This document shows positions 1-64,000 of a stretch of DNA of 64,000 bases, in pieces (the first letter of the stretch is position 1; each line of letters opens with the position of its first letter). The position numbers and the translations under genes were made by a program. The notes under the pieces were generated by a model. That model did not search any database. It was not told where the DNA came from and was given only the letters and a program-made list of their open reading frames with translations. The DNA is from Propioniciclava coleopterorum. GTDB taxonomy: Bacteria > Actinomycetota > Actinomycetes > Propionibacteriales > Propionibacteriaceae. The stretch covers positions 682,001 to 746,000 of the forward strand of contig NZ_CP049865.1 of assembly GCF_011393335.1 (NCBI RefSeq). Direction: 5' to 3'.

Positions 1-224
1 ACCACGACCTCGGACGCGGCGACGACCATCACGAAGAAGCTGGCCACCTGCCCGTCCAGCCCGCCGGTGATGTGCGAGCCCGCGACGAGCGCGAGGTTGC
101 AGGCATTCAGCATGAGCTCGACGCACAGGAAGGCGATCAGGGCGTTGCGGCGCACGAGGACGCCGACCGCACCGATGGCGAACAGCAGCGCGGCGAGGAT
201 GAGGTAGTTCTCGGGGTTCATCAT
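1..224 (-). CDS. nuoK: NADH-quinone oxidoreductase subunit K (partial)
   Basis: Small three-helix membrane subunit of complex I, part of the antiporter-like proton-pumping arm. Only about 74 N-terminal residues are present; the gene runs off the left edge. The visible part has the first two hydrophobic helices and the segment [15 protein letters not shown], whose Glu is the family's conserved helix-2 glutamate. The start ATG at 224 overlaps the nuoJ stop as TGATG, and a second ATG lies directly behind it at 221, so the exact start is ambiguous by one codon. It is the last visible gene of the nuoA-K series; nuoL, nuoM and nuoN would be expected just outside. Confidence 0.95.
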
Positions 225-1036
225 CACTCGTCCTCCTCGTCCTCGACGGTCTCGATGGCGGCGAACGTCTCATCGGTGACCTGCGCCAGCGGGACCGGGT
301 CGATGACCGCGCCGCGCAGCATGAGCGTGTGGCTGATCGACTTCTGCGCGATCGTGCCGTCGGGCAGCAGCGCCGGGGCGGCGATCGAGTTGGTCGTCGC
401 GTAGACGCCGGAGTTCGGCAGGGTGCCGGGGTGCTCGCCCCGGGTGGCGTAGGCCAGCATCCGCTCGTCGGCCAGCTCGCGCTGGTCCTTCTTGGGCGTG
501 ACGCGCTGGTGGTGCGCGAGGATCATCGCGCCGACGGCGGCGGTGATCAGCAGCGCCGAGGACAGCTCGAACACGAACACGTAGCGGCCGAACAGCAGCT
601 GGGCGAGGCCCTGGGCGTTCCCGCCGAACGAGGCGTTCGCCTCGACCACGGTCGCCGGCGGGTTCACGATGGCTCCGCCGATGCCGAAGATGAGCAGGCC
701 GGCCAGCCCGATGCCGGCCAGGATGGCCAGGGGCCGCTGGCCCTTGAGCGTCTCCACGGCCGAGTCGGGCGTGTCGACGCCGACCATCATCAGCACGAAC
801 AGGAACATCATCATGACCGCGCCCGTGTAGACGATGATCTGCGTCATCGCCAGGAAGGGCGCGTCCAGGGACGCGTACAGCACCGCGAGGCTGATCATCG
901 ACACGGCCATCGACAGCGCCGCGTACACCGCCCGGCGGGTGAGCACGAGGCCCAGCGCGCCGATCACGGCCAGCGGGGCCGCGATCCAGAACGTCACCTC
1001 CGCCCCCGTCACGAGCGGAACGAGCATGGGGCTCAC
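224..1036 (-). CDS. nuoJ: NADH-quinone oxidoreductase subunit J
   Basis: Membrane subunit of complex I, about 270 residues with five predicted helices. The core begins [19 protein letters not shown] and includes the NuoJ stretch [20 protein letters not shown] chose the GTG at 1036 because it overlaps the nuoI stop as GTGA, the usual junction in this operon; an ATG three codons later (1027) is the alternative. The C-terminus is long and ends in a strongly acidic tail (ETVEDEEDE), an extension beyond the E. coli-type protein that actinobacterial NuoJ often carries. Cotranscribed with nuoI and nuoK. Confidence 0.93.
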
Positions 1037-1593
1037 GACGCGACCTCCTCGGTGTCGGCGGGGCCGGTGCGCGTATCCGGGACGCCGGTGGCGGGCAGGC
1101 CGAGGAAGTAGGACTTCTCGTCGGGGCCCAGGCGGCGCGGATGCGGCGGCTCCTCCATGCCCGGCAGCAGCGGGGCCAGGAGGCGGTCCTTGGTGTAGAT
1201 CATGGCTTCGCGGCTGGTGTCGGCCAGCTTGAAGTCGTTGGTCATGGTGAGCGCCCGCGTCGGGCACGCCTCGATGCACAGCCCGCACAGGATGCAGCGC
1301 AGGTAGTTGATCTGGTAGACGCGGCCGTAGCGCTCGCCGGGGCTGTACCGGTCGTCCTCGGTGTTGTCCGCGCCCTCGACGTAGATGGCGTCCGCGGGGC
1401 ACGCCCACGCGCACAGCTCGCAGCCGACGCACTTCTCCAGGCCGTCGGGCCAGCGGTTCAGCTGGTGGCGGCCGTGGAAGCGCGGCGCGGTGACCTTCTC
1501 CTGCCCGGGCATCGGGTAGCCCTGGGTGAAGGTCTTGCGGAAGATGGTCCTAAAGGTGACGCCGAAGCCGGCCCACGCATCGAAGAGGCCCAT
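1033..1593 (-). CDS. nuoI: NADH-quinone oxidoreductase subunit I (8Fe ferredoxin)
   Basis: Peripheral-arm subunit of complex I, 186 residues, holding two [4Fe-4S] clusters (N6a and N6b) that pass electrons toward NuoB. Both CxxCxxCxxxC motifs are visible, at C55-C58-C61-C65 and C100-C103-C106-C110. The N-terminal amphipathic stretch [19 protein letters not shown] is the normal membrane-facing segment. The ATG at 1593 overlaps the nuoH stop as TAATG, and its own TGA overlaps the nuoJ start, so translation is probably coupled on both sides. Length and motif spacing are normal for the family. Confidence 0.97.
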
Positions 1594-2939
1594 TACTCGT
1601 CGTCCTTCCTCTCATCGTCGGACGTCAGGGCGCCCTGTTCCTCGGTGGTCGTGGTGGAGCTTCCGGAGACGACGCCCGCGAACTCGGGCAGCGTCTGGCC
1701 GGGCATCGGCGGGACGGGGAAGCCGCCCGCGAACGCGTCGAAGGGCTTCTCCTCGCGCTGCTCGACCACCTTCTTCTCCCCGCCCAGGAAGAGGACGGCG
1801 ATCAGCGCCAGCACGACGACGCCGATGATGATGTAGAGCAGCGGGCCCTGCAGGTACCCGTGGTTCGACAGGCCGCGCATGAGCGAGATGATCATGACCC
1901 AGGCCAGCGAGATCGGGATGAGCCACTTCCAGCCCAGCGCCATGAACTGGTCGTAGCGGAAGCGGGGCAGCGTGCCGCGCAGCCACACGAACAGCGAGAT
2001 CAGCAACTGGACCTTGATGAAGAACCACAGGAAGCCCCAGTAGCCGGTGTCCGGGATGAACAGGCTCAGCGGCCAGATCGCCTTGTAGCCGCCCAGGAAC
2101 AGCGTGGTCGCCACGGCGGAGACCGTCGCCATGTTGATGTACTCGGCCAGGAAGAAGATGGCGTAGCGGAAGCCGGTGTACTCGGTCAGGTGGCCCGAGA
2201 CCAGCTCGGACTCGCACTCGGGGAGGTCGAACGGCGCGCGGTTGGTCTCACCGACCATCGAGATGACGTACACCACGAAGGACGGCGCGAGCAGCAGCCA
2301 GTACCACTGCTGCAGCCCGATCGGGTTGCCGCCGAACAGCGGCAGGCCCTGGGCCTCGACGATCTCCGAGGTGGACATCGTGCCGGCGTAGAGGAAGACC
2401 GCCACGTAGGACAGGCCCATCGAGATCTCGTAGCTGATCATCTGCGCCGACGAGCGGAGCGAGCCGAGCAGCGAGTAAGGCGAGTTGGACGACCAGCCCG
2501 CGAGCACGAAGCCGTAGACCGCCACCGAGCTCATCGCCAGCAGCAGCAGCGCCGAGACGGGCATGTCGGTGACCTGCAGGCGGGTGGTGACGCCGAACAT
2601 GTTCACCTCGCCGCCCAGCGGCATCACCGACCAGGCGCCGAAGGCGCACACGCCGGCGAGGATGGGGGCGATGGTGAACAGCACCCGGTCGACCATGCCC
2701 GGAGCGAAGTCCTCCTTGAACATGAGCTTGAGGCCGTCGCCGAGCGCCTGGCCCAGACCGCCCAGCCAGATCGGGTTCATGATCGGCCCAAGGCGGTGCT
2801 GCATCTTGGCGACCAGGCGTCGCTCGTACCAGACGTTGAAGATCGTCCAGGTCAGGAGCAGGACGACGACGCCGACGACCTTGATCAGGACGATCCACCA
2901 GGGATCGTTCATGAAGATCGAAATGTCTGCGGGGATCAT
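1593..2939 (-). CDS. nuoH: NADH-quinone oxidoreductase subunit H
   Basis: Membrane subunit joining the hydrophilic and membrane arms of complex I and forming much of the quinone-access site. The 448-residue protein has about eight helices and conserved loop sequences such as [15 protein letters not shown] and [16 protein letters not shown]. It is about 100 residues longer than the E. coli protein; the excess is a hydrophilic C-terminal tail, rich in Glu, Pro and Thr and ending DDERKDDE, found in many actinobacterial NuoH. Its start overlaps the nuoG stop (ATGA) and its stop overlaps nuoI. Confidence 0.96.
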
Positions 2940-5344
2940 GCCGCACCTCCGTTGACCTCGACGGTTTCACCCGCGACGACGTCGAGCTCACCGAGCCCCG
3001 CGCCGTCCCGGTTGCCGGGGATCCACACGACCCCGTCCACCATGGAATCCTCCACCACTAGCGGCAGCGTCACCGCGCCGCCACGCGCACGCACCGTGAC
3101 CGGATCGCCGGCCGTCAGGTGCAGCGACGCCGCGGTGGCGGGGCTGAGCCGGGCCACGTTCGGCTTGGCGGTCGCCAGCAGCGCCGTGGCGCCGTCGTTC
3201 GCGGCCGAGCCGTCGATGAGCTGGCGCCAGGAGGCGAGCACGAGGCTCCCCCCGCCGCCGGCCAGGTCCGAGTCGGTGCCGCCGGAGGCCACGTGCGGGG
3301 CGCCGATCGGGGTGCCCTCCCAGGCACCCAGCTCGTCGAACTCCGCCCGGGCGCCGCCGGGGACGCGGAAGCCGAGGTCCTTGCCCAGCGCGTCCGCCAG
3401 CATGGCGAGCGCCCGGACGTCGGTCATCGGCGACACGTTCTGCTTGATGACGCGGTTCACGCGGCCCGGGCGGTGCTCCCAGTTCCAGAAGGTGCCGGCC
3501 TGGTCCTCGACCAGGTCGACCGGGATCACGACGTCGGCGCGCTCGGTCACCTCCGACTGCCGGGACTCGAGGCTGACCACGAAGCCGGCCTTCTCGATGC
3601 CCTCGCGGGTCGCCTCGGCGTCGGCGAAGTCGGTCGGCTGCAGGCCGGCCACGACCAGCGCCTGCAGTTCGCCGGACGCGGCGGCCTTGAGGATGTCGGG
3701 GCCGTTGAGGCCCGGCGCGCTCGGCACGTCCGCGCCCCAGGCGGCGGACAGGTCGACGCGGGCGGCGGCGTCCACGACGGGGCGGCCGCCGGGCAGCAGC
3801 CCGGGCAGGCAGCCGGCCTCGACCGCGCCCCGGTCGCCCGCGCGGCGCGGGATCCAGGCGAGCTTGGCGCCGGTGCGCTGCGCGAGTTCCACCAGGGCGG
3901 TGAACGTGCCGGGCAGGCCCGCGGCGCGCTCCCCCACCAGGATGACGGTGTCGGCGTCGGCGTCCAGGCCGGCGACCAGGTCGGCCTCGCCGCCCGGGAC
4001 GGCCGGGATCAGCTCGGCGCCCAGCTTGAAGAAACCGTTGGACAGGTACGGCGCGACCGCCTGCACCAGCAGGCCGTTCTTGCGGGCCGCCTTGCGGAGC
4101 CGCAAGAAGACGATCGGGCTCTCCTCCTCCGGCTCGAACGCGACGCAGACGACCTTCGTCGCGCGCTCGAGGTCGGTGTAGGTGACGCCCTCGCCGAGGC
4201 GCTTGCCGGCGACGCTGTAGCCCAGGAAGCGGGCCTCCTCGTCGCTGGACAGCCGCGAGCGGAAGTCGATGTTGTTCGTGCCGAGGATCGCGCGGGCGAA
4301 CTTGGAGTACGCGTAGGCGTTCTCCGCGGTCAGCCGGCCGCCCGTCAGGACGCCGACGCTGTCGCCGGCCGCCGTCAGGCCGGCCACGGCGGCGTCGATG
4401 GCCTCGGGCCAGGACGCCACCCGCAGGACGCCGCCGTCGCGGATGAGCGGGGCGGTGATGCGGTCGGGCTGGCGGCCGTACTGGAAGTCGAAGCGGCCGC
4501 GGTCGCAGTTCCACTCCTCGTTGACCTCGGGCAGGTCGCCGGCGAGCCGGCGCTTGACCTCGAAGTGGCGGTGGTCGCTGCGCAGTTCGCAGCCGGACGC
4601 GCAGATCTCGCAGGTCGTGGTCGTCGACACCAGGTCGAACGGGCGGGCCTGGAACCGGTAGTCGACGCTGGTCAGCGCGCCCACCGGGCAGATCTGGATG
4701 ACGTTGCCGGAGAAGTAGCTGTCGTAGGGGTGGTCCTCGTAGAAGCCCACCTGCTGCAGCGCGCCGCGCTCGACCAGCGCGATGAACGGGTCACCCGAGA
4801 TCTGCTCGGAGAACCGGGTGCAGCGTGCGCACAGCACGCAGCGCTCGCGGTCGAGCAGCACCTGCGCGGAGATGTTGATCGGCTTGGGGAACGTCCGCTT
4901 GACGCCGCCGTAGCGCGAGCTCGGGTCGCCGTGGGTCAGGGCCTGGTTCTGCAGGGGGCACTCGCCGCCCTTGTCGCAGATCGGGCAGTCCAGCGGGTGG
5001 TTGATGAGCAGGAACTCCAGCATGCCGCGCTGGGCCTTGTCGGCCACCGGGGAGCTGACCTGGGTCAGCACCTGCATGCCGGGCGCGCACTCGATGGTGC
5101 AGGACGCCTGCGGCTTGGGCATGCCGCGCCCGTTGCCGGCGTCCGGGATCTCGACCATGCACTCGCGGCACGCCCCGACGGGGTCGAGCAGCGGGTGGTC
5201 GCAGAACCGCGGGATGTCGACGCCGATCATCTCGGCGGCGCGGATCACCAGCGTGCCCTTGGGCACCTGGACCTCGATGCCGTCGATGAAGACGCTGATC
5301 AGGTCCGGCTTGACGACCTCGCCGGCCTTGGCCTCGACGCTCAT
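2936..5344 (-). CDS. nuoG: NADH-quinone oxidoreductase subunit G
   Basis: Largest peripheral subunit of complex I (802 residues), relaying electrons from NuoF. The N-terminus has the [2Fe-2S] ferredoxin-type Cys set (CDHPLLDPVGACRECM), then the His/Cys segment CPICDKGGECPLQNQALTHG, a CxxCxxC ferredoxin motif (CVLCARCTRF), and a CEICASGC cluster at the front of the molybdopterin-oxidoreductase-like domain. The latter lacks cofactor-binding function in this family. I start at ATG 5344, which overlaps the nuoF stop as ATGA; the same frame is open for about 90 codons upstream, but that stretch lies inside nuoF and is not protein-like. Confidence 0.95.
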   Translation of the reverse strand: MSVEAKAGEVVKPDLISVFIDGIEVQVPKGTLVIRAAEMIGVDIPRFCDHPLLDPVGACRECMVEIPDAGNGRGMPKPQASCTIECAPGMQVLTQVSSPVADKAQRGMLEFLLINHPLDCPICDKGGECPLQNQALTHGDPSSRYGGVKRTFPKPINISAQVLLDRERCVLCARCTRFSEQISGDPFIALVERGALQQVGFYEDHPYDSYFSGNVIQICPVGALTSVDYRFQARPFDLVSTTTTCEICASGCELRSDHRHFEVKRRLAGDLPEVNEEWNCDRGRFDFQYGRQPDRITAPLIRDGGVLRVASWPEAIDAAVAGLTAAGDSVGVLTGGRLTAENAYAYSKFARAILGTNNIDFRSRLSSDEEARFLGYSVAGKRLGEGVTYTDLERATKVVCVAFEPEEESPIVFLRLRKAARKNGLLVQAVAPYLSNGFFKLGAELIPAVPGGEADLVAGLDADADTVILVGERAAGLPGTFTALVELAQRTGAKLAWIPRRAGDRGAVEAGCLPGLLPGGRPVVDAAARVDLSAAWGADVPSAPGLNGPDILKAAASGELQALVVAGLQPTDFADAEATREGIEKAGFVVSLESRQSEVTERADVVIPVDLVEDQAGTFWNWEHRPGRVNRVIKQNVSPMTDVRALAMLADALGKDLGFRVPGGARAEFDELGAWEGTPIGAPHVASGGTDSDLAGGGGSLVLASWRQLIDGSAANDGATALLATAKPNVARLSPATAASLHLTAGDPVTVRARGGAVTLPLVVEDSMVDGVVWIPGNRDGAGLGELDVVAGETVEVNGGAA

Positions 5345-6660
5345 GCGTGCGCTCCTTGGGTCTGATCGGCGAACAGGGCGCTGCGGCCGTACGGGAACAG
5401 CTCCCAGGCCGGCGTGTGGTAGCCCTGCTCGAACTCGGAACGGAAGTGCTTCACGGCGCTGGTGACGCAGGCGACGGCGCCGTCGGCCAGGGCGCAGAAC
5501 GACCGGCCGCCGATGTTGTCGCAGATGTCCAGCATCTTCTCGATGTCGCCCTCGGACGCCTTCCCGGCCTCGAAGTCGCGCAGCATCTGCACCAGCCACC
5601 AGGTGCCCTCGCGGCACGGGGTGCACTTGCCGCAGGACTCGTGCTTGTAGAACTCGACCCAGCGCAGCGTGGTGCGCACCACCGAGGTGGTGTCGTCGAA
5701 GATCTGCAGCGCCTTGGTGCCCAGCATCGAGCCGGCGCCGGCCATGCCCTCGTAGTCCAGGGGCAGGTCCATGTCGTCCGCGGTCAGGATCGGGGTGGAC
5801 GAGCCGCCCGGAGTCCAGAACTTCAGCTCGTGGCCCTCGCGCATGCCGCCCGACAGCTCCAGCAGCGTGCGCAGCGTGATGCCCATGGGGGCCTCGAACT
5901 GGCCCGGGCGGGCGACGTGGCCCGACAGGGAGTACAGCGTGTAGCCCTTGGACTTCTCGGTGCCCATCGAGGAGAACCAGGCGGCGCCGTCGCGCACGAT
6001 CGAGGGCACCGACGCGATGGTCTCGACGTTGTTGACGACGGTCGGGGACGCGTACAGGCCCGCGACGGCGGGGAACGGCGGACGCAGGCGCGGCTGCCCG
6101 CGGCGTCCCTCCAGGGAGTCGAGCAGCGCCGTCTCCTCGCCGCAGATGTAGGCGCCCGCGCCGGCGTGCACCACGATCTCGAGGTCGTAGCCGGAGCCGA
6201 GGATGTTCTTGCCCGCGTAGCCGGCGGAGTACGCCTCGCGGACGGCCTGCTGCAGGCGGCGGATCACGTGCGCGACCTCGCCGCGGACGTAGATGAACGC
6301 GTACTTACAGCCGATGGCATACGACGAGATGATGACGCCCTCGACCAGCGTGTGAGGGCTGGCCATGAGCAGCGGCATGTCCTTGCAGGTGCCCGGCTCG
6401 GACTCGTCGGCGTTCACGACGAGGTACTTGGGGTTCGGGTTGTCCTGCGGGACGAAGCTCCACTTCATGCCCGCGGGGAAGCCGGCGCCGCCACGGCCGC
6501 GCAGGCCGGAGTCCTTCACCAGCGTGATCAGGTCGGCCGGGGTCGACTTCAGGGCCTTCTTCAGCCCCTGGTAGCCGCCGGTCCGCTCGTAGTTGGCGAG
6601 CTTCCAGGCGCGTTCCTGGTCCCAGTTCCTGCTCAGGACGGGGGTCAGCACATCGGTCAC
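5341..6660 (-). CDS. nuoF: NADH-quinone oxidoreductase subunit F (NADH- and FMN-binding)
   Basis: Entry point of electrons into complex I: binds NADH, FMN and the N3 [4Fe-4S] cluster. The 439-residue protein shows the glycine-rich FMN/NADH loops (GRGGAGFPAGMKW, GAGAYICGEETALLDSLEG), NADESEPGTCKD, and the cluster motif ESCGKCTPCREGTWW near the C-terminus. The start is GTG at 6660, overlapping the nuoE stop as GTGA. Complete and intact, and the usual size for the family. Confidence 0.96.
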   Translation of the reverse strand: MTDVLTPVLSRNWDQERAWKLANYERTGGYQGLKKALKSTPADLITLVKDSGLRGRGGAGFPAGMKWSFVPQDNPNPKYLVVNADESEPGTCKDMPLLMASPHTLVEGVIISSYAIGCKYAFIYVRGEVAHVIRRLQQAVREAYSAGYAGKNILGSGYDLEIVVHAGAGAYICGEETALLDSLEGRRGQPRLRPPFPAVAGLYASPTVVNNVETIASVPSIVRDGAAWFSSMGTEKSKGYTLYSLSGHVARPGQFEAPMGITLRTLLELSGGMREGHELKFWTPGGSSTPILTADDMDLPLDYEGMAGAGSMLGTKALQIFDDTTSVVRTTLRWVEFYKHESCGKCTPCREGTWWLVQMLRDFEAGKASEGDIEKMLDICDNIGGRSFCALADGAVACVTSAVKHFRSEFEQGYHTPAWELFPYGRSALFADQTQGAHA

Positions 6661-7400
6661 TGGATCTCCTCCTGCACCGAATCGTGGATCTGATCGGAGG
6701 CCGGCGCGTGCCAGCCGTGCTCGTGGGCGATGTCCAGCCCGAGCAGGGACGCCGGGCCCGCGGTGGGCCCCTCGTCGGCCTTGCCGTCGGGGAACCCGGC
6801 GAGCAGGCGTTCGGTGTCGCGCCACCCCGTCAGCACGGGGCCGCGGGTGGACTGCACGGGCCGGCCGGCGGCCAGCTCGTCGATCATGTGCGCGGCCTTG
6901 GCGGGGTCCATGTTGTCCATGAACTCCCAGTCGACCATCATCACCGGCGCGTAGTCGCACGCGGCGTTGCACTCGATGCGCTCGAGGGTGAACATGCCGT
7001 CCGCCGTCGTCTCGCCCTCGCCCACGCCCAGCTTGTCGCTGACCGAGTCCAGCAGCTGGTCGCCGCCCATCACCGCGCACAGCGCGGTGGTGCAGACGCC
7101 GACGTGGTGCTTGCCGTTGGGACGGCGGACGTACATCGTGTAGAAGGTCGCGACGCCGGCCACCTGCGCGGTGGTGATGCCGAGCACGTCGGCGCACACC
7201 TCGATGCCGCGCGGGCTGATCCGGCCGTCGACCGACTGCACCAGGTGCAGCATCGGCAGCAACGCGGAGCGGGCCTGCGGGTAGCGGGCCGCGATCTGGC
7301 GCATCTCCTCGATGGTCGCCTCGCCGATCGAGGACTCGGTGTCGCTGTAGTCGATCGAGCCGGAGTCCGGGAAGAACGACTGGAACTCGTGACCGCTCAC
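6657..7400 (-). CDS. nuoE: NADH-quinone oxidoreductase subunit E
   Basis: Thioredoxin-fold subunit of complex I carrying the N1a [2Fe-2S] cluster; pairs with NuoF. The 247-residue protein has the four ligand cysteines at about C103, C108, C144 and C148 (GVCTTALC and [10 protein letters not shown]). I chose the GTG at 7400, which overlaps the nuoD stop (GTGA); the open frame upstream reads through nuoD sequence. The C-terminal tail after the cluster domain is longer than in E. coli, as is common in actinobacteria. Confidence 0.95.
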
Positions 7401-8757
7401 CGGTCCACACCTCCCATAACGGGGTCGAGCGAGCCGACCGCCACGACGACGTCCGAGATCATGCCGCCCTCGCACTCGATCGGGACGGACTGCAGGTGGT
7501 TGAACCCTGGGTCCCGCATGTGGGCGCGGTACGGGCGGGTGCCGCCGTCGGAGACGACGTGGCAGCCGATCTCGCCCTTGGGGACTCGATCGGCACGTAG
7601 GCCTGGCCGGCGGGCACCTTGAAGCCCTCGGTGACCAGCTTGAAGTGGTGGATCAGGGCCTCCATGGAGTTGCCCATGATCTCCTTGATGTGCTCGTGGC
7701 TGTTGCCCTGGCCGTCGGGGCCGACGGCGAGCTGGGCGGGCCAGGCGATCTTCTTGTCCTGCACCATGATCGGCTGCCCGACCGACTCCTCGAGCCGGTC
7801 CGCGCACTGCTTGACGATCTTCAGCGACTCCCACATCTCGTCCAGGCGGACGCGGAAGCGGGCGTAGGCGTCCGAGTGCTCCCAGCCGTCCTCCTCGCTC
7901 CACGCGCACACGTCGAAGTCGTAGGTCTCGTACCCGCAGTAGGGTTGCTGCTTGCGCAGGTCCCAGGGGTAGCCGGTGGAGCGCAGCAGCGGGCCGGTGA
8001 CGCCGAGCGCCATGCAGGCCGCCAGATCCTGGTAGCCGATGCCGATCATGCGGCCCTTGAAGATCGGGTTCTCGTTGCAGAACGCCGCGTACTCGGGCAG
8101 GTGGTCTTCGAGCCACGTGATCAGGTCGCGCAGTTGCGCCAGCCCGTTCTCGGGCAGGTCGGTCGCGACGCCGCCGGGGCGGATGTAGTTGTTGTTCATC
8201 CGCAGGCCGGTGAGGGCCTCGAAGAAGTCCAGGATCATCTCGCGCTCGCGGAAGCCGATCGTCATGACGGTCAGCGCGCCGATCTCCATGCCGCCGGTGC
8301 CGATGGCGACCAGGTGCGAGGCGATCCGGCACAGCTCCATCGTCAGGACGCGCAGTTCGTTGGCGCGCTGCGGGATCTGGTCCTCGATGCCGAGCAGCCG
8401 CTCGACCGACAGGCAGTAGGCGGCCTCGTTGAACAGCGGGGCCACGTAGTCCATGCGCGTGACGAACGTCACGCCCTGGACCCAGCCGCGGTACTCCATG
8501 TTCTTCTCGATGCCGGTGTGCAGGAAGCCGATGCCGGGGCGGATCTTCACCACGGTCTCGCCGTCGCACTCCAGCTCCAGGCGCAGGACGCCGTGGGTCG
8601 AGGGGTGCTGCGGGCCCATGTTGATGACGAGGGTCTCGTCGCTGCGCTCGGCCTGCTCCTGGGCGATCTCGGCCCAGTCGCCGCCCATGGCGGTGTAGAC
8701 GGTGCCGGACGTCTCCTGGCCCGGTGCCGCGTAGTAGTCGGTGTTGCTGGCGCTCAT
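7397..8757 (-). CDS. nuoD: NADH-quinone oxidoreductase subunit D (frame broken once)
   Basis: 49-kDa-type subunit that, with NuoB, builds the quinone reduction site. The N-terminal part starts [14 protein letters not shown] and contains the signature [16 protein letters not shown] and [13 protein letters not shown]. The frame breaks near 7580-7583: reading leftward, [11 protein letters not shown] should continue as [13 protein letters not shown], and does so in the next frame through PVMGGVDR to the stop at 7397. Restoring one C to a run of four on the coding strand rejoins the two parts into about 453 residues, the expected length. The span of 1361 bases is two more than a multiple of three, consistent with one missing base. 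A nuo operon of this integrity makes a sequencing error more likely than a true loss. Confidence 0.93.
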
Positions 8758-9497
8758 CGGTAGGTCCTCCGCTGATCCGGGGGCGGCACGACCGCACCCT
8801 TGTACTCGACGGGAATGCCGCCCAGCGGGTAGTCCTTCCGCTGCGGGTGGCCGACCCAGTCGTCCGGCATCAGGATGCGCGTGAGCGACGGGTGGTCGTC
8901 GTAGACGATGCCGAACATGTCCCACGTCTCGCGCTCGTGCCAGTCGGCGGCCGGGTAGACCGAGCAGATGCTGGGGATGTGCGGGTCGGCGTCCGGGCAG
9001 GACACCTCGAGCCGCAGCCGGCGGTTGTGGGTGAACGACTGCAGGTGGATCACCGAGTGCAGTTCGGCGCCCGCGTCGGACGGGTAGTGCACGCCCGAGA
9101 CGCTCATGCAGCCCTCGTAGCGCAGGTGGGCGTCGTCGCGGAGCGCGGTGACGACCTCGATGAGCTTCTCGCGCGGCACGAAGACCGTGAGCTCGCCGCG
9201 ATCGAACAGCACGTGGGTGAACGCGCCGTCGACGAGGGTCTCCAGCCGGACGAGCACCTGCTCGTCGGCGCCCTCCAGCGGGCGCGCGGTCGAGCGCCGC
9301 GGCAGGTACTCGCGCACGAGCCCGCCGTAGCCCGAGGTGTCGGGCGAGCCGTCGGACCACATGCCGCTGCGCGTGACGGGAGGCTGCGGGGACGACTGGG
9401 CGTCCTCGCGCTCGACGCCGGCCTTCGGCGCCGCCTCGGCACCCTCGACGGGCTCGGAGATCGACTTCTCCTCGCCGGGGAGCTTCTCGTCGCTCAT
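8754..9497 (-). CDS. nuoC: NADH-quinone oxidoreductase subunit C
   Basis: 30-kDa-type subunit of the complex I peripheral arm, 247 residues. The conserved core includes [17 protein letters not shown] and the family signature region [22 protein letters not shown] with [14 protein letters not shown] near the end. The first 60 or so residues are a low-complexity hydrophilic extension typical of actinobacterial NuoC. Start ATG 9497 overlaps the nuoB stop (ATGA). C and D are separate genes, unlike the fused E. coli nuoCD. Confidence 0.95.
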
Positions 9498-10051
9498 CGC
9501 ATGAGTCCCTTCTGCTCGATGGTCGGGGTGGCGATCAGCGCCAGCTCCTCCAGGTCGCCGAGCACCTTGGCGCGGTGGGCGCCCATCGGGTCCTTCAGGA
9601 CGATCTCGCGCAGCTTGAACATGCCGTCGATCAGCATGTCCGGGCGCGGCGGGCAGCCGGGCACGTACACGTCCACGGGGACGATGTGGTCGCCGCCCTG
9701 GACGATCGCGTAGTTGTTGAACATGCCGCCGGCGCTGGCGCACACGCCCATCGCCATGACCCACTTGGGGTTCGGCATCTGGTCGTAGACCTGGCGCATG
9801 ACCGGGGCCATCTTCTGGCTGACGCGGCCGGAGATGATCATGAGGTCGGCCTGGCGCGGCGAGGCGCGGAAGACCTCCTGGCCCCAGCGGCCGGCGTCGA
9901 AGCGCGGCGCGCCGTACGTCATCATCTCGATGGCGCAACACGCCAGGCCGAACGTGGCCGGCCAGAACGAGGTGCGCCGCATCCAGCCGGCGACGGCCTC
10001 AACGGTCGTGGTGAGGATGCCCTCTTCGGGCAGTGCGTCCTCGATACCCAT
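9494..10051 (-). CDS. nuoB: NADH-quinone oxidoreductase subunit B
   Basis: Subunit carrying cluster N2, the last Fe-S centre before quinone. The 185-residue protein has the ligand cysteines as the adjacent pair C38-C39 ([10 protein letters not shown]), C104 ([10 protein letters not shown]) and C133 ([10 protein letters not shown]). The start is ATG 10051; the gap to nuoA is 21 bases, one of the few non-overlapping junctions in this operon, and contains a purine-rich AGAAAGGA ribosome-binding site. Intact and of normal size. Confidence 0.97.
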
Positions 10052-10072
10052 CGGTGGAGTCCTTTCTACCCG

Positions 10073-10432
10073 TCAGTCCCACTCCATGCCGCCGCGCTTG
10101 TACTCATAGAAGTACGCGATGCACAGCAGCAGGAGGAACACGATCATGGCGAAGATGGCGAACATGCTCAGCTGATCGAAGGCCACCACCCAGGGGTAGA
10201 GGAAGGCGATCTCGATGTCGAAGACGAGGAACATCATGGCGGTGATGTAGTACTTGACCGGGAACCGGCCGCCGCCCGCCGCCCGCGGCGTCGGGTCGAT
10301 GCCGCACTCGTACGGCATGTACTTGCTCTTGTTGTAGCGCTTGGGGCCCACGAAGAGCGACAACAGCACCATCACCCCCAGGAGGGCGGCCGAGAAGAAC
10401 AGCACCCCGAGGATCGGAATGTAGGGGCTCAT
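10073..10432 (-). CDS. nuoA: NADH-quinone oxidoreductase subunit A
   Basis: Small membrane subunit of complex I, 119 residues with three helices. The loop KYMPYECGIDPTPRA holds the family cysteine that becomes exposed in deactivated mitochondrial enzyme, and helix 2 has FLVFDIEIAFLYPW. It is the first nuo gene; 25 bases separate it from the upstream reductase gene, so the two are probably on one transcript. Confidence 0.96.
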   Translation of the reverse strand: MSPYIPILGVLFFSAALLGVMVLLSLFVGPKRYNKSKYMPYECGIDPTPRAAGGGRFPVKYYITAMMFLVFDIEIAFLYPWVVAFDQLSMFAIFAMIVFLLLLCIAYFYEYKRGGMEWD

Positions 10433-10457
10433 CGCACCCTTCCCTTCTGGTGACGCG

Positions 10458-11744
10458 TCATGCCGACGGCACCACCTTCGTCAACGCCGTGATGGTCTTG
10501 TCCATCCAATCACCGTCGGAGGTGTCGTAAAGATGGGCAAGCAGCTTCATGGTGAACTTCATGAGCGTGGGTCTTGGCAAACCGTATCGCGTGCAGAGCC
10601 GCATGATCTCCGGACGCTCGATCAGGGACACGAAAACCTGCCCGAGTCGGTAGTAGCCGCCCCACTCGGCCTCCAGGCGGGTGCGGTAGCCGCCCAGCGC
10701 CTTCTCGGCGGCGCGGCCACCGACGCCGCGGGCGTGGGCGTCCGCGATGGCGTCGGCGGCCATCTCGGCGGCCTCCATCGCGTACGGGATGCCCTCACCG
10801 TTGAACGGGCTGACCATGCCGGCGGAGTCCCCCACCAGCACCAGGCCGCGCGTGTAGGCGGGCTTGCGGTTGAAGCTCATGGGCAGCGCGGCGGACCCGA
10901 TGGTGCCGACCTGGTTGGCCGGGTCGAGGCCCCACTGCCGCGGGGTGGCGCCGTTGAGCCACGTCTTGAGTTGCTCGCGGACGTTCATCTTCTGGCTGGT
11001 GGCGGTGCTGCTCACCGTGCCCAGGCCGACGTTGATCATGCCGTCGCCCAGCGGGAACATCCACGCGTAGCCGGGCAGCAGGTTGGACTCCCCGGGCTTG
11101 CCGTCCCACAACTCCAGGCACGACTCGATGAACGCCGAGTCGCCGGCGGGCGCCTTGAAGTAGGCGCGGGCGGCCACGCCCATGGGGCGGAGCTTGTTCT
11201 TCTCCAGACCCATGTTGAGCGCGAGCCGGCTGGAGTTGCCGTCGGCGGCGACCACGATCGGGGCGCGGAACTCGCGGCCGTCCTTGGCCCGGACGCCGAC
11301 GATGCGGTCGGTCGCGGGGTCGAGGATCGGCTCGGAGGCGCTGGTGTTCTCGTACAGGGTCGCGCCGGCCGTGGTCGCCAGGCGGGCGAGCATCTCGTCG
11401 AAGTCGCCGCGGCGTCGCGTCAGGCCGTAGTTGGGGAAGGAGGCCAGCTCGGGCCACAGGAACTCGAACGGTTCCTCGCGTCCGGCGTAGGTGCGCAGGC
11501 CGATGTTGTGCACCCAGCCCGCCTCCTCGGACACGTCCACACCGAGCCGGATGAGCTGCTTGGTGGCGCGGGGCGTGAGCCCGTCGCCGCACACCTTGTC
11601 GCGCGGGAAGGCCGACTTCTCGAGAAGGCTGACGTCCAATCCGCGGTCGGCGAGCCACTTCGCCGTCGTCGAGCCGCCGGGACCGGCACCCACGACGATC
11701 ACATCCGACTCGACCACCGCCGGCGCCGTGCGCTCCTCGGTCAT
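10458..11744 (-). CDS. Geranylgeranyl reductase family FAD protein (MenJ-like)
   Basis: Flavoprotein of the geranylgeranyl/digeranylgeranyl reductase family, 428 residues. It has an N-terminal Rossmann dinucleotide motif (VIVVGAGPGGSTTAKWLA), the family motif DKVCGDGLTPRA, and the second FAD motif VLVGDSAGMVSPFNGEGIP. In actinobacteria such proteins saturate one isoprene unit of the menaquinone side chain; that role is inferred here from family and from its place as first gene of the complex I operon, near menA and menG. I chose ATG 11744 because AAGGTGAGGA lies in front of it; an upstream in-frame ATG at 11771 lacks such a site. The 137 bases upstream must hold the operon promoter, but I see no convincing pair of hexamers. 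Confidence 0.85.
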   Translation of the reverse strand: MTEERTAPAVVESDVIVVGAGPGGSTTAKWLADRGLDVSLLEKSAFPRDKVCGDGLTPRATKQLIRLGVDVSEEAGWVHNIGLRTYAGREEPFEFLWPELASFPNYGLTRRRGDFDEMLARLATTAGATLYENTSASEPILDPATDRIVGVRAKDGREFRAPIVVAADGNSSRLALNMGLEKNKLRPMGVAARAYFKAPAGDSAFIESCLELWDGKPGESNLLPGYAWMFPLGDGMINVGLGTVSSTATSQKMNVREQLKTWLNGATPRQWGLDPANQVGTIGSAALPMSFNRKPAYTRGLVLVGDSAGMVSPFNGEGIPYAMEAAEMAADAIADAHARGVGGRAAEKALGGYRTRLEAEWGGYYRLGQVFVSLIERPEIMRLCTRYGLPRPTLMKFTMKLLAHLYDTSDGDWMDKTITALTKVVPSA

Positions 11745-11881
11745 CGAATCCTCACCTTCCCTGCGCCCCACCTCGGGACTGCCTCGCGTCAGTTTAGGCA
11801 GTTGAACGGGTAAGCGCCATTTGGTCCCACCGGTGGCAAACGCCGAAGTCAGAAAGGTTATTTAGGTGAGCATCGCCTTGC

Positions 11882-13593
11882 CTAATTGACGCGCTTGGCT
11901 TTCTCCGCGGCGAGCAGTTCCTTCTGTTCCTTGGCCTGCTCCTGGAGTTCCTCGGTGTTGAACCCCGAGCGCAGGAACAGGGCCACGACCAGCGCCAACG
12001 CCAGCGACCAGATCGGGTCCAGGCCCAGCAGGATCGGCACCGTGATGAGGGTCACCACGTCGAAGCCGCGCAGCAGGTTGAGGATGAGCGTCGGGGGCAT
12101 GGCACCGGCCGCGGTGGCCATCATGGGGACGCCGAAGTCGACGCCCTTGGCCGTCTGCCAGCGCACGGCGCCGAGCAGGCCGGCGGCCCCGCAGGCCACC
12201 GCGATGCTGGAGGCCTGCACCAGACCCCGCCCCACTCCCCGACGACCCCGGCGAACGCGGGCGCCACCAGCAGCGCCCACAGGAACGCCAGGATCCCGGG
12301 GACGACGAACAGCGCCGTCCGGATCTGGCCGGTCGAGAACGGGAAGGTGCGGGCGAGCCCGCGGGTGCGCGACAGGACGCGCAGCGCGCCCAGCGTCGGG
12401 ATGAGCGCCAGCATCAGGGCCAGCGCCGAGAGCCAGGGGGCCATGAGGCTGAGGCCGACGGCCTCGCAGGCGTAGGGGGCCAGGACGGCGGCCGCGACCC
12501 CCAGCAGCGGCTGCGGGAACCGCAGCAGGCGCTGCGCGTCGCGCCACACCAGCGCCGCGACCCCGGCGCCGCGGCCGCGCGTGGGCCGGACGTGGCCGCG
12601 CTCGATGGCCTTGCGGTCCACGAGGATGTCGCGCATCAGGCCCAGGTCGAGGCCGAACATCGCACCCTGCAGCCCCGACACCAGCGACCCGCCGCTGGTC
12701 AGCCGCAGGCTGTGGAACTCCTCGAGCCGGCGGCGGGCCGCCAGGGCGGCACCGACCGTCGCGGCGATCCCGAGTCCGGCGAAGGCCCACGGGGCCGCCC
12801 CGTGCCAGGGCGGCGGCGCCAGCGTCAACCAGCCGCCCGCGACCCCGACCATCAGGCCGAACGCGCCGACGGCGCCGGCGGCGAACAGCGCCTGCACCAC
12901 CCTGGCGCGCCCGGAGCGCTCGTGGGACTGTTCGAGCGCGGCCCACGCCACCGCGCCGGACGCGGTGAAGCCGGCGGCCAGCGACCAGGCGGCGATGACG
13001 GCGGGCGGCTCGCCCGCGACGCCCGCGACCGCCGCCATCGCGACGGCGGCGACGACCCAGCCCAGGCCCAGCGCGGCCCAGAGGCGTCCGCGCAGGAAGG
13101 GCGCGCGCCGCACCGGGGCGAGCAGCAGCCAGAAGCCCTCGGCCGAGGAGGCGAGCACCGGCCCGAAGATGCGGGCCAGCGACAGCGCCAGCGCGCCGAG
13201 CGCGAAGTACATGCCCCACGGCACGAGCATCCGGCCGTTGAGGCAGGCGGCGGTGTCGCAGGCCGCGGAGGTCGCCTGGCTGTTGATCAGGACGTTCACG
13301 GCCATGGCGCCGATCATCAGCACGCTGAGGATCGCGATGTAGGTGTCGGAGATGACCTGGCCCAGCGTGCGGGTCGCCCGGCCCCGGCGCCACTCCTGCA
13401 CCAGGGACCGCAGCCCCGCCTCGTTGACGGCGGCCACGGGGGCGCCCGGGCTGGGCGCGAAGTCCCACACCCTGTCGGCGTAGGCCGCGTACGGGTCGCC
13501 CGCGGGCTGGGGGCGCCAGATCGGGGGTGCCGCCCGCTCGTCGGCGCCGGGTTTGTCCCCGATGCGGTGCGCGCGTCGCCGTCCCTTGGCCAT
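11882..13593 (-). CDS. Multi-pass membrane protein, probable ABC permease, DUF6297-like (frame broken once)
   Basis: About 570 residues with a dozen or more hydrophobic segments after a hydrophilic, Arg-rich N-terminus (MAKGRRRAHRIGD). From memory it resembles the actinobacterial DUF6297 proteins, which sit beside a single ATPase gene; here that ATPase is the next gene upstream. Together they look like a two-component ABC exporter of unknown substrate. The frame breaks at 12237-12240, where one G is missing from a run of four on the coding strand; restoring it joins FAGVVG to GVGRGLVQASS. The C-terminus is an amphipathic, Lys/Glu-rich helix. Start ATG 13593 has GAAGGGGA in front. Confidence 0.7.
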
Positions 13594-13704
13594 CACGTCC
13601 CCTTCAGCGTCGTGGCGGCGCGACCGTGCCGCCCCCGGGGCGATGCTACCCACGTCGCGCAGCCGGGCGGGCGTGCGGCCCCGCCCGCATCGGCGGCGCA
13701 TCGG

Positions 13705-14381
13705 CTAGGCGATCGCCTCGTCGGCGTCGGCCTCGGGGCCGCCCGTGCCACCCTCCAGATGCACCTCGCGGGTGGCGACCTTCGCGACGAGGTAGGGGTC
13801 GTGCGAGGCGAAGACGAGCGCGAGCCCGTCCTTGCGCTCGGACTCCAGCCTCGCGGCCAGCCAGGCGACGCCCTCGACGTCGAGGCGCTGCTCCGGCTCG
13901 TCCAGCACGAGCAGCTTGCGCGGCCGGACGAACGCGGTCGCCAGGGCCAGCCGGCGGCGCTGACCCGAGCTGAGGGTGCCGGGGAGCTGGCCCGACTGCG
14001 GCACGAGCTCGACCTCGGCCAGGACGGCGTCCACGAGCGGCTCGGGATCCGGGACGCCGTGGGCGCGCGCCAGCAGGTCCAGGTGCTCCACCACCGACAG
14101 GTCGGGGAAGAAGTCGAGGTCGTCGATGACCGAGGCCATGCCCCGCCGCACGTCGGCGTCGGTTTCGGACAGCCGGCGGCCCTCGAACTCGACCCGGCCC
14201 TCGTCGGGCCGGATGGCGCCCACCAGCATCCGCAGGATGGTGGACTTGCCCGCGCCGTTGCGTCCGGTCAGGGCGATCGCCTCCCCGGTCGCACGGTCAG
14301 CGAGAAGTCGCTGACGATCGGCACGGGGCCGAAGGACTTCGCGAGGGAGGTTGCTGTGAGCACGGGTGCGCGGGACGCCAT
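13705..14381 (-). CDS. ABC transporter ATP-binding protein (frame broken once)
   Basis: ABC ATPase of about 226 residues. Visible motifs are Walker [10 protein letters not shown], signature [12 protein letters not shown], Walker [13 protein letters not shown] and the switch His in [11 protein letters not shown]. The N-terminus, starting [19 protein letters not shown] from ATG 14381, is in a different frame from the rest; adding one G to the GGGG run at 14283-14286 joins VRP to [11 protein letters not shown]. It lies 111 bases upstream of the permease gene on the same strand and presumably powers it. Divergent from menG, with only 26 bases between the two start codons. Confidence 0.85.
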
Positions 14382-14407
14382 GGTCCAAGTCTGGCAGGAT
14401 TCCTCAG

Positions 14408-15109
14408 GTGCAAAAGTTTGATGCTCGAGCCACGCTCGCCAAGCGGCGGGCCGACGTCGCCGAGATGTTCGACGGGGTGGCCGGCCGCTACGACCTGATG
14501 AACGACCTCATGACGGGCGGCCTGCAGCGGCAGTGGCGGCACGAGTTGGAGCACGCGCTCGACCCGCGCCCCGGCCAGCGGATCCTCGACCTGGCCGCCG
14601 GCACCGGCACGTCCTCGCGCGCCCTGGCCGACGCCGGCGCGCTCGTGGTCCCCGCGGACCTGTCGTTCAACATGCTCGCCGAGGGACGCAAGCGGCAGCC
14701 CGACCTGCCGTTCGTGAACGCGGACGCGCTCCAGCTGCCGTTCGCGGACGGCACGTTCGACGCCGTGACGATCAGCTACGGGCTGCGCAACGTCGAGGAC
14801 ACCGTGGAGGCCCTCACCGAGATGCGCCGCGTGACCGCCCCCGGCGGTCGCCTGGTCATCGCCGAGTTCTCCACCCCGACGTGGGGGCCGTTCCGGTCGG
14901 TCTACCGCGAGTGGATCATGGCGGCCCTGCCCGCGCTGGCCAAGCCGTTCTCGTCCAACCCGCGCGCCTACAGCTACCTGGCCGAGTCGATCCTGGCGTG
15001 GCCCGACCAGGAGGGGCTGGCCGACCTGCTGCGCGCCGCAGGCTGGCGGGACGTGGAGTGGAAGAACCTCTCCGGCGGCATCGTCGCCCTGCACCGGGCG
15101 GTGGCCTAG
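14408..15109 (+). CDS. menG: Demethylmenaquinone methyltransferase
   Basis: SAM-dependent C-methyltransferase of the UbiE/MenG family, completing menaquinone by methylating the naphthoquinone ring. The 233-residue protein begins [21 protein letters not shown] and shows motif [17 protein letters not shown], the family block [18 protein letters not shown], and [16 protein letters not shown] use GTG 14408; the open frame begins 42 bases earlier, but that stretch overlaps the divergent ABC gene's start. Fits functionally with menA and the nuo operon nearby. Its TAG is three bases before the next gene's start. Confidence 0.93.
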
Positions 15110-15112
15110 GCG

Positions 15113-16807
15113 TTGGCCGGGGAGTTCGTTCTCGACGCCTACGCCGCCCGCAGCTGCCCGCTGAAGACGGTCCACCGGTTCACGCCCGGGCTCGAGCCGC
15201 CGATCGACCGGCCGCCGGACCCGCCGTTCTTCCACGACGCCGAGGCCATCGAGGCCGAGGTCTACGGGCTGCTGCTGGCCGCGGACGCCGAGACGGCCGA
15301 CCTGCGCGGGACGCGGGCGGCCGACACCGTGGCGGCCGAGCAGGCCACCATCGCGGCGATGCGCGCCGGCGCGCCGCTGATCCTGGCCCCCACGCTGCCG
15401 CGCGACCGCGCCGGGCACCGCACCGGCCATCCGTCGCTGTTGGTCCGCGAGACGGGCGACGGCCCCGGCTACCACCCGGTGCAGATCAAGTTCCACCGCG
15501 TCCTGGAGTCGACCGCGCCGGACTCGCCCCCGCTGTACGCCACGACGCTCGGGGCGCCGCGCGAGCTGACGACCGTCCCGGCGCGCGGCTACCGCTGGCG
15601 GCACCGGCTGGCCGCGGCGCTGCAGCTCGCCCACTACTGGCGGATGCTGGAGGCGTCCGGCTACGCCGCGCAGCGCCCGGCGGGCGGGCTGATCGGCCTG
15701 GACCGGATCCCGGTGCACGGCGGCCAGCCGGGGCAGGTCATCACGTGGCTGGACCTGGCCGCCCCGCGCGTCCCGCAGAACCCCGACACCGTGCCTGTCC
15801 CCCGCGACGCCGACCCCACCAGCGTGCTGGAGCGCTACGACGCCGACTTCGCCACCCGCGTCGCGCTCGCCACCGACGCCCTGTCCGCCGACCCGCACGA
15901 CCCTCCGCCGCTGACCCCGATCCTCACCCCGGAGTGCCGCGGCTGCGTCTGGCTCCCGCGCTGCACCACGTTCCTCGACGCGGACGACCTCACCCGCCGG
16001 ATCAACAAGTCCCCGCTGGACGCCCACGAGGTCACCACGCTGCGCGGCCTCGGGATCGACACCGTGCCCGACCTCGCGCACACCGAGCTGGACGGCCTGC
16101 TCGCCGACTACCTGCCGCGCGCCAGCCACCGCGACGATGCCGAGGACCGGCTGCGCCGCGCCCATCACCGGGCGCGGCTGCTCGACTCCGGCGTCGCGCT
16201 GGAGCGCGAGACGTCCGGGGAACTGCCGCTGCCCCGCCACGACCTGGAGATCGACGTCGACATCGAGACGTCCGCCGACGACCGGGTCTACCTGTGGGGG
16301 TTCTGGATCGACGATCCGGAGGCGGGCGAGCCGTACGCCCGGCAGTTCGTCTCGTTCACCGACCTGGACGCCGAGGGCGAGCGCGCCCTGGCCGCCGAGG
16401 CGATGGCCTGGCTCCGCGTCCTCGTGGAGGGCCGCGACGCCGCCGTCTACCACTACTCCGACTACGAGACCGTCCGCCTCGGCAGGCTCGCGGCGCACCT
16501 CGGCGAGCTCGGCGCCTGGGCGCAGGGATGGGCGACCGCGCACTTCGTCGACCTGTTCACCGTCGTCCGGGAGAACTTCTTCGGCGCGAACGGGCTGGGC
16601 CTGAAGGTGGTGGCCTCGGCGGTCGCCGGCTTCGAGTGGCGCGACGACGAGCCGGGCGGGCTGAACTCCCAGGCGTGGTTCGCCGACGCCGTGCACGCGT
16701 CCGACGACCTGGAGCGCGAGATCGCGCGCATCCGCGTGCTGGAGTACAACGAGGACGACGTCCGCGCCACCTGGCACCTGCGCCGCTGGCTGCGGACCCA
16801 GGACTGA
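15113..16807 (+). CDS. TM0106 family RecB-like putative nuclease
   Basis: A 564-residue protein of the TM0106 family, which couples a RecB-like/Cas4-like region to an RNase H-like region. Visible features are the N-terminal FVLDAYAARSCPLKTVHRF, a basic/acidic mid-section (YHPVQIKFHRVLE), the Cys motif CRGCVWLPRC, and the C-terminal exonuclease-like blocks IDVDIETSADDRVYLWGFW, VYHYSDYETVRL and YNEDDVRATWHLRRWL. The start is TTG at 15113, three bases after menG, so translation is probably coupled. Function in vivo is unknown; a role in DNA processing is inferred from domains only. Confidence 0.8.
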   Translation: MAGEFVLDAYAARSCPLKTVHRFTPGLEPPIDRPPDPPFFHDAEAIEAEVYGLLLAADAETADLRGTRAADTVAAEQATIAAMRAGAPLILAPTLPRDRAGHRTGHPSLLVRETGDGPGYHPVQIKFHRVLESTAPDSPPLYATTLGAPRELTTVPARGYRWRHRLAAALQLAHYWRMLEASGYAAQRPAGGLIGLDRIPVHGGQPGQVITWLDLAAPRVPQNPDTVPVPRDADPTSVLERYDADFATRVALATDALSADPHDPPPLTPILTPECRGCVWLPRCTTFLDADDLTRRINKSPLDAHEVTTLRGLGIDTVPDLAHTELDGLLADYLPRASHRDDAEDRLRRAHHRARLLDSGVALERETSGELPLPRHDLEIDVDIETSADDRVYLWGFWIDDPEAGEPYARQFVSFTDLDAEGERALAAEAMAWLRVLVEGRDAAVYHYSDYETVRLGRLAAHLGELGAWAQGWATAHFVDLFTVVRENFFGANGLGLKVVASAVAGFEWRDDEPGGLNSQAWFADAVHASDDLEREIARIRVLEYNEDDVRATWHLRRWLRTQD

Positions 16808-16846
16808 GCGGCCCTGGACAGCCCGGACGCCGACCGTCGCGGAGGC

Positions 16847-17302
16847 TCAGCCCGCCGCGCGGCGGCCGGGCACGCCGGCCTTGCCCCGCACGACGACCTC
16901 GTCCTTGCCGGCGGCGTCGGCGAGGCGGCCCGCGAGCGCGAGGGCCGCGCCGCGTCCGAACCACGCCAGGCCGCCGAGCTGGACCTCCTCCAGCATCCGC
17001 CCCTTCCGGACGCCGACCGCGGGCACCGTCATGATCCCGGCCGACACCACCTCCACCGAGGCGATGTCCTCCCAGGCCACGTCACCGTGCCCCGGGACGC
17101 GCATGCCGAACGGCCCGTAGTGCACGAGCATGCTCACGCCCAGCCAGCCGGTGAGGATCGCCCCGACGGCGCCGCCCGCGGCGAACACCAGCCCGACGGT
17201 GCCGGGGAACAGCATCCAGCCGACCAGGCCCAGCACGACCCACAGGGCCGCGATGACGAACGTGAGCCACACCATCGGGCCCGCCAGGGTGCGGCTGTTC
17301 AT
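16847..17302 (-). CDS. Small membrane protein with bacterial PH-like domain
   Basis: 151 residues: two N-terminal transmembrane helices (VWLTFVIAALWVVLGLVGWML and the following Gly/Ala-rich segment), then a beta-rich soluble domain (FGMRVPGHGDVAWEDIASVE) resembling the bacterial PH domains that follow membrane segments in actinobacteria. Start ATG 17302 overlaps the menA stop as ATGA, so it is cotranscribed with menA. No function can be assigned; the association with menA recurs in actinobacteria. Confidence 0.7.
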   Translation of the reverse strand: MNSRTLAGPMVWLTFVIAALWVVLGLVGWMLFPGTVGLVFAAGGAVGAILTGWLGVSMLVHYGPFGMRVPGHGDVAWEDIASVEVVSAGIMTVPAVGVRKGRMLEEVQLGGLAWFGRGAALALAGRLADAAGKDEVVVRGKAGVPGRRAAG

Positions 17303-18177
17303 GCCCCGATCACCGCCCCGACGAGGATGCCGACCGACGCGGCGAGTTCCGCCAGGCCGGTCGCCTTGAGGGTGGGGATGAGGGCGCGGCCGTCTGCGCC
17401 GCCCAGCACGTCCCGCACGGGGCGGACCAGCAGGGCGAACCCGACCAGCCCCAGCAGCACCCACCACGACGTGCCCGCGGCCGTCCCGACCACGCCGAGC
17501 GCCCCCAGGGCCACCAGGCCGGCGTACAGCGACCGGGTGCCGCCGTCGCCGAGCCGCACGGCCAGCGTCCGCTTGCCCGCCGCCGCGTCGCCGGCCCGGT
17601 CGCGGAGGTTGTTGGTGACCAGCACCGCGGCCGACAGCGCCCCGGCGAACACGCCGGCCGCCCAGGCGGTCGCCGGGACCCGCAGCAGCTGGACGTAGGT
17701 CGTGCCGGCGACCGCGACCAGCCCGAAGAAGACGAAGACGAACGCCTCGCCGAGGCCGGCGTAGCCGTAGGGGCGCGTGCCGCCGGTGTAGAACCAGGCG
17801 GCCAGGATGCAGGCCGCGCCCAGCGCCAGCAGCCACCACTGCCCGGTCAGCACCACCAGCGCCAGCCCCACGACGCCGGCCAGCCCGAAGCAGCCGAAGG
17901 CGGCCCGCTTCACCGCCTGCGGCGTCGCGGCTCCCGAGCCGACGAGGCGCAGCGGGCCGACGCGCTCGTCGTCGGTGCCGCGGATGCCGTCGGAGTAGTC
18001 GTTGGCGTAGTTGACGCCCACCTGGAGGGCCAGCGCCACGACCAGGGCGAGCGCCGCGTGCAGCGGGCGGAAGCCGTGCGCGGCGATCGCGACGGCCGTG
18101 CCGGCCAGCACGGGCGCGATGGCCGCGGGGAGGGTGCGCAGCCGCGCTCCCTTGACCCATTCCGACGTCGTCGCCAC
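17299..18177 (-). CDS. menA: 1,4-dihydroxy-2-naphthoate polyprenyltransferase
   Basis: Integral membrane UbiA-family prenyltransferase attaching the polyprenyl chain to 1,4-dihydroxy-2-naphthoate. The 292-residue protein shows the first Asp-rich site NYANDYSDGIRGTDDERVGP, the second VLVTNNLRDRAGDAAAGKRTLAVRLG, and about nine helices. I chose GTG 18177 because a GGGGAG site lies four bases upstream and the family N-terminus (WVKGARLRTLPAAIAPV) follows at once; the longer open frame upstream is not protein-like. Overlaps the PH-like gene. Confidence 0.93.
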   Translation of the reverse strand: MATTSEWVKGARLRTLPAAIAPVLAGTAVAIAAHGFRPLHAALALVVALALQVGVNYANDYSDGIRGTDDERVGPLRLVGSGAATPQAVKRAAFGCFGLAGVVGLALVVLTGQWWLLALGAACILAAWFYTGGTRPYGYAGLGEAFVFVFFGLVAVAGTTYVQLLRVPATAWAAGVFAGALSAAVLVTNNLRDRAGDAAAGKRTLAVRLGDGGTRSLYAGLVALGALGVVGTAAGTSWWVLLGLVGFALLVRPVRDVLGGADGRALIPTLKATGLAELAASVGILVGAVIGA

Positions 18178-18241
18178 GGCTCTCCCCTCGCTCGCGCCCG
18201 GCGCCTCACCGGTCCCGCCCCATCCTTCCACGCGGGCTGGG

Positions 18242-18247
18242 TACATT
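18242..18247 (+). promoter_or_regulatory. -10 hexamer of a leaderless gene (TACATT)
   Basis: TACATT ends six bases before ATG 18254. This places transcription start on or next to the A of the start codon, so the mRNA would be leaderless. No ribosome-binding site is present. Confidence 0.5.
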
Positions 18248-18253
18248 GGTGGC

Positions 18254-18505
18254 ATGCCCCGCGTCGTGCTCGTGATCCTGCTGATCGCCCTGATCATCTA
18301 CTCGTTGATCGAGGCGGGCCAGGCCGACGGCGATCGCGTCCGCCTGATGCCCCGCTGGCTGTGGATCGTCGCGATCCTGCTGCTACCCGGCGTGGGCGCC
18401 GTCGCCTGGCTCCTGCTCGGACGCCCGACGGGCCGCCCGGGCACCGGGGGGCGGGGGCGTCCGATGGCGCCCGACGACGACGTGGACTTCCTGCGCGGCC
18501 TGTGA
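18254..18505 (+). CDS. PLDc_N-type small membrane protein
   Basis: 83 residues with two hydrophobic helices (VVLVILLIALIIYSLIEA and LWIVAILLLPGVGAVAWLLLG) separated by a short polar loop ending MPRWLW, the arrangement of the phospholipase D nuclease N-terminal (PLDc_N) family found as short stand-alone actinobacterial proteins. The C-terminal tail is Gly/Arg-rich and ends in an acidic cluster. Divergent from menA; convergent with the response regulator, with one base between the two stop codons. Role unknown. Confidence 0.75.
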   Translation: MPRVVLVILLIALIIYSLIEAGQADGDRVRLMPRWLWIVAILLLPGVGAVAWLLLGRPTGRPGTGGRGRPMAPDDDVDFLRGL

Positions 18506-18506
18506 G

Positions 18507-19169
18507 CTAGAACCGGGGCTCGACCGGCGGCACGATGCCGTCCTCGACCGCCCGGCGGAAGAGTTCGAGCTTGGACGCCGCGGGCCGGTCGACCTGGGTG
18601 TACTTCGCGCGGATGCGCTTGAGGTACTCCTTGACCGAGTTCTCGGTGATGTAGAGCGTCCGGCCGATCGGCGGGATCTCCAGCCCGGCCGCGTACAGGC
18701 TCAGCACCTCGCGCTCGCGCGGCCCCAGCGCGGCCGCCACGTAGGTCGCGTCGCCCTCGATGGCGGCGAGGATCTCCTGGCTGATGACCTGCCGGCCCTC
18801 GTGCACCGCGACGATGGCCTCGACGGTTTCGGCGATCGGCTCGGCCTTGCGGCACACCCCGTCGGCGCCGCCGGCGAGCGCGCGTCGCAGCATCCTGACG
18901 TTGTCGGCGATGGAGTACACCAGCACCCGGTGCCCCTCGGCGCGCAACGCCTCGGCGTTGTCCTTGGGGTCGGAGCCGTCGCCCAGGTTGAGGTCGAGGA
19001 GGACCACGTCGGCGTCGGCCGGGTCGCGCGCGAGGAAGTCCGCGACGGTCGCGGCCCCCTCGATGACGCGCAGGGAGCGGCCGGACGCGCGCAGCGCGGC
19101 CGACATCCCCACCCGGATCGCCTCGTGGTCGTCGATGATCGCCACCACGATCTCGGGGGCACCGTTCAT
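18507..19169 (-). CDS. Response regulator, LuxR/NarL-type
   Basis: 220 residues: receiver domain with acidic pair D13-D14 and phospho-acceptor D59 (VVLLDLNLGDG), then a LuxR-type helix-turn-helix (LGPREREVLSLYAAGL ... ENSVKEYLKRIRAKY) at roughly 145-205. A DNA-binding transcription factor paired with the kinase just upstream, whose stop overlaps its start as ATGA. Targets unknown. It is the last gene of the leftward run that starts at the FMN riboswitch. Confidence 0.9.
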   Translation of the reverse strand: MNGAPEIVVAIIDDHEAIRVGMSAALRASGRSLRVIEGAATVADFLARDPADADVVLLDLNLGDGSDPKDNAEALRAEGHRVLVYSIADNVRMLRRALAGGADGVCRKAEPIAETVEAIVAVHEGRQVISQEILAAIEGDATYVAAALGPREREVLSLYAAGLEIPPIGRTLYITENSVKEYLKRIRAKYTQVDRPAASKLELFRRAVEDGIVPPVEPRF

Positions 19170-21157
19170 GTTTGACTCACCACTATCGTTCCGTCGTTGA
19201 GGACCTTGGTCAGCGTAGAGCCCTGAGCGTCCGCCTGCACGATCGTGACGGCCTCGGCGTACCCCTCGGGCGCGGTGCGGGCGACGATGCGGCCGTCGCG
19301 GGCGGCGTTGACCGCCTCGACGAGGTGCCGGGTGACCGCGCGCCGCACCCCGCCCTCGAGCGAGGAGCCCCGGTTGTCCACCAGGGTGACGTCGATGCCG
19401 CGCAGCCGGGCGGCCATGACCGCCGCGGCCAGCGCCGGGCCGGCGAGGTTGGCCGCCTTGATCCCGTCGCGCAGCCGCCCCTCCAGCGCCAGGCACTCCT
19501 CGCGGTCCGCGGTCGTGATGACGTGCGCCGGGTCGCGCAGCCGGTCGAGCATGCCGCCGAACTGCTCGTCCAGGTCGGCGAGCCACACCTCGCGCATCAC
19601 CAGCCCGGCGAAGGCGTCCGCGTTGGTCGCGGACGCGTCCTCGGCCTGCCGGCGCGCCGACTCCAGGTCGTCCTGGATCCGGTCGAGCCACACCAGCAGC
19701 ATCTCGGCGATGACGAGCCAGGCGATCGGCTCGGCGGCGATGACGATCTCGAGCCACACCGGCATCCCGAAGAACCAGGCCGCCCCGAGCAGGAGCGCCA
19801 CGGTGGCGAACGCCAGCGACCAGGCCGGGACGCGGCGGGCGCCGCTGAGCAGCAGGACGACCAGCAGCGAGATGCCGCTGACGAACCACGTCTCGTGGAT
19901 CGACCAGGTCTCCGACGGCAGCGCGCCCAGGCCCAGCAGCGTCGTCGCGAGACCGCCCACCATGACGAGGGCGGCGCGCGGGATCGAGAGCCGATCCTGC
20001 CCGAACCGCACCAGGGCGATCCAGCCGGAGACCAGCAGCGTCGCGGCCGCGGCCGGAAGCAGCCAGGGTCGGGGCGTCGCGCCCACTCCGAGCAGCCCGG
20101 TCAGGGCGATGACGAGGAGGTTGAGTCCCAGGATCAGCTCGATGGGGCGCAGCGACACCGCGCCGAGCAGCGGGTGCTCGGCCGCGGGGGTCGTGGCGGG
20201 TTCGCCGCCCGACCATTCCAGGACGACGGTGGTCCCCGCGCCGGGCGCGCTCGTGACCTCCGCGTCGCCGCCGACCGCCCGCATCCGCTCCCGGAGCGAC
20301 ACCCGGATCCCCAGCCTGTGGGTCGACACCTGCGCGGTGTCGAAGCCGACCCCGTCGTCGCGGACCTCCACGCGCACCACCACGGCGTCCTCGACGGCGC
20401 TGATGCAGATCCGCAGCGTGACGGTGTCGGCGTCGGCGTGCTTCTCCGCGTTCAGGACCGCCTCGCGCGTGGCCTGGGCCAGCGCCCGGGCGGCCTGCTG
20501 CGGCACCATCGGGGCGGTGGGGTCGACCGAGCCCGCGATCCGGGTCAGGGGCCCGGCGCTGAGGGCCGCCTCGGCGAGCAGATGCTCGACGCTGGTCGGC
20601 GAGAAGGCCCCCGCGGCGGTCTGGCGGACCGCCTGGGCCTCCACCCGGGCCACCGCCTGTTCGGCCAGGTCGGTGACGTGGGCGTCGTGCGGTCCGGCGC
20701 TGCGGGCGGCGGCGACCAGGGCGGTCATGACGTGGTCGTGGACGACGGCGTCCAGTTGGCTGCGCCGCGTCTCCAGGCTGGCGCTCAGCGCGGCCTCGGA
20801 CTCCTGCCGCCGCGCCTCGGCCAGCCGCGCGTCGACCAGCACAGACTGCCGCCGCATGTAGGCGAACAGGATGACGATCAGCAGCGGCTGGACGCCGACG
20901 GCCAGGGCGTCCTGGACCGCGGCGGCGGTGGACAGGTGCCCGCCGCTGGGGGTCGTCCGGACGGCCAGGTACAGCGCGGCGTTGACCACCGCCGCGGTGG
21001 CGGCGACCCCGGCGTTCCAGGCGATGCACAGCACGACGGCGGCGGCCCCGATGCAGGGCCAGAACCAGGGCGCCTGCGCGGCGGCCTGCCCCTCCCACGC
21101 GAACGGCCAGGTGATCAGCCCGACGGAGATCGCCCCCGCGTACATCGTCGCGGGCAC
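19166..21157 (-). CDS. Membrane sensor histidine kinase with unusual two-part architecture
   Basis: 663 residues. Order of parts: about four N-terminal helices (1-100); a HisKA_3-like helix with the phospho-acceptor site VVHDHV (H140); a HATPase domain with N-box REAVLNAEKH (about 231-240) and G1 box DDGVGF (267-272); then a second bundle of about five hydrophobic helices (338-480); and finally a soluble C-terminal region (about 480-663) starting with a helical segment EMLLVWLDRIQDDLESARRQ. NarL-type kinases normally end with the ATPase domain. The C-terminal half looks like a degenerate second membrane-plus-kinase module without recognisable N or G boxes. Start GTG 21157 (ATG 21145 is an alternative), 18 bases after the upstream stop. 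Confidence 0.82.
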   Translation of the reverse strand: MPATMYAGAISVGLITWPFAWEGQAAAQAPWFWPCIGAAAVVLCIAWNAGVAATAAVVNAALYLAVRTTPSGGHLSTAAAVQDALAVGVQPLLIVILFAYMRRQSVLVDARLAEARRQESEAALSASLETRRSQLDAVVHDHVMTALVAAARSAGPHDAHVTDLAEQAVARVEAQAVRQTAAGAFSPTSVEHLLAEAALSAGPLTRIAGSVDPTAPMVPQQAARALAQATREAVLNAEKHADADTVTLRICISAVEDAVVVRVEVRDDGVGFDTAQVSTHRLGIRVSLRERMRAVGGDAEVTSAPGAGTTVVLEWSGGEPATTPAAEHPLLGAVSLRPIELILGLNLLVIALTGLLGVGATPRPWLLPAAAATLLVSGWIALVRFGQDRLSIPRAALVMVGGLATTLLGLGALPSETWSIHETWFVSGISLLVVLLLSGARRVPAWSLAFATVALLLGAAWFFGMPVWLEIVIAAEPIAWLVIAEMLLVWLDRIQDDLESARRQAEDASATNADAFAGLVMREVWLADLDEQFGGMLDRLRDPAHVITTADREECLALEGRLRDGIKAANLAGPALAAAVMAARLRGIDVTLVDNRGSSLEGGVRRAVTRHLVEAVNAARDGRIVARTAPEGYAEAVTIVQADAQGSTLTKVLNDGTIVVSQT

Positions 21158-21175
21158 CCGGACGCCGCGCCGCGA

Positions 21176-21426
21176 CTAGGCGTAGACGGGCATCAGGACG
21201 CCGGTGGCGACGAGGGCGCCGCCGACGACCGTCAGCCAGAGCCGGCTCAGGTGCGGGAGTTGCTCGGCGGCGAACAACAGCGCGCCGAGGCAGGCGGCGA
21301 GCGCGATGACGGCCCCGGCGCGGTCGGTCCACCCGAGGATGCCGGCCTGCGCCGGCCCCAGCGCGCGGCGTGGCCGCCGCGGCGGATCCTCGGGGGCACG
21401 GTCTCACCTGCGGCGAGCCTGGTCAC
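21176..21426 (-). CDS. Small two-helix membrane protein (frame broken once)
   Basis: No family recognised. Reading left from GTG 21426, the protein starts VTRLAAGETVPP; one base is missing in the five-base G run at 21392-21396. Restoring it gives EDPPRRPRRALGPAQAG and then ILGWTDRAGAVIALAACLGA, a first hydrophobic helix, and a second helix RLWLTVVGGALVATGVL ending MPVYA before the TAG at 21176. Total about 83 residues. It lies 12 bases after the deaminase stop and 18 before the kinase start, so it belongs to the same leftward run. Evidence is codon-like composition and placement only. Confidence 0.5.
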
Positions 21427-21438
21427 GACGCCACCGCC

Positions 21439-21888
21439 TCAGCCCGCGGTCCAGTCGAGCAGGCCCTCGGCGTCCAGGTCGCCCTCCGGCCACACCGCGC
21501 GGACGATCCCCGCCGCGGCGAGCGCCTTGCGGCACCCCGGGCAGGGCGGATCGGTGATGTAGGCGGACGCGCCCTTGGTGTCGCGGGTGGCGAACAGGAG
21601 CGCGTTCACCTCGGCGTGGATGGCGATGCAGAACCCGGGCGTGCCGGGGCGGTCGTAGTCGCCGAGCCCCGGCACGGTGGCGTAGTCCAGGGCGCCGCGC
21701 GGGCAGGCGCCCTCCAGGCAGCTGGGCCGGCCGGGGGCGGCACCGTTGTAGCCGGTGGCGATGATGCGACGCTCGTGGACCAGGACCGCCCCGACGCGGC
21801 GGCGCGTGCACTGCGCGCGGCGCGCCACCGCCTCCGCGATGCCCAGGAAGTAGTCGTCCCAGCCGGGGACGCCGGTTCCGGTCGCCAC
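21439..21888 (-). CDS. dCMP deaminase-like protein (ComEB type)
   Basis: 149-residue zinc-dependent deaminase. The zinc/catalytic residues are H91 and E93 (IHAEVNALLF) and C116/C119 (DPPCPGCRKAL); the segment ATGYNGAAPGRPSC is the substrate-loop signature of dCMP deaminases (ComEB), which form dUMP. The pyrimidine deaminase domain of RibD shares the HAE/PCxxC core but not the GYNG loop, so dCMP deaminase is preferred. I chose GTG 21888, preceded by AGGGGGTGG. It starts 14 bases after the riboflavin binding-protein gene, an odd neighbour for a nucleotide enzyme. Confidence 0.8.
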   Translation of the reverse strand: MATGTGVPGWDDYFLGIAEAVARRAQCTRRRVGAVLVHERRIIATGYNGAAPGRPSCLEGACPRGALDYATVPGLGDYDRPGTPGFCIAIHAEVNALLFATRDTKGASAYITDPPCPGCRKALAAAGIVRAVWPEGDLDAEGLLDWTAG

Positions 21889-21902
21889 GCCACCCCCTGT
21901 CC

Positions 21903-22913
21903 TCACGTCGTGACGGCGGCGTTCGTCATGACCTCGTCGACCGCGACGACCTTCTCGATCAAGCCCTGCTCGAGCATGAACGTGCACATCGTGGACCACG
22001 CCGCCTCGTCCATTCGTGCATTCACCGTACCGTCAGGAAAGGCCCACAGGGGAAGGGTCGCCGAAAGAGTCGCCATCGCCGAGGCCTCGCCCCCGGCATC
22101 ACCCAAGGTGGGTATGTAAGCCTTCGCATCGGTGATCGCCGAAGCGGGCGCGGCAATGGTCCGGCGCATTCCTTCGGTCATCGCGGCGACGACCTTCTTG
22201 GCCTCGTCCTGGTGGCTGGACAGGTGGGCCGCCGTGGTCACCAGCGAGATGCTCTGCAGCGGCACGTCCCCCGACGCGCTCAGCGGGACGGTCCGCGTCG
22301 GCACCCCCGCGCCGACGAACCGGACCTGGTCGTTGTTGGAGAAGCCGATGATGGCCTCGACGCGGCCCGTGGTGAGCGCGGCCTGCTGCGTGTAGCCGAT
22401 CTCGACCACGTCGACGTCCGCCTGGGTCAGCCCCGCGCCGGCGAGCGCGGCCAGCAGCCCGAACCACGACTCGCCGAACTTGCCCGGCACCCCGACGCTG
22501 TGGCCGGCCAGGTCGGCGGCCGTGCGGATGTCGGAGCTCTCCGGGACGATGATGACGACGGGGTAGGCGCGGTAGTACTGCGCCACCGCGACGAGGTCCA
22601 TGCCCTGGGAGCGGGCCTGGACGGCCTCGTCGCCGCCGGCCAGGACGTAGTCCTCCTCCCCCGCCGTCAGCGCGGTGAACAGGCCCTCGTTCGCGCCGTG
22701 GTGGCGCAGCGTGGCGTCGACGCCCGCCGCGGTGAACAATCCCTGCTGTTCCGCCACGTAGAAAGGCGCGAATTGAATGTCGGGGATATAGCTCAATCCG
22801 ATGGTCGTCCGGCCGCCCGCGGCGGTCGGGGTGTTCGGCACCTTCGCGCACCCGGTCAGGGACAGGATGAGCGCGACGGCGACCGCGAGAGTTCCTCCCA
22901 GAACGCGGCGCAT
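21903..22913 (-). CDS. ribY: Riboflavin ABC transporter substrate-binding lipoprotein (RibY-like)
   Basis: 336-residue lipoprotein with signal peptide MRRVLGGTLAVAVALILSL and lipobox LTGC, followed by an NMT1/THI5-like periplasmic-binding fold (IQFAPFYVAEQQGLF, VLAGGDEAVQARSQGMDLVAVAQYY, SVGVPGKFGESWFG). Proteins of this fold bind pyrimidine or flavin ligands; the FMN riboswitch upstream makes riboflavin, as in the RibXY system, the best guess. ATG 22913 follows AAAGGAAATGCC. The same frame is open upstream to an ATG overlapping the permease stop, but that would bury the signal peptide. Confidence 0.82.
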   Translation of the reverse strand: MRRVLGGTLAVAVALILSLTGCAKVPNTPTAAGGRTTIGLSYIPDIQFAPFYVAEQQGLFTAAGVDATLRHHGANEGLFTALTAGEEDYVLAGGDEAVQARSQGMDLVAVAQYYRAYPVVIIVPESSDIRTAADLAGHSVGVPGKFGESWFGLLAALAGAGLTQADVDVVEIGYTQQAALTTGRVEAIIGFSNNDQVRFVGAGVPTRTVPLSASGDVPLQSISLVTTAAHLSSHQDEAKKVVAAMTEGMRRTIAAPASAITDAKAYIPTLGDAGGEASAMATLSATLPLWAFPDGTVNARMDEAAWSTMCTFMLEQGLIEKVVAVDEVMTNAAVTT

Positions 22914-22969
22914 GGCATTTCCTTTCGTTGCTTCGGTTCGCGGGTGGGGGCGGAGTCGGGACGGGGCGC

Positions 22970-23767
22970 TCATGCCGGCTCCCCCGTCAGGTCGGCCATG
23001 GTGGCGGAGCGGCGCTCGACGACGACGATGAGGCCGTACAGCGAGGACGCCATGGCGCACAGCACGATGATCGTGGCGAACATGCCGGCGGTGTCGACCG
23101 AGTCGCGCTGCAGCGTCAGCAGCTGACCCAGGCCGTCGCCGCCCATCACCATTTCGCCGACCACCGCCCCGGTCACCGACAGGGCGAACCCGTTGCGCAG
23201 CCCGGCGAGGATGTTCGGCAGCGCGAGCGGCAACTCGATGGCCGCCAGCAGCGCGACGGTGCCCGCCCCGTCGACGCGCGCGGCGTCCACGACCGACCGG
23301 TCGACGAGCCGCAGCCCGACGACGGCGGCCACGAGGATGGGGAAGAACACCATGAGGGCGCACAGCAGGATGATGGGCCGGATGCCGTAGCCCACCCAGA
23401 TCGCCAGCAGCGGCGCCATCGCGATCGCGGGGATCGCCTGGGTGGCCCCCAGGAACGGTGTGATCGCCGCCCGCAGCAGGACGCTGCGGTGGATCGCGAC
23501 CGCCAGCGGGATCGCGACCGCGGCCCCGAGCAGGCATCCGCCCAGCGCCTCGCTGAACGTGACGCCGAACGCCGGCCAGAAGGTGGGGCTCACCAGCGCC
23601 TGCGCGAGCTTGCGGGCGACCGTGGTGGGCGCGGGCAGGAAGTACGCCGGGGGCTGGGCGAGCCCGACCACGAGCGACCAGGTGGCCAGCAGGGCCAGGA
23701 GGAAGAGCCACGGCGCGACGGCGCGCGCGGCGGGCGTCAGCCGACGCCGGTGCTGGACCGTCCGCAT
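22970..23767 (-). CDS. ribX: Riboflavin ABC transporter permease (RibX-like)
   Basis: 265-residue BPD-type ABC permease with about six helices and the ATPase-contact EAA loop VVDAARVDGAGTVALLAAIE. Sequence type is that of the SsuC/TauC/ThiX group. It is the first gene behind the FMN riboswitch, so riboflavin (or a flavin precursor) uptake is inferred. The start ATG 23767 has GGGAGGGGAG ahead of it. No ATP-binding subunit is encoded next to it, as in the described RibXY systems, so an ATPase from elsewhere must serve. Confidence 0.82.
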   Translation of the reverse strand: MRTVQHRRRLTPAARAVAPWLFLLALLATWSLVVGLAQPPAYFLPAPTTVARKLAQALVSPTFWPAFGVTFSEALGGCLLGAAVAIPLAVAIHRSVLLRAAITPFLGATQAIPAIAMAPLLAIWVGYGIRPIILLCALMVFFPILVAAVVGLRLVDRSVVDAARVDGAGTVALLAAIELPLALPNILAGLRNGFALSVTGAVVGEMVMGGDGLGQLLTLQRDSVDTAGMFATIIVLCAMASSLYGLIVVVERRSATMADLTGEPA

Positions 23768-23843
23768 CGCTCCCCTCCCGGAACGCCGATCGGGGTCGCG
23801 GACGCGGACGTGCGTGACGGGTCCGTCAGGACGCGTCACCGCG

Positions 23844-23967
23844 CGTGCTGCCTCCCATCCGGACTTTGACCGTCGGTCCCGGACTTCCACCGGATCAACC
23901 GGACGCCGAAGCGGCCGGGTCGCGGACTATCACCGCCGGTTCGGAATTGCACCGACCCCGGAGCACG
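23844..23967 (-). promoter_or_regulatory. FMN riboswitch (RFN element)
   Basis: About 124 bases of leader RNA that bind FMN. On the minus strand the element is closed by CGTGCT pairing with AGCACG (23962-23967 with 23844-23849). Inside are the near-invariant blocks ACCGGCGGTGATAGTCCGCG (23924-23943), GACCGACGGTCAAAGTCCGG and GGATGGGAGG at the 3' side. The start codon of ribX is 77 bases downstream; the spacer contains GACGG/CCGTC and other complementary GC stretches that could form the off-state helix. High FMN should turn the downstream genes off. Confidence 0.95.
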
Positions 23968-23982
23968 TGTGTGTTCGCCGCG

Positions 23983-23988
23983 AGTCTA
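23983..23988 (-). promoter_or_regulatory. Candidate -10 hexamer for the riboswitch transcript (TAGACT)
   Basis: TAGACT on the minus strand ends 15 bases before the first riboswitch base, so transcription would begin about 8 bases before the closing helix. It lies next to an 11-bp direct repeat (GTCTACCGCAG at 23984-23994 and 23996-24006) that also contains the stop codon of the lysozyme gene. No -35 hexamer is apparent. Confidence 0.35.
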
Positions 23989-23997
23989 CCGCAGGGT

Positions 23998-24806
23998 CTA
24001 CCGCAGCGCGCTGACGGCCCACTGCCGCAGTTCATGCAGCGTGCCGAAGTACGTGGTGTCGCCCGGGCCGCCGGGCTCCCCGGCCAGCCACAGCACGGGC
24101 CGCTCCCAGCCCTCGGGGAGGTCGCCGGGCAGGTCCGCGGGGTCACGCAGCGCCAGGTCGAGCCCGCCCAGGTCGCCCGCGGGTCCCACGCACGTCGCCC
24201 ACCACTGGGCCGTGGTCGAGAGCACCGGTTGGCGCCCCGTGAGCCGGCGGTACTCGGTGGCGAAGTCGTGGACCCAGCCGCGCAGGTCGCCGGGCGCCAC
24301 GCCGCTGCAGGCGTCCTCGCCCTCCGCGCCGCGGAGGACCAGCATGCCCGGCAGCGTCCGGCCGTCGGGGCCCAGCTCCCGCCGGACGCCGCGAACACGC
24401 GCCCCTGCAGCGTCCCGGACGACTGCGCGGGGCGGGCCAGGTGGTAGCCGCCGACGAGCAGCCCGGCCGCTCGGGCGGCCTCGCGCTGCTCGGCCATCAC
24501 CGCGTTGACGTGGCCGCTGCCGTCGGTGACCTTCAGGTAGACGAAGTGCCGGCCCTCGCGGACCAGCGCGGCCCAGTCGGGGCGATCGTCGGCGGGCACC
24601 GACACCCCGGCGACCCCGGTGCCGCGCCGCCACGCGTCGCCGACCTCGACCGCGCTCGCCTCGGGCGGGTCGACGGCGCGCGCCGCCCCGACCATGACTG
24701 GTCGGGCGGCGTCGGCGGCCGCGGATGCGGCGGTGCAGCCGGTGCCCGCGAACAGCAGCGCGCACAGCAGGCTGGCGGCCCGAAGGCCAGGTCGTCGTCC
24801 CCCCAT
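23998..24806 (-). CDS. GH25 lysozyme-like lipoprotein (frame broken once)
   Basis: Peptidoglycan-acting GH25 family protein, about 269 residues. It has a signal peptide (RAASLLCALLFAGTGC with lipobox AGTGC), then GH25 blocks: GVAGVSVPADDRPDWAALV, HFVYLKVTDGSGHVN and AAGLLVGGYHLARP. Here the family's DVSxxQ start is GVSVPADD, so the usual first catalytic Asp is not obvious. The frame breaks at 24367-24373; adding one G joins SGGSW to GPDGRTLPGMLVLRG. The start ATG 24806 is six bases after the TetR stop, so it may be cotranscribed with that regulator. Confidence 0.72.
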
Positions 24807-24812
24807 CGGCTG

Positions 24813-25421
24813 TCACACTAGCCCACGGCGGGGGCGCGCGGCGGCCGCCCGGTCGACCAGGCGGGCCAGCCCCGGATCGACGAGGGCGACCAGCCGGCCC
24901 GGCGCCGGCGACTCCTCGGCGCCCTCGGGCTGCGTCCGGACGCACCCGTACACGCACCGGATCAGCAGCATCAGGTCCTCGACGGTCAGATCGGGGCGCA
25001 CCCGCCCTTCGGCCTGCTCGTGGGCCAGCGGGTCGGCCAGCAGCGCCCGGATGCGCGCCTCGCCATCGAACTCGGGCAGGTGCCGGGCGTTGACCACCGC
25101 GTCCACGAAGGCCGCGTTGTCGAGCACGTCCTGGATCAGCCGGTCCACGAGCCGGCCCAGGCGCGACGCGTCCGTCGGCTCGGCGGCGACCGCGGCGAGG
25201 GCGTCGATCGTCTCGGTGAACACCGCCAGCGCGAGGCTCAGCCGGTCGGGGAAGTGCCGGTACAGGACGCCCTGGCCCACGCCCGCCTCGCGCGCGATGG
25301 CGCTCAGGGGCACCTCGTAGCCCTCGCGCGCGAAGAGGCGTCGGCCCGCGGCGATGAGGGCGTCCCGGTTGGCCGGTGCGGCCGCCGGGCCGCGGTTGCG
25401 ACGGGTTCGGGCCTGCGGCAT
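24813..25421 (-). CDS. TetR family transcriptional regulator
   Basis: 202 residues. The N-terminal HTH is typical: REGYEVPLSAIAREAGVGQGVLYRHFPDRLSLA (about 33-65). The C-terminal ligand-binding domain is alpha-helical and not specific. It is divergent from the KstD-like gene, with a perfect 18-bp palindrome between them, and most likely represses that operon and possibly itself. The start ATG 25421 sits six bases behind the hexamer TAGGGT, suggesting a leaderless mRNA. Confidence 0.9.
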   Translation of the reverse strand: MPQARTRRNRGPAAAPANRDALIAAGRRLFAREGYEVPLSAIAREAGVGQGVLYRHFPDRLSLALAVFTETIDALAAVAAEPTDASRLGRLVDRLIQDVLDNAAFVDAVVNARHLPEFDGEARIRALLADPLAHEQAEGRVRPDLTVEDLMLLIRCVYGCVRTQPEGAEESPAPGRLVALVDPGLARLVDRAAAARPRRGLV

Positions 25422-25427
25422 GCTGGA

Positions 25428-25433
25428 ACCCTA
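25428..25433 (-). promoter_or_regulatory. -10 hexamer of the leaderless TetR gene (TAGGGT)
   Basis: TAGGGT on the minus strand ends six bases before ATG 25421. There is no ribosome-binding site. The neighbouring palindrome (25437-25454) would cover the -35 side of this promoter. Confidence 0.5.
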
Positions 25434-25436
25434 GTA

Positions 25437-25454
25437 CCGGACAACGCTGTCCGG
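25437..25454. promoter_or_regulatory. Perfect inverted repeat, probable TetR operator
   Basis: CCGGACAACGCTGTCCGG has 7-bp arms CCGGACA/TGTCCGG around ACGC. It lies between the divergent TetR and flavoprotein genes, 16 bases from the TetR start and 17 from the flavoprotein start, where a bound repressor could block both promoters. Confidence 0.7.
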
Positions 25455-25471
25455 ATGGGAACGGAGGGATC

Positions 25472-27118
25472 ATGAACCCCGATCACACCTACGACGTCGT
25501 CGTCGTCGGCTCCGGTGCCGCGGCGTTCAGCGCGGCGATCGCCGCGGCGGACGGCGGAGCCGCCGTCGTGATGCTCGAGTCCACCGACCGCTGGGGCGGA
25601 AGCTCGGCCATGTCGGGCGGCGGGCTGTGGCTGCCGAACAATCCGCTGATGCAGCGCGACGGCGCCGCCGACTCGCGCGAAGAGGCCCTGGACTACCTGG
25701 AACGCACCGTCGGGGACGCCGGCCCCGCGACGAGCCGCGCCCGCAAGGAGGCGTTCGTCGACAACGTGGGCGGCTTCGTCGCGCTGGCCGAGCGGCTCGG
25801 CGTCCGGTTCGCCCGGTCGGCCGACTACCCCGACTACTACCCCGAACTCCCGGGCGGCAAGATCGGCCGCGCCATCGAGGTCCAGCCCTTCGACATCAAG
25901 AGGATCGACGACTGGTGGGCGTCCTCGCGCGGCCAGGACGGCGTCCCGGCGCCGGCGATGACCGACGACTTCTGGCTGCTGCAGCGATCCTGGTCGAGCC
26001 TGGGCGGCGCCGTGCGCGGCGCCCGCGTCGTCGGCCGCGTCGCCGCCATGCTGCTGCGCCGCCAGCACAAGGTCGGGATGGGCGCCGCGCTCACGGCGTC
26101 CCTGCTGACCGCGAGCCGCGAACTGGGCATCCCCCTGTGGCTCGACTGCCCCGTCACCGAGCTCATCGTCGAGGACGACCGGGTCGTCGGCGTGCGCGCG
26201 CAGCGGGCGGGCGAGGAGATCACGGTGGCCGCCACGCGCGGCGTCGTGCTGGCCGGCGGCGGCTTCGACCACAACACCTCCTGGCGGGAGCGCCATCACG
26301 GGATCGACGGGTCGGCGTCCTCGGGCTCGCGCGGGAACCTCGGCGGGCCGATCGCGGCGGCCGAGCGGGCCGGCGCGGCGATCGACCTCATGGACGACGC
26401 CTGGTGGGGCGGGTCGATCCCGCCCGCGACCCCCGAGGGCAGCGCGGCCTTCCTGGTGAGCGAGCGGGCGATGCCGTTCAGCCTGATCGTGGACGCTGCG
26501 GGCGACCGGTTCGCCAACGAGGCCGAGAGCTACGTCGACCTGGGCCACCACATGCGCGCGCACGCCGAGCGCGTCCCGGGGAGGTTCTGGATGATCGCCG
26601 ACGTCCGGCACGCGCGGCGCTACCTGCGCTCCTACGCGCTGGATCCCCGGGCCACCAAGGCGATGACCGCCGCGGGGATCCGGCACCAGGCCGGGACGCT
26701 GGCCGAACTGGCCCGCGCCCTCGGCGTCGAACCCGCCCGGCTCGAGGCGACGGTCGCCCGGTTCAACGGGTTCGCCCGCACCGGCATCGACCAGGACTTC
26801 GGCCGCGGCAACTCCGCCTACGACCGCTACTACAGCGACCCGAACGTTCGGCCGAACCCGAACCTGGGCCCGCTGGAGAAGTGTCCGTTCACCGCGGTCG
26901 AGCTCGTGGCGGGCGACCTCGGCACCAAGGGCGGCGTCCTGACCGACGAGCGCGCCCGGGCGCTGCGCCCCGACGGCACGGTCATCCCGGGGCTCTACGC
27001 CGCGGGGAACAACTCCGCCTCGGTGATGGGCCGCACCTACCCCGGGCCCGGCTCGACGCTGGGACCGGCCGCGGTCTTCGGCTTCATCGCCGGGCGCGAA
27101 CTGGCGCGGAGGGCCTGA
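25472..27118 (+). CDS. FAD-dependent oxidoreductase, 3-ketosteroid dehydrogenase-like
   Basis: 548-residue flavoprotein of the fumarate reductase/KstD group. It has the N-terminal FAD motif VVVVGSGAAAFSAAIAAADGG, the block WGGSSAMSGGGLWLPNN, and the C-terminal signature GLYAAGNNSASVMG followed by YPGPGSTLGPA, which in KstD enzymes contributes the active-site Tyr and Gly. It would desaturate a ketone substrate, perhaps a steroid or a cyclic analogue; the true substrate is unknown. ATG 25472 follows ACGGAGGGATC. It pairs with the SDR gene one base downstream and faces the TetR regulator. Confidence 0.82.
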   Translation: MNPDHTYDVVVVGSGAAAFSAAIAAADGGAAVVMLESTDRWGGSSAMSGGGLWLPNNPLMQRDGAADSREEALDYLERTVGDAGPATSRARKEAFVDNVGGFVALAERLGVRFARSADYPDYYPELPGGKIGRAIEVQPFDIKRIDDWWASSRGQDGVPAPAMTDDFWLLQRSWSSLGGAVRGARVVGRVAAMLLRRQHKVGMGAALTASLLTASRELGIPLWLDCPVTELIVEDDRVVGVRAQRAGEEITVAATRGVVLAGGGFDHNTSWRERHHGIDGSASSGSRGNLGGPIAAAERAGAAIDLMDDAWWGGSIPPATPEGSAAFLVSERAMPFSLIVDAAGDRFANEAESYVDLGHHMRAHAERVPGRFWMIADVRHARRYLRSYALDPRATKAMTAAGIRHQAGTLAELARALGVEPARLEATVARFNGFARTGIDQDFGRGNSAYDRYYSDPNVRPNPNLGPLEKCPFTAVELVAGDLGTKGGVLTDERARALRPDGTVIPGLYAAGNNSASVMGRTYPGPGSTLGPAAVFGFIAGRELARRA

Positions 27119-27119
27119 C

Positions 27120-27932
27120 ATGGACGTGCGCGGCAAGACGTTCGTGGTGACCGGCGGCGGCAACGGCATCGGCCGGGAGATCGTGCTGGGGCTGGTGCGG
27201 CGCGGCGCCGAGGTCGCCGCGGTGGACCTCGACGCGGCGAAGTTGGCGCAGACCGTGGCGCTGGCGCCCCCGGGGGCGCGGATCAGCGTCCACGCGCTCG
27301 ACGTCACCGACGCGGTCGCCGTGGACGCGCTGCCCGCCCAGGTGATCGCCCAGCACGGCCAGGTGGACGGCCTGCTCAACGTGGCGGGCATCATCCAGCG
27401 CTTCGTCCGGTTCGGGGAACTGCCCCGCGCCGAGGTCGAACGGATGATGAACGTGAACTTCTGGGGCGTGGTCGGCATGGTCCAGGCGTTCCTGCCGCAC
27501 CTGCTCGAGCGCCCCGCGGCCTCGCTGGTGAACGTGTCCAGCATGGGCGGGTTCATCCCCGTTCCGGGCCAGACGGCCTACGGGGCGAGCAAGGCGGCGG
27601 TCAAGCTGCTCACCGAGGGGCTGCGCGCCGAACTGCGCGGCAGCCCGGTGGCGGTCACGGTCGTCTTCCCGGGCGCGGTGGGCACCAACATCACCGCGAA
27701 CAGCGGCGTGACCACGCCGGGCGCCGGGACGCGCGACCAGGCGGCGGCGGCCGCCAGGACCACCTCGCCGGCGGACGCGGCCGAGACGATCATCCGGGGC
27801 ATGGAGCGCGGCAGCTACCGCGTCTTCGTGGGCCGGGACGCCAAGGGCCTGGACGCCCTGACCCGGCTCGCGCCGGAGCGGGCCATGGACCTGATCGCGG
27901 AGAAGATGGGGCACCTGCTCGGCCCGCGTTGA
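27120..27932 (+). CDS. Short-chain dehydrogenase/reductase (SDR)
   Basis: 270-residue classical SDR. Cofactor motif TGGGNGIG (about 12-19), an acidic residue at the end of beta-2 (AAVDLDA) pointing to NAD(H), NVAG motif, and the catalytic Ser-Tyr-Lys set (NVSSMGGF ... YGASKAAV). One base separates its ATG from the flavoprotein stop, so the two form an operon and probably act on the same ring-ketone or alcohol substrate under TetR control. Confidence 0.87.
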   Translation: MDVRGKTFVVTGGGNGIGREIVLGLVRRGAEVAAVDLDAAKLAQTVALAPPGARISVHALDVTDAVAVDALPAQVIAQHGQVDGLLNVAGIIQRFVRFGELPRAEVERMMNVNFWGVVGMVQAFLPHLLERPAASLVNVSSMGGFIPVPGQTAYGASKAAVKLLTEGLRAELRGSPVAVTVVFPGAVGTNITANSGVTTPGAGTRDQAAAAARTTSPADAAETIIRGMERGSYRVFVGRDAKGLDALTRLAPERAMDLIAEKMGHLLGPR

Positions 27933-28019
27933 GTCGACAAGCACCACTGACGTGCGGGGCCCGGCGCGCGGCGCGTCGCCCCGCGCCACGCACCGGCGGA
28001 GGCGGCCGCACGCCTACGG

Positions 28020-28382
28020 TCAGGCGTTCTCGATGAGGTGCAGCTGTGTCCCGTCCAGGTCGACGAGGAATCCGGCGCGCAACCCCCAGGGCTGCAGGCG
28101 AACCGGGTGGAGGCGCGGCCACCCGAGGGTCTTCTCGGCGACCCCCGATGCGGAGACCTGCGCGTACAGGCCGTCGAGATCGTCGACGCGGACGCTGCAC
28201 ATGAACGAACTGCGGGCGGGATCGAGGTCGGGGAAGGGGAAGAACTCGAGCTGCAGCGCGCCGCGGCGCAGGATCAGCCATCCCTCGTCGCGATAGCTGA
28301 CCGCGAAGCCGAAACCGCCGTAGAAGCTGACGGTGCGGTCGAAGTCGCGCGAGGGGAGGTTCGGGACTGCCAGGTCGGTCAC
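28020..28382 (-). CDS. VOC family protein, bleomycin-resistance-like
   Basis: 120 residues with the glyoxalase/bleomycin-binding fold: starts TDLAVPNLPSRDFDRTVSFYGGFGFAVSYRDEG and ends FLVDLDGTQLHLIENA. Proteins of this size and spacing often bind bleomycin-type antibiotics by sequestration, but other VOC members are enzymes; the specific role cannot be told. The GTG start at 28382 is six bases behind TAGCCT, with no ribosome-binding site, so translation is probably leaderless. Single-gene unit. Confidence 0.78.
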   Translation of the reverse strand: MTDLAVPNLPSRDFDRTVSFYGGFGFAVSYRDEGWLILRRGALQLEFFPFPDLDPARSSFMCSVRVDDLDGLYAQVSASGVAEKTLGWPRLHPVRLQPWGLRAGFLVDLDGTQLHLIENA

Positions 28383-28388
28383 GTGGCC

Positions 28389-28394
28389 AGGCTA
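28389..28394 (-). promoter_or_regulatory. -10 hexamer of a leaderless gene (TAGCCT)
   Basis: TAGCCT on the minus strand ends six bases before GTG 28382. The exact spacing supports this GTG as the start of the VOC gene. Confidence 0.45.
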
Positions 28395-28443
28395 CGACGC
28401 CCGGCGGCGGCGAAGCAGCGCGGGTGGTGAGCGGGTGGCGCGG

Positions 28444-29292
28444 TCAGGCGCGCTCGGCGCGGGCGTAGGCGGCGGGCGTGGTGCCCAGGGTCGCCGTGAA
28501 GTCCCTGGTCAGGTGCGCCTGGTCGCTGTAGCCGAGCTCGGCGGCCAGCGCCGCCCAGGAGACGGGCTCGCGGGCCTGCACCCGCTCGGCCGCGTCGATG
28601 ATCCGGAAGCGGCGGATCACCCAGGTCGGCGACACGCCCACGTGGGAGGCGTAGAGGCGCTGCAGCGTCCGCACGCTGCAGCCGGTGGCGGACGCGAGGT
28701 CGGCCGCGCTCCGGACCCGGCGATCGCCCTCGGCGGCGCGCGCCCCCTCCGCCACCTCGCGGGCCTCGCGGACGCGGCGCTCGGGCCGCCGGGAGAGTGC
28801 CTCCAGGAGCGCCGAGGCCAGGAGCGCGGCGCCCTCGCCCACCCCGCGCCGCTCGGCCCGGACGGCGAGGTCGTCGCCCCAGGCCGGGTGCACCTCGGCG
28901 CCCGGCAGGGCGCGATCGGTCAGGGCGCTCACGTCGTCCAGCCACGCCCCGAATCCCCCGACCGTGGTCTTCGCGGCGAGGTTCCAGCCCGTCCCGGACA
29001 GGACGCGGGTCGAGCGCCGCGTCGGGACACCCGAGATCACCGTCCGCAGCGGGTAGGGGCCGGGCGGGGGCGCCTCGCTGGGCGGCGGCGGGTCGCCGAT
29101 GCTGATGTTGACGGCGGGCAGCGACAGCACCTGCTGGGCGTGACGGACGCCGGGGTCGAACTCCCAGCGCACCGCCCAGAACCAGTCGATCAGCCCCGAC
29201 AGCGCATCGGGGGCGGGGAGCCGCTCGAAACGGACGCGGCGCATCATGGACCGGGGGGCGATGATGCCGCGCGTGTCGCGCACGGTCGTCAT
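28444..29292 (-). CDS. AraC family transcriptional regulator
   Basis: 282 residues. N-terminal cupin-like region (FERLPAPDALSGLIDWFWAV, DUF6597 type) and a C-terminal AraC DNA-binding domain with two HTH units (DLASATGCSVRTLQRLYASHVGVSPTWV and LAAELGYSDQAHLTRDFTATLGTTPAAYA). The start ATG 29292 lies seven bases behind TAGCGT. Divergent from the TIGR03086 gene, which has the same TAGCGT-7-ATG arrangement, so it may control that gene. Confidence 0.88.
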   Translation of the reverse strand: MTTVRDTRGIIAPRSMMRRVRFERLPAPDALSGLIDWFWAVRWEFDPGVRHAQQVLSLPAVNISIGDPPPPSEAPPPGPYPLRTVISGVPTRRSTRVLSGTGWNLAAKTTVGGFGAWLDDVSALTDRALPGAEVHPAWGDDLAVRAERRGVGEGAALLASALLEALSRRPERRVREAREVAEGARAAEGDRRVRSAADLASATGCSVRTLQRLYASHVGVSPTWVIRRFRIIDAAERVQAREPVSWAALAAELGYSDQAHLTRDFTATLGTTPAAYARAERA

Positions 29293-29299
29293 GGGGGCG

Positions 29300-29305
29300 A
29301 CGCTA
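29300..29305 (-). promoter_or_regulatory. -10 hexamer of the leaderless AraC gene (TAGCGT)
   Basis: TAGCGT on the minus strand ends seven bases before ATG 29292; the intervening bases are CGCCCCC, with no ribosome-binding site. Confidence 0.5.
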
Positions 29306-29352
29306 CCGGCTGGTTGGCGCGGATCTTCAATCCCGCGGCCACGAGGGCTCCC

Positions 29353-29358
29353 TAGCGT
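29353..29358 (+). promoter_or_regulatory. -10 hexamer of the leaderless TIGR03086 gene (TAGCGT)
   Basis: TAGCGT ends seven bases before ATG 29366. Same hexamer and spacing as the divergent AraC gene, on the opposite strand. Confidence 0.5.
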
Positions 29359-29365
29359 CGTCCCC

Positions 29366-29935
29366 ATGACGACACAGACGGACGTCCACGCGACCCTCAC
29401 CGAACTGGCCGACCTGCTGGAGCGGATCCCGGCCGAGGCCGACGGCCCCACTCCCTGCGACGACTTCCCGATCCCGGCGCTGCGCCGGCACGTCGTCGGC
29501 TGGCTGACCGCCTTCACCGATGGCTTCTCCCGCCCCGACGGCGCCTGCAGCGACGCCGACGCCGTCGCGGTGGCGGGCGACGGGTCGGCCCAGGTGCGCG
29601 GCCTGCGCGACCGGCTGGACGCGGCCCTGACGGCGGGCGCGGGCGAGCGTCCGCTGTCGATCGGCGGCTCCGCGATGCCGGGCGACCTGGCGCTGGCCAT
29701 GATCCTGTGGGAGTACCAGGTGCACGGCTGGGACCTGGCGCGGGCGGCCGGGCTGCCGTGGAACCCCGACGTGGACGCCCTCGCGGCGACGCTGGCCTTC
29801 GCCCCGGGGATGCTGTCCCCGGACAACCAGGGCGAGGGCATGACCTTCGCCGCTCCCGTTCCGGTCCCCGAGGACGCCCCGCCGCTCGATCGGTTGGTGG
29901 GGCTGTCGGGGCGCCGGCCCGACTGGGCCGCCTGA
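29366..29935 (+). CDS. TIGR03086 family protein (maleylpyruvate isomerase/DinB-like fold)
   Basis: 189 residues of the mycothiol-dependent maleylpyruvate isomerase N-terminal superfamily, a four-helix DinB-like fold that binds a metal through histidines. Visible here are the family's PTPCDDFPIPALRRHVVGWL with its first metal His, and EYQVHGWDLARAAG with a later one. Proteins of this group are mycothiol-linked enzymes or detoxifiers, but the substrate is unknown. Divergent from the AraC regulator across about 70 bases. Confidence 0.75.
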   Translation: MTTQTDVHATLTELADLLERIPAEADGPTPCDDFPIPALRRHVVGWLTAFTDGFSRPDGACSDADAVAVAGDGSAQVRGLRDRLDAALTAGAGERPLSIGGSAMPGDLALAMILWEYQVHGWDLARAAGLPWNPDVDALAATLAFAPGMLSPDNQGEGMTFAAPVPVPEDAPPLDRLVGLSGRRPDWAA

Positions 29936-29975
29936 CCGGTGCCGCGTCCGGCCGCGCCCGACCGGGCGGCGCGCG

Positions 29976-31562
29976 TCAGCGGGGCACGATGACGCCCCGC
30001 GCCGCCACGCGCTCGGGCCGGCCGGCGTTCCACGCCCAGCGCTCGTTGCCGGCCACCGCGACCTCGACGGTCGTCCCGCCCCAGGTCAGCTCGCCCTCGA
30101 CGGTGCGCGCCACCATGCCGACGATCTCGCTCAGGTCGCCCGCGGCGTCCAGCACGAGGCGCAGCCCCGCGGGGAAGACCGCCGAGACGTCGCCGTCCAC
30201 CCGCAGCGTGGCGTCCTCCCCCTCGACGCGCAGGTCGTAGCGCCGCCCGCCGACGTCGCGGCCGTAGGAGGTCGCGGTGGCGGGCAGGTCGTGCTGGACC
30301 TGCGGGGCGCGCATGCCGGTCACCCACAGCGTCCGGTCGAACCGGGGCAGGACGCCGCAGCAGCGCTCCACGAAGTCGAGCAGCGCCAGGATGGCCGGGG
30401 CGTAGTCCGAGGTGAACCCCTGGTCGCCGACCCAGGGGTTGACGGTCTGGGCGAACCGGACCTCGCGGCTCAGGGCCGCCACCGTGGGCCACAGCGCCCA
30501 GCCGAGTTCCACGTAGCGGCCGTGCGGCTCGAACGCGTCCGGGGCCCGCAGGATCGCCAGCATGTTGGTCGGCCCCGCCCACGAGTTGTAGGCGGTGTGC
30601 GGGTCGAAGCGCGGATCGTCCAGGGCCACCGAGGTGAACGGGAACGCGGCGAAGAAGCGCCGCGGGTTGAGCAGGTGCCGCTCGGCGGCCGCGTCGAAGA
30701 AGGCGTCGCCGCCGATGCCGCAGGCGAGCACCCGCAGCAGCGCGTCGGTGTTCACGCGGACCGGCTCGCCCTGGGCGTCGCGGTCGTAGAACGTGCCGTC
30801 TTCGTCGTGCCAGGTCTGCTCCAGCAGCGCGCGCTGCGAGCGGGCCGCCTTGACGCGCCACGGCTCCGGGTCGAGGTGCAGGCTCGCCGCGATGCCGGCC
30901 AGCGCCAGGCGCTGCGCGGCGACGTTGGCGGTCAGGTCGGGCGCGACGAACGGCAGCCGCGGGTTGTCGCGGTCGTAGCGGGTGGCGTCCCCTCCGGGGC
31001 AGCCGTCGGGGACGTGCCAGAACCGCGGGGAGCGGTCGTGACCGGTGTCGTAGGTGCAGAACGCCTCGACGCCGCCGGTGCCGCGGGTGTCGCGGTGCTC
31101 GGCGAGCCACGCGTCGTGGGCGGCCAGCGCGGGGTAGGCGTCGGCCAGCAGCGCCGGGTCGGCGGCCAGGGCGGCGACGCGGGCGACGCTGCGCGCGAAC
31201 GGGGTGACCATCTGGATCTGGGCGTAGGAGGGCCCCTCGGGGGTCACCTTGTAGGGCAGCTGGCCGTCGGGGCCCGGCTGCGACACGACCCGCCGGATCG
31301 TCTCGGCGGCCACCCCCGGCAGGAAGCGGGCGAGCACCTCGCAGCAGATGGACGCCGTGGACTCGACCCACGCGCCCCCGTAGATCCCGCCCTCGTGCAG
31401 GATCGGCGCGCGGCCCGGGTGCGCGACCAGGCAGCGCTCCAGCCGCTCGGTGGCGGCGTGCCAGGCCCCCTCGAGCGGGCCGTCCGCGGCGAACGTGACG
31501 CGGGCGTCGGACCAGCCCTCGCCAGCTGCCTGCTCGGGCCGGTGCGGTGCGGTGTCAGCCAT
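29976..31562 (-). CDS. (alpha/alpha)6-barrel glycosidase, MGH1/GH63-like
   Basis: 528 residues, no signal peptide, so intracellular. Helical-barrel glycosidase sequence similar to the trehalase/GH63/mannosylglycerate hydrolase group: HEGGIYGGAWVESTASICCE, DGQLPYKVTPEGPSYAQIQ, HTAYNSWAGPTNMLAIL and VNPWVGDQGFTSDYAPAIL, with the C-terminal part beta-rich. The exact substrate is unclear. It is divergent from a sugar-binding lipoprotein/GH43 pair and may act on the same imported oligosaccharide. ATG 31562 lies six bases behind TAGGGT (leaderless). Confidence 0.7.
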   Translation of the reverse strand: MADTAPHRPEQAAGEGWSDARVTFAADGPLEGAWHAATERLERCLVAHPGRAPILHEGGIYGGAWVESTASICCEVLARFLPGVAAETIRRVVSQPGPDGQLPYKVTPEGPSYAQIQMVTPFARSVARVAALAADPALLADAYPALAAHDAWLAEHRDTRGTGGVEAFCTYDTGHDRSPRFWHVPDGCPGGDATRYDRDNPRLPFVAPDLTANVAAQRLALAGIAASLHLDPEPWRVKAARSQRALLEQTWHDEDGTFYDRDAQGEPVRVNTDALLRVLACGIGGDAFFDAAAERHLLNPRRFFAAFPFTSVALDDPRFDPHTAYNSWAGPTNMLAILRAPDAFEPHGRYVELGWALWPTVAALSREVRFAQTVNPWVGDQGFTSDYAPAILALLDFVERCCGVLPRFDRTLWVTGMRAPQVQHDLPATATSYGRDVGGRRYDLRVEGEDATLRVDGDVSAVFPAGLRLVLDAAGDLSEIVGMVARTVEGELTWGGTTVEVAVAGNERWAWNAGRPERVAARGVIVPR

Positions 31563-31568
31563 GCGGGC

Positions 31569-31574
31569 ACCCTA
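31569..31574 (-). promoter_or_regulatory. -10 hexamer of the leaderless glycosidase gene (TAGGGT)
   Basis: TAGGGT on the minus strand ends six bases before ATG 31562, with no ribosome-binding site between them. Confidence 0.5.
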
Positions 31575-31604
31575 CCGACCCCGCTCGGGCTGGTCAGGCC
31601 CCGG

Positions 31605-31632
31605 TTGCGATTTAGTCTCAAGATGCTACAAA
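31605..31632 (+). promoter_or_regulatory. Candidate promoter for the sugar-binding lipoprotein gene
   Basis: TTGCGA (31605-31610) and TACAAA (31627-31632) with a 16-base spacer. They lie about 60 bases upstream of ATG 31694, which has its own ribosome-binding site (AAGGGAGATGAA). Hexamer match is moderate. Confidence 0.4.
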
Positions 31633-31693
31633 TCTCTGGCGCAGCGACCCCCTCTGCCCCTAGGGTGACGCCACCAGCATCAAGGGAGATGAA

Positions 31694-32989
31694 ATGAAAC
31701 GTGCAAACAAGGTGCGGCTCGCGGCGGTCATCGCCTCGCTCGCCGTCCTGGCCACCGGCTGCTCCTCCGGCGGCGGTCCGGGCGCGACGCCCACGCCGGA
31801 GGGCCCCGCGACCATCCGGTTCGCCTGGTGAGGCAACGCGACCCGCGCCCAGACCACGCAGGCCATCGTCGACGCCTTCATGGCCGAGAATCCCGACATC
31901 AAGGTCGTCACCGAGCCGGGCGAGTTCTCGGGCTACTTCGACAAGCTCGCCACCCAGGTGGCCGCCAACGACGCCCCCGACCTGATCACCCTGGGAGGGG
32001 CCTACCTGCCCGAGTACACCGGGCGGAAGGTGCTGCTGGACCTCGACACCGTCAAGGCGGAGTTCCCGACCGACAAGATCGACCAGGGGGCGATCGACAA
32101 CGGCAAGGTCGACGGCAAGCGGTTCGGCGCCACCACCGGCGTGAACGCCCTCGGCGTCCTGGTGAACCCGAAGGTGTTCGCGGACGCCGGCGTCGCGCTC
32201 CCCGACGACGAGACCTGGACGTGGGACGACTACGCGCGGATCGCGCAGAAGATCCAGTCCAAATCCCCCGACGGCGTCTACGGCGCCGCGGGCGGCCTGA
32301 CCCACGACAGCCTGGACGCCTGGGCGCGCCAGCGCGGCGAGAGGCTCTACACCGCCGACGGCAAGCTGGGGCTCACCAAGCCGACCCTCACCGACTACTT
32401 CCAGTACTCGCTCGATCTGGTCAACGACAAGGCCGCGCCCCCGGCGTCCATCATCACCGAGCAGGTGAACATCGCCATCGAGCAGTCGCTCGTCGCCACC
32501 AACAAGGCGGGCATGGCGGTCACCTGGAGCAACTACCTGACGCCGGGCAGCAAGGCCGCCGGGCAGGACCTGAAGCTGTTCAAGCTGCCGGGCGAGAGCG
32601 TCGGCAAGCCGGGCATCTGGCAGCAGTCGAGCCAGTTCTTCGCCATCAGCGCCAGGTCCAAGCACCCGCAGGCGGCCGCGAAGCTGATCGACTACCTGCT
32701 CAACTCGCCGGAGGCGGGCAAGAAGGTCCTCAACGACCGCGGCGTCCCGACGAACTCGGCGGTGCGCGAGGCCATCGCGCCGGCCCTGTCCTCGACGGGC
32801 AAGGCCGAGGTCGAGTACATCGACCGCATCGGCAAGATGGACCTGCAGCCGACCTTCATCGGGCCTCCCGGGTCGACGCAGGTCACCGACATCACCAACC
32901 GCGCGATGAGCGACGTGCTGTTCGCCCGGGCCACGCCCGAGCAGGCCGCCGACCGCTGGATCGCCGAGACCCAGAGCGCCATCGCCTGA
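31694..32989 (+). CDS. Sugar ABC transporter substrate-binding lipoprotein (in-frame stop at codon 46)
   Basis: Extracellular solute-binding protein family 1, about 431 residues. Signal peptide RLAAVIASLAVLATGC with lipobox, Thr/Pro/Gly linker, then IRFAW and a TGA stop (31829-31831), after which the same frame continues GNATRAQTTQAIVDAF to the end. Family members have Trp-Trp-Gly at this point (as the other binding protein here does, MTWWGNDD), so TGG has become TGA by one base change. The rest is intact, including GVYGAAGGLTHDSLDAWARQ and a C-terminal helix. Its TGA stop overlaps the GH43 start (TGATG). No permease genes accompany it, so it must use others or be non-functional. Confidence 0.8.
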
Positions 32990-33875
32990 TGCCGCACAGC
33001 AGCGAGATCCAGATCCGTGACCCGTTCGTCGTCGTGGACGACGGCCGCTACTGGCTGTTCGGCAGCACCGACCCGAACATCTGGACCGGCCCCGGGCAGG
33101 GTTTCGACTGCTACGCCTCGACCGACCTCTCCTCCTGGGAGGGGCCGGTCGAGGCCTTCGGCGCCCGCCCCGACTTCTGGGGCACCGAGAACTTCTGGGC
33201 CCCGAGGCGCACCGGTTCGCCGATGCCTGGTACCTGTTCGCCACCTTCCACGCGGCCGGCGCGCTGCGGGCCAGCCACATCCTGCGCGCGGACGCGGTGC
33301 AGGGCCCCTACGAGCCCTGGTCGGACGGCCCGATCACGCCGCCGGGGTGGCAGTGCCTGGACGCCACCCTGTTCGTCGCCGAGGACGGAACCCCCTGGAC
33401 GGTGTTCTGCCACGAGTGGCAGCAGGTGCACGACGGCGGCATGTGGGCGATGCCGCTCACCCCGGACCTGCGTCGGGCCGCCGGGCGCCCGGTCTGGCTG
33501 TTCAACGCGTCCGAGGCGCCCTGGACGCGCCCGCTCGCCCTGCCGCCCCACAAGGCGCGCCCCTTCGACGTCCACGTCACCGACGGCCCGTTCCTGCACC
33601 GGACGGCCTCGGGCGCGCTGCTGATGCTGTGGTCCAGCTTCACCGACGCCGGGTACGCGATGGGGGTGGCGCGGTCGGCGTCCGGGGAGATCGTCGGTCC
33701 GTGGGAGCACGAGCCCGAGCCGCTGATCGACGGGGGCTGCGGGCACGGCATGGTCTTCCGCGACCTGGACGGCGCCCTGCGGGCGACCTACCACACGCCC
33801 AACGACACCCCGAACGAGCGCCTGGTGATCCGCACGCTGCTCGAGGACGGCGACCGGCTGCGGCTGGCCGACTGA
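32989..33875 (+). CDS. GH43-like glycoside hydrolase (frame broken once)
   Basis: About 296 residues forming a five-bladed propeller of the GH43 clan; such enzymes remove arabinose or xylose side groups. The first catalytic Asp is in QIRDPFVVVDDG, the second in CLDATLFVAEDG, and the DGPF block (VTDGPFLHRTASG) is where this subgroup has its conserved third site. No signal peptide, so it works on imported sugars. The frame breaks at 33200-33203; restoring one C joins ENFWAP to EAHRFADAWYLFATFH. Start overlaps the binding-protein stop. Confidence 0.8.
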
Positions 33876-33903
33876 GCGGCGGCGCGCGCCGGCACCGGGT
33901 GGG

Positions 33904-34809
33904 TCAGACCGCGCCCGGGGCCCCGAAGCCGGCGATCTCGATCTTCTTCATGCCCATCAGCGTGTCGTAGGCGCCCGGGGCGGCCATCAGCTCGCCCAGG
34001 TTGTCGGGGACGAGCTGCCAGCTCACGCCGAACCTGTCGGCGCACCAGCCGCACTGCTCGGCCTCGGGGACGGCGCTGAGCTGCGACCACCAGCGGTCAA
34101 GCTCCTCCTGGCCGTGGCAGTTCACCATCAGGGAGACCCCGCAGTTGAACGTGACGTCGGAGGCCACGCCGGAGTCCATCGCCGCGAACCACTGGTCGAA
34201 CAGCTGCAGGTCGCCGAACTGGAGGGCCTCGGGCGCGGCGGGGCCCACCTGCTCGCCGTAGGGCACCAGCGTCTGCACCCGCCCGCCGAACACCTCGGCG
34301 TAGAACTCCAGCGCCTCCCGCGCCCGGTTCTGGACGCCGTCGGCGAACGTCAGCGTCGGCAGCACCGCGGGCACGCCGCCGCCCTCGGAGTCGGCCAGGA
34401 TCAGCTGCCACGACACCCCGTAGCGGTCCCGCACCCACCCGTAGCGCGCGCTGAACGGGTAGGCACGCAGCGGCAGGACGGCCTCGCCGTCGGCCAGCAG
34501 CGCGTCCCAGACGGCGTCGAGCCGCTCCACGGCGCTCGGGTCGACCGACGGGTCGAAGTTCAGCATGAACGACACCGACGTGTTGACCTCGAACTCCGGG
34601 CCCGCGTTGATCGCGATCATCCGGTAGCCCGCCACCTCGAACTCGACCGTCAGCACGTCGCCGGCCAGCTCGCGCTGGAAGTCCGGCAGCCCCTCGGTCG
34701 GGTACCGGACCGTCTCGACCACCGCGGCGTCCGGCAGCACCGAGACGTAGAACTCGACCGCCTCGGCGGCGGTGTGGTCGAACCAGATGTTGGGCACGAT
34801 GCGCTGCAT
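33904..34809 (-). CDS. Tandem VOC (PhnB-like) protein
   Basis: 301 residues with two PhnB-type glyoxalase-fold repeats. The first begins IVPNIWFDHTAAEAVEFYVSVLP and ends RDRYGVSWQLIL; the second begins LPTLTFADGVQNRAREALEFY and ends ADRFGVSWQLVPDNLGELM. Both carry the GVSWQL motif. Such proteins are annotated as 3-demethylubiquinone methyltransferase-like, without evidence of that activity. ATG 34809 follows GGGGAAGGTCGTC. Monocistronic, convergent with GH43. Confidence 0.82.
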   Translation of the reverse strand: MQRIVPNIWFDHTAAEAVEFYVSVLPDAAVVETVRYPTEGLPDFQRELAGDVLTVEFEVAGYRMIAINAGPEFEVNTSVSFMLNFDPSVDPSAVERLDAVWDALLADGEAVLPLRAYPFSARYGWVRDRYGVSWQLILADSEGGGVPAVLPTLTFADGVQNRAREALEFYAEVFGGRVQTLVPYGEQVGPAAPEALQFGDLQLFDQWFAAMDSGVASDVTFNCGVSLMVNCHGQEELDRWWSQLSAVPEAEQCGWCADRFGVSWQLVPDNLGELMAAPGAYDTLMGMKKIEIAGFGAPGAV

Positions 34810-34902
34810 GACGACCTTCCCCGCGCCCCGGCGGGGCGTCAGGCCCCCACGCTACGACTCCGCCGCGGCTCAGGACAGAGTTCGGCGCGGCCCGTGGCCG
34901 GC

Positions 34903-36080
<1,178 letters not shown>

Positions 36081-36085
<5 letters not shown>

Positions 36086-36926
36086 GGCGGCCGCCGTCGA
36101 GTTCGACGACGTCGGGGTCGCTGCCGGAGCGTTCGTCGCGGTTCAGGCCGTCCAGAACGGCCCGGGCGTCGGCGTCCCAGGCGACGTCGAGGGCGCCGAG
36201 GTTCTCCGCCATCCGCGCCGGGCTGGACGCCTTGGGGAACGTCACGTCGCCGCGGTCGAGGTGCCACGCCAGCACGACCTGCGCGGGCGTCGCGCCGAGC
36301 CGGTGCGCGACCGCGAGCACCTGGGGGTCCGTCAGGACGCGGCCGCGCGCCAGCGGCGACCAGGCCTGCGTGACGATGCCCCACTTCCGGTGCAGGGCGC
36401 GCAGCGGCTCCTGGCTGAGGTAGGGGTTGATCTCGACCTGGTTCACCGCCGGCACGACCCCGGTGGCGTCGATGACCGCGCGCAGGTGCTCCGCGGTGAA
36501 GTTGGAGACGCCGACCGCCGCGACCCGGCCGGTGGCCAGGAGGTCCACCACGGCGGCCCACGTCGCCCGGTAGTCGGTGCTGCGGGCCAGCGGCCAGTGG
36601 ATCAGGTACAGGTCGAGCCGCTCGAGGCCCAGATCGTCCAGAGATCGCTCGAACGCCGGGCCGACCTCGGCGACGGCGTGGTAGGGGTTGTCGAGCTTGG
36701 AGGTGACGAACAGGTCGGCGCGCGGGATCCCGGACGCCGCGAGCGCGCGGCCGACCTCGCGCTCGTTGCCGTACATGGCGGCGGTGTCGATGTGGCGGTA
36801 TCCCGCCGCCAGCGCCTCCGCGACGACCCCCTCGGCCTGCTCGGGCGCGACCTTGTAGGTGCCGAACCCCAACTGCGGGATGCCGCCGCCGCCCGGCAGC
36901 GGCACCGTCGGCACGCGGGGCGGCAC
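36081..36926 (-). CDS. Aldo/keto reductase (AKR5-like)
   Basis: 281-residue reductase of the 2,5-diketo-D-gluconate reductase type. Catalytic tetrad visible: Asp in GYRHIDTAAMYGNE, Tyr in the same segment, Lys in LFVTSKLDN, His in LYLIHWPLA; then GVSNFTAEHLRAV and QVEINPYLSQ. The start is GTG 36926, one base after the esterase stop, so the two genes are translated together. Its TGA lies inside the last unit of the 17-bp repeat. Probably a sugar or ketoacid reductase. Confidence 0.88.
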
Positions 36927-36927
36927 C

Positions 36928-37701
36928 TCAGCCCCGTCCGAACGTCGCGAAGGTCTGGGGCTCGCCCTGGACCGGGAAGTCGCCGAACACCTGCCGCAGG
37001 AACCGGACGCTGTCGGGCAGCCAGGCCGCCACGTCGGCGTCCACCATGGCGGCGCGGCCGGACGCGGTCAGCGGCTTGGCCAGGCTGATGCCGTGGGGCC
37101 CGAGCAGGTAGACGTGGGCCTCGAACGGGATCCGGCGGCGCGCCAGCGCCGAGCAGAAGTCGAGCGTGTTCTCGACCGGGACCGTCTCGTCGCCCTGCGT
37201 GCTGAACACGAAGGCGGGCGGGGTGGCGTCGTCGACGGCCTCGACCGTGTCGAGGATCCGCTTGCCCATGTACGGGCCCAGGCTCGCCAGCGTCACCGGG
37301 TAGCCCAGCACCAGCGCGTCGGGACGCCGCGGGGCGGACACCCCGAGTGTCGCCGCGAGGTGACCGCCGGCCGAGAACCCGACGACGGCGACCTGTGCGG
37401 GGTCGGTCCCGTTCTCGGCGGCGTGGTCGCGGACCCACTCCAGTCCGGCGACGCCGTCGGCGCGCGAGTCCTCCCAGGGGTGCTCGCCGGTGGCGTAGCG
37501 CAGCACGAACGCGTTGAAGCCCTCGGCGAGGTAGGCCAGCGCGATCGGCTCCGCCTCCCGGTCGGAGCAGTAGCGGTAGCCGCCGCCGGGCAGCACCAGG
37601 ACCGCCGGCCGCATCTCGGTGCCGGCGAGTTCGGCGCTGGCGTCCTGCACGTACCCGGTCAGGGTCGCGGTCGGAGTGATCTGTTCGGTGAACACGCGCA
37701 C
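36928..37701 (-). CDS. Alpha/beta hydrolase, acetylesterase/xylan-esterase-like
   Basis: 257 residues. The oxyanion motif is LVLPGGGYRYCSDREAEP, the nucleophile elbow GFSAGGHLAA (Ser), an Asp in STQGDETVPVENTL and the His in YLLGPHGISLAKP. This matches the BD-FAE/acetyl-xylan-esterase-like group, without a signal peptide. It would deacetylate imported oligosaccharides, in keeping with the surrounding glycan genes. GTG 37701 follows GAAGGAGCCC. First gene of a pair with the AKR5-like reductase. Confidence 0.82.
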   Translation of the reverse strand: MRVFTEQITPTATLTGYVQDASAELAGTEMRPAVLVLPGGGYRYCSDREAEPIALAYLAEGFNAFVLRYATGEHPWEDSRADGVAGLEWVRDHAAENGTDPAQVAVVGFSAGGHLAATLGVSAPRRPDALVLGYPVTLASLGPYMGKRILDTVEAVDDATPPAFVFSTQGDETVPVENTLDFCSALARRRIPFEAHVYLLGPHGISLAKPLTASGRAAMVDADVAAWLPDSVRFLRQVFGDFPVQGEPQTFATFGRG

Positions 37702-37854
37702 GGCGGGCTCCTTCGCGGTGGTGGTCGTCCCCCGACGCTATCGCGCCCGCACCGGTCTTCGGCGCCGCGCCGCTGCTGCCGGCTCGGGGCGATCCCCTCC
37801 CCCGCCGCGCAAGTGCCGGAGCGGGCGCCGAAGAAGTTGCCGACACGGTGTCGC

Positions 37855-37860
37855 TATCAT
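37855..37860 (+). promoter_or_regulatory. -10 hexamer of a leaderless gene (TATCAT)
   Basis: TATCAT ends six bases before ATG 37867; transcription would begin at the start codon. No ribosome-binding site lies between them. Confidence 0.55.
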
Positions 37861-37866
37861 TTCCGC

Positions 37867-38220
37867 ATGGAGATCCTCAAGAACGTCATACTCGCCCTCC
37901 ACATCCTCGGCGTCGCGGCCCTTCTCGGCGGCGTGCTCATGCAGTCCCGGTCGAAGTCGGGCCCGCTGGCGCCGGCCATCCTGCACGGCGCCACGACCAT
38001 GCTGGTGACCGGCATCGCGCTGGTCGGCCTGCAGTACCCGCTGGGCTATGAGGTCAACAACGCCAAGATCACCGTCAAGCTCCTCGTGCTGCTCGCCATC
38101 TTGACCATCGCCCTGCTCAACCGGAAGAAGGAGACCATCGCCGGCTGGGTGCTCCCGGCGCTGGGCGGACTCACCGTCCTGAACGTCCTGTTGGCCACCA
38201 TCTGGAAGAACTACGCCTGA
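37867..38220 (+). CDS. Small four-helix membrane protein
   Basis: 117 residues made almost entirely of four hydrophobic helices: ILALHILGVAALLGGVLM, a second ending TGIALVGLQYPLG, KLLVLLAILTIALLN, and AGWVLPALGGLTVLNVLLAT; short Lys-rich loops between helices. It resembles conserved integral membrane proteins of actinobacteria with no known role. Single gene, followed by a GC-rich hairpin. Confidence 0.75.
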   Translation: MEILKNVILALHILGVAALLGGVLMQSRSKSGPLAPAILHGATTMLVTGIALVGLQYPLGYEVNNAKITVKLLVLLAILTIALLNRKKETIAGWVLPALGGLTVLNVLLATIWKNYA

Positions 38221-38226
38221 CCACCC

Positions 38227-38249
38227 GGGCCGCCTCTCGAGGGCGGCCC
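38227..38249 (+). terminator. GC-rich hairpin after the small membrane gene
   Basis: GGGCCGCC and GGCGGCCC form an 8-bp perfect stem with a 7-base loop, seven bases after the stop at 38220. No T run follows, as usual for high-GC actinobacterial terminators. Confidence 0.55.
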
Positions 38250-38356
38250 ACCGTCGGCGCGCGGGCGGCTCGAACGCCCGTCCTCCGCGGTCGGCGACGC
38301 CCCCGCAGGCCCGGGCGCACTCCCCGAACGGACGCCCGCCGCCGCCGATTCCACGC

Positions 38357-38362
38357 CATACT
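38357..38362 (+). promoter_or_regulatory. -10 hexamer of the second leaderless TetR gene (CATACT)
   Basis: CATACT ends six bases before ATG 38369. No ribosome-binding site is present. A weaker hexamer match than the other leaderless genes. Confidence 0.4.
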
Positions 38363-38368
38363 GAGCCG

Positions 38369-38956
38369 ATGCCCAGGATCTCCGCCCCCACCGTCGCCGA
38401 GCACCGCTCGGCGCAACGCGCGGCGCTCGTGCGGGCCGCGGTGGAGATCCTGCTCGCCGACGGCGTCGCCGCGGCCGTCCCCCGCGCGGTCTGCGAGCGC
38501 GCCGGCCTGTCGCGCACCAGCTTCTACGACTACTTCCCCTCCCGCGATGACCTGCTGATCGCCGTCGCGATCGACGCCTTCGACGCCTGGGACCGGGAGA
38601 TCGAGGCCGCGCTGGCCGCGGCGCCCGCCGACGGGCGGCTGCGCACCTACGTCGAGCAGACCCTGGCGATGGTGGCCGACGGCAAGCACCAACTCGCCAA
38701 CGCGCTGCGCGAGGCGCAGTTCGCGCCGAGCCATCTCGAGGACCTCATGACCCTGCACGACGCGCTGGTCCGGCCGCTGGTGCAGGTGTTGGCCGAGCAG
38801 GGCGTCCCCGCCCCCGAGCGGCACGCCCAGTACGTCAACGGCCTGATCGGGGCCGCCATCGCCGGCGTCGAGCACGGGCTCGACCCCGCCGTCGCGGCGC
38901 GGGAGGTCACCGCGATCCTGGCCGGCGGCCTCGGGTCACCCGCGGCCGAGGGGTAG
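38369..38956 (+). CDS. TetR family transcriptional regulator
   Basis: 195 residues. N-terminal HTH: VEILLADGVAAAVPRAVCERAGLSRTSFYDYFPSRDDLL (about 25-65), then a helical ligand domain. No obvious target: its neighbours are a small membrane protein gene and, convergently, a DUF3806-like gene. No palindrome is evident in its short upstream region. Confidence 0.88.
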   Translation: MPRISAPTVAEHRSAQRAALVRAAVEILLADGVAAAVPRAVCERAGLSRTSFYDYFPSRDDLLIAVAIDAFDAWDREIEAALAAAPADGRLRTYVEQTLAMVADGKHQLANALREAQFAPSHLEDLMTLHDALVRPLVQVLAEQGVPAPERHAQYVNGLIGAAIAGVEHGLDPAVAAREVTAILAGGLGSPAAEG

Positions 38957-39017
38957 CCGGCCGGTCGCGCCACGGGGGCCCACGACACGCGGGGTCACGC
39001 CGCGCAAGCCCGGACGG

Positions 39018-39415
39018 TCAGGGCCGGGCGCCCTCGATGGTCCCGACCACGCCCGCCATGACCTCCGCCAGAGAACCGGGCTCCGGCGTCCACCGCTTGG
39101 CCACGACGTTCATCGGGTAGAGCAGCACCTCGTCGCGCTCGCGGTAGACGGCGGCCTCGGTCCCGTACTCGTCCGCGGCCACCACCCAGCGCAGCCCGAG
39201 CCTCCCGGCCAGGTAGGTGCCCAGCGCGGCACCGACCGCGTTGATCAGCGGGTTCGGGTCGGGACGTTCCCCCTCGGGCAGCGCGAACCACGCGGCGCGC
39301 TCCGCCTCGAAGTGGTCCGAGAGGGCGCGCGGGTCGTCGACCAGACCGGACAGGGGGCCGTCAGCGAGGCGATCCAGTCGCGCTCGGCCTGGTTCATCTC
39401 CGCGATGTCGAGCAT
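39018..39415 (-). CDS. DUF3806-like protein (frame broken once)
   Basis: About 133 residues. N-terminal MLDIAEMNQAERDWIASLT is in one frame and PLSGLVDDPRALSDHFEAE onward in the next; restoring one base at about 39358-39362 joins them (SLTGPLSG). Core: NPLINAVGAALGTYLAGRLGLRWVVAADEYGTEAAV and VVAKRWTPEPG, which from memory matches the DUF3806 domain of small stand-alone proteins. Function unknown. ATG 39415 follows GAGGAGAA; a TAGGGT hexamer lies about 28 bases upstream of the start. Confidence 0.6.
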
Positions 39416-39549
39416 GGGGTTCTCCTCGTTCGGCGTCCCGCCACCCTACGGGGCTCGGGTTCCGCCCGACGCACCGCCCTCCGGGACCCGGCCTGCGCGG
39501 TGGGCGCACCGCCCGGCACGCCGCCGCGCGGCACGCCGAGCGGAGGCGC

Positions 39550-40538
39550 TCAGCGGCGCGTGCTGCCCCGCAGCACCAGCTCGGGCTCGATGCGGTGGAC
39601 GGCGGCCGGGTCGGCGTCCCAGTCGAGCAGGACGCGCAGGCAGCGGTGCCCCAACTCGTCGAACGGCTGCCGAACGGTGGTCAGCGGCGGGGCGAAGAAC
39701 CCCGCCCCCGCCACGTCGTCGAAGCCGACGACCTGTGTGCGCCCGGGGACGGCCACGCCGGCGTCCCGCAGCGCCGCGAGGACGCCGAGCGCGGTGAGGT
39801 CGTTGCCGCAGAAGACGCCGTCGGGGGATCGAGGGCCAGCTCGGCGCCCAGGGCGTAGGCGCGCTCGGCCGACCAGTCCCCGTGCAGCAGCGCCGGACGC
39901 GGCAGCCCGGCGGCGTCCAGGGCGGCCTCCCAGCCGCGGACGCGGCCGCGGGCGTCGAACCAGTCCAGCGGCCCCGCGACGTGGACGATGCTGCGGCAGC
40001 CGGACGCGATCAGCGCCTCGGTGGCCCGCCGCGCACCCCCCTCCTGGTCGACCGCCACGACGCGCACGCCGGCGGTGGGCTCCGCGCCGTCGGCGACCAG
40101 CACCGTCGGGACGCCTGCGCCGGCTTCGGCGACGGCCGCGACGACGGCGTCCTGGGGTGCGATGACGACGATGCCCTCCACCCCGCGCGCCAGGAACGAC
40201 TCGAGCAGCCCGGGCGCGTCGTCGGCCCCGCCCAGGATGCCGACCAGGGTGGCGTACCCGGCGGCGCGGGCGGCGTCCTCGACGGCGGCCAGCGTGCTCG
40301 CCGGCCCGTGGTAGTCCAGTCCCGTGGCGAGGACGCCGATCAGGGCGGTGTGCCGGGTGGCCAGCGCGCGGGCGGCCAGGTTGCGCCGGTAGCCGAGCTC
40401 GGCGATGGCGCGCTCGACCCGCTCGCGGGTCTGCGGCCGGACGACCGCGGGCTCGTTGAGCACCCGCGACACCGTCTGGTGCGAGACCCCGGCGCGCGCC
40501 GCGACGTCGGCCATGGACGGCGTGCGCGCCTCCGGCAT
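39550..40538 (-). CDS. araR: LacI family regulator of arabinose genes, AraR-like (frame broken once)
   Basis: About 329 residues: LacI-type HTH (MADVAARAGVSHQTVSRVLNEP), hinge GYRRNLAARALATRHTALIGVL and a ribose-binding-protein-like ligand domain. The frame breaks at 39823-39827; restoring one C joins LALDPP to DGVFCGNDLTALGVLAAL, the usual LacI sequence. Its ATG follows the araA stop with no gap, so it is the last gene of araD-araA-araR and is likely to repress that operon and araB through the paired operators at 42823-42859. Ligand inferred as L-arabinose or an arabinose phosphate. Confidence 0.85.
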
Positions 40539-42046
40539 CTAGACCCCCTGCGTCATCCGGTGCCACACGTGCTCGAGGCGGCGCTCACGCGCGAACGCCC
40601 GCGGCTGCGTGGACTCGTCGATGACCGCGAGCTCCATGCCCGCGATCGCGGCCAGATCCTGCCACATCTCCAGCGTGGTCGCCGTCGTCATGGCCGTGTG
40701 GTGCGCCGCGCCGGCGATCAGCCAGCATTCGGCCGAGGTCGCGAAGTCGGGCCGGGGCACCCAGACGGCGCGGGCGACGGGCAGCAGCGGCAGCGGCTCG
40801 TCGGGGGCGACGTTGTCCACCACGTTGGCGGTCAGCCGGAACCGCTCCCGCAGGTCGGCCAGCGCGATCACGAGCGCGGGACCCGCGTCGGCGTCGAAGA
40901 CCAGGCGCACCGGGTCGTCGCGGTCGCCGATCCCCAGGGGGTGGACCTCCAGGCGCGGGCGCGCCGTGGTCAGGCTCGGGCAGACCTCCAGCATGTGGGC
41001 GCCCAGGATCTTCTCGATGCCCGGCCGCATCTCGTAGACGTAGTCCTCCATCAGGGACGCCCCGCCCGGCCGGCCGTGCCCCATCACCTTCGCCGCGCGG
41101 ACCAGGATCGCGGTCTTCCAGTCGCCCTCGGCGCCGAACCCGTAGCCGTCCGCCATCAGCCGCTGCACGGCCAGCCCGGGCAACTGCGTCAGGCCGCCGA
41201 GGTCCTCGAAGTTGGTGGTGAACGCCCCGAAGCCGCCCGCCTCCAGGAAGTGCCGCAGCCCGATCTCCTGGCGTGCGCCCTCGCGCAGCGACGCGTGCCG
41301 GTCCCCGCCCGCGCGCAGCTCGGGGCGACGTCGTAGAGCCGCTCGTACTCGGCGACCAGCGCGTCGATGTCGGCCTCGGCGACCGCGGCGACGGCGGCCA
41401 CGAGGTCGTTGACGCCCCAGGTGTTGATCGCGACGCCGAGGGTCAGCTCGGCCTCGGTCTTGTCGCCCTCGGTGACGGCGACGTTGCGCATGTTGTCGCC
41501 GAAGCGGGCCACCGAAAGGTGGTGGAGGTCGTCCCAGGCCGTGGCGGCGCGGGCCCAGTCACCGATCTTGGCGCGGGTCGCGTCCTGGCCGGCGTGCCCC
41601 ACGACCGTCCGGCGCGCCTTGCCCAGCCGGGTGGCGGCGTAGGCGAACTCGCGGTCGCCGTGCGCGGACTGGTTGAGGTTCATGTAGTCCATGTCGAGGG
41701 TCGCCCACGGCAGCGCGGCGGACGCCTGGGTGTGCAGGTGCAGCAGCGGCTTGGCCAGGGCGTCGAGCCCCAGCAGCCACATCTTGGCCGGGGAGAACGT
41801 GTGCATCCAGGTGATGACCCCGACCACGGCGTCGTCGGCGTTCGCGGCCAGCATCTCCGCGCGGATGGCGTCGCGGTCCTTCAGCGTCGGCCGCCCGACG
41901 ACCTCGACGGGGATCTCGCCGCCCGCGTTCAGCTGGGCGACGACCTCGGCGGCCTGGGCCGCCACCTGGTCGAGGGTCTCGGGGCCGTAGAGGTCCTGCG
42001 ATCCGGTGAGGAACCAGATCCGCTTGCCCTCGAAGGGGTTCTGCAT
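40539..42046 (-). CDS. araA: L-arabinose isomerase (frame broken once)
   Basis: Converts L-arabinose to L-ribulose; about 502 residues, the normal length. N-terminal [28 protein letters not shown] and [17 protein letters not shown] are diagnostic. The frame breaks at 41322-41325; one missing C rejoins RLYDVAP to [18 protein letters not shown]. The C-terminal part has [15 protein letters not shown] (active-site Glu and metal region) and [25 protein letters not shown]. Follows araD by 27 bases on the same strand and precedes the LacI gene. Confidence 0.95.
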
Positions 42047-42073
42047 GGTGCGTCCTTTCGGGTGTGGCGAGCC

Positions 42074-42793
42074 TCAGCGCTGGCCGTAGACGTTCTGATA
42101 GCGGTCGTTCAGGGCGGCGATGTCCGCCGCGTCGATCGCGACGAGCGGGCCCAGCTCGCGCGCCAGGTGTACGGTGCGGGCGACCTCCTCCACCATCACC
42201 GCGGCCTTGACCGCGGCGTGGCCGTCCGGGCCGACGGTGAACGGGCCGTGGTTGGCCATGAGCACGGCCCGGCCACCCGTGGCCCGCAGCGTGTCGACGA
42301 TGCCGCGGCCGATGGAGTCGTCGCCGATCAGCGCGAAGGGCCCGATCGGGATGTCGCCGCCGAACTCATCGGCGATCATCGTCAGGACGCACGGGATCGG
42401 CTCGCGGCGCGCCGACCAGGCGGTGGCGTAGCTCGAATGCGTGTGCACGACGCCGCCGACCTCGGCCATGTGCCGGTACACGTACGCGTGGGCCGCGGTG
42501 TCCGAGGAGGGGCTGAGCGCGTCGGGCGTGCCGTCGGCGATCTTGTCGCCCTCGAGCGTGCAGACCACCATCAGCTCGGGCGCCAGCTCGGCGTACGACA
42601 CCCCGGACGGCTTGATGACGAACAGATCGGCGCCGGGGACGCGCTCGGAGACGTTGCCGGCCGTCCACACCACCAGCCCGTTGGCGGGGAGTTCGGCGTG
42701 CAGCGCCGCGACGCGGGCGCGGGTGGCGGCGACGGCGTCCTGCACGGCCGGGGGCAGCTCCGTCAGGACGGTCTGGGCGGTGTATGCGGTCAC
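42074..42793 (-). CDS. araD: L-ribulose-5-phosphate 4-epimerase
   Basis: 239-residue class II aldolase-fold enzyme turning L-ribulose 5-phosphate into D-xylulose 5-phosphate. Visible are WTAGNVSERVPGADLFVIKPSG, the metal His pair in VVHTHSSYATAW, and the later His in MANHGPFTVGPDGHAAV. GTG 42793 is the start, with GAAAGGCC upstream. First gene of the leftward araD-araA-araR operon, divergent from araB; two operators lie between them. Confidence 0.95.
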   Translation of the reverse strand: MTAYTAQTVLTELPPAVQDAVAATRARVAALHAELPANGLVVWTAGNVSERVPGADLFVIKPSGVSYAELAPELMVVCTLEGDKIADGTPDALSPSSDTAAHAYVYRHMAEVGGVVHTHSSYATAWSARREPIPCVLTMIADEFGGDIPIGPFALIGDDSIGRGIVDTLRATGGRAVLMANHGPFTVGPDGHAAVKAAVMVEEVARTVHLARELGPLVAIDAADIAALNDRYQNVYGQR

Positions 42794-42822
42794 GGTGGCC
42801 TTTCACAGGGAGACTCCCACCA

Positions 42823-42859
42823 TGTTAGCGCTCACATACGCCGCCTGCGAGCACTAACA
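42823..42859. promoter_or_regulatory. Paired LacI-type operators in the araD-araB divergent promoter
   Basis: Two related 14-bp sites in inverted orientation: TGTTAGCGCTCACA (42823-42836) and TGCGAGCACTAACA (42846-42859, the reverse complement of TGTTAGTGCTCGCA). They agree at 12 of 14 positions, are centred 23 bp apart and each is itself a near-palindrome of the LacI type. The spacing of about two helical turns would allow two dimers on one face. AraR-like LacI is the likely binder. Confidence 0.75.
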
Positions 42860-42922
42860 TCGACCGCGACAGGCAGCAGGCCGGCGCGCAGCGAGGCGCG
42901 GCCGGGCAGACGAGGAGGCACC

Positions 42923-44586
42923 GTGACCGCATCCGCCCCGACCCAGCAGGCCGCGCGCGAGCATCCGGCTCCCCCGGCCCCCACGCCGGACGCCGCCCCC
43001 GGCACCGAGGCGGCGCGCCGCATCGCGGCGGGCGACACCGCCCTGGGGATCGAGCTGGGCTCCACCCGCATCAAGGCCGTGCTGATCGACGCCGCGGGCG
43101 CCACGCTCGCCTCGGGCGGACACGCCTGGGAGAACAGCCTCGTCGACGGGGTCTGGTCCTACGACCTGGCCGACGTGGAGGCCGGCGTCCGCGCCGCCTT
43201 CGCCGACCTGGCCGCCGCGACGCAGCGCGCCCACGGCGTCCCGCTGGAGCGGGTCGGCGCCCTGGGCGTCTCCGCGATGATGCACGGCCACCTGGCCTTC
43301 GACGCCGCCGGCGACCTGCTCGTCCCGTTCCGGACGTGGCGCAACACCTCCACCGCGGCCGCGAGCGAGCGGCTGACCGCGGCGCTGCAGCAGCACATCC
43401 CGCAGCGCTGGAGCGTCGCGCACGCGTTCCAGGCCGCGCTCGACGGCGAGCCGCACGTCGCCCGGGTCGCGCACCTCACCACGCTGGCCGGCCACGTGCA
43501 CGAGCGCCTGACCGGGCGCCGCGTGCTCGGCGTCGGCGACGCCAGCGGCATGTTCCCCCTCGACGCGACGGGCACCGGGTACGACGCCGCCCGGCTGGCC
43601 ACCTACGATGCGCTCGCCGCCGAGGCCGGGGTGCCGTGGTCGCTGGCCGACGTCCTGCCGGACGTGCTGCCCGCGGGCGCGGACGCCGGACGCCTCACCG
43701 AGGCCGGCGCCGCCTGGCTCGACCCGACCGGGACCCTGCGGCCCGGCGCGCTCGCCGCCCCGCCGGAGGGCGACGCGGGCACCGGCATGGTCGCGACGAA
43801 CGCGATCGCGCCCCGCACGGGCAACGTGTCGGCGGGCACCAGCATCTTCGCCATGGTGGTGCTGGAGCGGCCGCTGCGCGGGCTGCACCCCGAGATCGAC
43901 CTCGTCGCGACGCCGGCCGGCCACCCCGTCGCGATGGTGCACGTCAACAACTGCTCCTCCGACCTCAACGCGTGGGCGGCGGTGTTCGGCGAGTTCGCCG
44001 CGGCGAGCGGCACCCCGCTCGAGCCCGACGACCTGTGGGCGCTGCTGTACGCCCAGGCGCTGGCCGCCGAGCCGGACGCGGGCGGCCTGCTGGCCTACAA
44101 CTACCTCTCCGGCGAGCACCTCACCGGCTTCGCCGAGGGCCGCCCGCTCCTGGCCCGGACGCCGCAGGCGCGGCTCACGCTGGGCAACCTGATGCGCGCG
44201 CACCTGCTCAGCGCGTTCGCCGCGCTGCGGCTGGGGATGGACGTGCTGGCGACCGAGGAGGTCGCCGTCGACGGCCTGCTGGCGCACGGCGGCATGTTCC
44301 GGACGGCGGGCGCGGCGCAGCGGCTGCTGGCCGGCGCGCTGGGCGTCGAGGTGAGCGTGGGCGAGACGGCCGCCGAGGGCGGCGCCTGGGGGATGGCCGT
44401 CCTCGCCGGTCACGCCCTGTGGGGGACGGGCGCCCGCTGGCGGCCTACCTCGACGCGGACATCTTCGCCGACGCCGCCACGGCCGCCGTCGCCCCCGACC
44501 CCGCCGACGCCGCGGGCTTCGACACCTTCCTGGCGCGCTACCGCGCCGGCCTCCCGATCGAGCGGGCGGCCGTCGACCACCTTTGA
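42923..44586 (+). CDS. araB: FGGY-family carbohydrate kinase, probable L-ribulokinase (frame broken once)
   Basis: About 555 residues of the FGGY sugar kinase family. The N-terminal domain has LGIELGSTRIKAVLID (phosphate-binding loop) and GVSAMMHGHLAFD; the C-terminal domain has NVSAGTSIFAMVVLE and LLAHGGMFRTAGAAQRLL. The family includes xylulokinase and ribulokinase; placement opposite araD and araA makes L-ribulokinase the better guess. The frame breaks at 44421-44425, where one G is missing; restored, ALWG continues DGRPLAAYLDADIF. GTG 42923 follows GAGGAGGCACC. A Pro/Ala-rich N-terminal extension of about 35 residues precedes the kinase core. Confidence 0.87.
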
Positions 44587-44629
44587 GCGGCCCGGGGCGG
44601 TTCGGACAGGGCCACCTCGGCCCGCGGCC

Positions 44630-46488
44630 TCAGGCCGTGGGCAGCCAGACCCGCATCGCGGGCGAGCCGCGGCGTCCCCACTCGGCGAAGGGCAGCAGCG
44701 GCACGTCCACCTCACGGCCGCTCCCGGCCACGGACCCCTCCGGTCGGTACAGGCCGTCCTCGGCGGCGGCCACGACGCAGGTGACGTGCAGCCCGCCGGC
44801 GGCGTCCACCCCGATCCCGCGGTCGACGAGCACCCGCAGGTCGTCGACGGCGACGTCGGCGGGCAGGTCCACCTGCTCGACGCAGTACACGAGCGGGCCG
44901 CGCTCGACGGCCACGCAGCCGCGCACCGCATCCACCCGGTGGTGGGCGCGCGTGAAGCGCGGCGTCAGGTCGAGGTCGAGCGCGTAGGACCCGGGCGTGA
45001 GCGGCGCCCGGGCGTAGCCGTCGGCCCCGCGGGCGTGGCGCCGCCCGTCCGGCGCGACCAGCTCGGCGGCCGACGACCAGTCGGGGACGCGCACGGCCAG
45101 CTCCGCGCCGGCGGCGGGGGCGCCGCTCACCTCGACCTCGATCCGGCCCGAGCGCGGGTAGTCGGTCGCGACGCGGACGCCGCCGGAACCCAGTTCGGCG
45201 GGCAGCGCCAGCTCGGCGGCGGCGAGCTGGTGCAGGTGCAGGGTCGCGTCCCGCGTCGAGGCCAGGTAGGCGCCGTACTGCGCCACGGTGCGGGCGATGT
45301 TGGGCGGGCAGCACGCGCAGACGAACCAGGGCACCCGGTCCCGCGTCGTGCTCTCCCCCGACAACCGGTCGGGACGCAACTGCAGCGGGTTGGCGTAGAA
45401 GAACCGGGTGACGGTCCCGTCCACCGCCGCGGCGAGCGCGTTGTGGGTGTCGCGCTCGATCGCGGCCGCGTAGGCGGCCGCCCCGGCGCCGCCGTCGGCC
45501 AGCAGCATCCGCCAGGCCCAGTGCAGGTCGGCGATGGTCGCGCAGGTCTCGGCGTAGGCGACGTCGGGCGGCAGCTCATGATCGTCGCCGAACGCCTCCC
45601 CCGCCTGCCGCGACCCGTAGGCGCCCGTGAGGTACATCTTGCGGTCGTGCACGCTCGCCCACTGCGCGTCCATGGCGGCGCGCAGGCCGGGGTCGCCGGT
45701 CTCCAGGGCGACGTCGGTCGCGCCCGCGTTGAGGTAGAGCTGGCGGACCGCGTGCCCCACGGCGTCGGTCGATTCCCGGACGGGCAGGTGGTCCTGGAAG
45801 TAGGGGGCGCGCAGCGGGTCGGGGCTCAGCGTGCGGTGCCCCGGCGGTCGATCATGAGGGCGGCCAGATCGAGGTGCCGGCGCTCCCCCGTGTGCCGGTA
45901 CAGCTCGACGAGCGCGGTCTCGATCTCCGGGTGGCCGCAGATGCCGGGGCTGCGGTCGCCGCCGAACTCGGCGTGCACCAGGTCCACGAACCGCGACGCC
46001 ACGGCCAGCAGGTCGGCGCGGCCGGCCCCGCGGTCCAGCGCGATGGCCGCCTGCACCAGGTGGCCCAGCAGGTACAGCTCGTGCGTCCGGTCCAGTTCGG
46101 CCCAGCGCAGCGCCGGCTCGGCGACCTGGATGTAGCTGTCGAGGTAGCCGTCGGGCTCCTGGGCGCGGGCCAGCAACCCGATCACGTCGTCGAGCCAGGC
46201 GTCGAACGCCGTGGTGCCGCTGCGGCCGATCTCCCAGCCGACGGCCTCGATCGTCTTGTAGAGGTCGGAGTCGGCGAAACAGGGCCCACGGTGCGGACCG
46301 GGCGCCTCGCCCGCCGCGACGCGCAGGTTGTCCAGCACGCCGGCGGCCTCGAGTTGCTCCAGGCAGTGCGGCAGGGTCGCGGTGGCGTTGCGCGCCTGCC
46401 AGTCGCCCAACGGGCCACCGATCAGGCGGGCGGTCTCGGGGAGGGGGAGGTGCGTCGTCGCGGCCAGCGGCGCGGCGGGGTCAGGCAT
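44630..46488 (-). CDS. GH127 beta-L-arabinofuranosidase (frame broken once)
   Basis: About 620 residues, no signal peptide. Releases L-arabinofuranose from beta-linked arabino-oligosaccharides. The metal/catalytic set known from HypBA1 is present: Glu in SRQAGEAFGDDHELP, Glu and Cys in YAETCATIADLHW, and the Cys cluster FVCACCPPNIAR, which contains the nucleophile Cys. The N-terminal half has ATLPHCLEQLEAAGVLDNL and GYLDSYIQ. The frame breaks at 45839-45842; restoring one G joins MIDRRG to HRTLSPDPLRAPYFQDHLP. ATG 46488 is 13 bases behind a LacI-type palindrome (46502-46515). Confidence 0.9.
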
Positions 46489-46501
46489 CGTCACAGCCTT
46501 T

Positions 46502-46515
46502 CGAAATCGCTTTCG
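46502..46515. promoter_or_regulatory. LacI-type operator before the GH127 gene
   Basis: CGAAATCGCTTTCG has 5-bp arms CGAAA/TTTCG, 13 bases upstream of the GH127 start on the minus strand. The upstream LacI gene (46573-47591) is the likely regulator. A -35-like TTGACT lies just upstream in TCCAGTCAACCG (46522-46533), also found before GH51. Confidence 0.6.
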
Positions 46516-46572
46516 GACGCCTCCAGTCAACCGACCCGCGGCGGGTCCGTCAAGGCCCTTCGCGCACCCGGA

Positions 46573-47591
46573 TCAGTCGGCGCAGGCGCCGGGGATCGTC
46601 GTCGCGCGCGCCACGACGGCGGGCGCGACGAGGTGGACGCCGGGGGCCGCGTCCGGGTCGGTCAGGAGCTGGGCGGCGACGGCGCCGACGTCCTCGAGGT
46701 TCATGCTCACGCTGCTGATCGGGACGCGCCCGTGCACCACCGGCCACCAGTCGTCCTGCCCGATCACCGCCACGCTCTCGGGGACGGCCAGCCCCTCGGC
46801 CCACATCCGCTCGATGACCCGCGCGCCATCCGGTCGTCGCCGGCGACCACGCCGTCGAACCGGACGCCGACCCGCAGCAGGGCGTCCGCGGCGTCCCAGC
46901 CCCACTGCTCGGTCCAGGGGCCGGAGACCTCCGCGACCGGCGTCAGGTCGGCGGCCGCCAGCGCCGCCCGGGCGCCCGTGGCCCGCCGCGTCGCCGCGTG
47001 GCTCGTGCCCGGGCCGGTGATGATCGCGATCCGGCTGCGTCCCAGCCCCAGCAGGTGCTCGGCCGCGGCCCGCCCGCCGCCCTCGGTGTCGGGCACCACC
47101 GAGCGGTCCTCGGGGTCGCTGGACCAGCCGAACGCGTAGACCACGGGCGTGTCGCCCGCGCCCCGGATCGGCTCGCGCGGGGCGATCTCGGGGTCCACCA
47201 CGATGAGGCCGTCGACGCGGCGGCTGAGCAGGTTGCGGACGATGGTCTCCTCGCGCTCGGCGTCCCGGTCGCAGTTGGCCAGCAGCACGATCGAGTCCGA
47301 CCGGCCGATCGCGAGTTCGGCGCCGCGCATGATCTGCGAGACGAACCGGCCGTTGATGTCTTTGGTGATGATGCCGATCGTCCGGCTGCGCCCGCCGGCC
47401 AGGCCGCGCGCCATCGGGTTGGGGTTGAAGCCGAGCTCGGCGGCCGCCCGCAGGACGCGCTCGCGGGTGGCCGCGGACACGTCGAAGCGGTCGTTGAGCG
47501 CCTTGGACGCCGTGGACGGCGACACGCCGGCGGCGGACGCGACGTCCTGCAGCGTCACGTGGCGGCGCTGCGGATCCTGGCTCCGGTTCAC
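46573..47591 (-). CDS. LacI family transcriptional regulator (frame broken once)
   Basis: About 339 residues. HTH VTLQDVASAAGVSPSTASKALNDRFDV, then RTIGIITKDINGRFVSQIMRGAELA and a sugar-binding domain with GLIVVDPEIAPREP. The frame breaks at 46818-46820; restoring one G joins DDRMARG to VIERMWAEGLAVPESVAVIG. GTG 47591 follows GAAGGTGGGACG. It is the first gene upstream of GH127 on the same strand, 84 bases away, and probably governs GH127 through the palindrome at 46502-46515. Confidence 0.85.
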
Positions 47592-47629
47592 CGTCCCACC
47601 TTCTCACGGGCGCCGATCCGGACGCGGAC

Positions 47630-47661
47630 GGGGCCGTCCCGCCGAGCGGCGGGACGGCCCC
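47630..47661 (-). terminator. Strong hairpin terminator behind the rhamnogalacturonan-lyase remnant
   Basis: GGGGCCGTCCCGCC and GGCGGGACGGCCCC form a perfect 14-bp stem with a GAGC loop. It starts 16 bases after the stop of the lyase remnant (47678) and ends 38 bases before the LacI start, so it would insulate the LacI gene. Confidence 0.8.
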
Positions 47662-47677
47662 GGGTGGGTCGTCAGGG

Positions 47678-47908
47678 TCAGGGCACGTAGCGGATCCGCG
47701 GCGTCTCCGGCTTCTTCATCCCCTCCCCCAGGTGGAACCCGGTGTGCGGGGGCTGGTTGTAGCCGACGTTCTGCCACGCCACGCTGAGCCGGTAGACCGG
47801 GTCGTGCATGAGCGTGAACAGCTTCTCCCGCGTCAGGTCGGTCGTGGTGTAGATGCGCAGCGCGGTGGAGTCGTCGTTGCGCACCATCACCTGCTCGCGC
47901 CAGTCGCC
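47678..47908 (-). pseudogene. 3' remnant of a rhamnogalacturonan lyase (PL11-like)
   Basis: Reading leftward from about 47908 the sequence is GDWREQVMVRNDDSTALRIY followed by the segments LFTLMHDPVYRLSVAWQNVGYNQPPHTGFHLG and a normal stop: the C-terminal 75 or so residues of family PL11 rhamnogalacturonan lyases, secreted enzymes of more than 600 residues. Everything N-terminal is missing; immediately upstream lies a hairpin belonging to the next gene. The fragment still has its own terminator. An ATG exists at 47890, but the product would lack the propeller fold. It is best read as the scar of a deletion. Confidence 0.75.
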
Positions 47909-47919
47909 CCGGGGTGGCT

Positions 47920-47948
47920 CCGGACGGGCGCACCGCGCGCCCGTCCGG
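47920..47948 (-). terminator. Hairpin terminator behind the beta-galactosidase gene
   Basis: CCGGACGGGCGC and GCGCCCGTCCGG form a perfect 12-bp stem with loop ACCGC. It starts 20 bases after the GH42 stop at 47969 and ends the ABC transporter-GH42 operon. Confidence 0.75.
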
Positions 47949-47968
47949 GGGGGGAGGTCGCGGCGGTG

Positions 47969-49986
47969 CTACGACCCCGTGGTCTCACGGAGCACGGCGA
48001 CCGCGCCCGCGGGCAGTTCCCACCCGCCGGGCAGCTGTGCGCCGACGAGGAGTTCGGTTCCCGACGCCGGCACCCGCGCCGGTTCGTCGGTGTGGTTGAA
48101 CAGGAACAGGAAGCTCTCCCCGTCCCCGGTGCGGCGGACCGCCTCGACGCCCTCGGGCAGCCCGGGCAGCACGGGCGCGACGCCCGCCTGGTCGGCCCAG
48201 GTGCGCACGAGGACGCGCTTGGCGTCCAGCGGGAGGTCGGTCGCGACGTACCAGGCTCGGCCGCCGTCCCCCACCTCGTTCTCGGTCACGATCGGCCCGC
48301 CGGCCAGCACCCCGTCGGTGAGGGTGCCGCGCGCCCGGGCGCCGCGGAGCTCGACCTGCTCGCTCCAGCGCTCCCCCACGGTGTCGACTTCGCCCAGCCG
48401 GACGCCGCGGGTCTCCCCGACCTGGAGCGGGTGGAACTCCTCGACGCGGACGCCGAGCAGGTCGCGGAACGCCCCGGGGTAGCCGCCCAGGTGGACGTGG
48501 TCGGAGGCGTCCACGATGCCGGAGAACCAGGTGGTCGCGAAGACGCCGCCGCGCGCGGTGACGCCGCCGAGGTTGGCCGCGGTCGCGGCCTCGGTCAGGT
48601 AGAGGTTCGGGGCGACGACCAGGTCGTAGCCGGACAGGTCGGCGTCGGGCGCGACGATGTCCACCCCGATCCCCTCGTACCACGCCGCCTTGTACCACTC
48701 GAGCACCAGGTCGGCGTAGGCGAGGGTGTTGTTGGGGTGGCTGTCGAGCTCGATCGCCCACCACGTCGGGTAGTCGAACACCAGCGCGGCCCGGGAGCGG
48801 ACCCGGCTGCCCCGCACCGGGGCCAGCGCCGCGAGCGCGCGGCCCAGTTCGACGGTGTTGCGCCACACCTGGGAGTCGGTGCCGGCGTGGGGCACCATCG
48901 CCGAGTGGAACTTCTCGGCGCCGGCGCGGGACTGGCGCCACTGGAAGAACATGGCGCCGTCCGCGCCGCGCGCGACGTGGTCGAGCGCGTCGCGCAGCAT
49001 CTCGCCGGGCTCCTTGGCGCGGTTGACGTGCTGCCAGTTCACCGCCGAGGTGGAGTGCTCCATCAGCACCCAGGGGCGCCCTGGGCGACGCCGCGGGTCA
49101 GGTCCGCGGCGAAGGCCAGCTCGATGTGGCGCTCGGGGTCGTGGGCGCGGGTGTAGTGGTCGTTGGCGACGACGTCCACGGCGTCGGCCCACCCGAAGTA
49201 GTCCACGCCGCGGTTGCCCGTGTTGCACATGAAGTTGGTCGTCACCGGGACGTCGGGCGCCGCGACGAGGACCGCCCGGCGCAGCTCGCGGAAGTAGGCC
49301 AGCCCGGCGTCGGAGCTGAACCGCTTGAAGTCGAGCTGCTGGGTCGGGTTGGCGTAGGTGGGGGCGGCCCGCGGCGGCAGCACGTCGTCGAAGGTGCCGT
49401 AGCGCTGCGACCAGAAGGCCGTGCCCCACGCCTCGTTCAGCGCCTCGACGGTGCCGTAGCGCTCCGTCAGCCAGGCGCGGAACGCGGGGATGGTGTTGTC
49501 GGAGTAGTCCTCGGGGACGTGGCAGCCGATCTCGTTGTCGATGTGCCACAGCGCCATGGCGGGGTGACGCGCGTAGCGCTGCGCCATCCGGCTCGCCATC
49601 TGGGTGGCGTAGCGCACGTAGACCGGCGAGGTGGGCGCGTACGACTGGCGTCCGCCCTGGTGCAGCACGGTGCCGTCGGCGTGCTGCGGCAGGATGTCGG
49701 GGTGCCGGTGGGTGAGCCACGGCGGCGGGGACGCGGTCGCGGTCGCAAGCGCCACCTTGATGCCGCCGGCGTGCAGCCGGTCGAGGATGTCGTCGAGCCA
49801 CTTCCAGTGGAACTCGCCCTCATTGGGCTCGATGGTCGCCCAGGCGAAGATGGCGAGGCTGACCAGGTTGACCCCCGCCTCCTGCATCAGCGCGATGTCC
49901 TCGTCCCACACCTCCCGGGGCCATTGCTCGGGGTTGTAGTCCCCGCCGTAGACGAGTCCGTCCACCTGGTCGTTCCACGCGCGCAC
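47969..49986 (-). CDS. GH42 beta-galactosidase (frame broken once)
   Basis: About 672 residues, cytoplasmic. Hydrolyses beta-galactosides such as galacto- or arabinogalacto-oligosaccharides. GH42 signs: GGDYNPEQWPREVWDEDI, the acid/base Glu in ALWHIDNEIGCH (E152), and the nucleophile Glu in WVLMEHSTSAVNWQ (about E310). The frame breaks at 49073-49076; restoring one C joins GVAQGAP to WVLMEHS. The C-terminal part has the trimer-domain sequence ARGGVFATTWFSGIVD. Start ATG 49986 (reads MRAWNDQVDGLVYGGDYNP). Downstream of a complete sugar import gene set on the same strand. Confidence 0.93.
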
Positions 49987-50028
49987 CGCGATCAGCTGCC
50001 TTCCGATGTGTTGTGAGGGATTGCTCGT

Positions 50029-50694
50029 TCAGGGTCGGCGGGCCGCCCGGGCCGCCCGCCGGTGGTCGATCCCCACGGCGGCCAGGACCCACAGGCCGGG
50101 CACGAGGATCGCCATGGGGGTGAACATCCAGACCAGCAGGAGGCCGAGGTACAGCGCCGTCAACAGCAGCACCGTACCGACCGGGTCGGACGCCGACGCG
50201 CCGGCGCCGCGGAGCAGGAGCCGCCACCAGCCGGCGGCGTCGGCCGCGGGGACGGCGCCCGCCGAGCCGGGGTCCGTGGTGGGGCTCGCGTCCGGCTCCG
50301 ACCAGGCGGCGGCGGCCCGGACGACGACGGCCCACGCCAGCGAGGCCAGCACCGCGGTCAGGACCAGCAGGCCGCCCCCGCCGGGGACGGCGTCGCCGGC
50401 GAGCAGGGCCGCGTTCACCCACAGGACGCCGAACAGGGCCACCGACGCCGCGCCGAGCCACCAGGAGCCGCGCAGCGCCGCGACGAACAACGCGCCGTAG
50501 TCGCGGGTGGAGTCGCCGTAGCCGCCCAGGTGGCGGCGCATGTGCGCGACCCCGGCGGCGACGCCGGCCACCCAGGTGACGACGCCGGCCGCCGCGAGCA
50601 GGGTCAGCACGCTGACCTGGCCCATCTCGGCGAACAGGTCCAGCGCCTTCGGCTTGGGCACTCCGCCGGTGCGCTCCTGGGTCACCGCGCTCAT
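50029..50694 (-). CDS. DUF624/YesL-like membrane protein
   Basis: 221 residues with about five hydrophobic helices; includes GYGDSTRDYGALFVAALRGSWWLGAASVALFGVLWVNAALL. Size, helix pattern and place directly after the importer permeases match YesL (DUF624), a membrane protein of unknown role common in plant-polysaccharide operons of Gram-positive bacteria. Start ATG 50694 overlaps the permease stop (ATGA). The tail is Arg/Ala-rich. Confidence 0.65.
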   Translation of the reverse strand: MSAVTQERTGGVPKPKALDLFAEMGQVSVLTLLAAAGVVTWVAGVAAGVAHMRRHLGGYGDSTRDYGALFVAALRGSWWLGAASVALFGVLWVNAALLAGDAVPGGGGLLVLTAVLASLAWAVVVRAAAAWSEPDASPTTDPGSAGAVPAADAAGWWRLLLRGAGASASDPVGTVLLLTALYLGLLLVWMFTPMAILVPGLWVLAAVGIDHRRAARAARRP

Positions 50695-51613
50695 CCCTTC
50701 AGCCCCTGGGTGGCCATGCCGTCCACGATGTAGCGCTGGAACACCAGGAAGAACAGCACCACCGGCAGCAGCGCGAGCACGGCCATCGCCATCTGGGCGC
50801 CGTAGTCGGCGGCGGCCGTCGACTCGTCGACGTAGAGCCGCAGCGCGATCGGCAGCGGGTACAGGTCGGGCTTCTTCAGGTAGAGCAGCGGGCCGAGGAA
50901 GTCGTTCCAGCTGCCGATGAAGGTGAAGATCGCGCTGGTGATGAGCACCGGCTTGAGCAGCGGCACCAGCACCTGGAACAGGATGCGCAGGCTGCCGGCG
51001 CCGTCGATGGTGGCCGCCTCGTCCAGTTCCCGGGGGATGGTCCGGATGAACTGCACCATCAGGAACACGAAGAACGCGTCCGCGGCCAGCCACTTCCCGA
51101 TCAGCAGCGGCACGTAGGTGTTCACCAGGCCCAACTGCTGGAACATGATGTACTGCGGGATGATCACGACGTGGAACGGCAGCAGCAGCGTGCCGATCAT
51201 GATCGAGAACCACATCTGGCGCCCGGGGAACCGGCAGCGCGCGAAGGCGTAGGCCGCCAGGGGCGTCGTGAGCACGATCCCAGCACCGACAGCGTCGCGA
51301 GGATCAGCGAGTTGGTGAAGAAGGTCCAAAACGACACGCCCGCGATCCCGGTCAGCGCCTTGGCGTAGTTGGCCAGGGTGAAGGGGTCGGGGATCAGCGA
51401 GACGTTGCCGACGATCTGGTCCGAGGGCTTGAACGAGCTCATCAGCATCCACGCCGCCGGGTACAGCACGATGCAGGTGGCGACGGCCATGAACAGGTAG
51501 AAGACGGCCCGCTTGGCGACGTTCTGGCTGCGGACGCTGCGCACCCGCTGGCCGCGCGCGCGCCGGGGCGTCGTGACGGGCTCGATGACGGTGACGTCGG
51601 TCTGGATGCTCAT
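50691..51613 (-). CDS. Carbohydrate ABC transporter permease, MalG type (frame broken once)
   Basis: About 307 residues with six helices. Includes YPAAWMLMSSFKPSDQI, FTNSLILATLSVLG, PLAAYAFARCRFPGRQ and the EAA loop ELDEAATIDGAGSLRILFQV. The frame breaks at 51279-51281; restoring one G joins SVLG to IVLTTPLAAYAF. Second permease of the sugar importer, its start overlapping the first permease's stop. The N-terminus is a basic cytoplasmic tail of about 40 residues. Confidence 0.92.
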
Positions 51614-52533
51614 TTCTGGTCCCCGTAGAACACCCACGCCTTGGAGGCGCGGAAGTAGATGACGGTCAGGACGCCGATGACCACGAAGAAGACCCACGCC
51701 ATGGCGGACGCGTAGCCCATCTTCAGGTCGGTGAAGGCGCGCTGGTAGAGGTACAGCGTGTAGAACAGCGTCGAGCCGGCGGGGCCGCCCGTGCCGTTGG
51801 AGATGATGAACGCCGAGCCGAACACCATGAAGGAGTGGATGATCTCCAGCAGGCTGTTGAAGAAGATCGTCGGCGACAGCATCGGCAGGGTGATGTTCCA
51901 CCACTTCGAGAAGCCGGAGGCGCCGTCGACGTCGGCGGCCTCGTACAGTTCCTGCGGGATCTGCTTGATGCCGGCCAGGAAGATCACCATCGGGCCGCCG
52001 AAGGCCCAGATGGCCAGCAGCACGAACATCGGCATGGTCATGTCGGGGTTGCCGACCCAGCCCTCGGTCGGGAGGCCCAGCAGCCCGGAGACCCGCGACA
52101 CGATGCCGTCGTCGACGAACATCGCGCGCCACACCAGGGCGATGGACACGCTGGCCGCGATGAGCGACGGCGCGTAGAACACCGAGCGGAACACGCCCTG
52201 GCCCTTGTACGGCAGGGCCAGCAACTGGGCGACCAGCAGCGCCGCGAACAGCTTCAGCGGCGCGGCGATCACCACGTACATCAGGGTCACCCGCCACGCC
52301 TGGAAGAAGCGCGGGTCGGAGAACAGGGCGGTGAAGTTGTCGATCCCGATGAACTTCGGCGCCCGGAAGATGTTGTAGTCGGTGAACGACAGCACCAGCG
52401 AGGCGACCATGGGGCCCGCCGTGAGGAAGAAGAATCCGATCAGCCAGGGGCTGAGGAAGGCGTACCCGATCCGCGCGTCGCGGCGGCGGGCCTTCGCCAC
52501 CCCGGCGCGGGGCGGTGCAGCGGTGGAAGACAT
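51610..52533 (-). CDS. Carbohydrate ABC transporter permease, MalF type
   Basis: 307 residues with six helices, intact. Starts MSSTAAPPRAGVAKARRRDARIG, then GYAFLSPWLIGFFFLTAGPMVASL, IGIDNFTALFSDPRFF and the EAA loop ELYEAADVDGASGFSKWWNITLP. Forms a heterodimer with the next gene's product and works with the lipoprotein encoded 68 bases upstream. No ATPase gene lies in the cluster; a shared MsiK-like ATPase elsewhere is usual in actinobacteria. Confidence 0.95.
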   Translation of the reverse strand: MSSTAAPPRAGVAKARRRDARIGYAFLSPWLIGFFFLTAGPMVASLVLSFTDYNIFRAPKFIGIDNFTALFSDPRFFQAWRVTLMYVVIAAPLKLFAALLVAQLLALPYKGQGVFRSVFYAPSLIAASVSIALVWRAMFVDDGIVSRVSGLLGLPTEGWVGNPDMTMPMFVLLAIWAFGGPMVIFLAGIKQIPQELYEAADVDGASGFSKWWNITLPMLSPTIFFNSLLEIIHSFMVFGSAFIISNGTGGPAGSTLFYTLYLYQRAFTDLKMGYASAMAWVFFVVIGVLTVIYFRASKAWVFYGDQK

Positions 52534-52601
52534 CAGGGGTCGGTCCTCTCGAAGGGGCGCGGGAGGGGCGGGACGCCGCGGCGGCGGCGTCCCGCGTCAC
52601 C

Positions 52602-53915
52602 TCAGGCCGGCTTGACGTTCTCGTCGACCGACTGGAACCACTGGTCGATCCACTGATCGACCGTCAGCTTGTCGTAGCCGTAGTCGCCGGCCAGGCGCAG
52701 CCAGGCGGCCTCGATGGCGCCGAAGCCCTCGACGGGCACCGGAGACGCCTCGGTCACCTGGGAGGCGACCGACTCCTCGTAGGCCACGACCCGCTGGTCG
52801 ACCGAGCCGGGGGCGATGTCCATCGCGTCGCGCTGGGCCTTCGTGGCGGGGACGCCCTTCGAGGTGCCGAAGATCTTGCCCACCTCGGGGTCGTTGATCA
52901 TGAAGCTGATCAGCGCGGCCGCGGCGTCCGGGTTCTTGGTGTTGGCGCCGGCGCTCAGCAGCATCGACGGCTTGTAGAACATGTGCGTCTTGCCGTCGGC
53001 GCCGGACGGGATCGGCATCATCTTGATCGCGTCGTCGCCGGAGTCCTTGACGTAGCCGGACAGGAAGTTGTCCCAGGACGCCTCGAGCGCGACCTCGTTG
53101 GCGGTGAAGCCGCCCTTGGGCTTGAGCTGCTCGGTGCGCGCCGAGGGGAACTTCACGTCGGTGGCGTTGAGCGGCTCCCACATGGTCAGCCACTCGCGGA
53201 CCTCGTCCTTGCCGAAGCCGAGGGTGTTGTCGTCCTTGAAGGGCGTCACGCCCTTCTGGAGCAGCCACTGGATGAAGAACCACAGGACGCCGCCGGGGTT
53301 GCCGCCGTAGTACAGCTTGGGGTCGAACTTCGCACCGGCCGCGGAGGCGTCGATCACGGACTTCTTGTAGTCGTCCCAGGTGTAGCCGTCCTTCGGCGCG
53401 GAGGCGCCGAGCTTGTCGAGGATGCCCGGGTGGTAGAACATCGCCAGCGTGTTGGTGCTGGTGGCGACGCCGTAGAGCTTGTCCTCCAGCTTGCCCGAGC
53501 CGAGGATGGCGGCGTCCAGGCCCGTGACGTCGAGGTTCGTGCCGGCCTGGCTGTTCAGGTCGAGGAGCTGGCCGTTGTTGGCGAACTGGCGCAGGTAGCT
53601 GATGTCCATCTGCATGACGTCGGGCAGCGCCCCGCCGGCCGCCTCGGTGTTGCGGGCCGTCCAGTAGTCGGCGAAGGGCTGGAACTGCGCCTGCACCGAG
53701 ATCTTGGGGTACTTCTTGTTGAAGGCCGCGATGGCCTCCTTGTACTTGTTCGCGCGGTCGTCGTTGCCCCACCACGTCATCGTGATGGTGGCGGTCGCGT
53801 CCGTGGGCAGCGCGGTCGCGGGCGCCTGCGGCGCGGCGCTTCCACCGCACGCGGCCAGCGGCGCGAGCAGGGCTGCGGATCCTGCCGACAGCAACAGGGT
53901 TCGACGAGTCAACAT
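52602..53915 (-). CDS. Sugar ABC transporter substrate-binding lipoprotein
   Basis: 437 residues, intact. Signal peptide with an Arg pair (MLTRRTLLLSAGSAALLAPLAAC, lipobox LAAC), then family-1 solute-binding sequence: ATITMTWWGNDDRANKY, LPDVMQMDISYLRQFANNGQLLDL, GVATSTNTLAMFYHPGIL and a long C-terminal helix. ATG 53915 follows AGGAGGAAGCC. First gene of the leftward importer-YesL-GH42 operon; its promoter and a LacI-type operator are visible upstream (53979-54038). Ligand inferred to be arabino- or galacto-oligosaccharides from GH42 and GH51 nearby. Confidence 0.93.
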   Translation of the reverse strand: MLTRRTLLLSAGSAALLAPLAACGGSAAPQAPATALPTDATATITMTWWGNDDRANKYKEAIAAFNKKYPKISVQAQFQPFADYWTARNTEAAGGALPDVMQMDISYLRQFANNGQLLDLNSQAGTNLDVTGLDAAILGSGKLEDKLYGVATSTNTLAMFYHPGILDKLGASAPKDGYTWDDYKKSVIDASAAGAKFDPKLYYGGNPGGVLWFFIQWLLQKGVTPFKDDNTLGFGKDEVREWLTMWEPLNATDVKFPSARTEQLKPKGGFTANEVALEASWDNFLSGYVKDSGDDAIKMMPIPSGADGKTHMFYKPSMLLSAGANTKNPDAAAALISFMINDPEVGKIFGTSKGVPATKAQRDAMDIAPGSVDQRVVAYEESVASQVTEASPVPVEGFGAIEAAWLRLAGDYGYDKLTVDQWIDQWFQSVDENVKPA

Positions 53916-53978
53916 GGCTTCCTCCTGGATCGGATGGTGCTCAGCAAAAGGGCGGGCTGACGTACGCGCCCACACCCC

Positions 53979-53992
53979 TGTAAGCGGTTACA
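53979..53992. promoter_or_regulatory. LacI-type operator at the importer transcription start
   Basis: TGTAAGCGGTTACA has perfect 5-bp arms TGTAA/TTACA. It lies 16 bases downstream of the -10 hexamer of the importer promoter, at about +9 to +22, where a bound repressor would block elongation or initiation. Confidence 0.7.
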
Positions 53993-54008
53993 GCCTTGCT
54001 TGCCCCAG

Positions 54009-54038
54009 ACAATATGAGACGATTCAATCCGCCGTCAA
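54009..54038 (-). promoter_or_regulatory. Sigma-70-type promoter of the importer operon
   Basis: On the minus strand: TTGACG (54033-54038), 18-base spacer, TATTGT (54009-54014). It is one of the best hexamer pairs in the window and lies about 95 bases upstream of ATG 53915. Confidence 0.65.
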
Positions 54039-54227
54039 GGGAATCCGGAAAAGTCGTGTGAGAGCCCCGTTCTGGTCGCTGCGACAAGGCGCATTCCCGC
54101 CGGGGCCGGCGAAGATCGCCGACAACGGGCGCCACCCCGTACGCTCAGACTCCCTGAAATCGTTCACAGGAACGGCGCGGACAAGGCGCGGTTGCCGCAA
54201 TCCCCGCGGCCTGCCCGCGCAGGCGTC

Positions 54228-54233
54228 TACGCT
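54228..54233 (+). promoter_or_regulatory. -10 hexamer of the leaderless LacI gene (TACGCT)
   Basis: TACGCT ends six bases before ATG 54240; the intervening bases are GCAGGG, which is too close to the ATG for a ribosome-binding site. Confidence 0.45.
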
Positions 54234-54239
54234 GCAGGG

Positions 54240-55283
54240 ATGGCCGAGCCGGAGAAGCGCCCCACGATCCACGACGTGGCCCGCCACGCGGGCGTGTCGT
54301 CGGCGACGGTGTCGCGCGTGCTCAACGGGAAGAAGTGGGTCGGGACCGAGACCCAGGCGGCTGTGCAGCGTGCGATCGCGCGGACCGGTTATACGACCAA
54401 CCGCAGCGCCCGCTCCCTGGCGGGCGGCCGGTCGCGGTCGTACGCCTTCCTGATCACCCAGCCGCAGCGTGCCCTGTTCGAGGACCCCAACTACGCCGAG
54501 CTGATCCGCGGCGCTTCGGAGGAACTCAGCGAGCGCGACCTCGCGATGGTGATCATGATCGCCGACACCCGCGCGAGCGGCGCCAGGCCGTGGAGTACGT
54601 GGGCGGCGGCCACATCGACGGCGTCCTGCTGCTCTCGCCGAACGAGGGCGACCCGCTGCTGGTCGAACTCGAGCACACCGGGGTGCCGCTGGTGTGCAAC
54701 GGCGGCCTGCCGCGCTGGAGCCACCGGATGAGCACCGTGACCGCCGACGACCACGGCGGCGCGGTGCTGGCGCTCGACCACCTGCTCGCGTGCGGCGCCC
54801 GCACCGTCGCGACGATCACCGGCCCGACAACTCGTGGGGGCGCGCGAGCGGCTGCGCGGCTACGCCGACGTCCTCGCCGCGCGGGGGCTCCCCCACGCGC
54901 CCGACCTGGTGGCCTCCGGCGACTGGTCCCCCGCGAGCGGGCGGGCCGCGATGGAAGCGCTCCTGGAACGCCGGGGCGACCTCGACGCGGTCTTCGTCGC
55001 CAACGACGCCATGGCGGCCGGGGCGCTGGACGCCCTGCGCGCCGCCGGCCGGCGCGTCCCCGACGACGTCCTGGTCGCCGGCTTCGACGACGCGGCGGTC
55101 GCGGCACAGGTGGACCCGCCGCTGACCACGGTGCGGCTGCCGCTGGAGCAGATCAGTCGCGAGATGGTCCGGCTGATCTGCGCGCCCGAGGGCGGACCCT
55201 CGCGCGTGACGCTGCCCACCGAACTGGTGGTGCGCGCCTCGGCGCCGGCCGCCCACGCGACGGCCGGCGCCCAGGGCGGCTAG
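54240..55283 (+). CDS. LacI family transcriptional regulator (frame broken three times)
   Basis: About 348 residues. HTH PTIHDVARHAGVSSATVSRVLNGKKWVGTETQ, then SLAGGRSRSYAFLITQPQRALF. The frame changes near 54568-54578 (restored: AVEYVGGGHIDGVLLLSPNE), at 54823-54825 (ITGPDNSW) and at 54836-54840 (GARERLRGYADVLAARG); each is repaired by one added base. The end has VFVANDAMAAGALDALRAAGRRVPDDVLVAGFDD. It faces the importer operon and is tail-to-tail with GH51, sharing the stop tetramer CTAG. It probably regulates both. Confidence 0.83.
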
Positions 55284-56796
55284 GCCAGCTCCAGCGCCAC
55301 CGTCGCGAAGGAGTGCGGCGGCAGGACGACCTGCGCGCCGCGCTCGTGCTCGGCGACGTCCAGGGCGACCGGGGCCACGGCGTCCGGCTGCTGGGCGGTG
55401 TTGTGGGCGAGCTTGTCGCCGGCGGCGAGCAGGCGGCCCGTCAGCGCGGTCACCTCGGCGCCGCGCAGATCGAGCACCACCGTGAGCGGCTCCTCGCCGT
55501 CGAGGTTGGACAGCGAGATCAGCGCGCTGTTTCCCGCGCGGGACGCGGACGCCGACACCATCTCGAACGGGCGGCCGCCGGCCTCCTGGGCGGCGGGGCC
55601 GTCCACGACGCGCGTGACGAGCGCGTCGGCGTCCTGGTGGGCCTTGTTCATCTCGAACACGTGGTAGGTCGGGGTGAGGATCAGCGCCCCGGTCTCCTCG
55701 TCGGTCAGCACGACCGCCTGCAGCACGTTGACGGTCTGGGCCAGGTTCGCCATGACCAGGCGGGCCGCCTGCCGGTGGAAGCCGTCGAGGTGGACCGCGG
55801 CCACGAGGGCGTCCGTCATCGTGTTCTGCTGGTACAGGAACGCGGGGTTCGTGCCCTCCTCGGTGGCCCACCAGGTGCCCCACTCGTCGAGGATCAGGCC
55901 GATCTGCCGCTGCGGGTCGTAGGCGTCCATCACGGTGCCGTGCGCCTGGACGAGCCGCTCCACCTCCTGGGCCTTGGCCAGGACGGCGCGGTACTGGTCG
56001 TCATCGATCTCGCGGGCGCGCGTCTTGGCGTCCCACTCGCCGATCACGGAGTACGCGTGCACCGTGATGGCCTGGAACGGGCCGTTCGGGAGCGAGTGGC
56101 AGCCCAGACAGCTGACGGCCTCCATCAGGGTCCGCGTCCAGTCCAGATCGCCGTCGTTGGCACCCGCCGCGATCCGGTAGAGCCGGTTGTCGCCGTGGTT
56201 GCGCAGGTAGGCGGCGTAGCGGCGCGCCTCGTTGGCGTAGTGGGCGGCGGTCATGTTGCCCCCGCAGCCCCAGGGCTCGTTGCCGATCCCCAGTAGGTCA
56301 CCTTCCAGGGCTCGGTGCGGCCGTTCGCGGCGCGCTCGTCGGCGAGCGGTCCGCCGTGGCCGGAGATGTACTCGACCCAGTCGGCCATCTCGGCGACCGT
56401 GCCGCTGCCGACGTTGCCGTTGACGTAGGGCTCGGCGCCCAGCAGGTCGCACAGGTCGAAGAACTCGTGGGTGCCGAAGGAGTTGTCCTCCACGACGCCG
56501 CCCCAGCTCGTGTTCACCTTGCCCGGACGCTGCTCGCGCGGCCCCACCCCGTGGCGCCAGTGGTACTCGTCGGCGAAGCAGCCGCCGGGCCAGCGCAGGT
56601 TGGGGATGTCGATGGCGCGCAGGGCGGCCACCACGTCGTCGCGGATGCCGCGGGTGTTCGGGATGTCGGAGTCCTCGCCGACCCAGAAGCCGCCATAGAT
56701 GCAGCGGCCCAGGTGCTCGGCGAAATGTCCGTACAGGTGGCGGGAGATCTTCGCCTCGGGCAGGTCCAGGTTGACGACGATGCGTGCGTCGGCCAT
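55280..56796 (-). CDS. GH51 alpha-L-arabinofuranosidase (frame broken once)
   Basis: About 506 residues, intracellular. Removes alpha-L-arabinofuranosyl groups from arabinan or arabinogalactan fragments. N-terminal [25 protein letters not shown] and [15 protein letters not shown] are typical; the acid/base Glu is in [12 protein letters not shown] (E174) and the nucleophile Glu in [10 protein letters not shown]. The frame breaks at 56288-56291; restoring one G joins VTYWG to IGNEPWG. Its own upstream region has a 12-bp palindrome (56880-56891) and the TCCAGTCAACCG element shared with GH127. Confidence 0.94.
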
Positions 56797-56879
56797 GTGT
56801 GGCTCCTCGGTGGTGTGTGGTCACGATGGCGGTCGGGGTCCAGTCAACCGGAGGCGCGAGGCCGCGTCAGCGGAATCGG

Positions 56880-56891
56880 TGAAACATTTCA
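56880..56891. promoter_or_regulatory. Palindrome upstream of GH51, probable LacI operator
   Basis: TGAAACATTTCA: arms TGAAA/TTTCA, 84 bases upstream of the GH51 start. It agrees at 9 of 12 positions with TGAAATCGTTCA in front of the LacI gene at 54155-54166, so the same regulator may bind both. Confidence 0.5.
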
Positions 56892-57089
56892 ATATGTGGC
56901 GTCCGGGCGTGCGGCGCGCCCCGTCGGCGAGCCCCGGAGCCCGGTCGACCGGCGAGCTCCCGGCCCAGCGCCCTGCGCGCGTCGCACCACCCCGCACGGG
57001 GGATCTCCGCGCCACCATCGGACCTCCACCCGCACACTTGTCCCGATAGGTCGACGAACCCCCTAGCCAAAACCACCGTTCTCGTGGAT

Positions 57090-57105
57090 ACTTGTACGCA
57101 CAAGT
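57090..57105. promoter_or_regulatory. Palindrome in the four-carbon acid sugar operon promoter, probable GntR operator
   Basis: ACTTGTACGCACAAGT has perfect 6-bp arms ACTTGT/ACAAGT around ACGC, overlapping the probable -10 (GATACT, 57087-57092) and ending 19 bases before ATG 57125. An isolated half-site ACTTGT also occurs at about 57036-57041. The GntR encoded at the end of this operon is the likely binder. Confidence 0.65.
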
Positions 57106-57124
57106 TCTCGAAGAGGAGAGATCC

Positions 57125-58189
57125 ATGACTGAACCATCGGGCACCGGGGCCCCGGACGCCCCCGCCGAACAGCCGCGGCGCGGCGTCGCGCTGTACGACA
57201 TGATGAACAAGATCCCGGGCGGGCTCATGCTGATCCCGCTGGTGCTGGGATCCATCATCGGGACGTTCGCGCCGGACGCGCTGAAGATCGGCTCATTCAC
57301 CACCGCGCTGTTCCAGGGCAGCGCGCTGCCCCTGATCGGCCTGCTGATCTTCGCCACGGGCATGCAGGTCACCCTGCGCACCTCCGGCCCTGTGCTGGCG
57401 ACCACGGGCGTCGTCCTGCTGACCAAGTCGATCATCCCGGCGACGCTCGTCATCGTGCTCGGCATGGTCGTGGGGATCGACGGCATCCTGGGCGTCTCGA
57501 TCCTCGCGATGCTGGTGGCGGTCGACAACTCCAACGGCGGGCTCTGGCTGGCCTTCACCGGCCGCTACGGCGACAAGCGCGACCGCGGCGCCTACATCGC
57601 CTCCGCGCTGAACGACGGCCCGTTCTTCTCGATGCTGTTCCTGGGCGCCTCCGGCCTGGCGGCCATCCCCGGCTGGGCGCTGCTCGCCGCCGTCATCCCC
57701 TTCATCCTGGGCATGATCGTGGGCAACCTGGACCACAAGTGGACCGAGATCATGAAGCCCACGCCGAGCATCGTCATCCCGTTCTTCGCGTTCGCGCTCG
57801 GCACGGGCATCAACCTGCAGACCGTCGTCACCGGCGGCCTGAGCGGCCTGGTCCTGGGCGCGATCGTGGCGCCGATCACCGGCTTCTTCGTCTACCTGGG
57901 CTACAAGTACCTGCTGCGCCGCGGCCGCCGGGCGGGCATCGGCTTCGCCGCGGGCACCACCGCGGGCAACGCGATCGCCACGCCGGCGATCGTCGCGGCC
58001 GCCGACCCCACGTTCCAGCCGTTCGTCGGGACCGCGACCGCCCAGGTGGCCGCCTGCGTGCTGGTGACCGCGGTGGTGGCGCCCATGCTGGCCGCGTGGA
58101 TGCTCAAGCGCGAGGGCGGCCTCCTCACCGAGGAGGAGATCGCCAGGCTCGACGAGATGGAACTCGGCGTGAGCGAGCCGAAGCTGTGA
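57125..58189 (+). CDS. KdgT-like 2-keto-3-deoxygluconate permease homologue
   Basis: 354 residues with about ten hydrophobic helices, no signal peptide. Sequence type of the KdgT family: YDMMNKIPGGLMLIPLVLGS, ATGMQVTLRTSGPVLATTG, VAVDNSNGGLWLAFTGRYGD and FAAGTTAGNAIATPAIVAAADP. KdgT proper imports 2-keto-3-deoxygluconate; homologues beside DUF1537 kinases are thought to import threonate or erythronate. ATG 57125 follows GAAGAGGAGAG. First gene of a four-gene operon; its TGA overlaps the kinase start. Confidence 0.85.
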   Translation: MTEPSGTGAPDAPAEQPRRGVALYDMMNKIPGGLMLIPLVLGSIIGTFAPDALKIGSFTTALFQGSALPLIGLLIFATGMQVTLRTSGPVLATTGVVLLTKSIIPATLVIVLGMVVGIDGILGVSILAMLVAVDNSNGGLWLAFTGRYGDKRDRGAYIASALNDGPFFSMLFLGASGLAAIPGWALLAAVIPFILGMIVGNLDHKWTEIMKPTPSIVIPFFAFALGTGINLQTVVTGGLSGLVLGAIVAPITGFFVYLGYKYLLRRGRRAGIGFAAGTTAGNAIATPAIVAAADPTFQPFVGTATAQVAACVLVTAVVAPMLAAWMLKREGGLLTEEEIARLDEMELGVSEPKL

Positions 58190-59318
58190 CGTCGACCGAC
58201 CCCCTGGTCCTGATCCTCGCGGACGACCTCACCGGCGCCGGCGACACCGGCATGAAGTTCGCCGACGCGGGCTGGTCCACGTTCCTGCTGCGCGGGGAGG
58301 CCCCCTCCCCGCCGGCGGGGCCGTCACCCGGACGCTCGGCACCCGCGCCCTGCCCGGGGCGGACGCCGCCCACCTCACCGCGGCCGCCGTCGCCCAGCTC
58401 GCCGGCGTCCCGCACGGCCGGCTCTACCTGAAGGTGGACTCGACCCTGCGCGGCTCGGTCGCCGCCCAGGTGGCCGGGGCGCTCGCCGAGCGGCGCCGCA
58501 CCCACCCGGACGCCTTCGCCGTCGTCTGCCCGGCCTACCCGGCCATGGGGCGCACGGTCAGCGGGGGCGCCCTCCTGGTGGATGGCGTCCCCGTGCACGA
58601 GACGGCCGCCGGCACCGACCCGGTGACCCCCGTCACCACCCCGCGGCTCGCCGACCTGGTGCCGGGCGGGATCACCCTGCCCGCCCCCGACACCTGCGCG
58701 GACGCCCTCGCGGCGCTCGACGCCCACGGGGAGCCGGGTGCCGTCCTGTGCGTGGACGCCACGACCGAGCAGCACCTGGCCGCCCTGGCCGCCGCCGTCA
58801 CCGGGCTGGGCGCCCGCGCGATCCCCGTCGGCTCGGCCGGGCTCGCCCGCCACCTGGCCAGCGCCTGGCGGGCCGAGCCGACCAGGGCGACACCCCGGGC
58901 GCCGCTGAGCGGGCGCCGCGCCGTGGTGGTCCGCAGCTCGGCCAACGCGGCCTCGCGCGAGCAGGTCGCCCGGCTTCTGGCCGCCGGCCCCGACCCGCGC
59001 GTCACCGTCCTGGAGGCGCCGGACCGGGCCGGGGGCGACCGGGACCCGGTCGCGGTGGCCTCCGAACTCGCCGGCCGCGTGCTGACGGAGGTCGCGGCGG
59101 GCGCCGACACCCTGGTGCTGCTCGGCGGCGACGGGGCCGAGGCGGTCCTTGACCGCCTCGGCCACACCACCCTGCGCGTCCTCGGCTCGGTGGTCGAGGG
59201 CGTGCCCCTGCTGCAGACCACCACACCCGCCCCGCTCACCGTCGCCACGAAGGCCGGCGGATTCGGCGCGGCCGACACCCTCACCGCCATACTCGAAGAA
59301 CTGCTGGAAGAGGAATGA
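58186..59318 (+). CDS. dtnK: DUF1537 four-carbon acid sugar kinase, D-threonate kinase-like (frame broken once)
   Basis: About 378 residues of the OtnK/DtnK kinase family, which phosphorylates threonate or erythronate at C4. N-terminal LVLILADDLTGAGDTGMKFADAG carries the substrate-binding DDLTGA motif; then LYLKVDSTLRGS, VCPAYPAMGRTVSGG and the C-terminal ATP-binding part TLVLLGGDGAEAVL with TVATKAGGFG. The frame breaks at 58317-58320; restoring one G joins SPPAG to AVTRTLGTRALPGAD. GTG 58186 overlaps the permease stop (GTGA). With PdxA2 next to it, D-threonate is the most likely substrate. Confidence 0.85.
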
Positions 59319-60358
59319 CCATGCCCCAACCCGTACTCGCGTTCACGCTCGGTGACGTCGCCGGCGTCGGCCCCGAGATCACCGCCAAGGCGCTGCTGCT
59401 CCACCCCGACCTGCGGGAGGTGTGCGTGCCGGTCGTGATCGGCGACGCGGACGCCCTCCGCAAGGGCGCCGAGGTCGCCGGGCTCGACCCCGCGACCGTC
59501 CGCGTCATCGAGGACCCCTCCCAGGCGTCCAACGACCCGGCCACCATCGAGGTCGTCCAATTCGGGCCCTCCCTGGGGGATGTGCCCCACGGCGAGCTCG
59601 ACGCCCGGGCCGGCGACGGCGCCTACCGCTTCGTGGTCGCCGCGTGCGACCTGGCCAAGGAGGGCAAGGTCGCGGGCATCGTCACCCCGCCGCTCAACAA
59701 GGCCGCCATGCACCTGGGCGGCCACAAGTACCCCGGGCACACCGAACTGCTGGCCGAGCAGTTCGGCGTCGAGGACTTCTCCCTGGTGCTGTCGGCGGGC
59801 GACCTGTACTTCTTCCACCTGACCACGCACGTCTCCATGCGGGAGGCCATCGAGCTCATCACCCCCGAGCGCACCACGGCAGTCCTCGACCTGGCGGCGT
59901 CGTTCGTGCGGGCGCTGGGGCGTCCCGACGAGGCGATCGCCGTCGCCGGCCTCAACCCGCACGCCGGGGAGGACCGCCTGTTCGGCACCGAGGACGCCGA
60001 CATCCTCGCGCCGGCCATCGAGGCGGCGCGAGCCCGCGGCGTCAACGCCCACGGCCCGCTCCCGGGCGACGCCGTGATCCCGGCCGCCGTCCGCGGCAAG
60101 TGGAACATCGTGATCTGCTGCTACCACGACCAGGGCCACGCGCCGTTCAAGGCCGTCTACGGCAACGACGGCGTCAACATCACCGTCGGGCTGCCGGTCG
60201 TGCGGGTCTCGGTCGACCACGGGACGGCCTTCGATATCGCCGGGAAGGGCATCGCGGACGAGGAGAGCCTCGTGCTCGCCGCCCGGCGCGCCGCCGCGCT
60301 CGCCCCGGGCTGGGATGAGGTCTGGCGGACGGCCCGCGGACAGGCCGAACCTCGGTAG
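59315..60358 (+). CDS. pdxA2: PdxA2-type 4-phospho-D-threonate dehydrogenase
   Basis: 347 residues, intact. PdxA-like NAD-dependent oxidative decarboxylase; the PdxA2 subgroup oxidises 4-phospho-D-threonate (or 4-phospho-D-erythronate) to dihydroxyacetone phosphate and CO2. Visible: LGDVAGVGPEITAKALL, the zinc/substrate His segments MHLGGHKYPGHTELLAE and CCYHDQGHAPFKAV, and GLPVVRVSVDHGTAFDIAGKG. ATG 59315 overlaps the kinase stop. With the DUF1537 kinase it forms the two-step D-threonate route to central metabolism. Confidence 0.88.
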   Translation: MTMPQPVLAFTLGDVAGVGPEITAKALLLHPDLREVCVPVVIGDADALRKGAEVAGLDPATVRVIEDPSQASNDPATIEVVQFGPSLGDVPHGELDARAGDGAYRFVVAACDLAKEGKVAGIVTPPLNKAAMHLGGHKYPGHTELLAEQFGVEDFSLVLSAGDLYFFHLTTHVSMREAIELITPERTTAVLDLAASFVRALGRPDEAIAVAGLNPHAGEDRLFGTEDADILAPAIEAARARGVNAHGPLPGDAVIPAAVRGKWNIVICCYHDQGHAPFKAVYGNDGVNITVGLPVVRVSVDHGTAFDIAGKGIADEESLVLAARRAAALAPGWDEVWRTARGQAEPR

Positions 60359-60361
60359 TCT
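60356..60361 (+). promoter_or_regulatory. -10 hexamer before the GntR gene (TAGTCT)
   Basis: TAGTCT ends seven bases before ATG 60369 and overlaps the pdxA2 stop codon. It would give the regulator its own leaderless transcript inside the operon. Confidence 0.4.
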
Positions 60362-60368
60362 CCAGGGC

Positions 60369-61216
60369 ATGTCGGACAGCGGAACGACCCCCCGCCCCAG
60401 GAGGGTTCCGCGCCATGCCCAGGTCGCCGAGACGCTGCGCGGCCGCATCGACGACCGGGAGATCCTCCCGGGCGCCGGGCTGCCGAGCGAGAAGGCGCTC
60501 TCGGAGGCGTTCGGCGCGTCCCGCTCGGTGATCCGGCAGGCCCTGGCGACGCTGGAGGCCGAGGGCCTGATCAGCAAGTCGCAGGGGCGGGGCACCATCG
60601 TCAGCGGACGCGCCGAGCGGCACCGGGATCCGGCCCGCTCGGCGGGCCTGTCCTCGCAGATGCGGGGGCTGGGCGCGCGGACCGCCACGACGGTGCTCAC
60701 CTACCGCGTCGAGACGCCCCCCACCCAGGTGCGCCACCTGGAGGGGCCCAGGCGCTCCGGCTGGAGCGGCTGCGCTACGTCGACGACGAGCCGGTCGCCT
60801 TCATCCGGACCTGGCTGCCGGCCGACCTCGCCGACGCGCTGCCCGCCGACTGCCTGCGGGACGCGTCGCTGCACGAGCTCATGACCGAGCGGGCCGGCGT
60901 CCGGATCGCGTCCGGCACCCGCGAGGTGCGCGCGACGGCCGCCCGCCCCCCGATCGACGCGCACCTCGGCGTCGACCCGGGGTTCCCGCTGCTGCTGCTG
61001 GAGGGCGAGAGCTTCGACCAGCACGGCCGGGTGGTCGAGGTGTTCTCGACCTGGCACCGCAGCGACCGCGTCGCGTTCGACGTCAGCCTGGCCCCGACCG
61101 AGGCGATCCGCGCCGGCGAGGAGACCCCCGAGGACCGCGTCGGCCGGCTGCGGGCGCTGCTCGCCGAGGCCCAGCGCGAGCTGGACGCGCTCGACGAGGG
61201 CGACCGGGTCCAGTAG
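60369..61216 (+). CDS. GntR family regulator, HutC subfamily (frame broken once)
   Basis: About 283 residues. N-terminal winged helix: PRHAQVAETLRGRIDDREI, LPSEKALSEAFGASRSVIRQAL and TLEAEGLISKSQGRGTIVSG. The C-terminal UTRA effector domain follows, with LERLRYVDDEPVAFIRTWLPADLA and LLLLEGESFDQHGRVVEV. The frame breaks at 60747-60749; restoring one C joins RHLEGP to QALRLERLRYV. Last gene of the four-carbon acid sugar operon, ten bases after pdxA2; likely repressor through the palindrome at 57090-57105, with a threonate-related effector. Confidence 0.87.
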
Positions 61217-61223
61217 GGGCGCG

Positions 61224-61246
61224 TGCGGGCGTGAGGTGGGCCCGCA
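61224..61246. terminator. Hairpin between convergent genes
   Basis: TGCGGGC and GCCCGCA form a perfect 7-bp stem with a 9-base loop, seven bases after the GntR stop and 28 bases from the epimerase stop on the other strand. May stop transcription from either side. Confidence 0.45.
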
Positions 61247-61274
61247 GCTCGCCTGCGTGGGGCGAAGCCCGGCG

Positions 61275-62273
61275 TCAGTGCGCGGCGGCCAGCTGCTGCA
61301 CCGGGTGATCGACGCACCACTGCAGCGACGCGGTGAGCGCGGCGACGACGTCCTGCTCCTCCACGCCCAGCACCGGCAGCGTCGCGGCCGGGTCGGTCAC
61401 GGCGTCCCGCTCCTGGAACATCGCCGTGAACGGCAGGTGGACGCCGTGCTCGACGCCCTGGGCGGCCAGCTGGTCGTCGAGCTTCTGGTAGGTCGGCAGC
61501 ACGGCGTCCAGCGGGACCACGACCACGTCGGCGGGATCGCGGCCGATCAGCGTGCAGGCGATCGTGTAGAGCTCGGCGTAGGACAGGTCGTAGCCGTTGA
61601 TGGCGTAGGTGGCGCCGTGCTCGCCGCGCTCCATGGCGCCGACCGCGGCCTGGGCCACCTGCTCCGCCGTCACCGACGACGTCGTGCCGCCGAGGACCGT
61701 CACGGGCTGGTCGGCCACCGACGCGCGGTCGAGCACGAACTGCCACAGCGGGCGCTGCCCGGCGACGAGCCCGAAGATGTAGGGCAGGCGCAGCACCATC
61801 ACGTCCATGGCGCCCGCGCCCTCCATGATGGCGACCTCCTCCTGCAGCAGCCGGGTGCGCGGGTAGGGGTTCTCGCGGTAGGCGATGTCGGTCCAGCGCT
61901 GGGCGAACTCGGCGGTGTAGGAGCCGTACAGGACGAACTTCTTCACCCCGGCCTCGCGGGCCAGCCGCGCGATCCGCTGGGTCGGCAGCACGTTGGCCTG
62001 GTAGAAGAAGCGCGCGGCGGGTGCGGCGGGGATGGTCCGCTCGTCGGCGCCGATGGCGTAGAACAGGGCGTCGTGGCCGGCGAACAGGTCCAGCAGGTCG
62101 GCGTCCGGCAGGGTGGTGAGGTCGGCCCAGACGGCGGTCACCTCGGGCGCCAGCGTGCCCTGGTCCGAGCCGGGCAGCGACACCGACGTCACCTCGTTCC
62201 CGCGCCGCAGGAGTTCGGTGACGGTGTGGAATCCCAGGAGTCCGGTGCCGCCGAGGACGAGCGCGCGTGCCAC
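61275..62273 (-). CDS. NAD(P)-dependent epimerase/dehydratase family protein
   Basis: 332 residues, extended SDR fold. Starts VARALVLGGTGLLGFHTVTELLRRGNEV with the GxxGxxG nucleotide motif, then WADLTTLPDADLLDLFAGHDALFYAIGADE, KFVLYGSYTAEFAQ and ENPYPRTRLLQEEVA (the Tyr/Lys pair of classical enzymes is not in its usual YxxxK form). The C-terminal part is that of NAD-epimerases but the substrate is unknown. GTG 62273 follows AAAGGCAGAAC. Divergent from the crotonase gene. Confidence 0.8.
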   Translation of the reverse strand: MARALVLGGTGLLGFHTVTELLRRGNEVTSVSLPGSDQGTLAPEVTAVWADLTTLPDADLLDLFAGHDALFYAIGADERTIPAAPAARFFYQANVLPTQRIARLAREAGVKKFVLYGSYTAEFAQRWTDIAYRENPYPRTRLLQEEVAIMEGAGAMDVMVLRLPYIFGLVAGQRPLWQFVLDRASVADQPVTVLGGTTSSVTAEQVAQAAVGAMERGEHGATYAINGYDLSYAELYTIACTLIGRDPADVVVVPLDAVLPTYQKLDDQLAAQGVEHGVHLPFTAMFQERDAVTDPAATLPVLGVEEQDVVAALTASLQWCVDHPVQQLAAAH

Positions 62274-62621
62274 GATGTTCTGCCTTTCCGTGCGGGCCGG
62301 TGGGGCCCTGCGAGGGGGTCGTCGCCGCCGTGACGGCGACTGATTGACAACTGGAAATTTACTCCCGTGGCGCCGCCCGGCCCATTCCCCGGGCCTCGAT
62401 CCCGGATCCCAGAACGGCGTTGTCCGGCTCGCGGGATAACGACGATTTCCCCTCGATCCGGTGGTTCTCGACCCCGGGAGACCGCGTCCCTGTGGGGGCG
62501 ACGGCGTTGCCGGAGGTCGGCAACCGCCTTGACCCGGGACACGCACCCCGCCACGATGCATACGTATGCATCCAAGCGCCGCGCGGGAGGACCGCCGGGA
62601 CGACCAGCGAGAAGGAGCACC
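62274..62621. other. Divergent regulatory region with a long palindrome
   Basis: 348 bases between the epimerase and crotonase genes, with no gene that I can support. It contains an AT-rich patch (ATTGACAACTGGAAATTTAC, 62343-62362), which stands out in this GC-rich DNA and probably holds the epimerase promoter, and the 18-bp palindrome at 62555-62572 near the crotonase start. Confidence 0.6.
62555..62572. promoter_or_regulatory. 18-bp perfect palindrome, probable operator
   Basis: GATGCATACGTATGCATC is fully self-complementary with no spacer. It lies 49 bases upstream of GTG 62622 and 20 bases downstream of TTGACC (62529-62534), so it would overlap a promoter. No regulator gene is adjacent; the binder may be encoded beyond the right edge. 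Confidence 0.65.
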
Positions 62622-63394
62622 GTGACCGACGGCTACACCCTCACCCACGACGGCGGCGTCGCGACGCTGACCGTCGACCGACCGGCGCAGCGCAACGCGC
62701 TGGACGTCCCGCTCGTCGAGCGGCTGACCGACGCGCTCGACGCCCTGGAGGGCGCCCGCTGCCTCGTCCTGACCGGCGGCGGGGAGAAGTCCTTCATCGC
62801 CGGGGCGGACATCAACGACCTGCTGGCCTACACCCCCGAGCAGGCGCGGCGCCACATCGAGGTGGGCCATCGGCTGTTCAGCCTCATCGAGGAACTGCCG
62901 ATCCCGACCATCGCGGCCGTCAACGGCTACTGCCTGGGCGGCGGGCTCGAGATCGCGATGGCGTGCGACATCCGGCTCGCCGCCGCGCGGGCGCGCTTCG
63001 GCCAGCCCGAGGTCAAGATCGGGATGCCGTGCGGCTGGGGCGGCACCGAACGCCTGCAGCGGCTCATCGGGCAGTCGCGGGCCAAGTACCTGATGCTCAC
63101 CGGCGCCATGCTGGACGCCGACGCCGCGGCGGCGGCGGGGCTGGTCGCCGAGGTGCTGCCGGACGTCCCCGCGCTGCGGGCGCGCGCCGCGGAGCTCGCG
63201 GCCGAGCTGGCCGGCCACTCCCCCTCGTGCTGCGGGCCACCAAGCAGATGATCGCGGACGCCCACGGCGCCACCGCGCGCGAGGTCGCCCACCGCGACGA
63301 GCTCGCGCTGGCCTACCTGATGACGACCGCGGACGCCAAGGAGGGCCTCACGGCGTTCTTGGAGAAGCGTCCCGCCGTCTACCGGGGGCTGTGA
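62622..63394 (+). CDS. Enoyl-CoA hydratase/isomerase (crotonase) family protein (frame broken once)
   Basis: About 257 residues, crotonase fold. Visible: TLTVDRPAQRNALDVPLVERL, the oxyanion-hole segment KSFIAGADINDLLAY, and the active-site helix NGYCLGGGLEIAMACDIRLA with FGQPEVKIGMPCGWGGTERL. The frame breaks at 63220-63224; restoring one C joins LAGHSP to LVLRATKQMIADAHG. GTG 62622 follows GAAGGAGCACC. Substrate unknown; the downstream SDR overlaps its stop as TGATG, suggesting a short catabolic operon that continues to the right. Confidence 0.87.
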
Positions 63395-64000
63395 TGGGAC
63401 GCGTCGCTCTGGTCACGGGCGCCGGGCGGGGCATCGGCGCCGCCATCGCGTCCCGGCTGCGCGCCGACGGCTGCCGCGTCGTCGGGGTCGACCTGGCCTT
63501 CGACGCCGGACAGGGCCCGGCGTGGGTGCCGCTGCCCGGGCGAGCCCCGGCTCCCCCGCTCGGCCACGATGGTGAGTCCGCCCCCGCCGACGACGCCTCC
63601 GGGCGGGCCTGGAGCGTGACCGGCGACCTCGCCGACGCGGCGTTCCGCGACGACCTCGTCGCCGCGGTGGTCGCCGCGTTCGGGCGCATCGACGTGCTGG
63701 TCAACAACGCGGGCGTCTCCGCGGCCAAACGCGGCGACCTGCTGGAGGTGACCCCCGAGAGCTGGGAGCGCGTCCTGGGCATCAACCTCACCGCGACGAT
63801 GTTCCTCACGCAGGCGGTCGCGCGGGTGATGGTGGCCCAGGAGCCGGTCGCCGGACGCCGCGGCGACATCGTGAACCTGGGCTCGCTCAACTCGTGGATG
63901 GCCTCGCCGGACCGGGTCGAGTACTGCGTCTCCAAGGCGGGCGTCTCGATGCTCACGTCGGTGTTCGCCGCCCGGCTGGCCGGCGACGGCGTCCGGGTGA
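63394..64000 (+). CDS. Short-chain dehydrogenase, 3-ketoacyl-ACP reductase-like (partial)
   Basis: About 202 residues are visible before the right edge. ALVTGAGRGIGAAIASRL is the cofactor motif and an Asp at the end of beta-2 (VVGVDLAFD) suggests NAD(H). A loop of about 35 residues rich in Pro, Ala and Gly follows, longer than usual. Then LVNNAGVSAAKRGDLLEVTPESW, VNLGSLNSWMASPDRVEYCVSKAG (catalytic Ser and YxxxK) and SVFAARLAGDGVRV. It resembles the PRK12745-type reductases found in sugar-acid catabolic clusters. Overlaps the crotonase gene by one base. Confidence 0.85.
   Translation, partial: MGRVALVTGAGRGIGAAIASRLRADGCRVVGVDLAFDAGQGPAWVPLPGRAPAPPLGHDGESAPADDASGRAWSVTGDLADAAFRDDLVAAVVAAFGRIDVLVNNAGVSAAKRGDLLEVTPESWERVLGINLTATMFLTQAVARVMVAQEPVAGRRGDIVNLGSLNSWMASPDRVEYCVSKAGVSMLTSVFAARLAGDGVRV

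Follow-up and report, generated by a model that had tools for sequence, protein, structure and literature searches.

FMN riboswitches are known to target genes for the synthesis and uptake of riboflavin. In a 64,000-nucleotide stretch of Propioniciclava coleopterorum DNA (contig NZ_CP049865.1, positions 682,001 to 746,000; referred to here as the window, with coordinates counted from its first letter), such an element stands before a leftward run of genes that proceeds from a riboflavin transporter into a two-component system. This arrangement raises the question of whether FMN also sets the level of a sensor kinase. The aptamer (RF00050; 23842-23969, minus strand) matched the full covariance model (positions 1-138) with 94.6 bits (E value of 1.6e-20), thereby exceeding the gathering score of 66.2 bits, and constituted the sole match across the 3.67-Mb genome. 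An FMN riboswitch was found in 13/13 genomes of the genus. The motif TAGACT (23983-23988, minus strand) is located 13 bases upstream of the aptamer and conforms to TANNNT, the -10 box of actinobacterial promoters. Such a box occurred at a distance of at most 30 bases upstream of the aptamer in all 30 loci in which the riboswitch is linked to an orthologous two-component pair, compared to 6 of 291 control windows. The initial annotation of an FMN riboswitch heading a leftward run was confirmed, and ribX, ribY, a deaminase gene, the kinase gene, and the regulator gene all reside on the minus strand.

The first gene, ribX, encodes an ABC permease of 265 amino acids (22970-23767, minus strand; PF00528, E value of 5.6e-27). 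It is followed by ribY (21903-22913, minus strand), whose product of 336 amino acids is a substrate-binding protein of the NMT1/THI5 family (PF09084, E value of 5e-36); at an E value of 1e-5, a sequence comparison with solved structures yielded the formyl-aminopyrimidine-binding protein 3ix1 and no other. With an FMN riboswitch followed by genes for a permease and a THI5-like binding protein, and no ATPase gene in the operon, the run has the make-up of a RibXY transporter, and its predicted substrate is riboflavin. Next in the run are a dCMP-deaminase-like gene (21439-21888, minus strand; 149 amino acids; PF00383, E value of 5.1e-19), with deoxycytidylate deaminases among its solved-structure matches, and a sensor histidine kinase gene with a remaining frame of 663 codons and a GTG start (19166-21157, minus strand). 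The last gene encodes a response regulator of 220 amino acids (18507-19169, minus strand) with a receiver domain (PF00072) and a LuxR-type DNA-binding domain (PF00196). The regulator showed a mean column identity of 76% among 21 sequences, in all of which D13, D14, D59, and K108, receiver residues that are important for phosphorylation and include the receiver aspartate, were invariant. The annotated spacings of 56 and 14 bases were correct, as was the overlap of the kinase and regulator genes, which amounts to 4 bases. A small convergent gene (18254-18505, plus strand), separated from the regulator gene by 1 base, lies outside the run and bounds it.

Gene content is consistent with a need for riboflavin uptake. 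Neither lumazine synthase (RibH) nor 3,4-dihydroxy-2-butanone 4-phosphate (DHBP) synthase (RibB) was matched in any of the 13 genus genomes, while FAD synthetase was present in 13/13; the Propioniciclava species are thus predicted to depend on imported riboflavin. In a hand count over 197 family genomes, which are related to each other, a lumazine synthase match was absent in 34 of the 37 genomes with a regulator match of at least 67% identity versus 100 of the 160 others. Auxotrophy was rejected as an explanation for the presence of the pair, since 3 of the 37 regulator-bearing genomes (again related genomes) possess lumazine synthase and auxotrophy is therefore no requirement.

We then considered how the riboswitch might act. 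A scan of positions 18200 to 24200 revealed no T-run terminator in the leader; it returned two weak terminator-like sites versus 0.7 expected, both inside the kinase gene, one of which (21283-21299) lies in the 5' fragment of that gene, between the deaminase gene and the remaining kinase frame. Sequestration of the Shine-Dalgarno sequence as the riboswitch output received no clear support: many leaders showed a paired Shine-Dalgarno sequence when folded singly, but its mean pairing in 17 leaders was 0.72 versus 0.67 in shuffled sequences. An alignment of the 17 leaders yielded no consensus structure. In Corynebacterium glutamicum, an FMN riboswitch is reportedly under Rho-dependent control.

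The initial annotation had proposed a survey of genomes for ribXY followed by the kinase pair. Regulator loci were selected by two short peptide patterns, a choice that misses any orthologue lacking these patterns. Of the 35 Propionibacteriaceae loci, four at contig ends (L082, L090, L095, and L111) were set aside to give 31 informative loci, and three Kocuria loci (37 to 40% identity) were excluded from the counts. Groups were assigned by matching contig coordinates (Propioniciclava with Nigerium, Propionicimonas, Micropruina, and Propionicicella), and riboswitches were detected by motif, with covariance-model matches existing for many of the same places. The survey was positive: riboswitch, ribX, and ribY were located upstream of the regulator on the same strand in 30 of the 31 loci with enough upstream sequence, the conserved order that a single operon should display. 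In Propionicicella superfundia, the pair lies about 25 to 27 kb from the riboswitch, close to menA and away from ribXY. Three Propioniciclava genomes retained riboswitch, ribX, ribY, and deaminase and lacked the kinase-regulator pair, and in 9 of the 30 riboswitch-linked loci, the pair was present with no deaminase match. Among 16 family riboswitch loci picked by hand as a control set, one (L136) contained the pair. Nine others had ribX and ribY matches, one of them ending inside ribY, and no kinase-regulator pair was among the genes listed after ribY in eight control loci; five lacked a ribXY match and L124 had no gene rows. Regulators with 52 to 54% identity in three family genomes (G092, G119, and G147) had neighbours that look unrelated, with no riboswitch in the 18-kb stretches around them. 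Plasmid carriage was rejected, with nine records, every one below 60% identity.

The run is a variant of the known FMN-riboswitch/RibXY operon, extended by the deaminase and the two-component system. We consider it probable (roughly 0.6) that this extended riboflavin-uptake operon, with its NarL-type pair, places the kinase under FMN control. Transcription would start at the box directly before the aptamer and, judging from spacing, strand, and conserved order, would in Propioniciclava most likely reach the regulator gene, with the convergent gene ending the unit. When FMN is scarce, the free aptamer would permit expression of ribX and, via translational coupling or reduced polarity, of the genes that follow it, the kinase pair among them. 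Plentiful FMN would lower all genes of the run. The kinase presumably passes some envelope signal to the regulator. Because the pair has kept its position next to the transporter genes, this signal may, speculatively, have to do with the supply of riboflavin or with membrane state, and the shared conserved run suggests a coupling of signalling to the supply of the vitamin.

Alternatively, the pair, with the deaminase as an optional member, could merely neighbour the transporter genes and possess a promoter of its own, within a conserved block that has ribXY on one side and the menaquinone genes on the other. We regard this as possible but doubtful. In 16 of 17 Propionicimonas-group loci, a TANNNT box was found in the gap between ribY and the deaminase gene, at a nearly identical position in 15 of them (the L116 box differs in sequence and place, and L110 has no box); the kinase part may therefore own a promoter in Propionicimonas. 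The distant, menA-proximal pair of Propionicicella and the three genus genomes that lost the pair yet keep the rest also favour independence. However, the 745 bases between ribY and the kinase GTG contained no TANNNT in the window. Between ribY and the next gene, a box was detected in three of seven Propioniciclava loci and in one of six Micropruina loci; thus, five of the latter lacked it, as did P. flava, in which one box lies within the deaminase gene instead. Spacing likewise argues against independence. Gaps of at most 100 bases were counted for ribX-ribY in 30/30, ribY-deaminase in 18/20, deaminase-kinase in 19/21, and kinase-regulator in 28/34 cases, and the deaminase-kinase and kinase-regulator genes overlap or almost touch in most loci (median gaps of 7 and 10 bases). 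Only 3 of 11 ribY-kinase gaps were that short, and three of the 11 are due to the gene finder missing the deaminase. These counts were derived from a custom gene finder, included contig-end loci and L108, omitted L104, and missed the deaminase in L089, L095, and L101. Furthermore, an opposite-strand gene follows the regulator in 5/5 annotated linked relatives and there stands between the pair and the men genes. The single transcriptional unit from riboswitch to kinase proposed initially is therefore supported in part: gene order, short gaps, and the missing internal box in the window are in line with it, but the Propionicimonas boxes, the weak terminator-like site at 21283-21299, the distant Propionicicella pair, the pair-less genomes, and the interruption of the window kinase described below are not. 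It is plausible that the riboswitch controls the kinase in the window; elsewhere, such control is probably partial.

The reading frame of the kinase required closer attention. A separate two-helix protein had been annotated between the deaminase and kinase genes; we discarded this gene because its stretch (21179-21403, minus strand) is the N terminus of the kinase, in the same frame and split off by a TAG (21176-21178) and 18 bases. This 5' fragment matches the N terminus of the continuous kinases of relatives, which are encoded by a single frame of about 730 to 770 residues, and in 15 translated relatives, the helices were continuous with the kinase. From the TGA that precedes it up to the TAG, this frame contains no ATG, GTG, or TTG that would take in both helices, and inspection by eye likewise revealed no start codon ahead of the helices. 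The GTG at 21426, from which the annotated 12-base gap originated, is in a different frame that stops after 59 codons. The annotated 12 and 18 bases are thus true distances, but they flank a fragment, since the two-helix stretch is the start of the kinase. The frame of this kinase is therefore not intact in the window. The kinase was identified by its HATPase_c match (E value of 2e-10), by alignments, and by a model of the P. flava orthologue. It comprises membrane helices, a phospho-acceptor region with an HD motif, an ATPase domain, and a second half of membrane/helix/ATPase-like make-up that lacks the histidine. H140, D141, N236, D267, and G269 (numbering of the window fragment) were invariant across 20 kinase sequences, and PF02518 was matched in 24/24 orthologues (E values up to 1), so that both the phospho-acceptor histidine and the ATPase domain of a NarL-type kinase are present. 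No flavin-binding family was among the Pfam matches of these 24 orthologues, and our findings lend no support to the earlier suggestion of flavin or redox sensing by the kinase. A fold search with the kinase model led to general kinase folds; weak presenilin matches (E values of 0.003 to 0.01) were taken as chance. Paralogous kinases elsewhere were dismissed as hints to the signal, as their neighbours look unrelated.

These findings raise the possibility that the system is dead in the window species, with the kinase start and first helices lost and riboswitch control of the kinase without effect. The in-frame TAG, the start codon missing before the first helices, and the three other genus genomes without the pair point in this direction. 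We nevertheless judge it unlikely: 663 codons are still open with the catalytic residues retained, translation could start at the GTG at 21157, and the regulator is 89% identical to that of P. flava. In addition, the window contains further split genes, and the kinase break may therefore be an assembly error or recent decay, with the other split genes pointing to the former. One relative from a metagenome (L110, which denotes the same locus as L074) likewise has its kinase in two pieces. A functional tie of the pair to the deaminase (dUMP supply, possibly for a flavin-dependent thymidylate synthase) instead of riboflavin uptake, as hinted at by the 80 to 91% deaminase identity among relatives, its adjacency to the kinase gene, and the position of the Propionicimonas-group box, is very improbable given the nine linked loci with a pair and no deaminase match and the three pair-less genomes that retain the deaminase.

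Returning to the FMN-controlled, extended uptake operon, a more far-reaching version would be a vitamin-supply circuit, in which the riboswitch sets the dose of the two-component system and the fused active and histidine-less kinase senses riboflavin supply, perhaps via RibY/RibX, to adjust flavin-dependent metabolism. We consider such a circuit rather improbable. If it existed, FMN-starved auxotrophs would combine RNA-based and protein-based sensing within a single operon. More generally, a conserved two-component system in this run, shared by several genera of the family and mainly by genomes in which lumazine synthase was not matched, would extend riboswitch control to signal transduction. 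It offers a concrete route to learning how such bacteria respond to vitamin shortage. As loci with and without the internal box, and with and without the pair, are known, the question is directly testable.

RibXY transporters with an FMN riboswitch are known from Chloroflexus and other bacteria (excerpts of PMC4418817 and PMC3766115) and have been reported in Actinobacteria as well (PMC4418817, in the same excerpts). By gene make-up, the window run resembles them in its FMN riboswitch, permease, THI5-like binding protein, and lack of an operon ATPase, but it extends further, into a deaminase gene and the genes of a two-component system. In the main text of both papers, the term "two-component" does not occur; "kinase" occurs twice in that of PMC4418817 (a carbohydrate kinase) and is absent from that of PMC3766115. 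We did not find the riboswitch-ribXY-two-component arrangement in print in the open-licence literature. The NarL-type systems (VraS, DevS/DosT, and DesK; MacS) share a sequence-related HATPase domain and a LuxR-type regulator with the window pair, whereas the second membrane and kinase-like half without the histidine sets the window kinase apart; for all matches listed, kinase and regulator scored below the NCBIfam cut-offs. The Eut system, as described in excerpts of PMC5821096, similarly combines a vitamin (AdoCbl) riboswitch and a two-component pair (EutV/EutW) in one circuit. However, its riboswitch is part of EutX/Rli55, a small RNA by which the regulator EutV is sequestered, whereas the window riboswitch heads the run in cis and the regulator carries a LuxR-type domain.

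The locus is a variant of the known FMN-riboswitch/RibXY operon, probably extended by a conserved kinase-regulator pair. The leftward run described in the initial annotation was largely recovered. It begins with an FMN riboswitch (RF00050, scoring 94.6 bits, at 23842-23969 on the minus strand; the single match across the whole 3.67-Mb genome) and continues with ribX (PF00528), ribY (NMT1/THI5), a dCMP-deaminase-like gene (21439-21888; PF00383), a histidine kinase (HATPase_c) and, last, a response regulator with a receiver and a LuxR-type domain. The box TAGACT, which resembles a -10 element, lies 13 bases upstream of the riboswitch. Gaps of 56 and 14 bases and the final overlap were reproduced, the kinase and regulator overlapping by 4 bases, and an opposite-strand gene terminates 1 base from the regulator end.

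For a genome survey, two peptide patterns derived from the regulator alignment were run against the species-genome collection. This yielded 38 relatives, namely, 35 from Propionibacteriaceae (66 to 88% identical) and 3 from Kocuria (37 to 40%). Four of the 35 family loci meet a contig end, and the remaining 31 were used for counting. The anticipated order of ribXY followed by the kinase pair was found in 30 of these 31 loci: ribX, ribY and a riboswitch motif precede the regulator on its own strand, and 4.4 to 6.6 kb lie between motif and regulator; 21 of the 30 also contain the deaminase. The lone exception was Propionicicella superfundia, in which riboswitch-ribXY lies about 25 kb from the kinase. 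In that genome, transketolase-like genes come after riboswitch-ribXY, and the pair comes after a flotillin-like gene. Gaps of at most 100 bases separate ribX and ribY (30/30), ribY and deaminase (18/20), deaminase and kinase (19/21), and kinase and regulator (28/34), as well as ribY and kinase in 3 of 11 cases. None of 8 informative loci elsewhere in the family showed the pair after riboswitch-ribXY, and in the midpoint-rooted regulator tree, the linked sequences cluster with Propionicicella, separate from the remaining unlinked ones. The deaminase of the window and its relatives is better conserved (80 to 91%) than ribY and the kinase.

All 13 Propioniciclava genomes carry the riboswitch. In eight, including that of the window, a single contig carries riboswitch, ribX, ribY, kinase and regulator (3 of the eight lack the deaminase), and in G010 the arrangement is divided among contigs. 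G001, G009 and G012 keep riboswitch-ribX-ribY-deaminase and lack the pair; G007 (72% complete) gave no regulator match, and its contig stops within ribY. Lumazine synthase and DHBP synthase had no matches in the 13 genomes, and FAD synthetase was present in all; by gene content, these organisms would require imported riboflavin. Lumazine synthase occurs in 63 of 197 genomes of the wider family and in 3 of the 37 whose regulator hit is close; therefore, the pair is found mostly, not exclusively, in genomes lacking the enzyme, a count confounded by the relatedness of the genomes.

In 30/30 linked loci, the last 30 bases ahead of the aptamer include a TANNNT box, compared to 6/291 upstream control windows. 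In the window, the 745 bases between ribY and the kinase GTG contain none. The gap from ribY to the next gene is likewise free of the box in 4 of 7 Propioniciclava loci, including P. flava (which has one match within the deaminase gene), and in 5 of 6 Micropruina loci, while the box is present in 16 of 17 loci of the Propionicimonas group. Fifteen of these 16 boxes (L088, L089, L091-L093, L096-L098, L100-L103, L105, L106 and L113) sit 56 to 64 bases before the first aligned deaminase codon, 14 of them reading TANCCT, and constitute a candidate internal promoter. Thus, riboswitch control of the pair is plausible in Propioniciclava and Micropruina and probably partial in Propionicimonas. As to riboswitch output, no T-run terminator was found in the leader, and SD pairing in the leaders was not higher than in shuffles.

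A separate two-helix protein between deaminase and kinase, as initially annotated, could not be maintained. Both helices lie in the kinase frame, separated from the rest of the kinase by one TAG (21176-21178), and in the window this frame offers no start codon ahead of them. Matching frames in the ten best-scoring relatives (E values of 1.6e-238 to 7.1e-96) are stop-free over 751 to 907 codons, and the kinase comprises 728 to 769 residues in 24 orthologues (start codons chosen by us). The 5' end of the kinase gene is therefore broken in the window. The kinase of L110, a metagenome-derived relative, is likewise in two pieces. Pfam placed profile positions 1-292 and 294-375 of a GH42 beta-galactosidase (47969-49986) in two different frames and the DNA-binding and ligand-binding domains of a LacI-type regulator (54240-55283) on two separate open frames; further candidates are present. 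Such split genes suggest base-level errors in the assembly, and we judge assembly error to be no less probable than true decay as the cause of the broken kinase. By inspection, araA (40539-42046) and a GH25-like gene (23998-24806) that lies upstream of the riboswitch are also split.

The 753-residue P. flava kinase was modeled from 24 sequences (pLDDT, 83.8; pTM, 0.65). The first half of the model displays helices, a long helix with the conserved histidine H230 and an ATPase domain; the second half displays more helices of this kind, another long helix and an ATPase-like end, and lacks the histidine. Both helix sets may be read as membrane helices. Profile comparison of the halves was weak (probability of 31%; E value of 5e-4 for a single pair, first helices only). 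We infer that an active kinase and a pseudo-kinase are fused in this protein. The kinase at L079:6743-9001, a relative's locus, and its orthologues resemble two tandem kinase modules, the second without the histidine; related kinases of similar length (L043, L044 and L046) have neighborhoods that look unrelated. The Pfam matches of 24 kinase orthologues included no flavin-binding family. Among solved structures, the kinase is related by sequence to VraS, DosT/DevS and DesK, and the likeness spans the ATPase domain.
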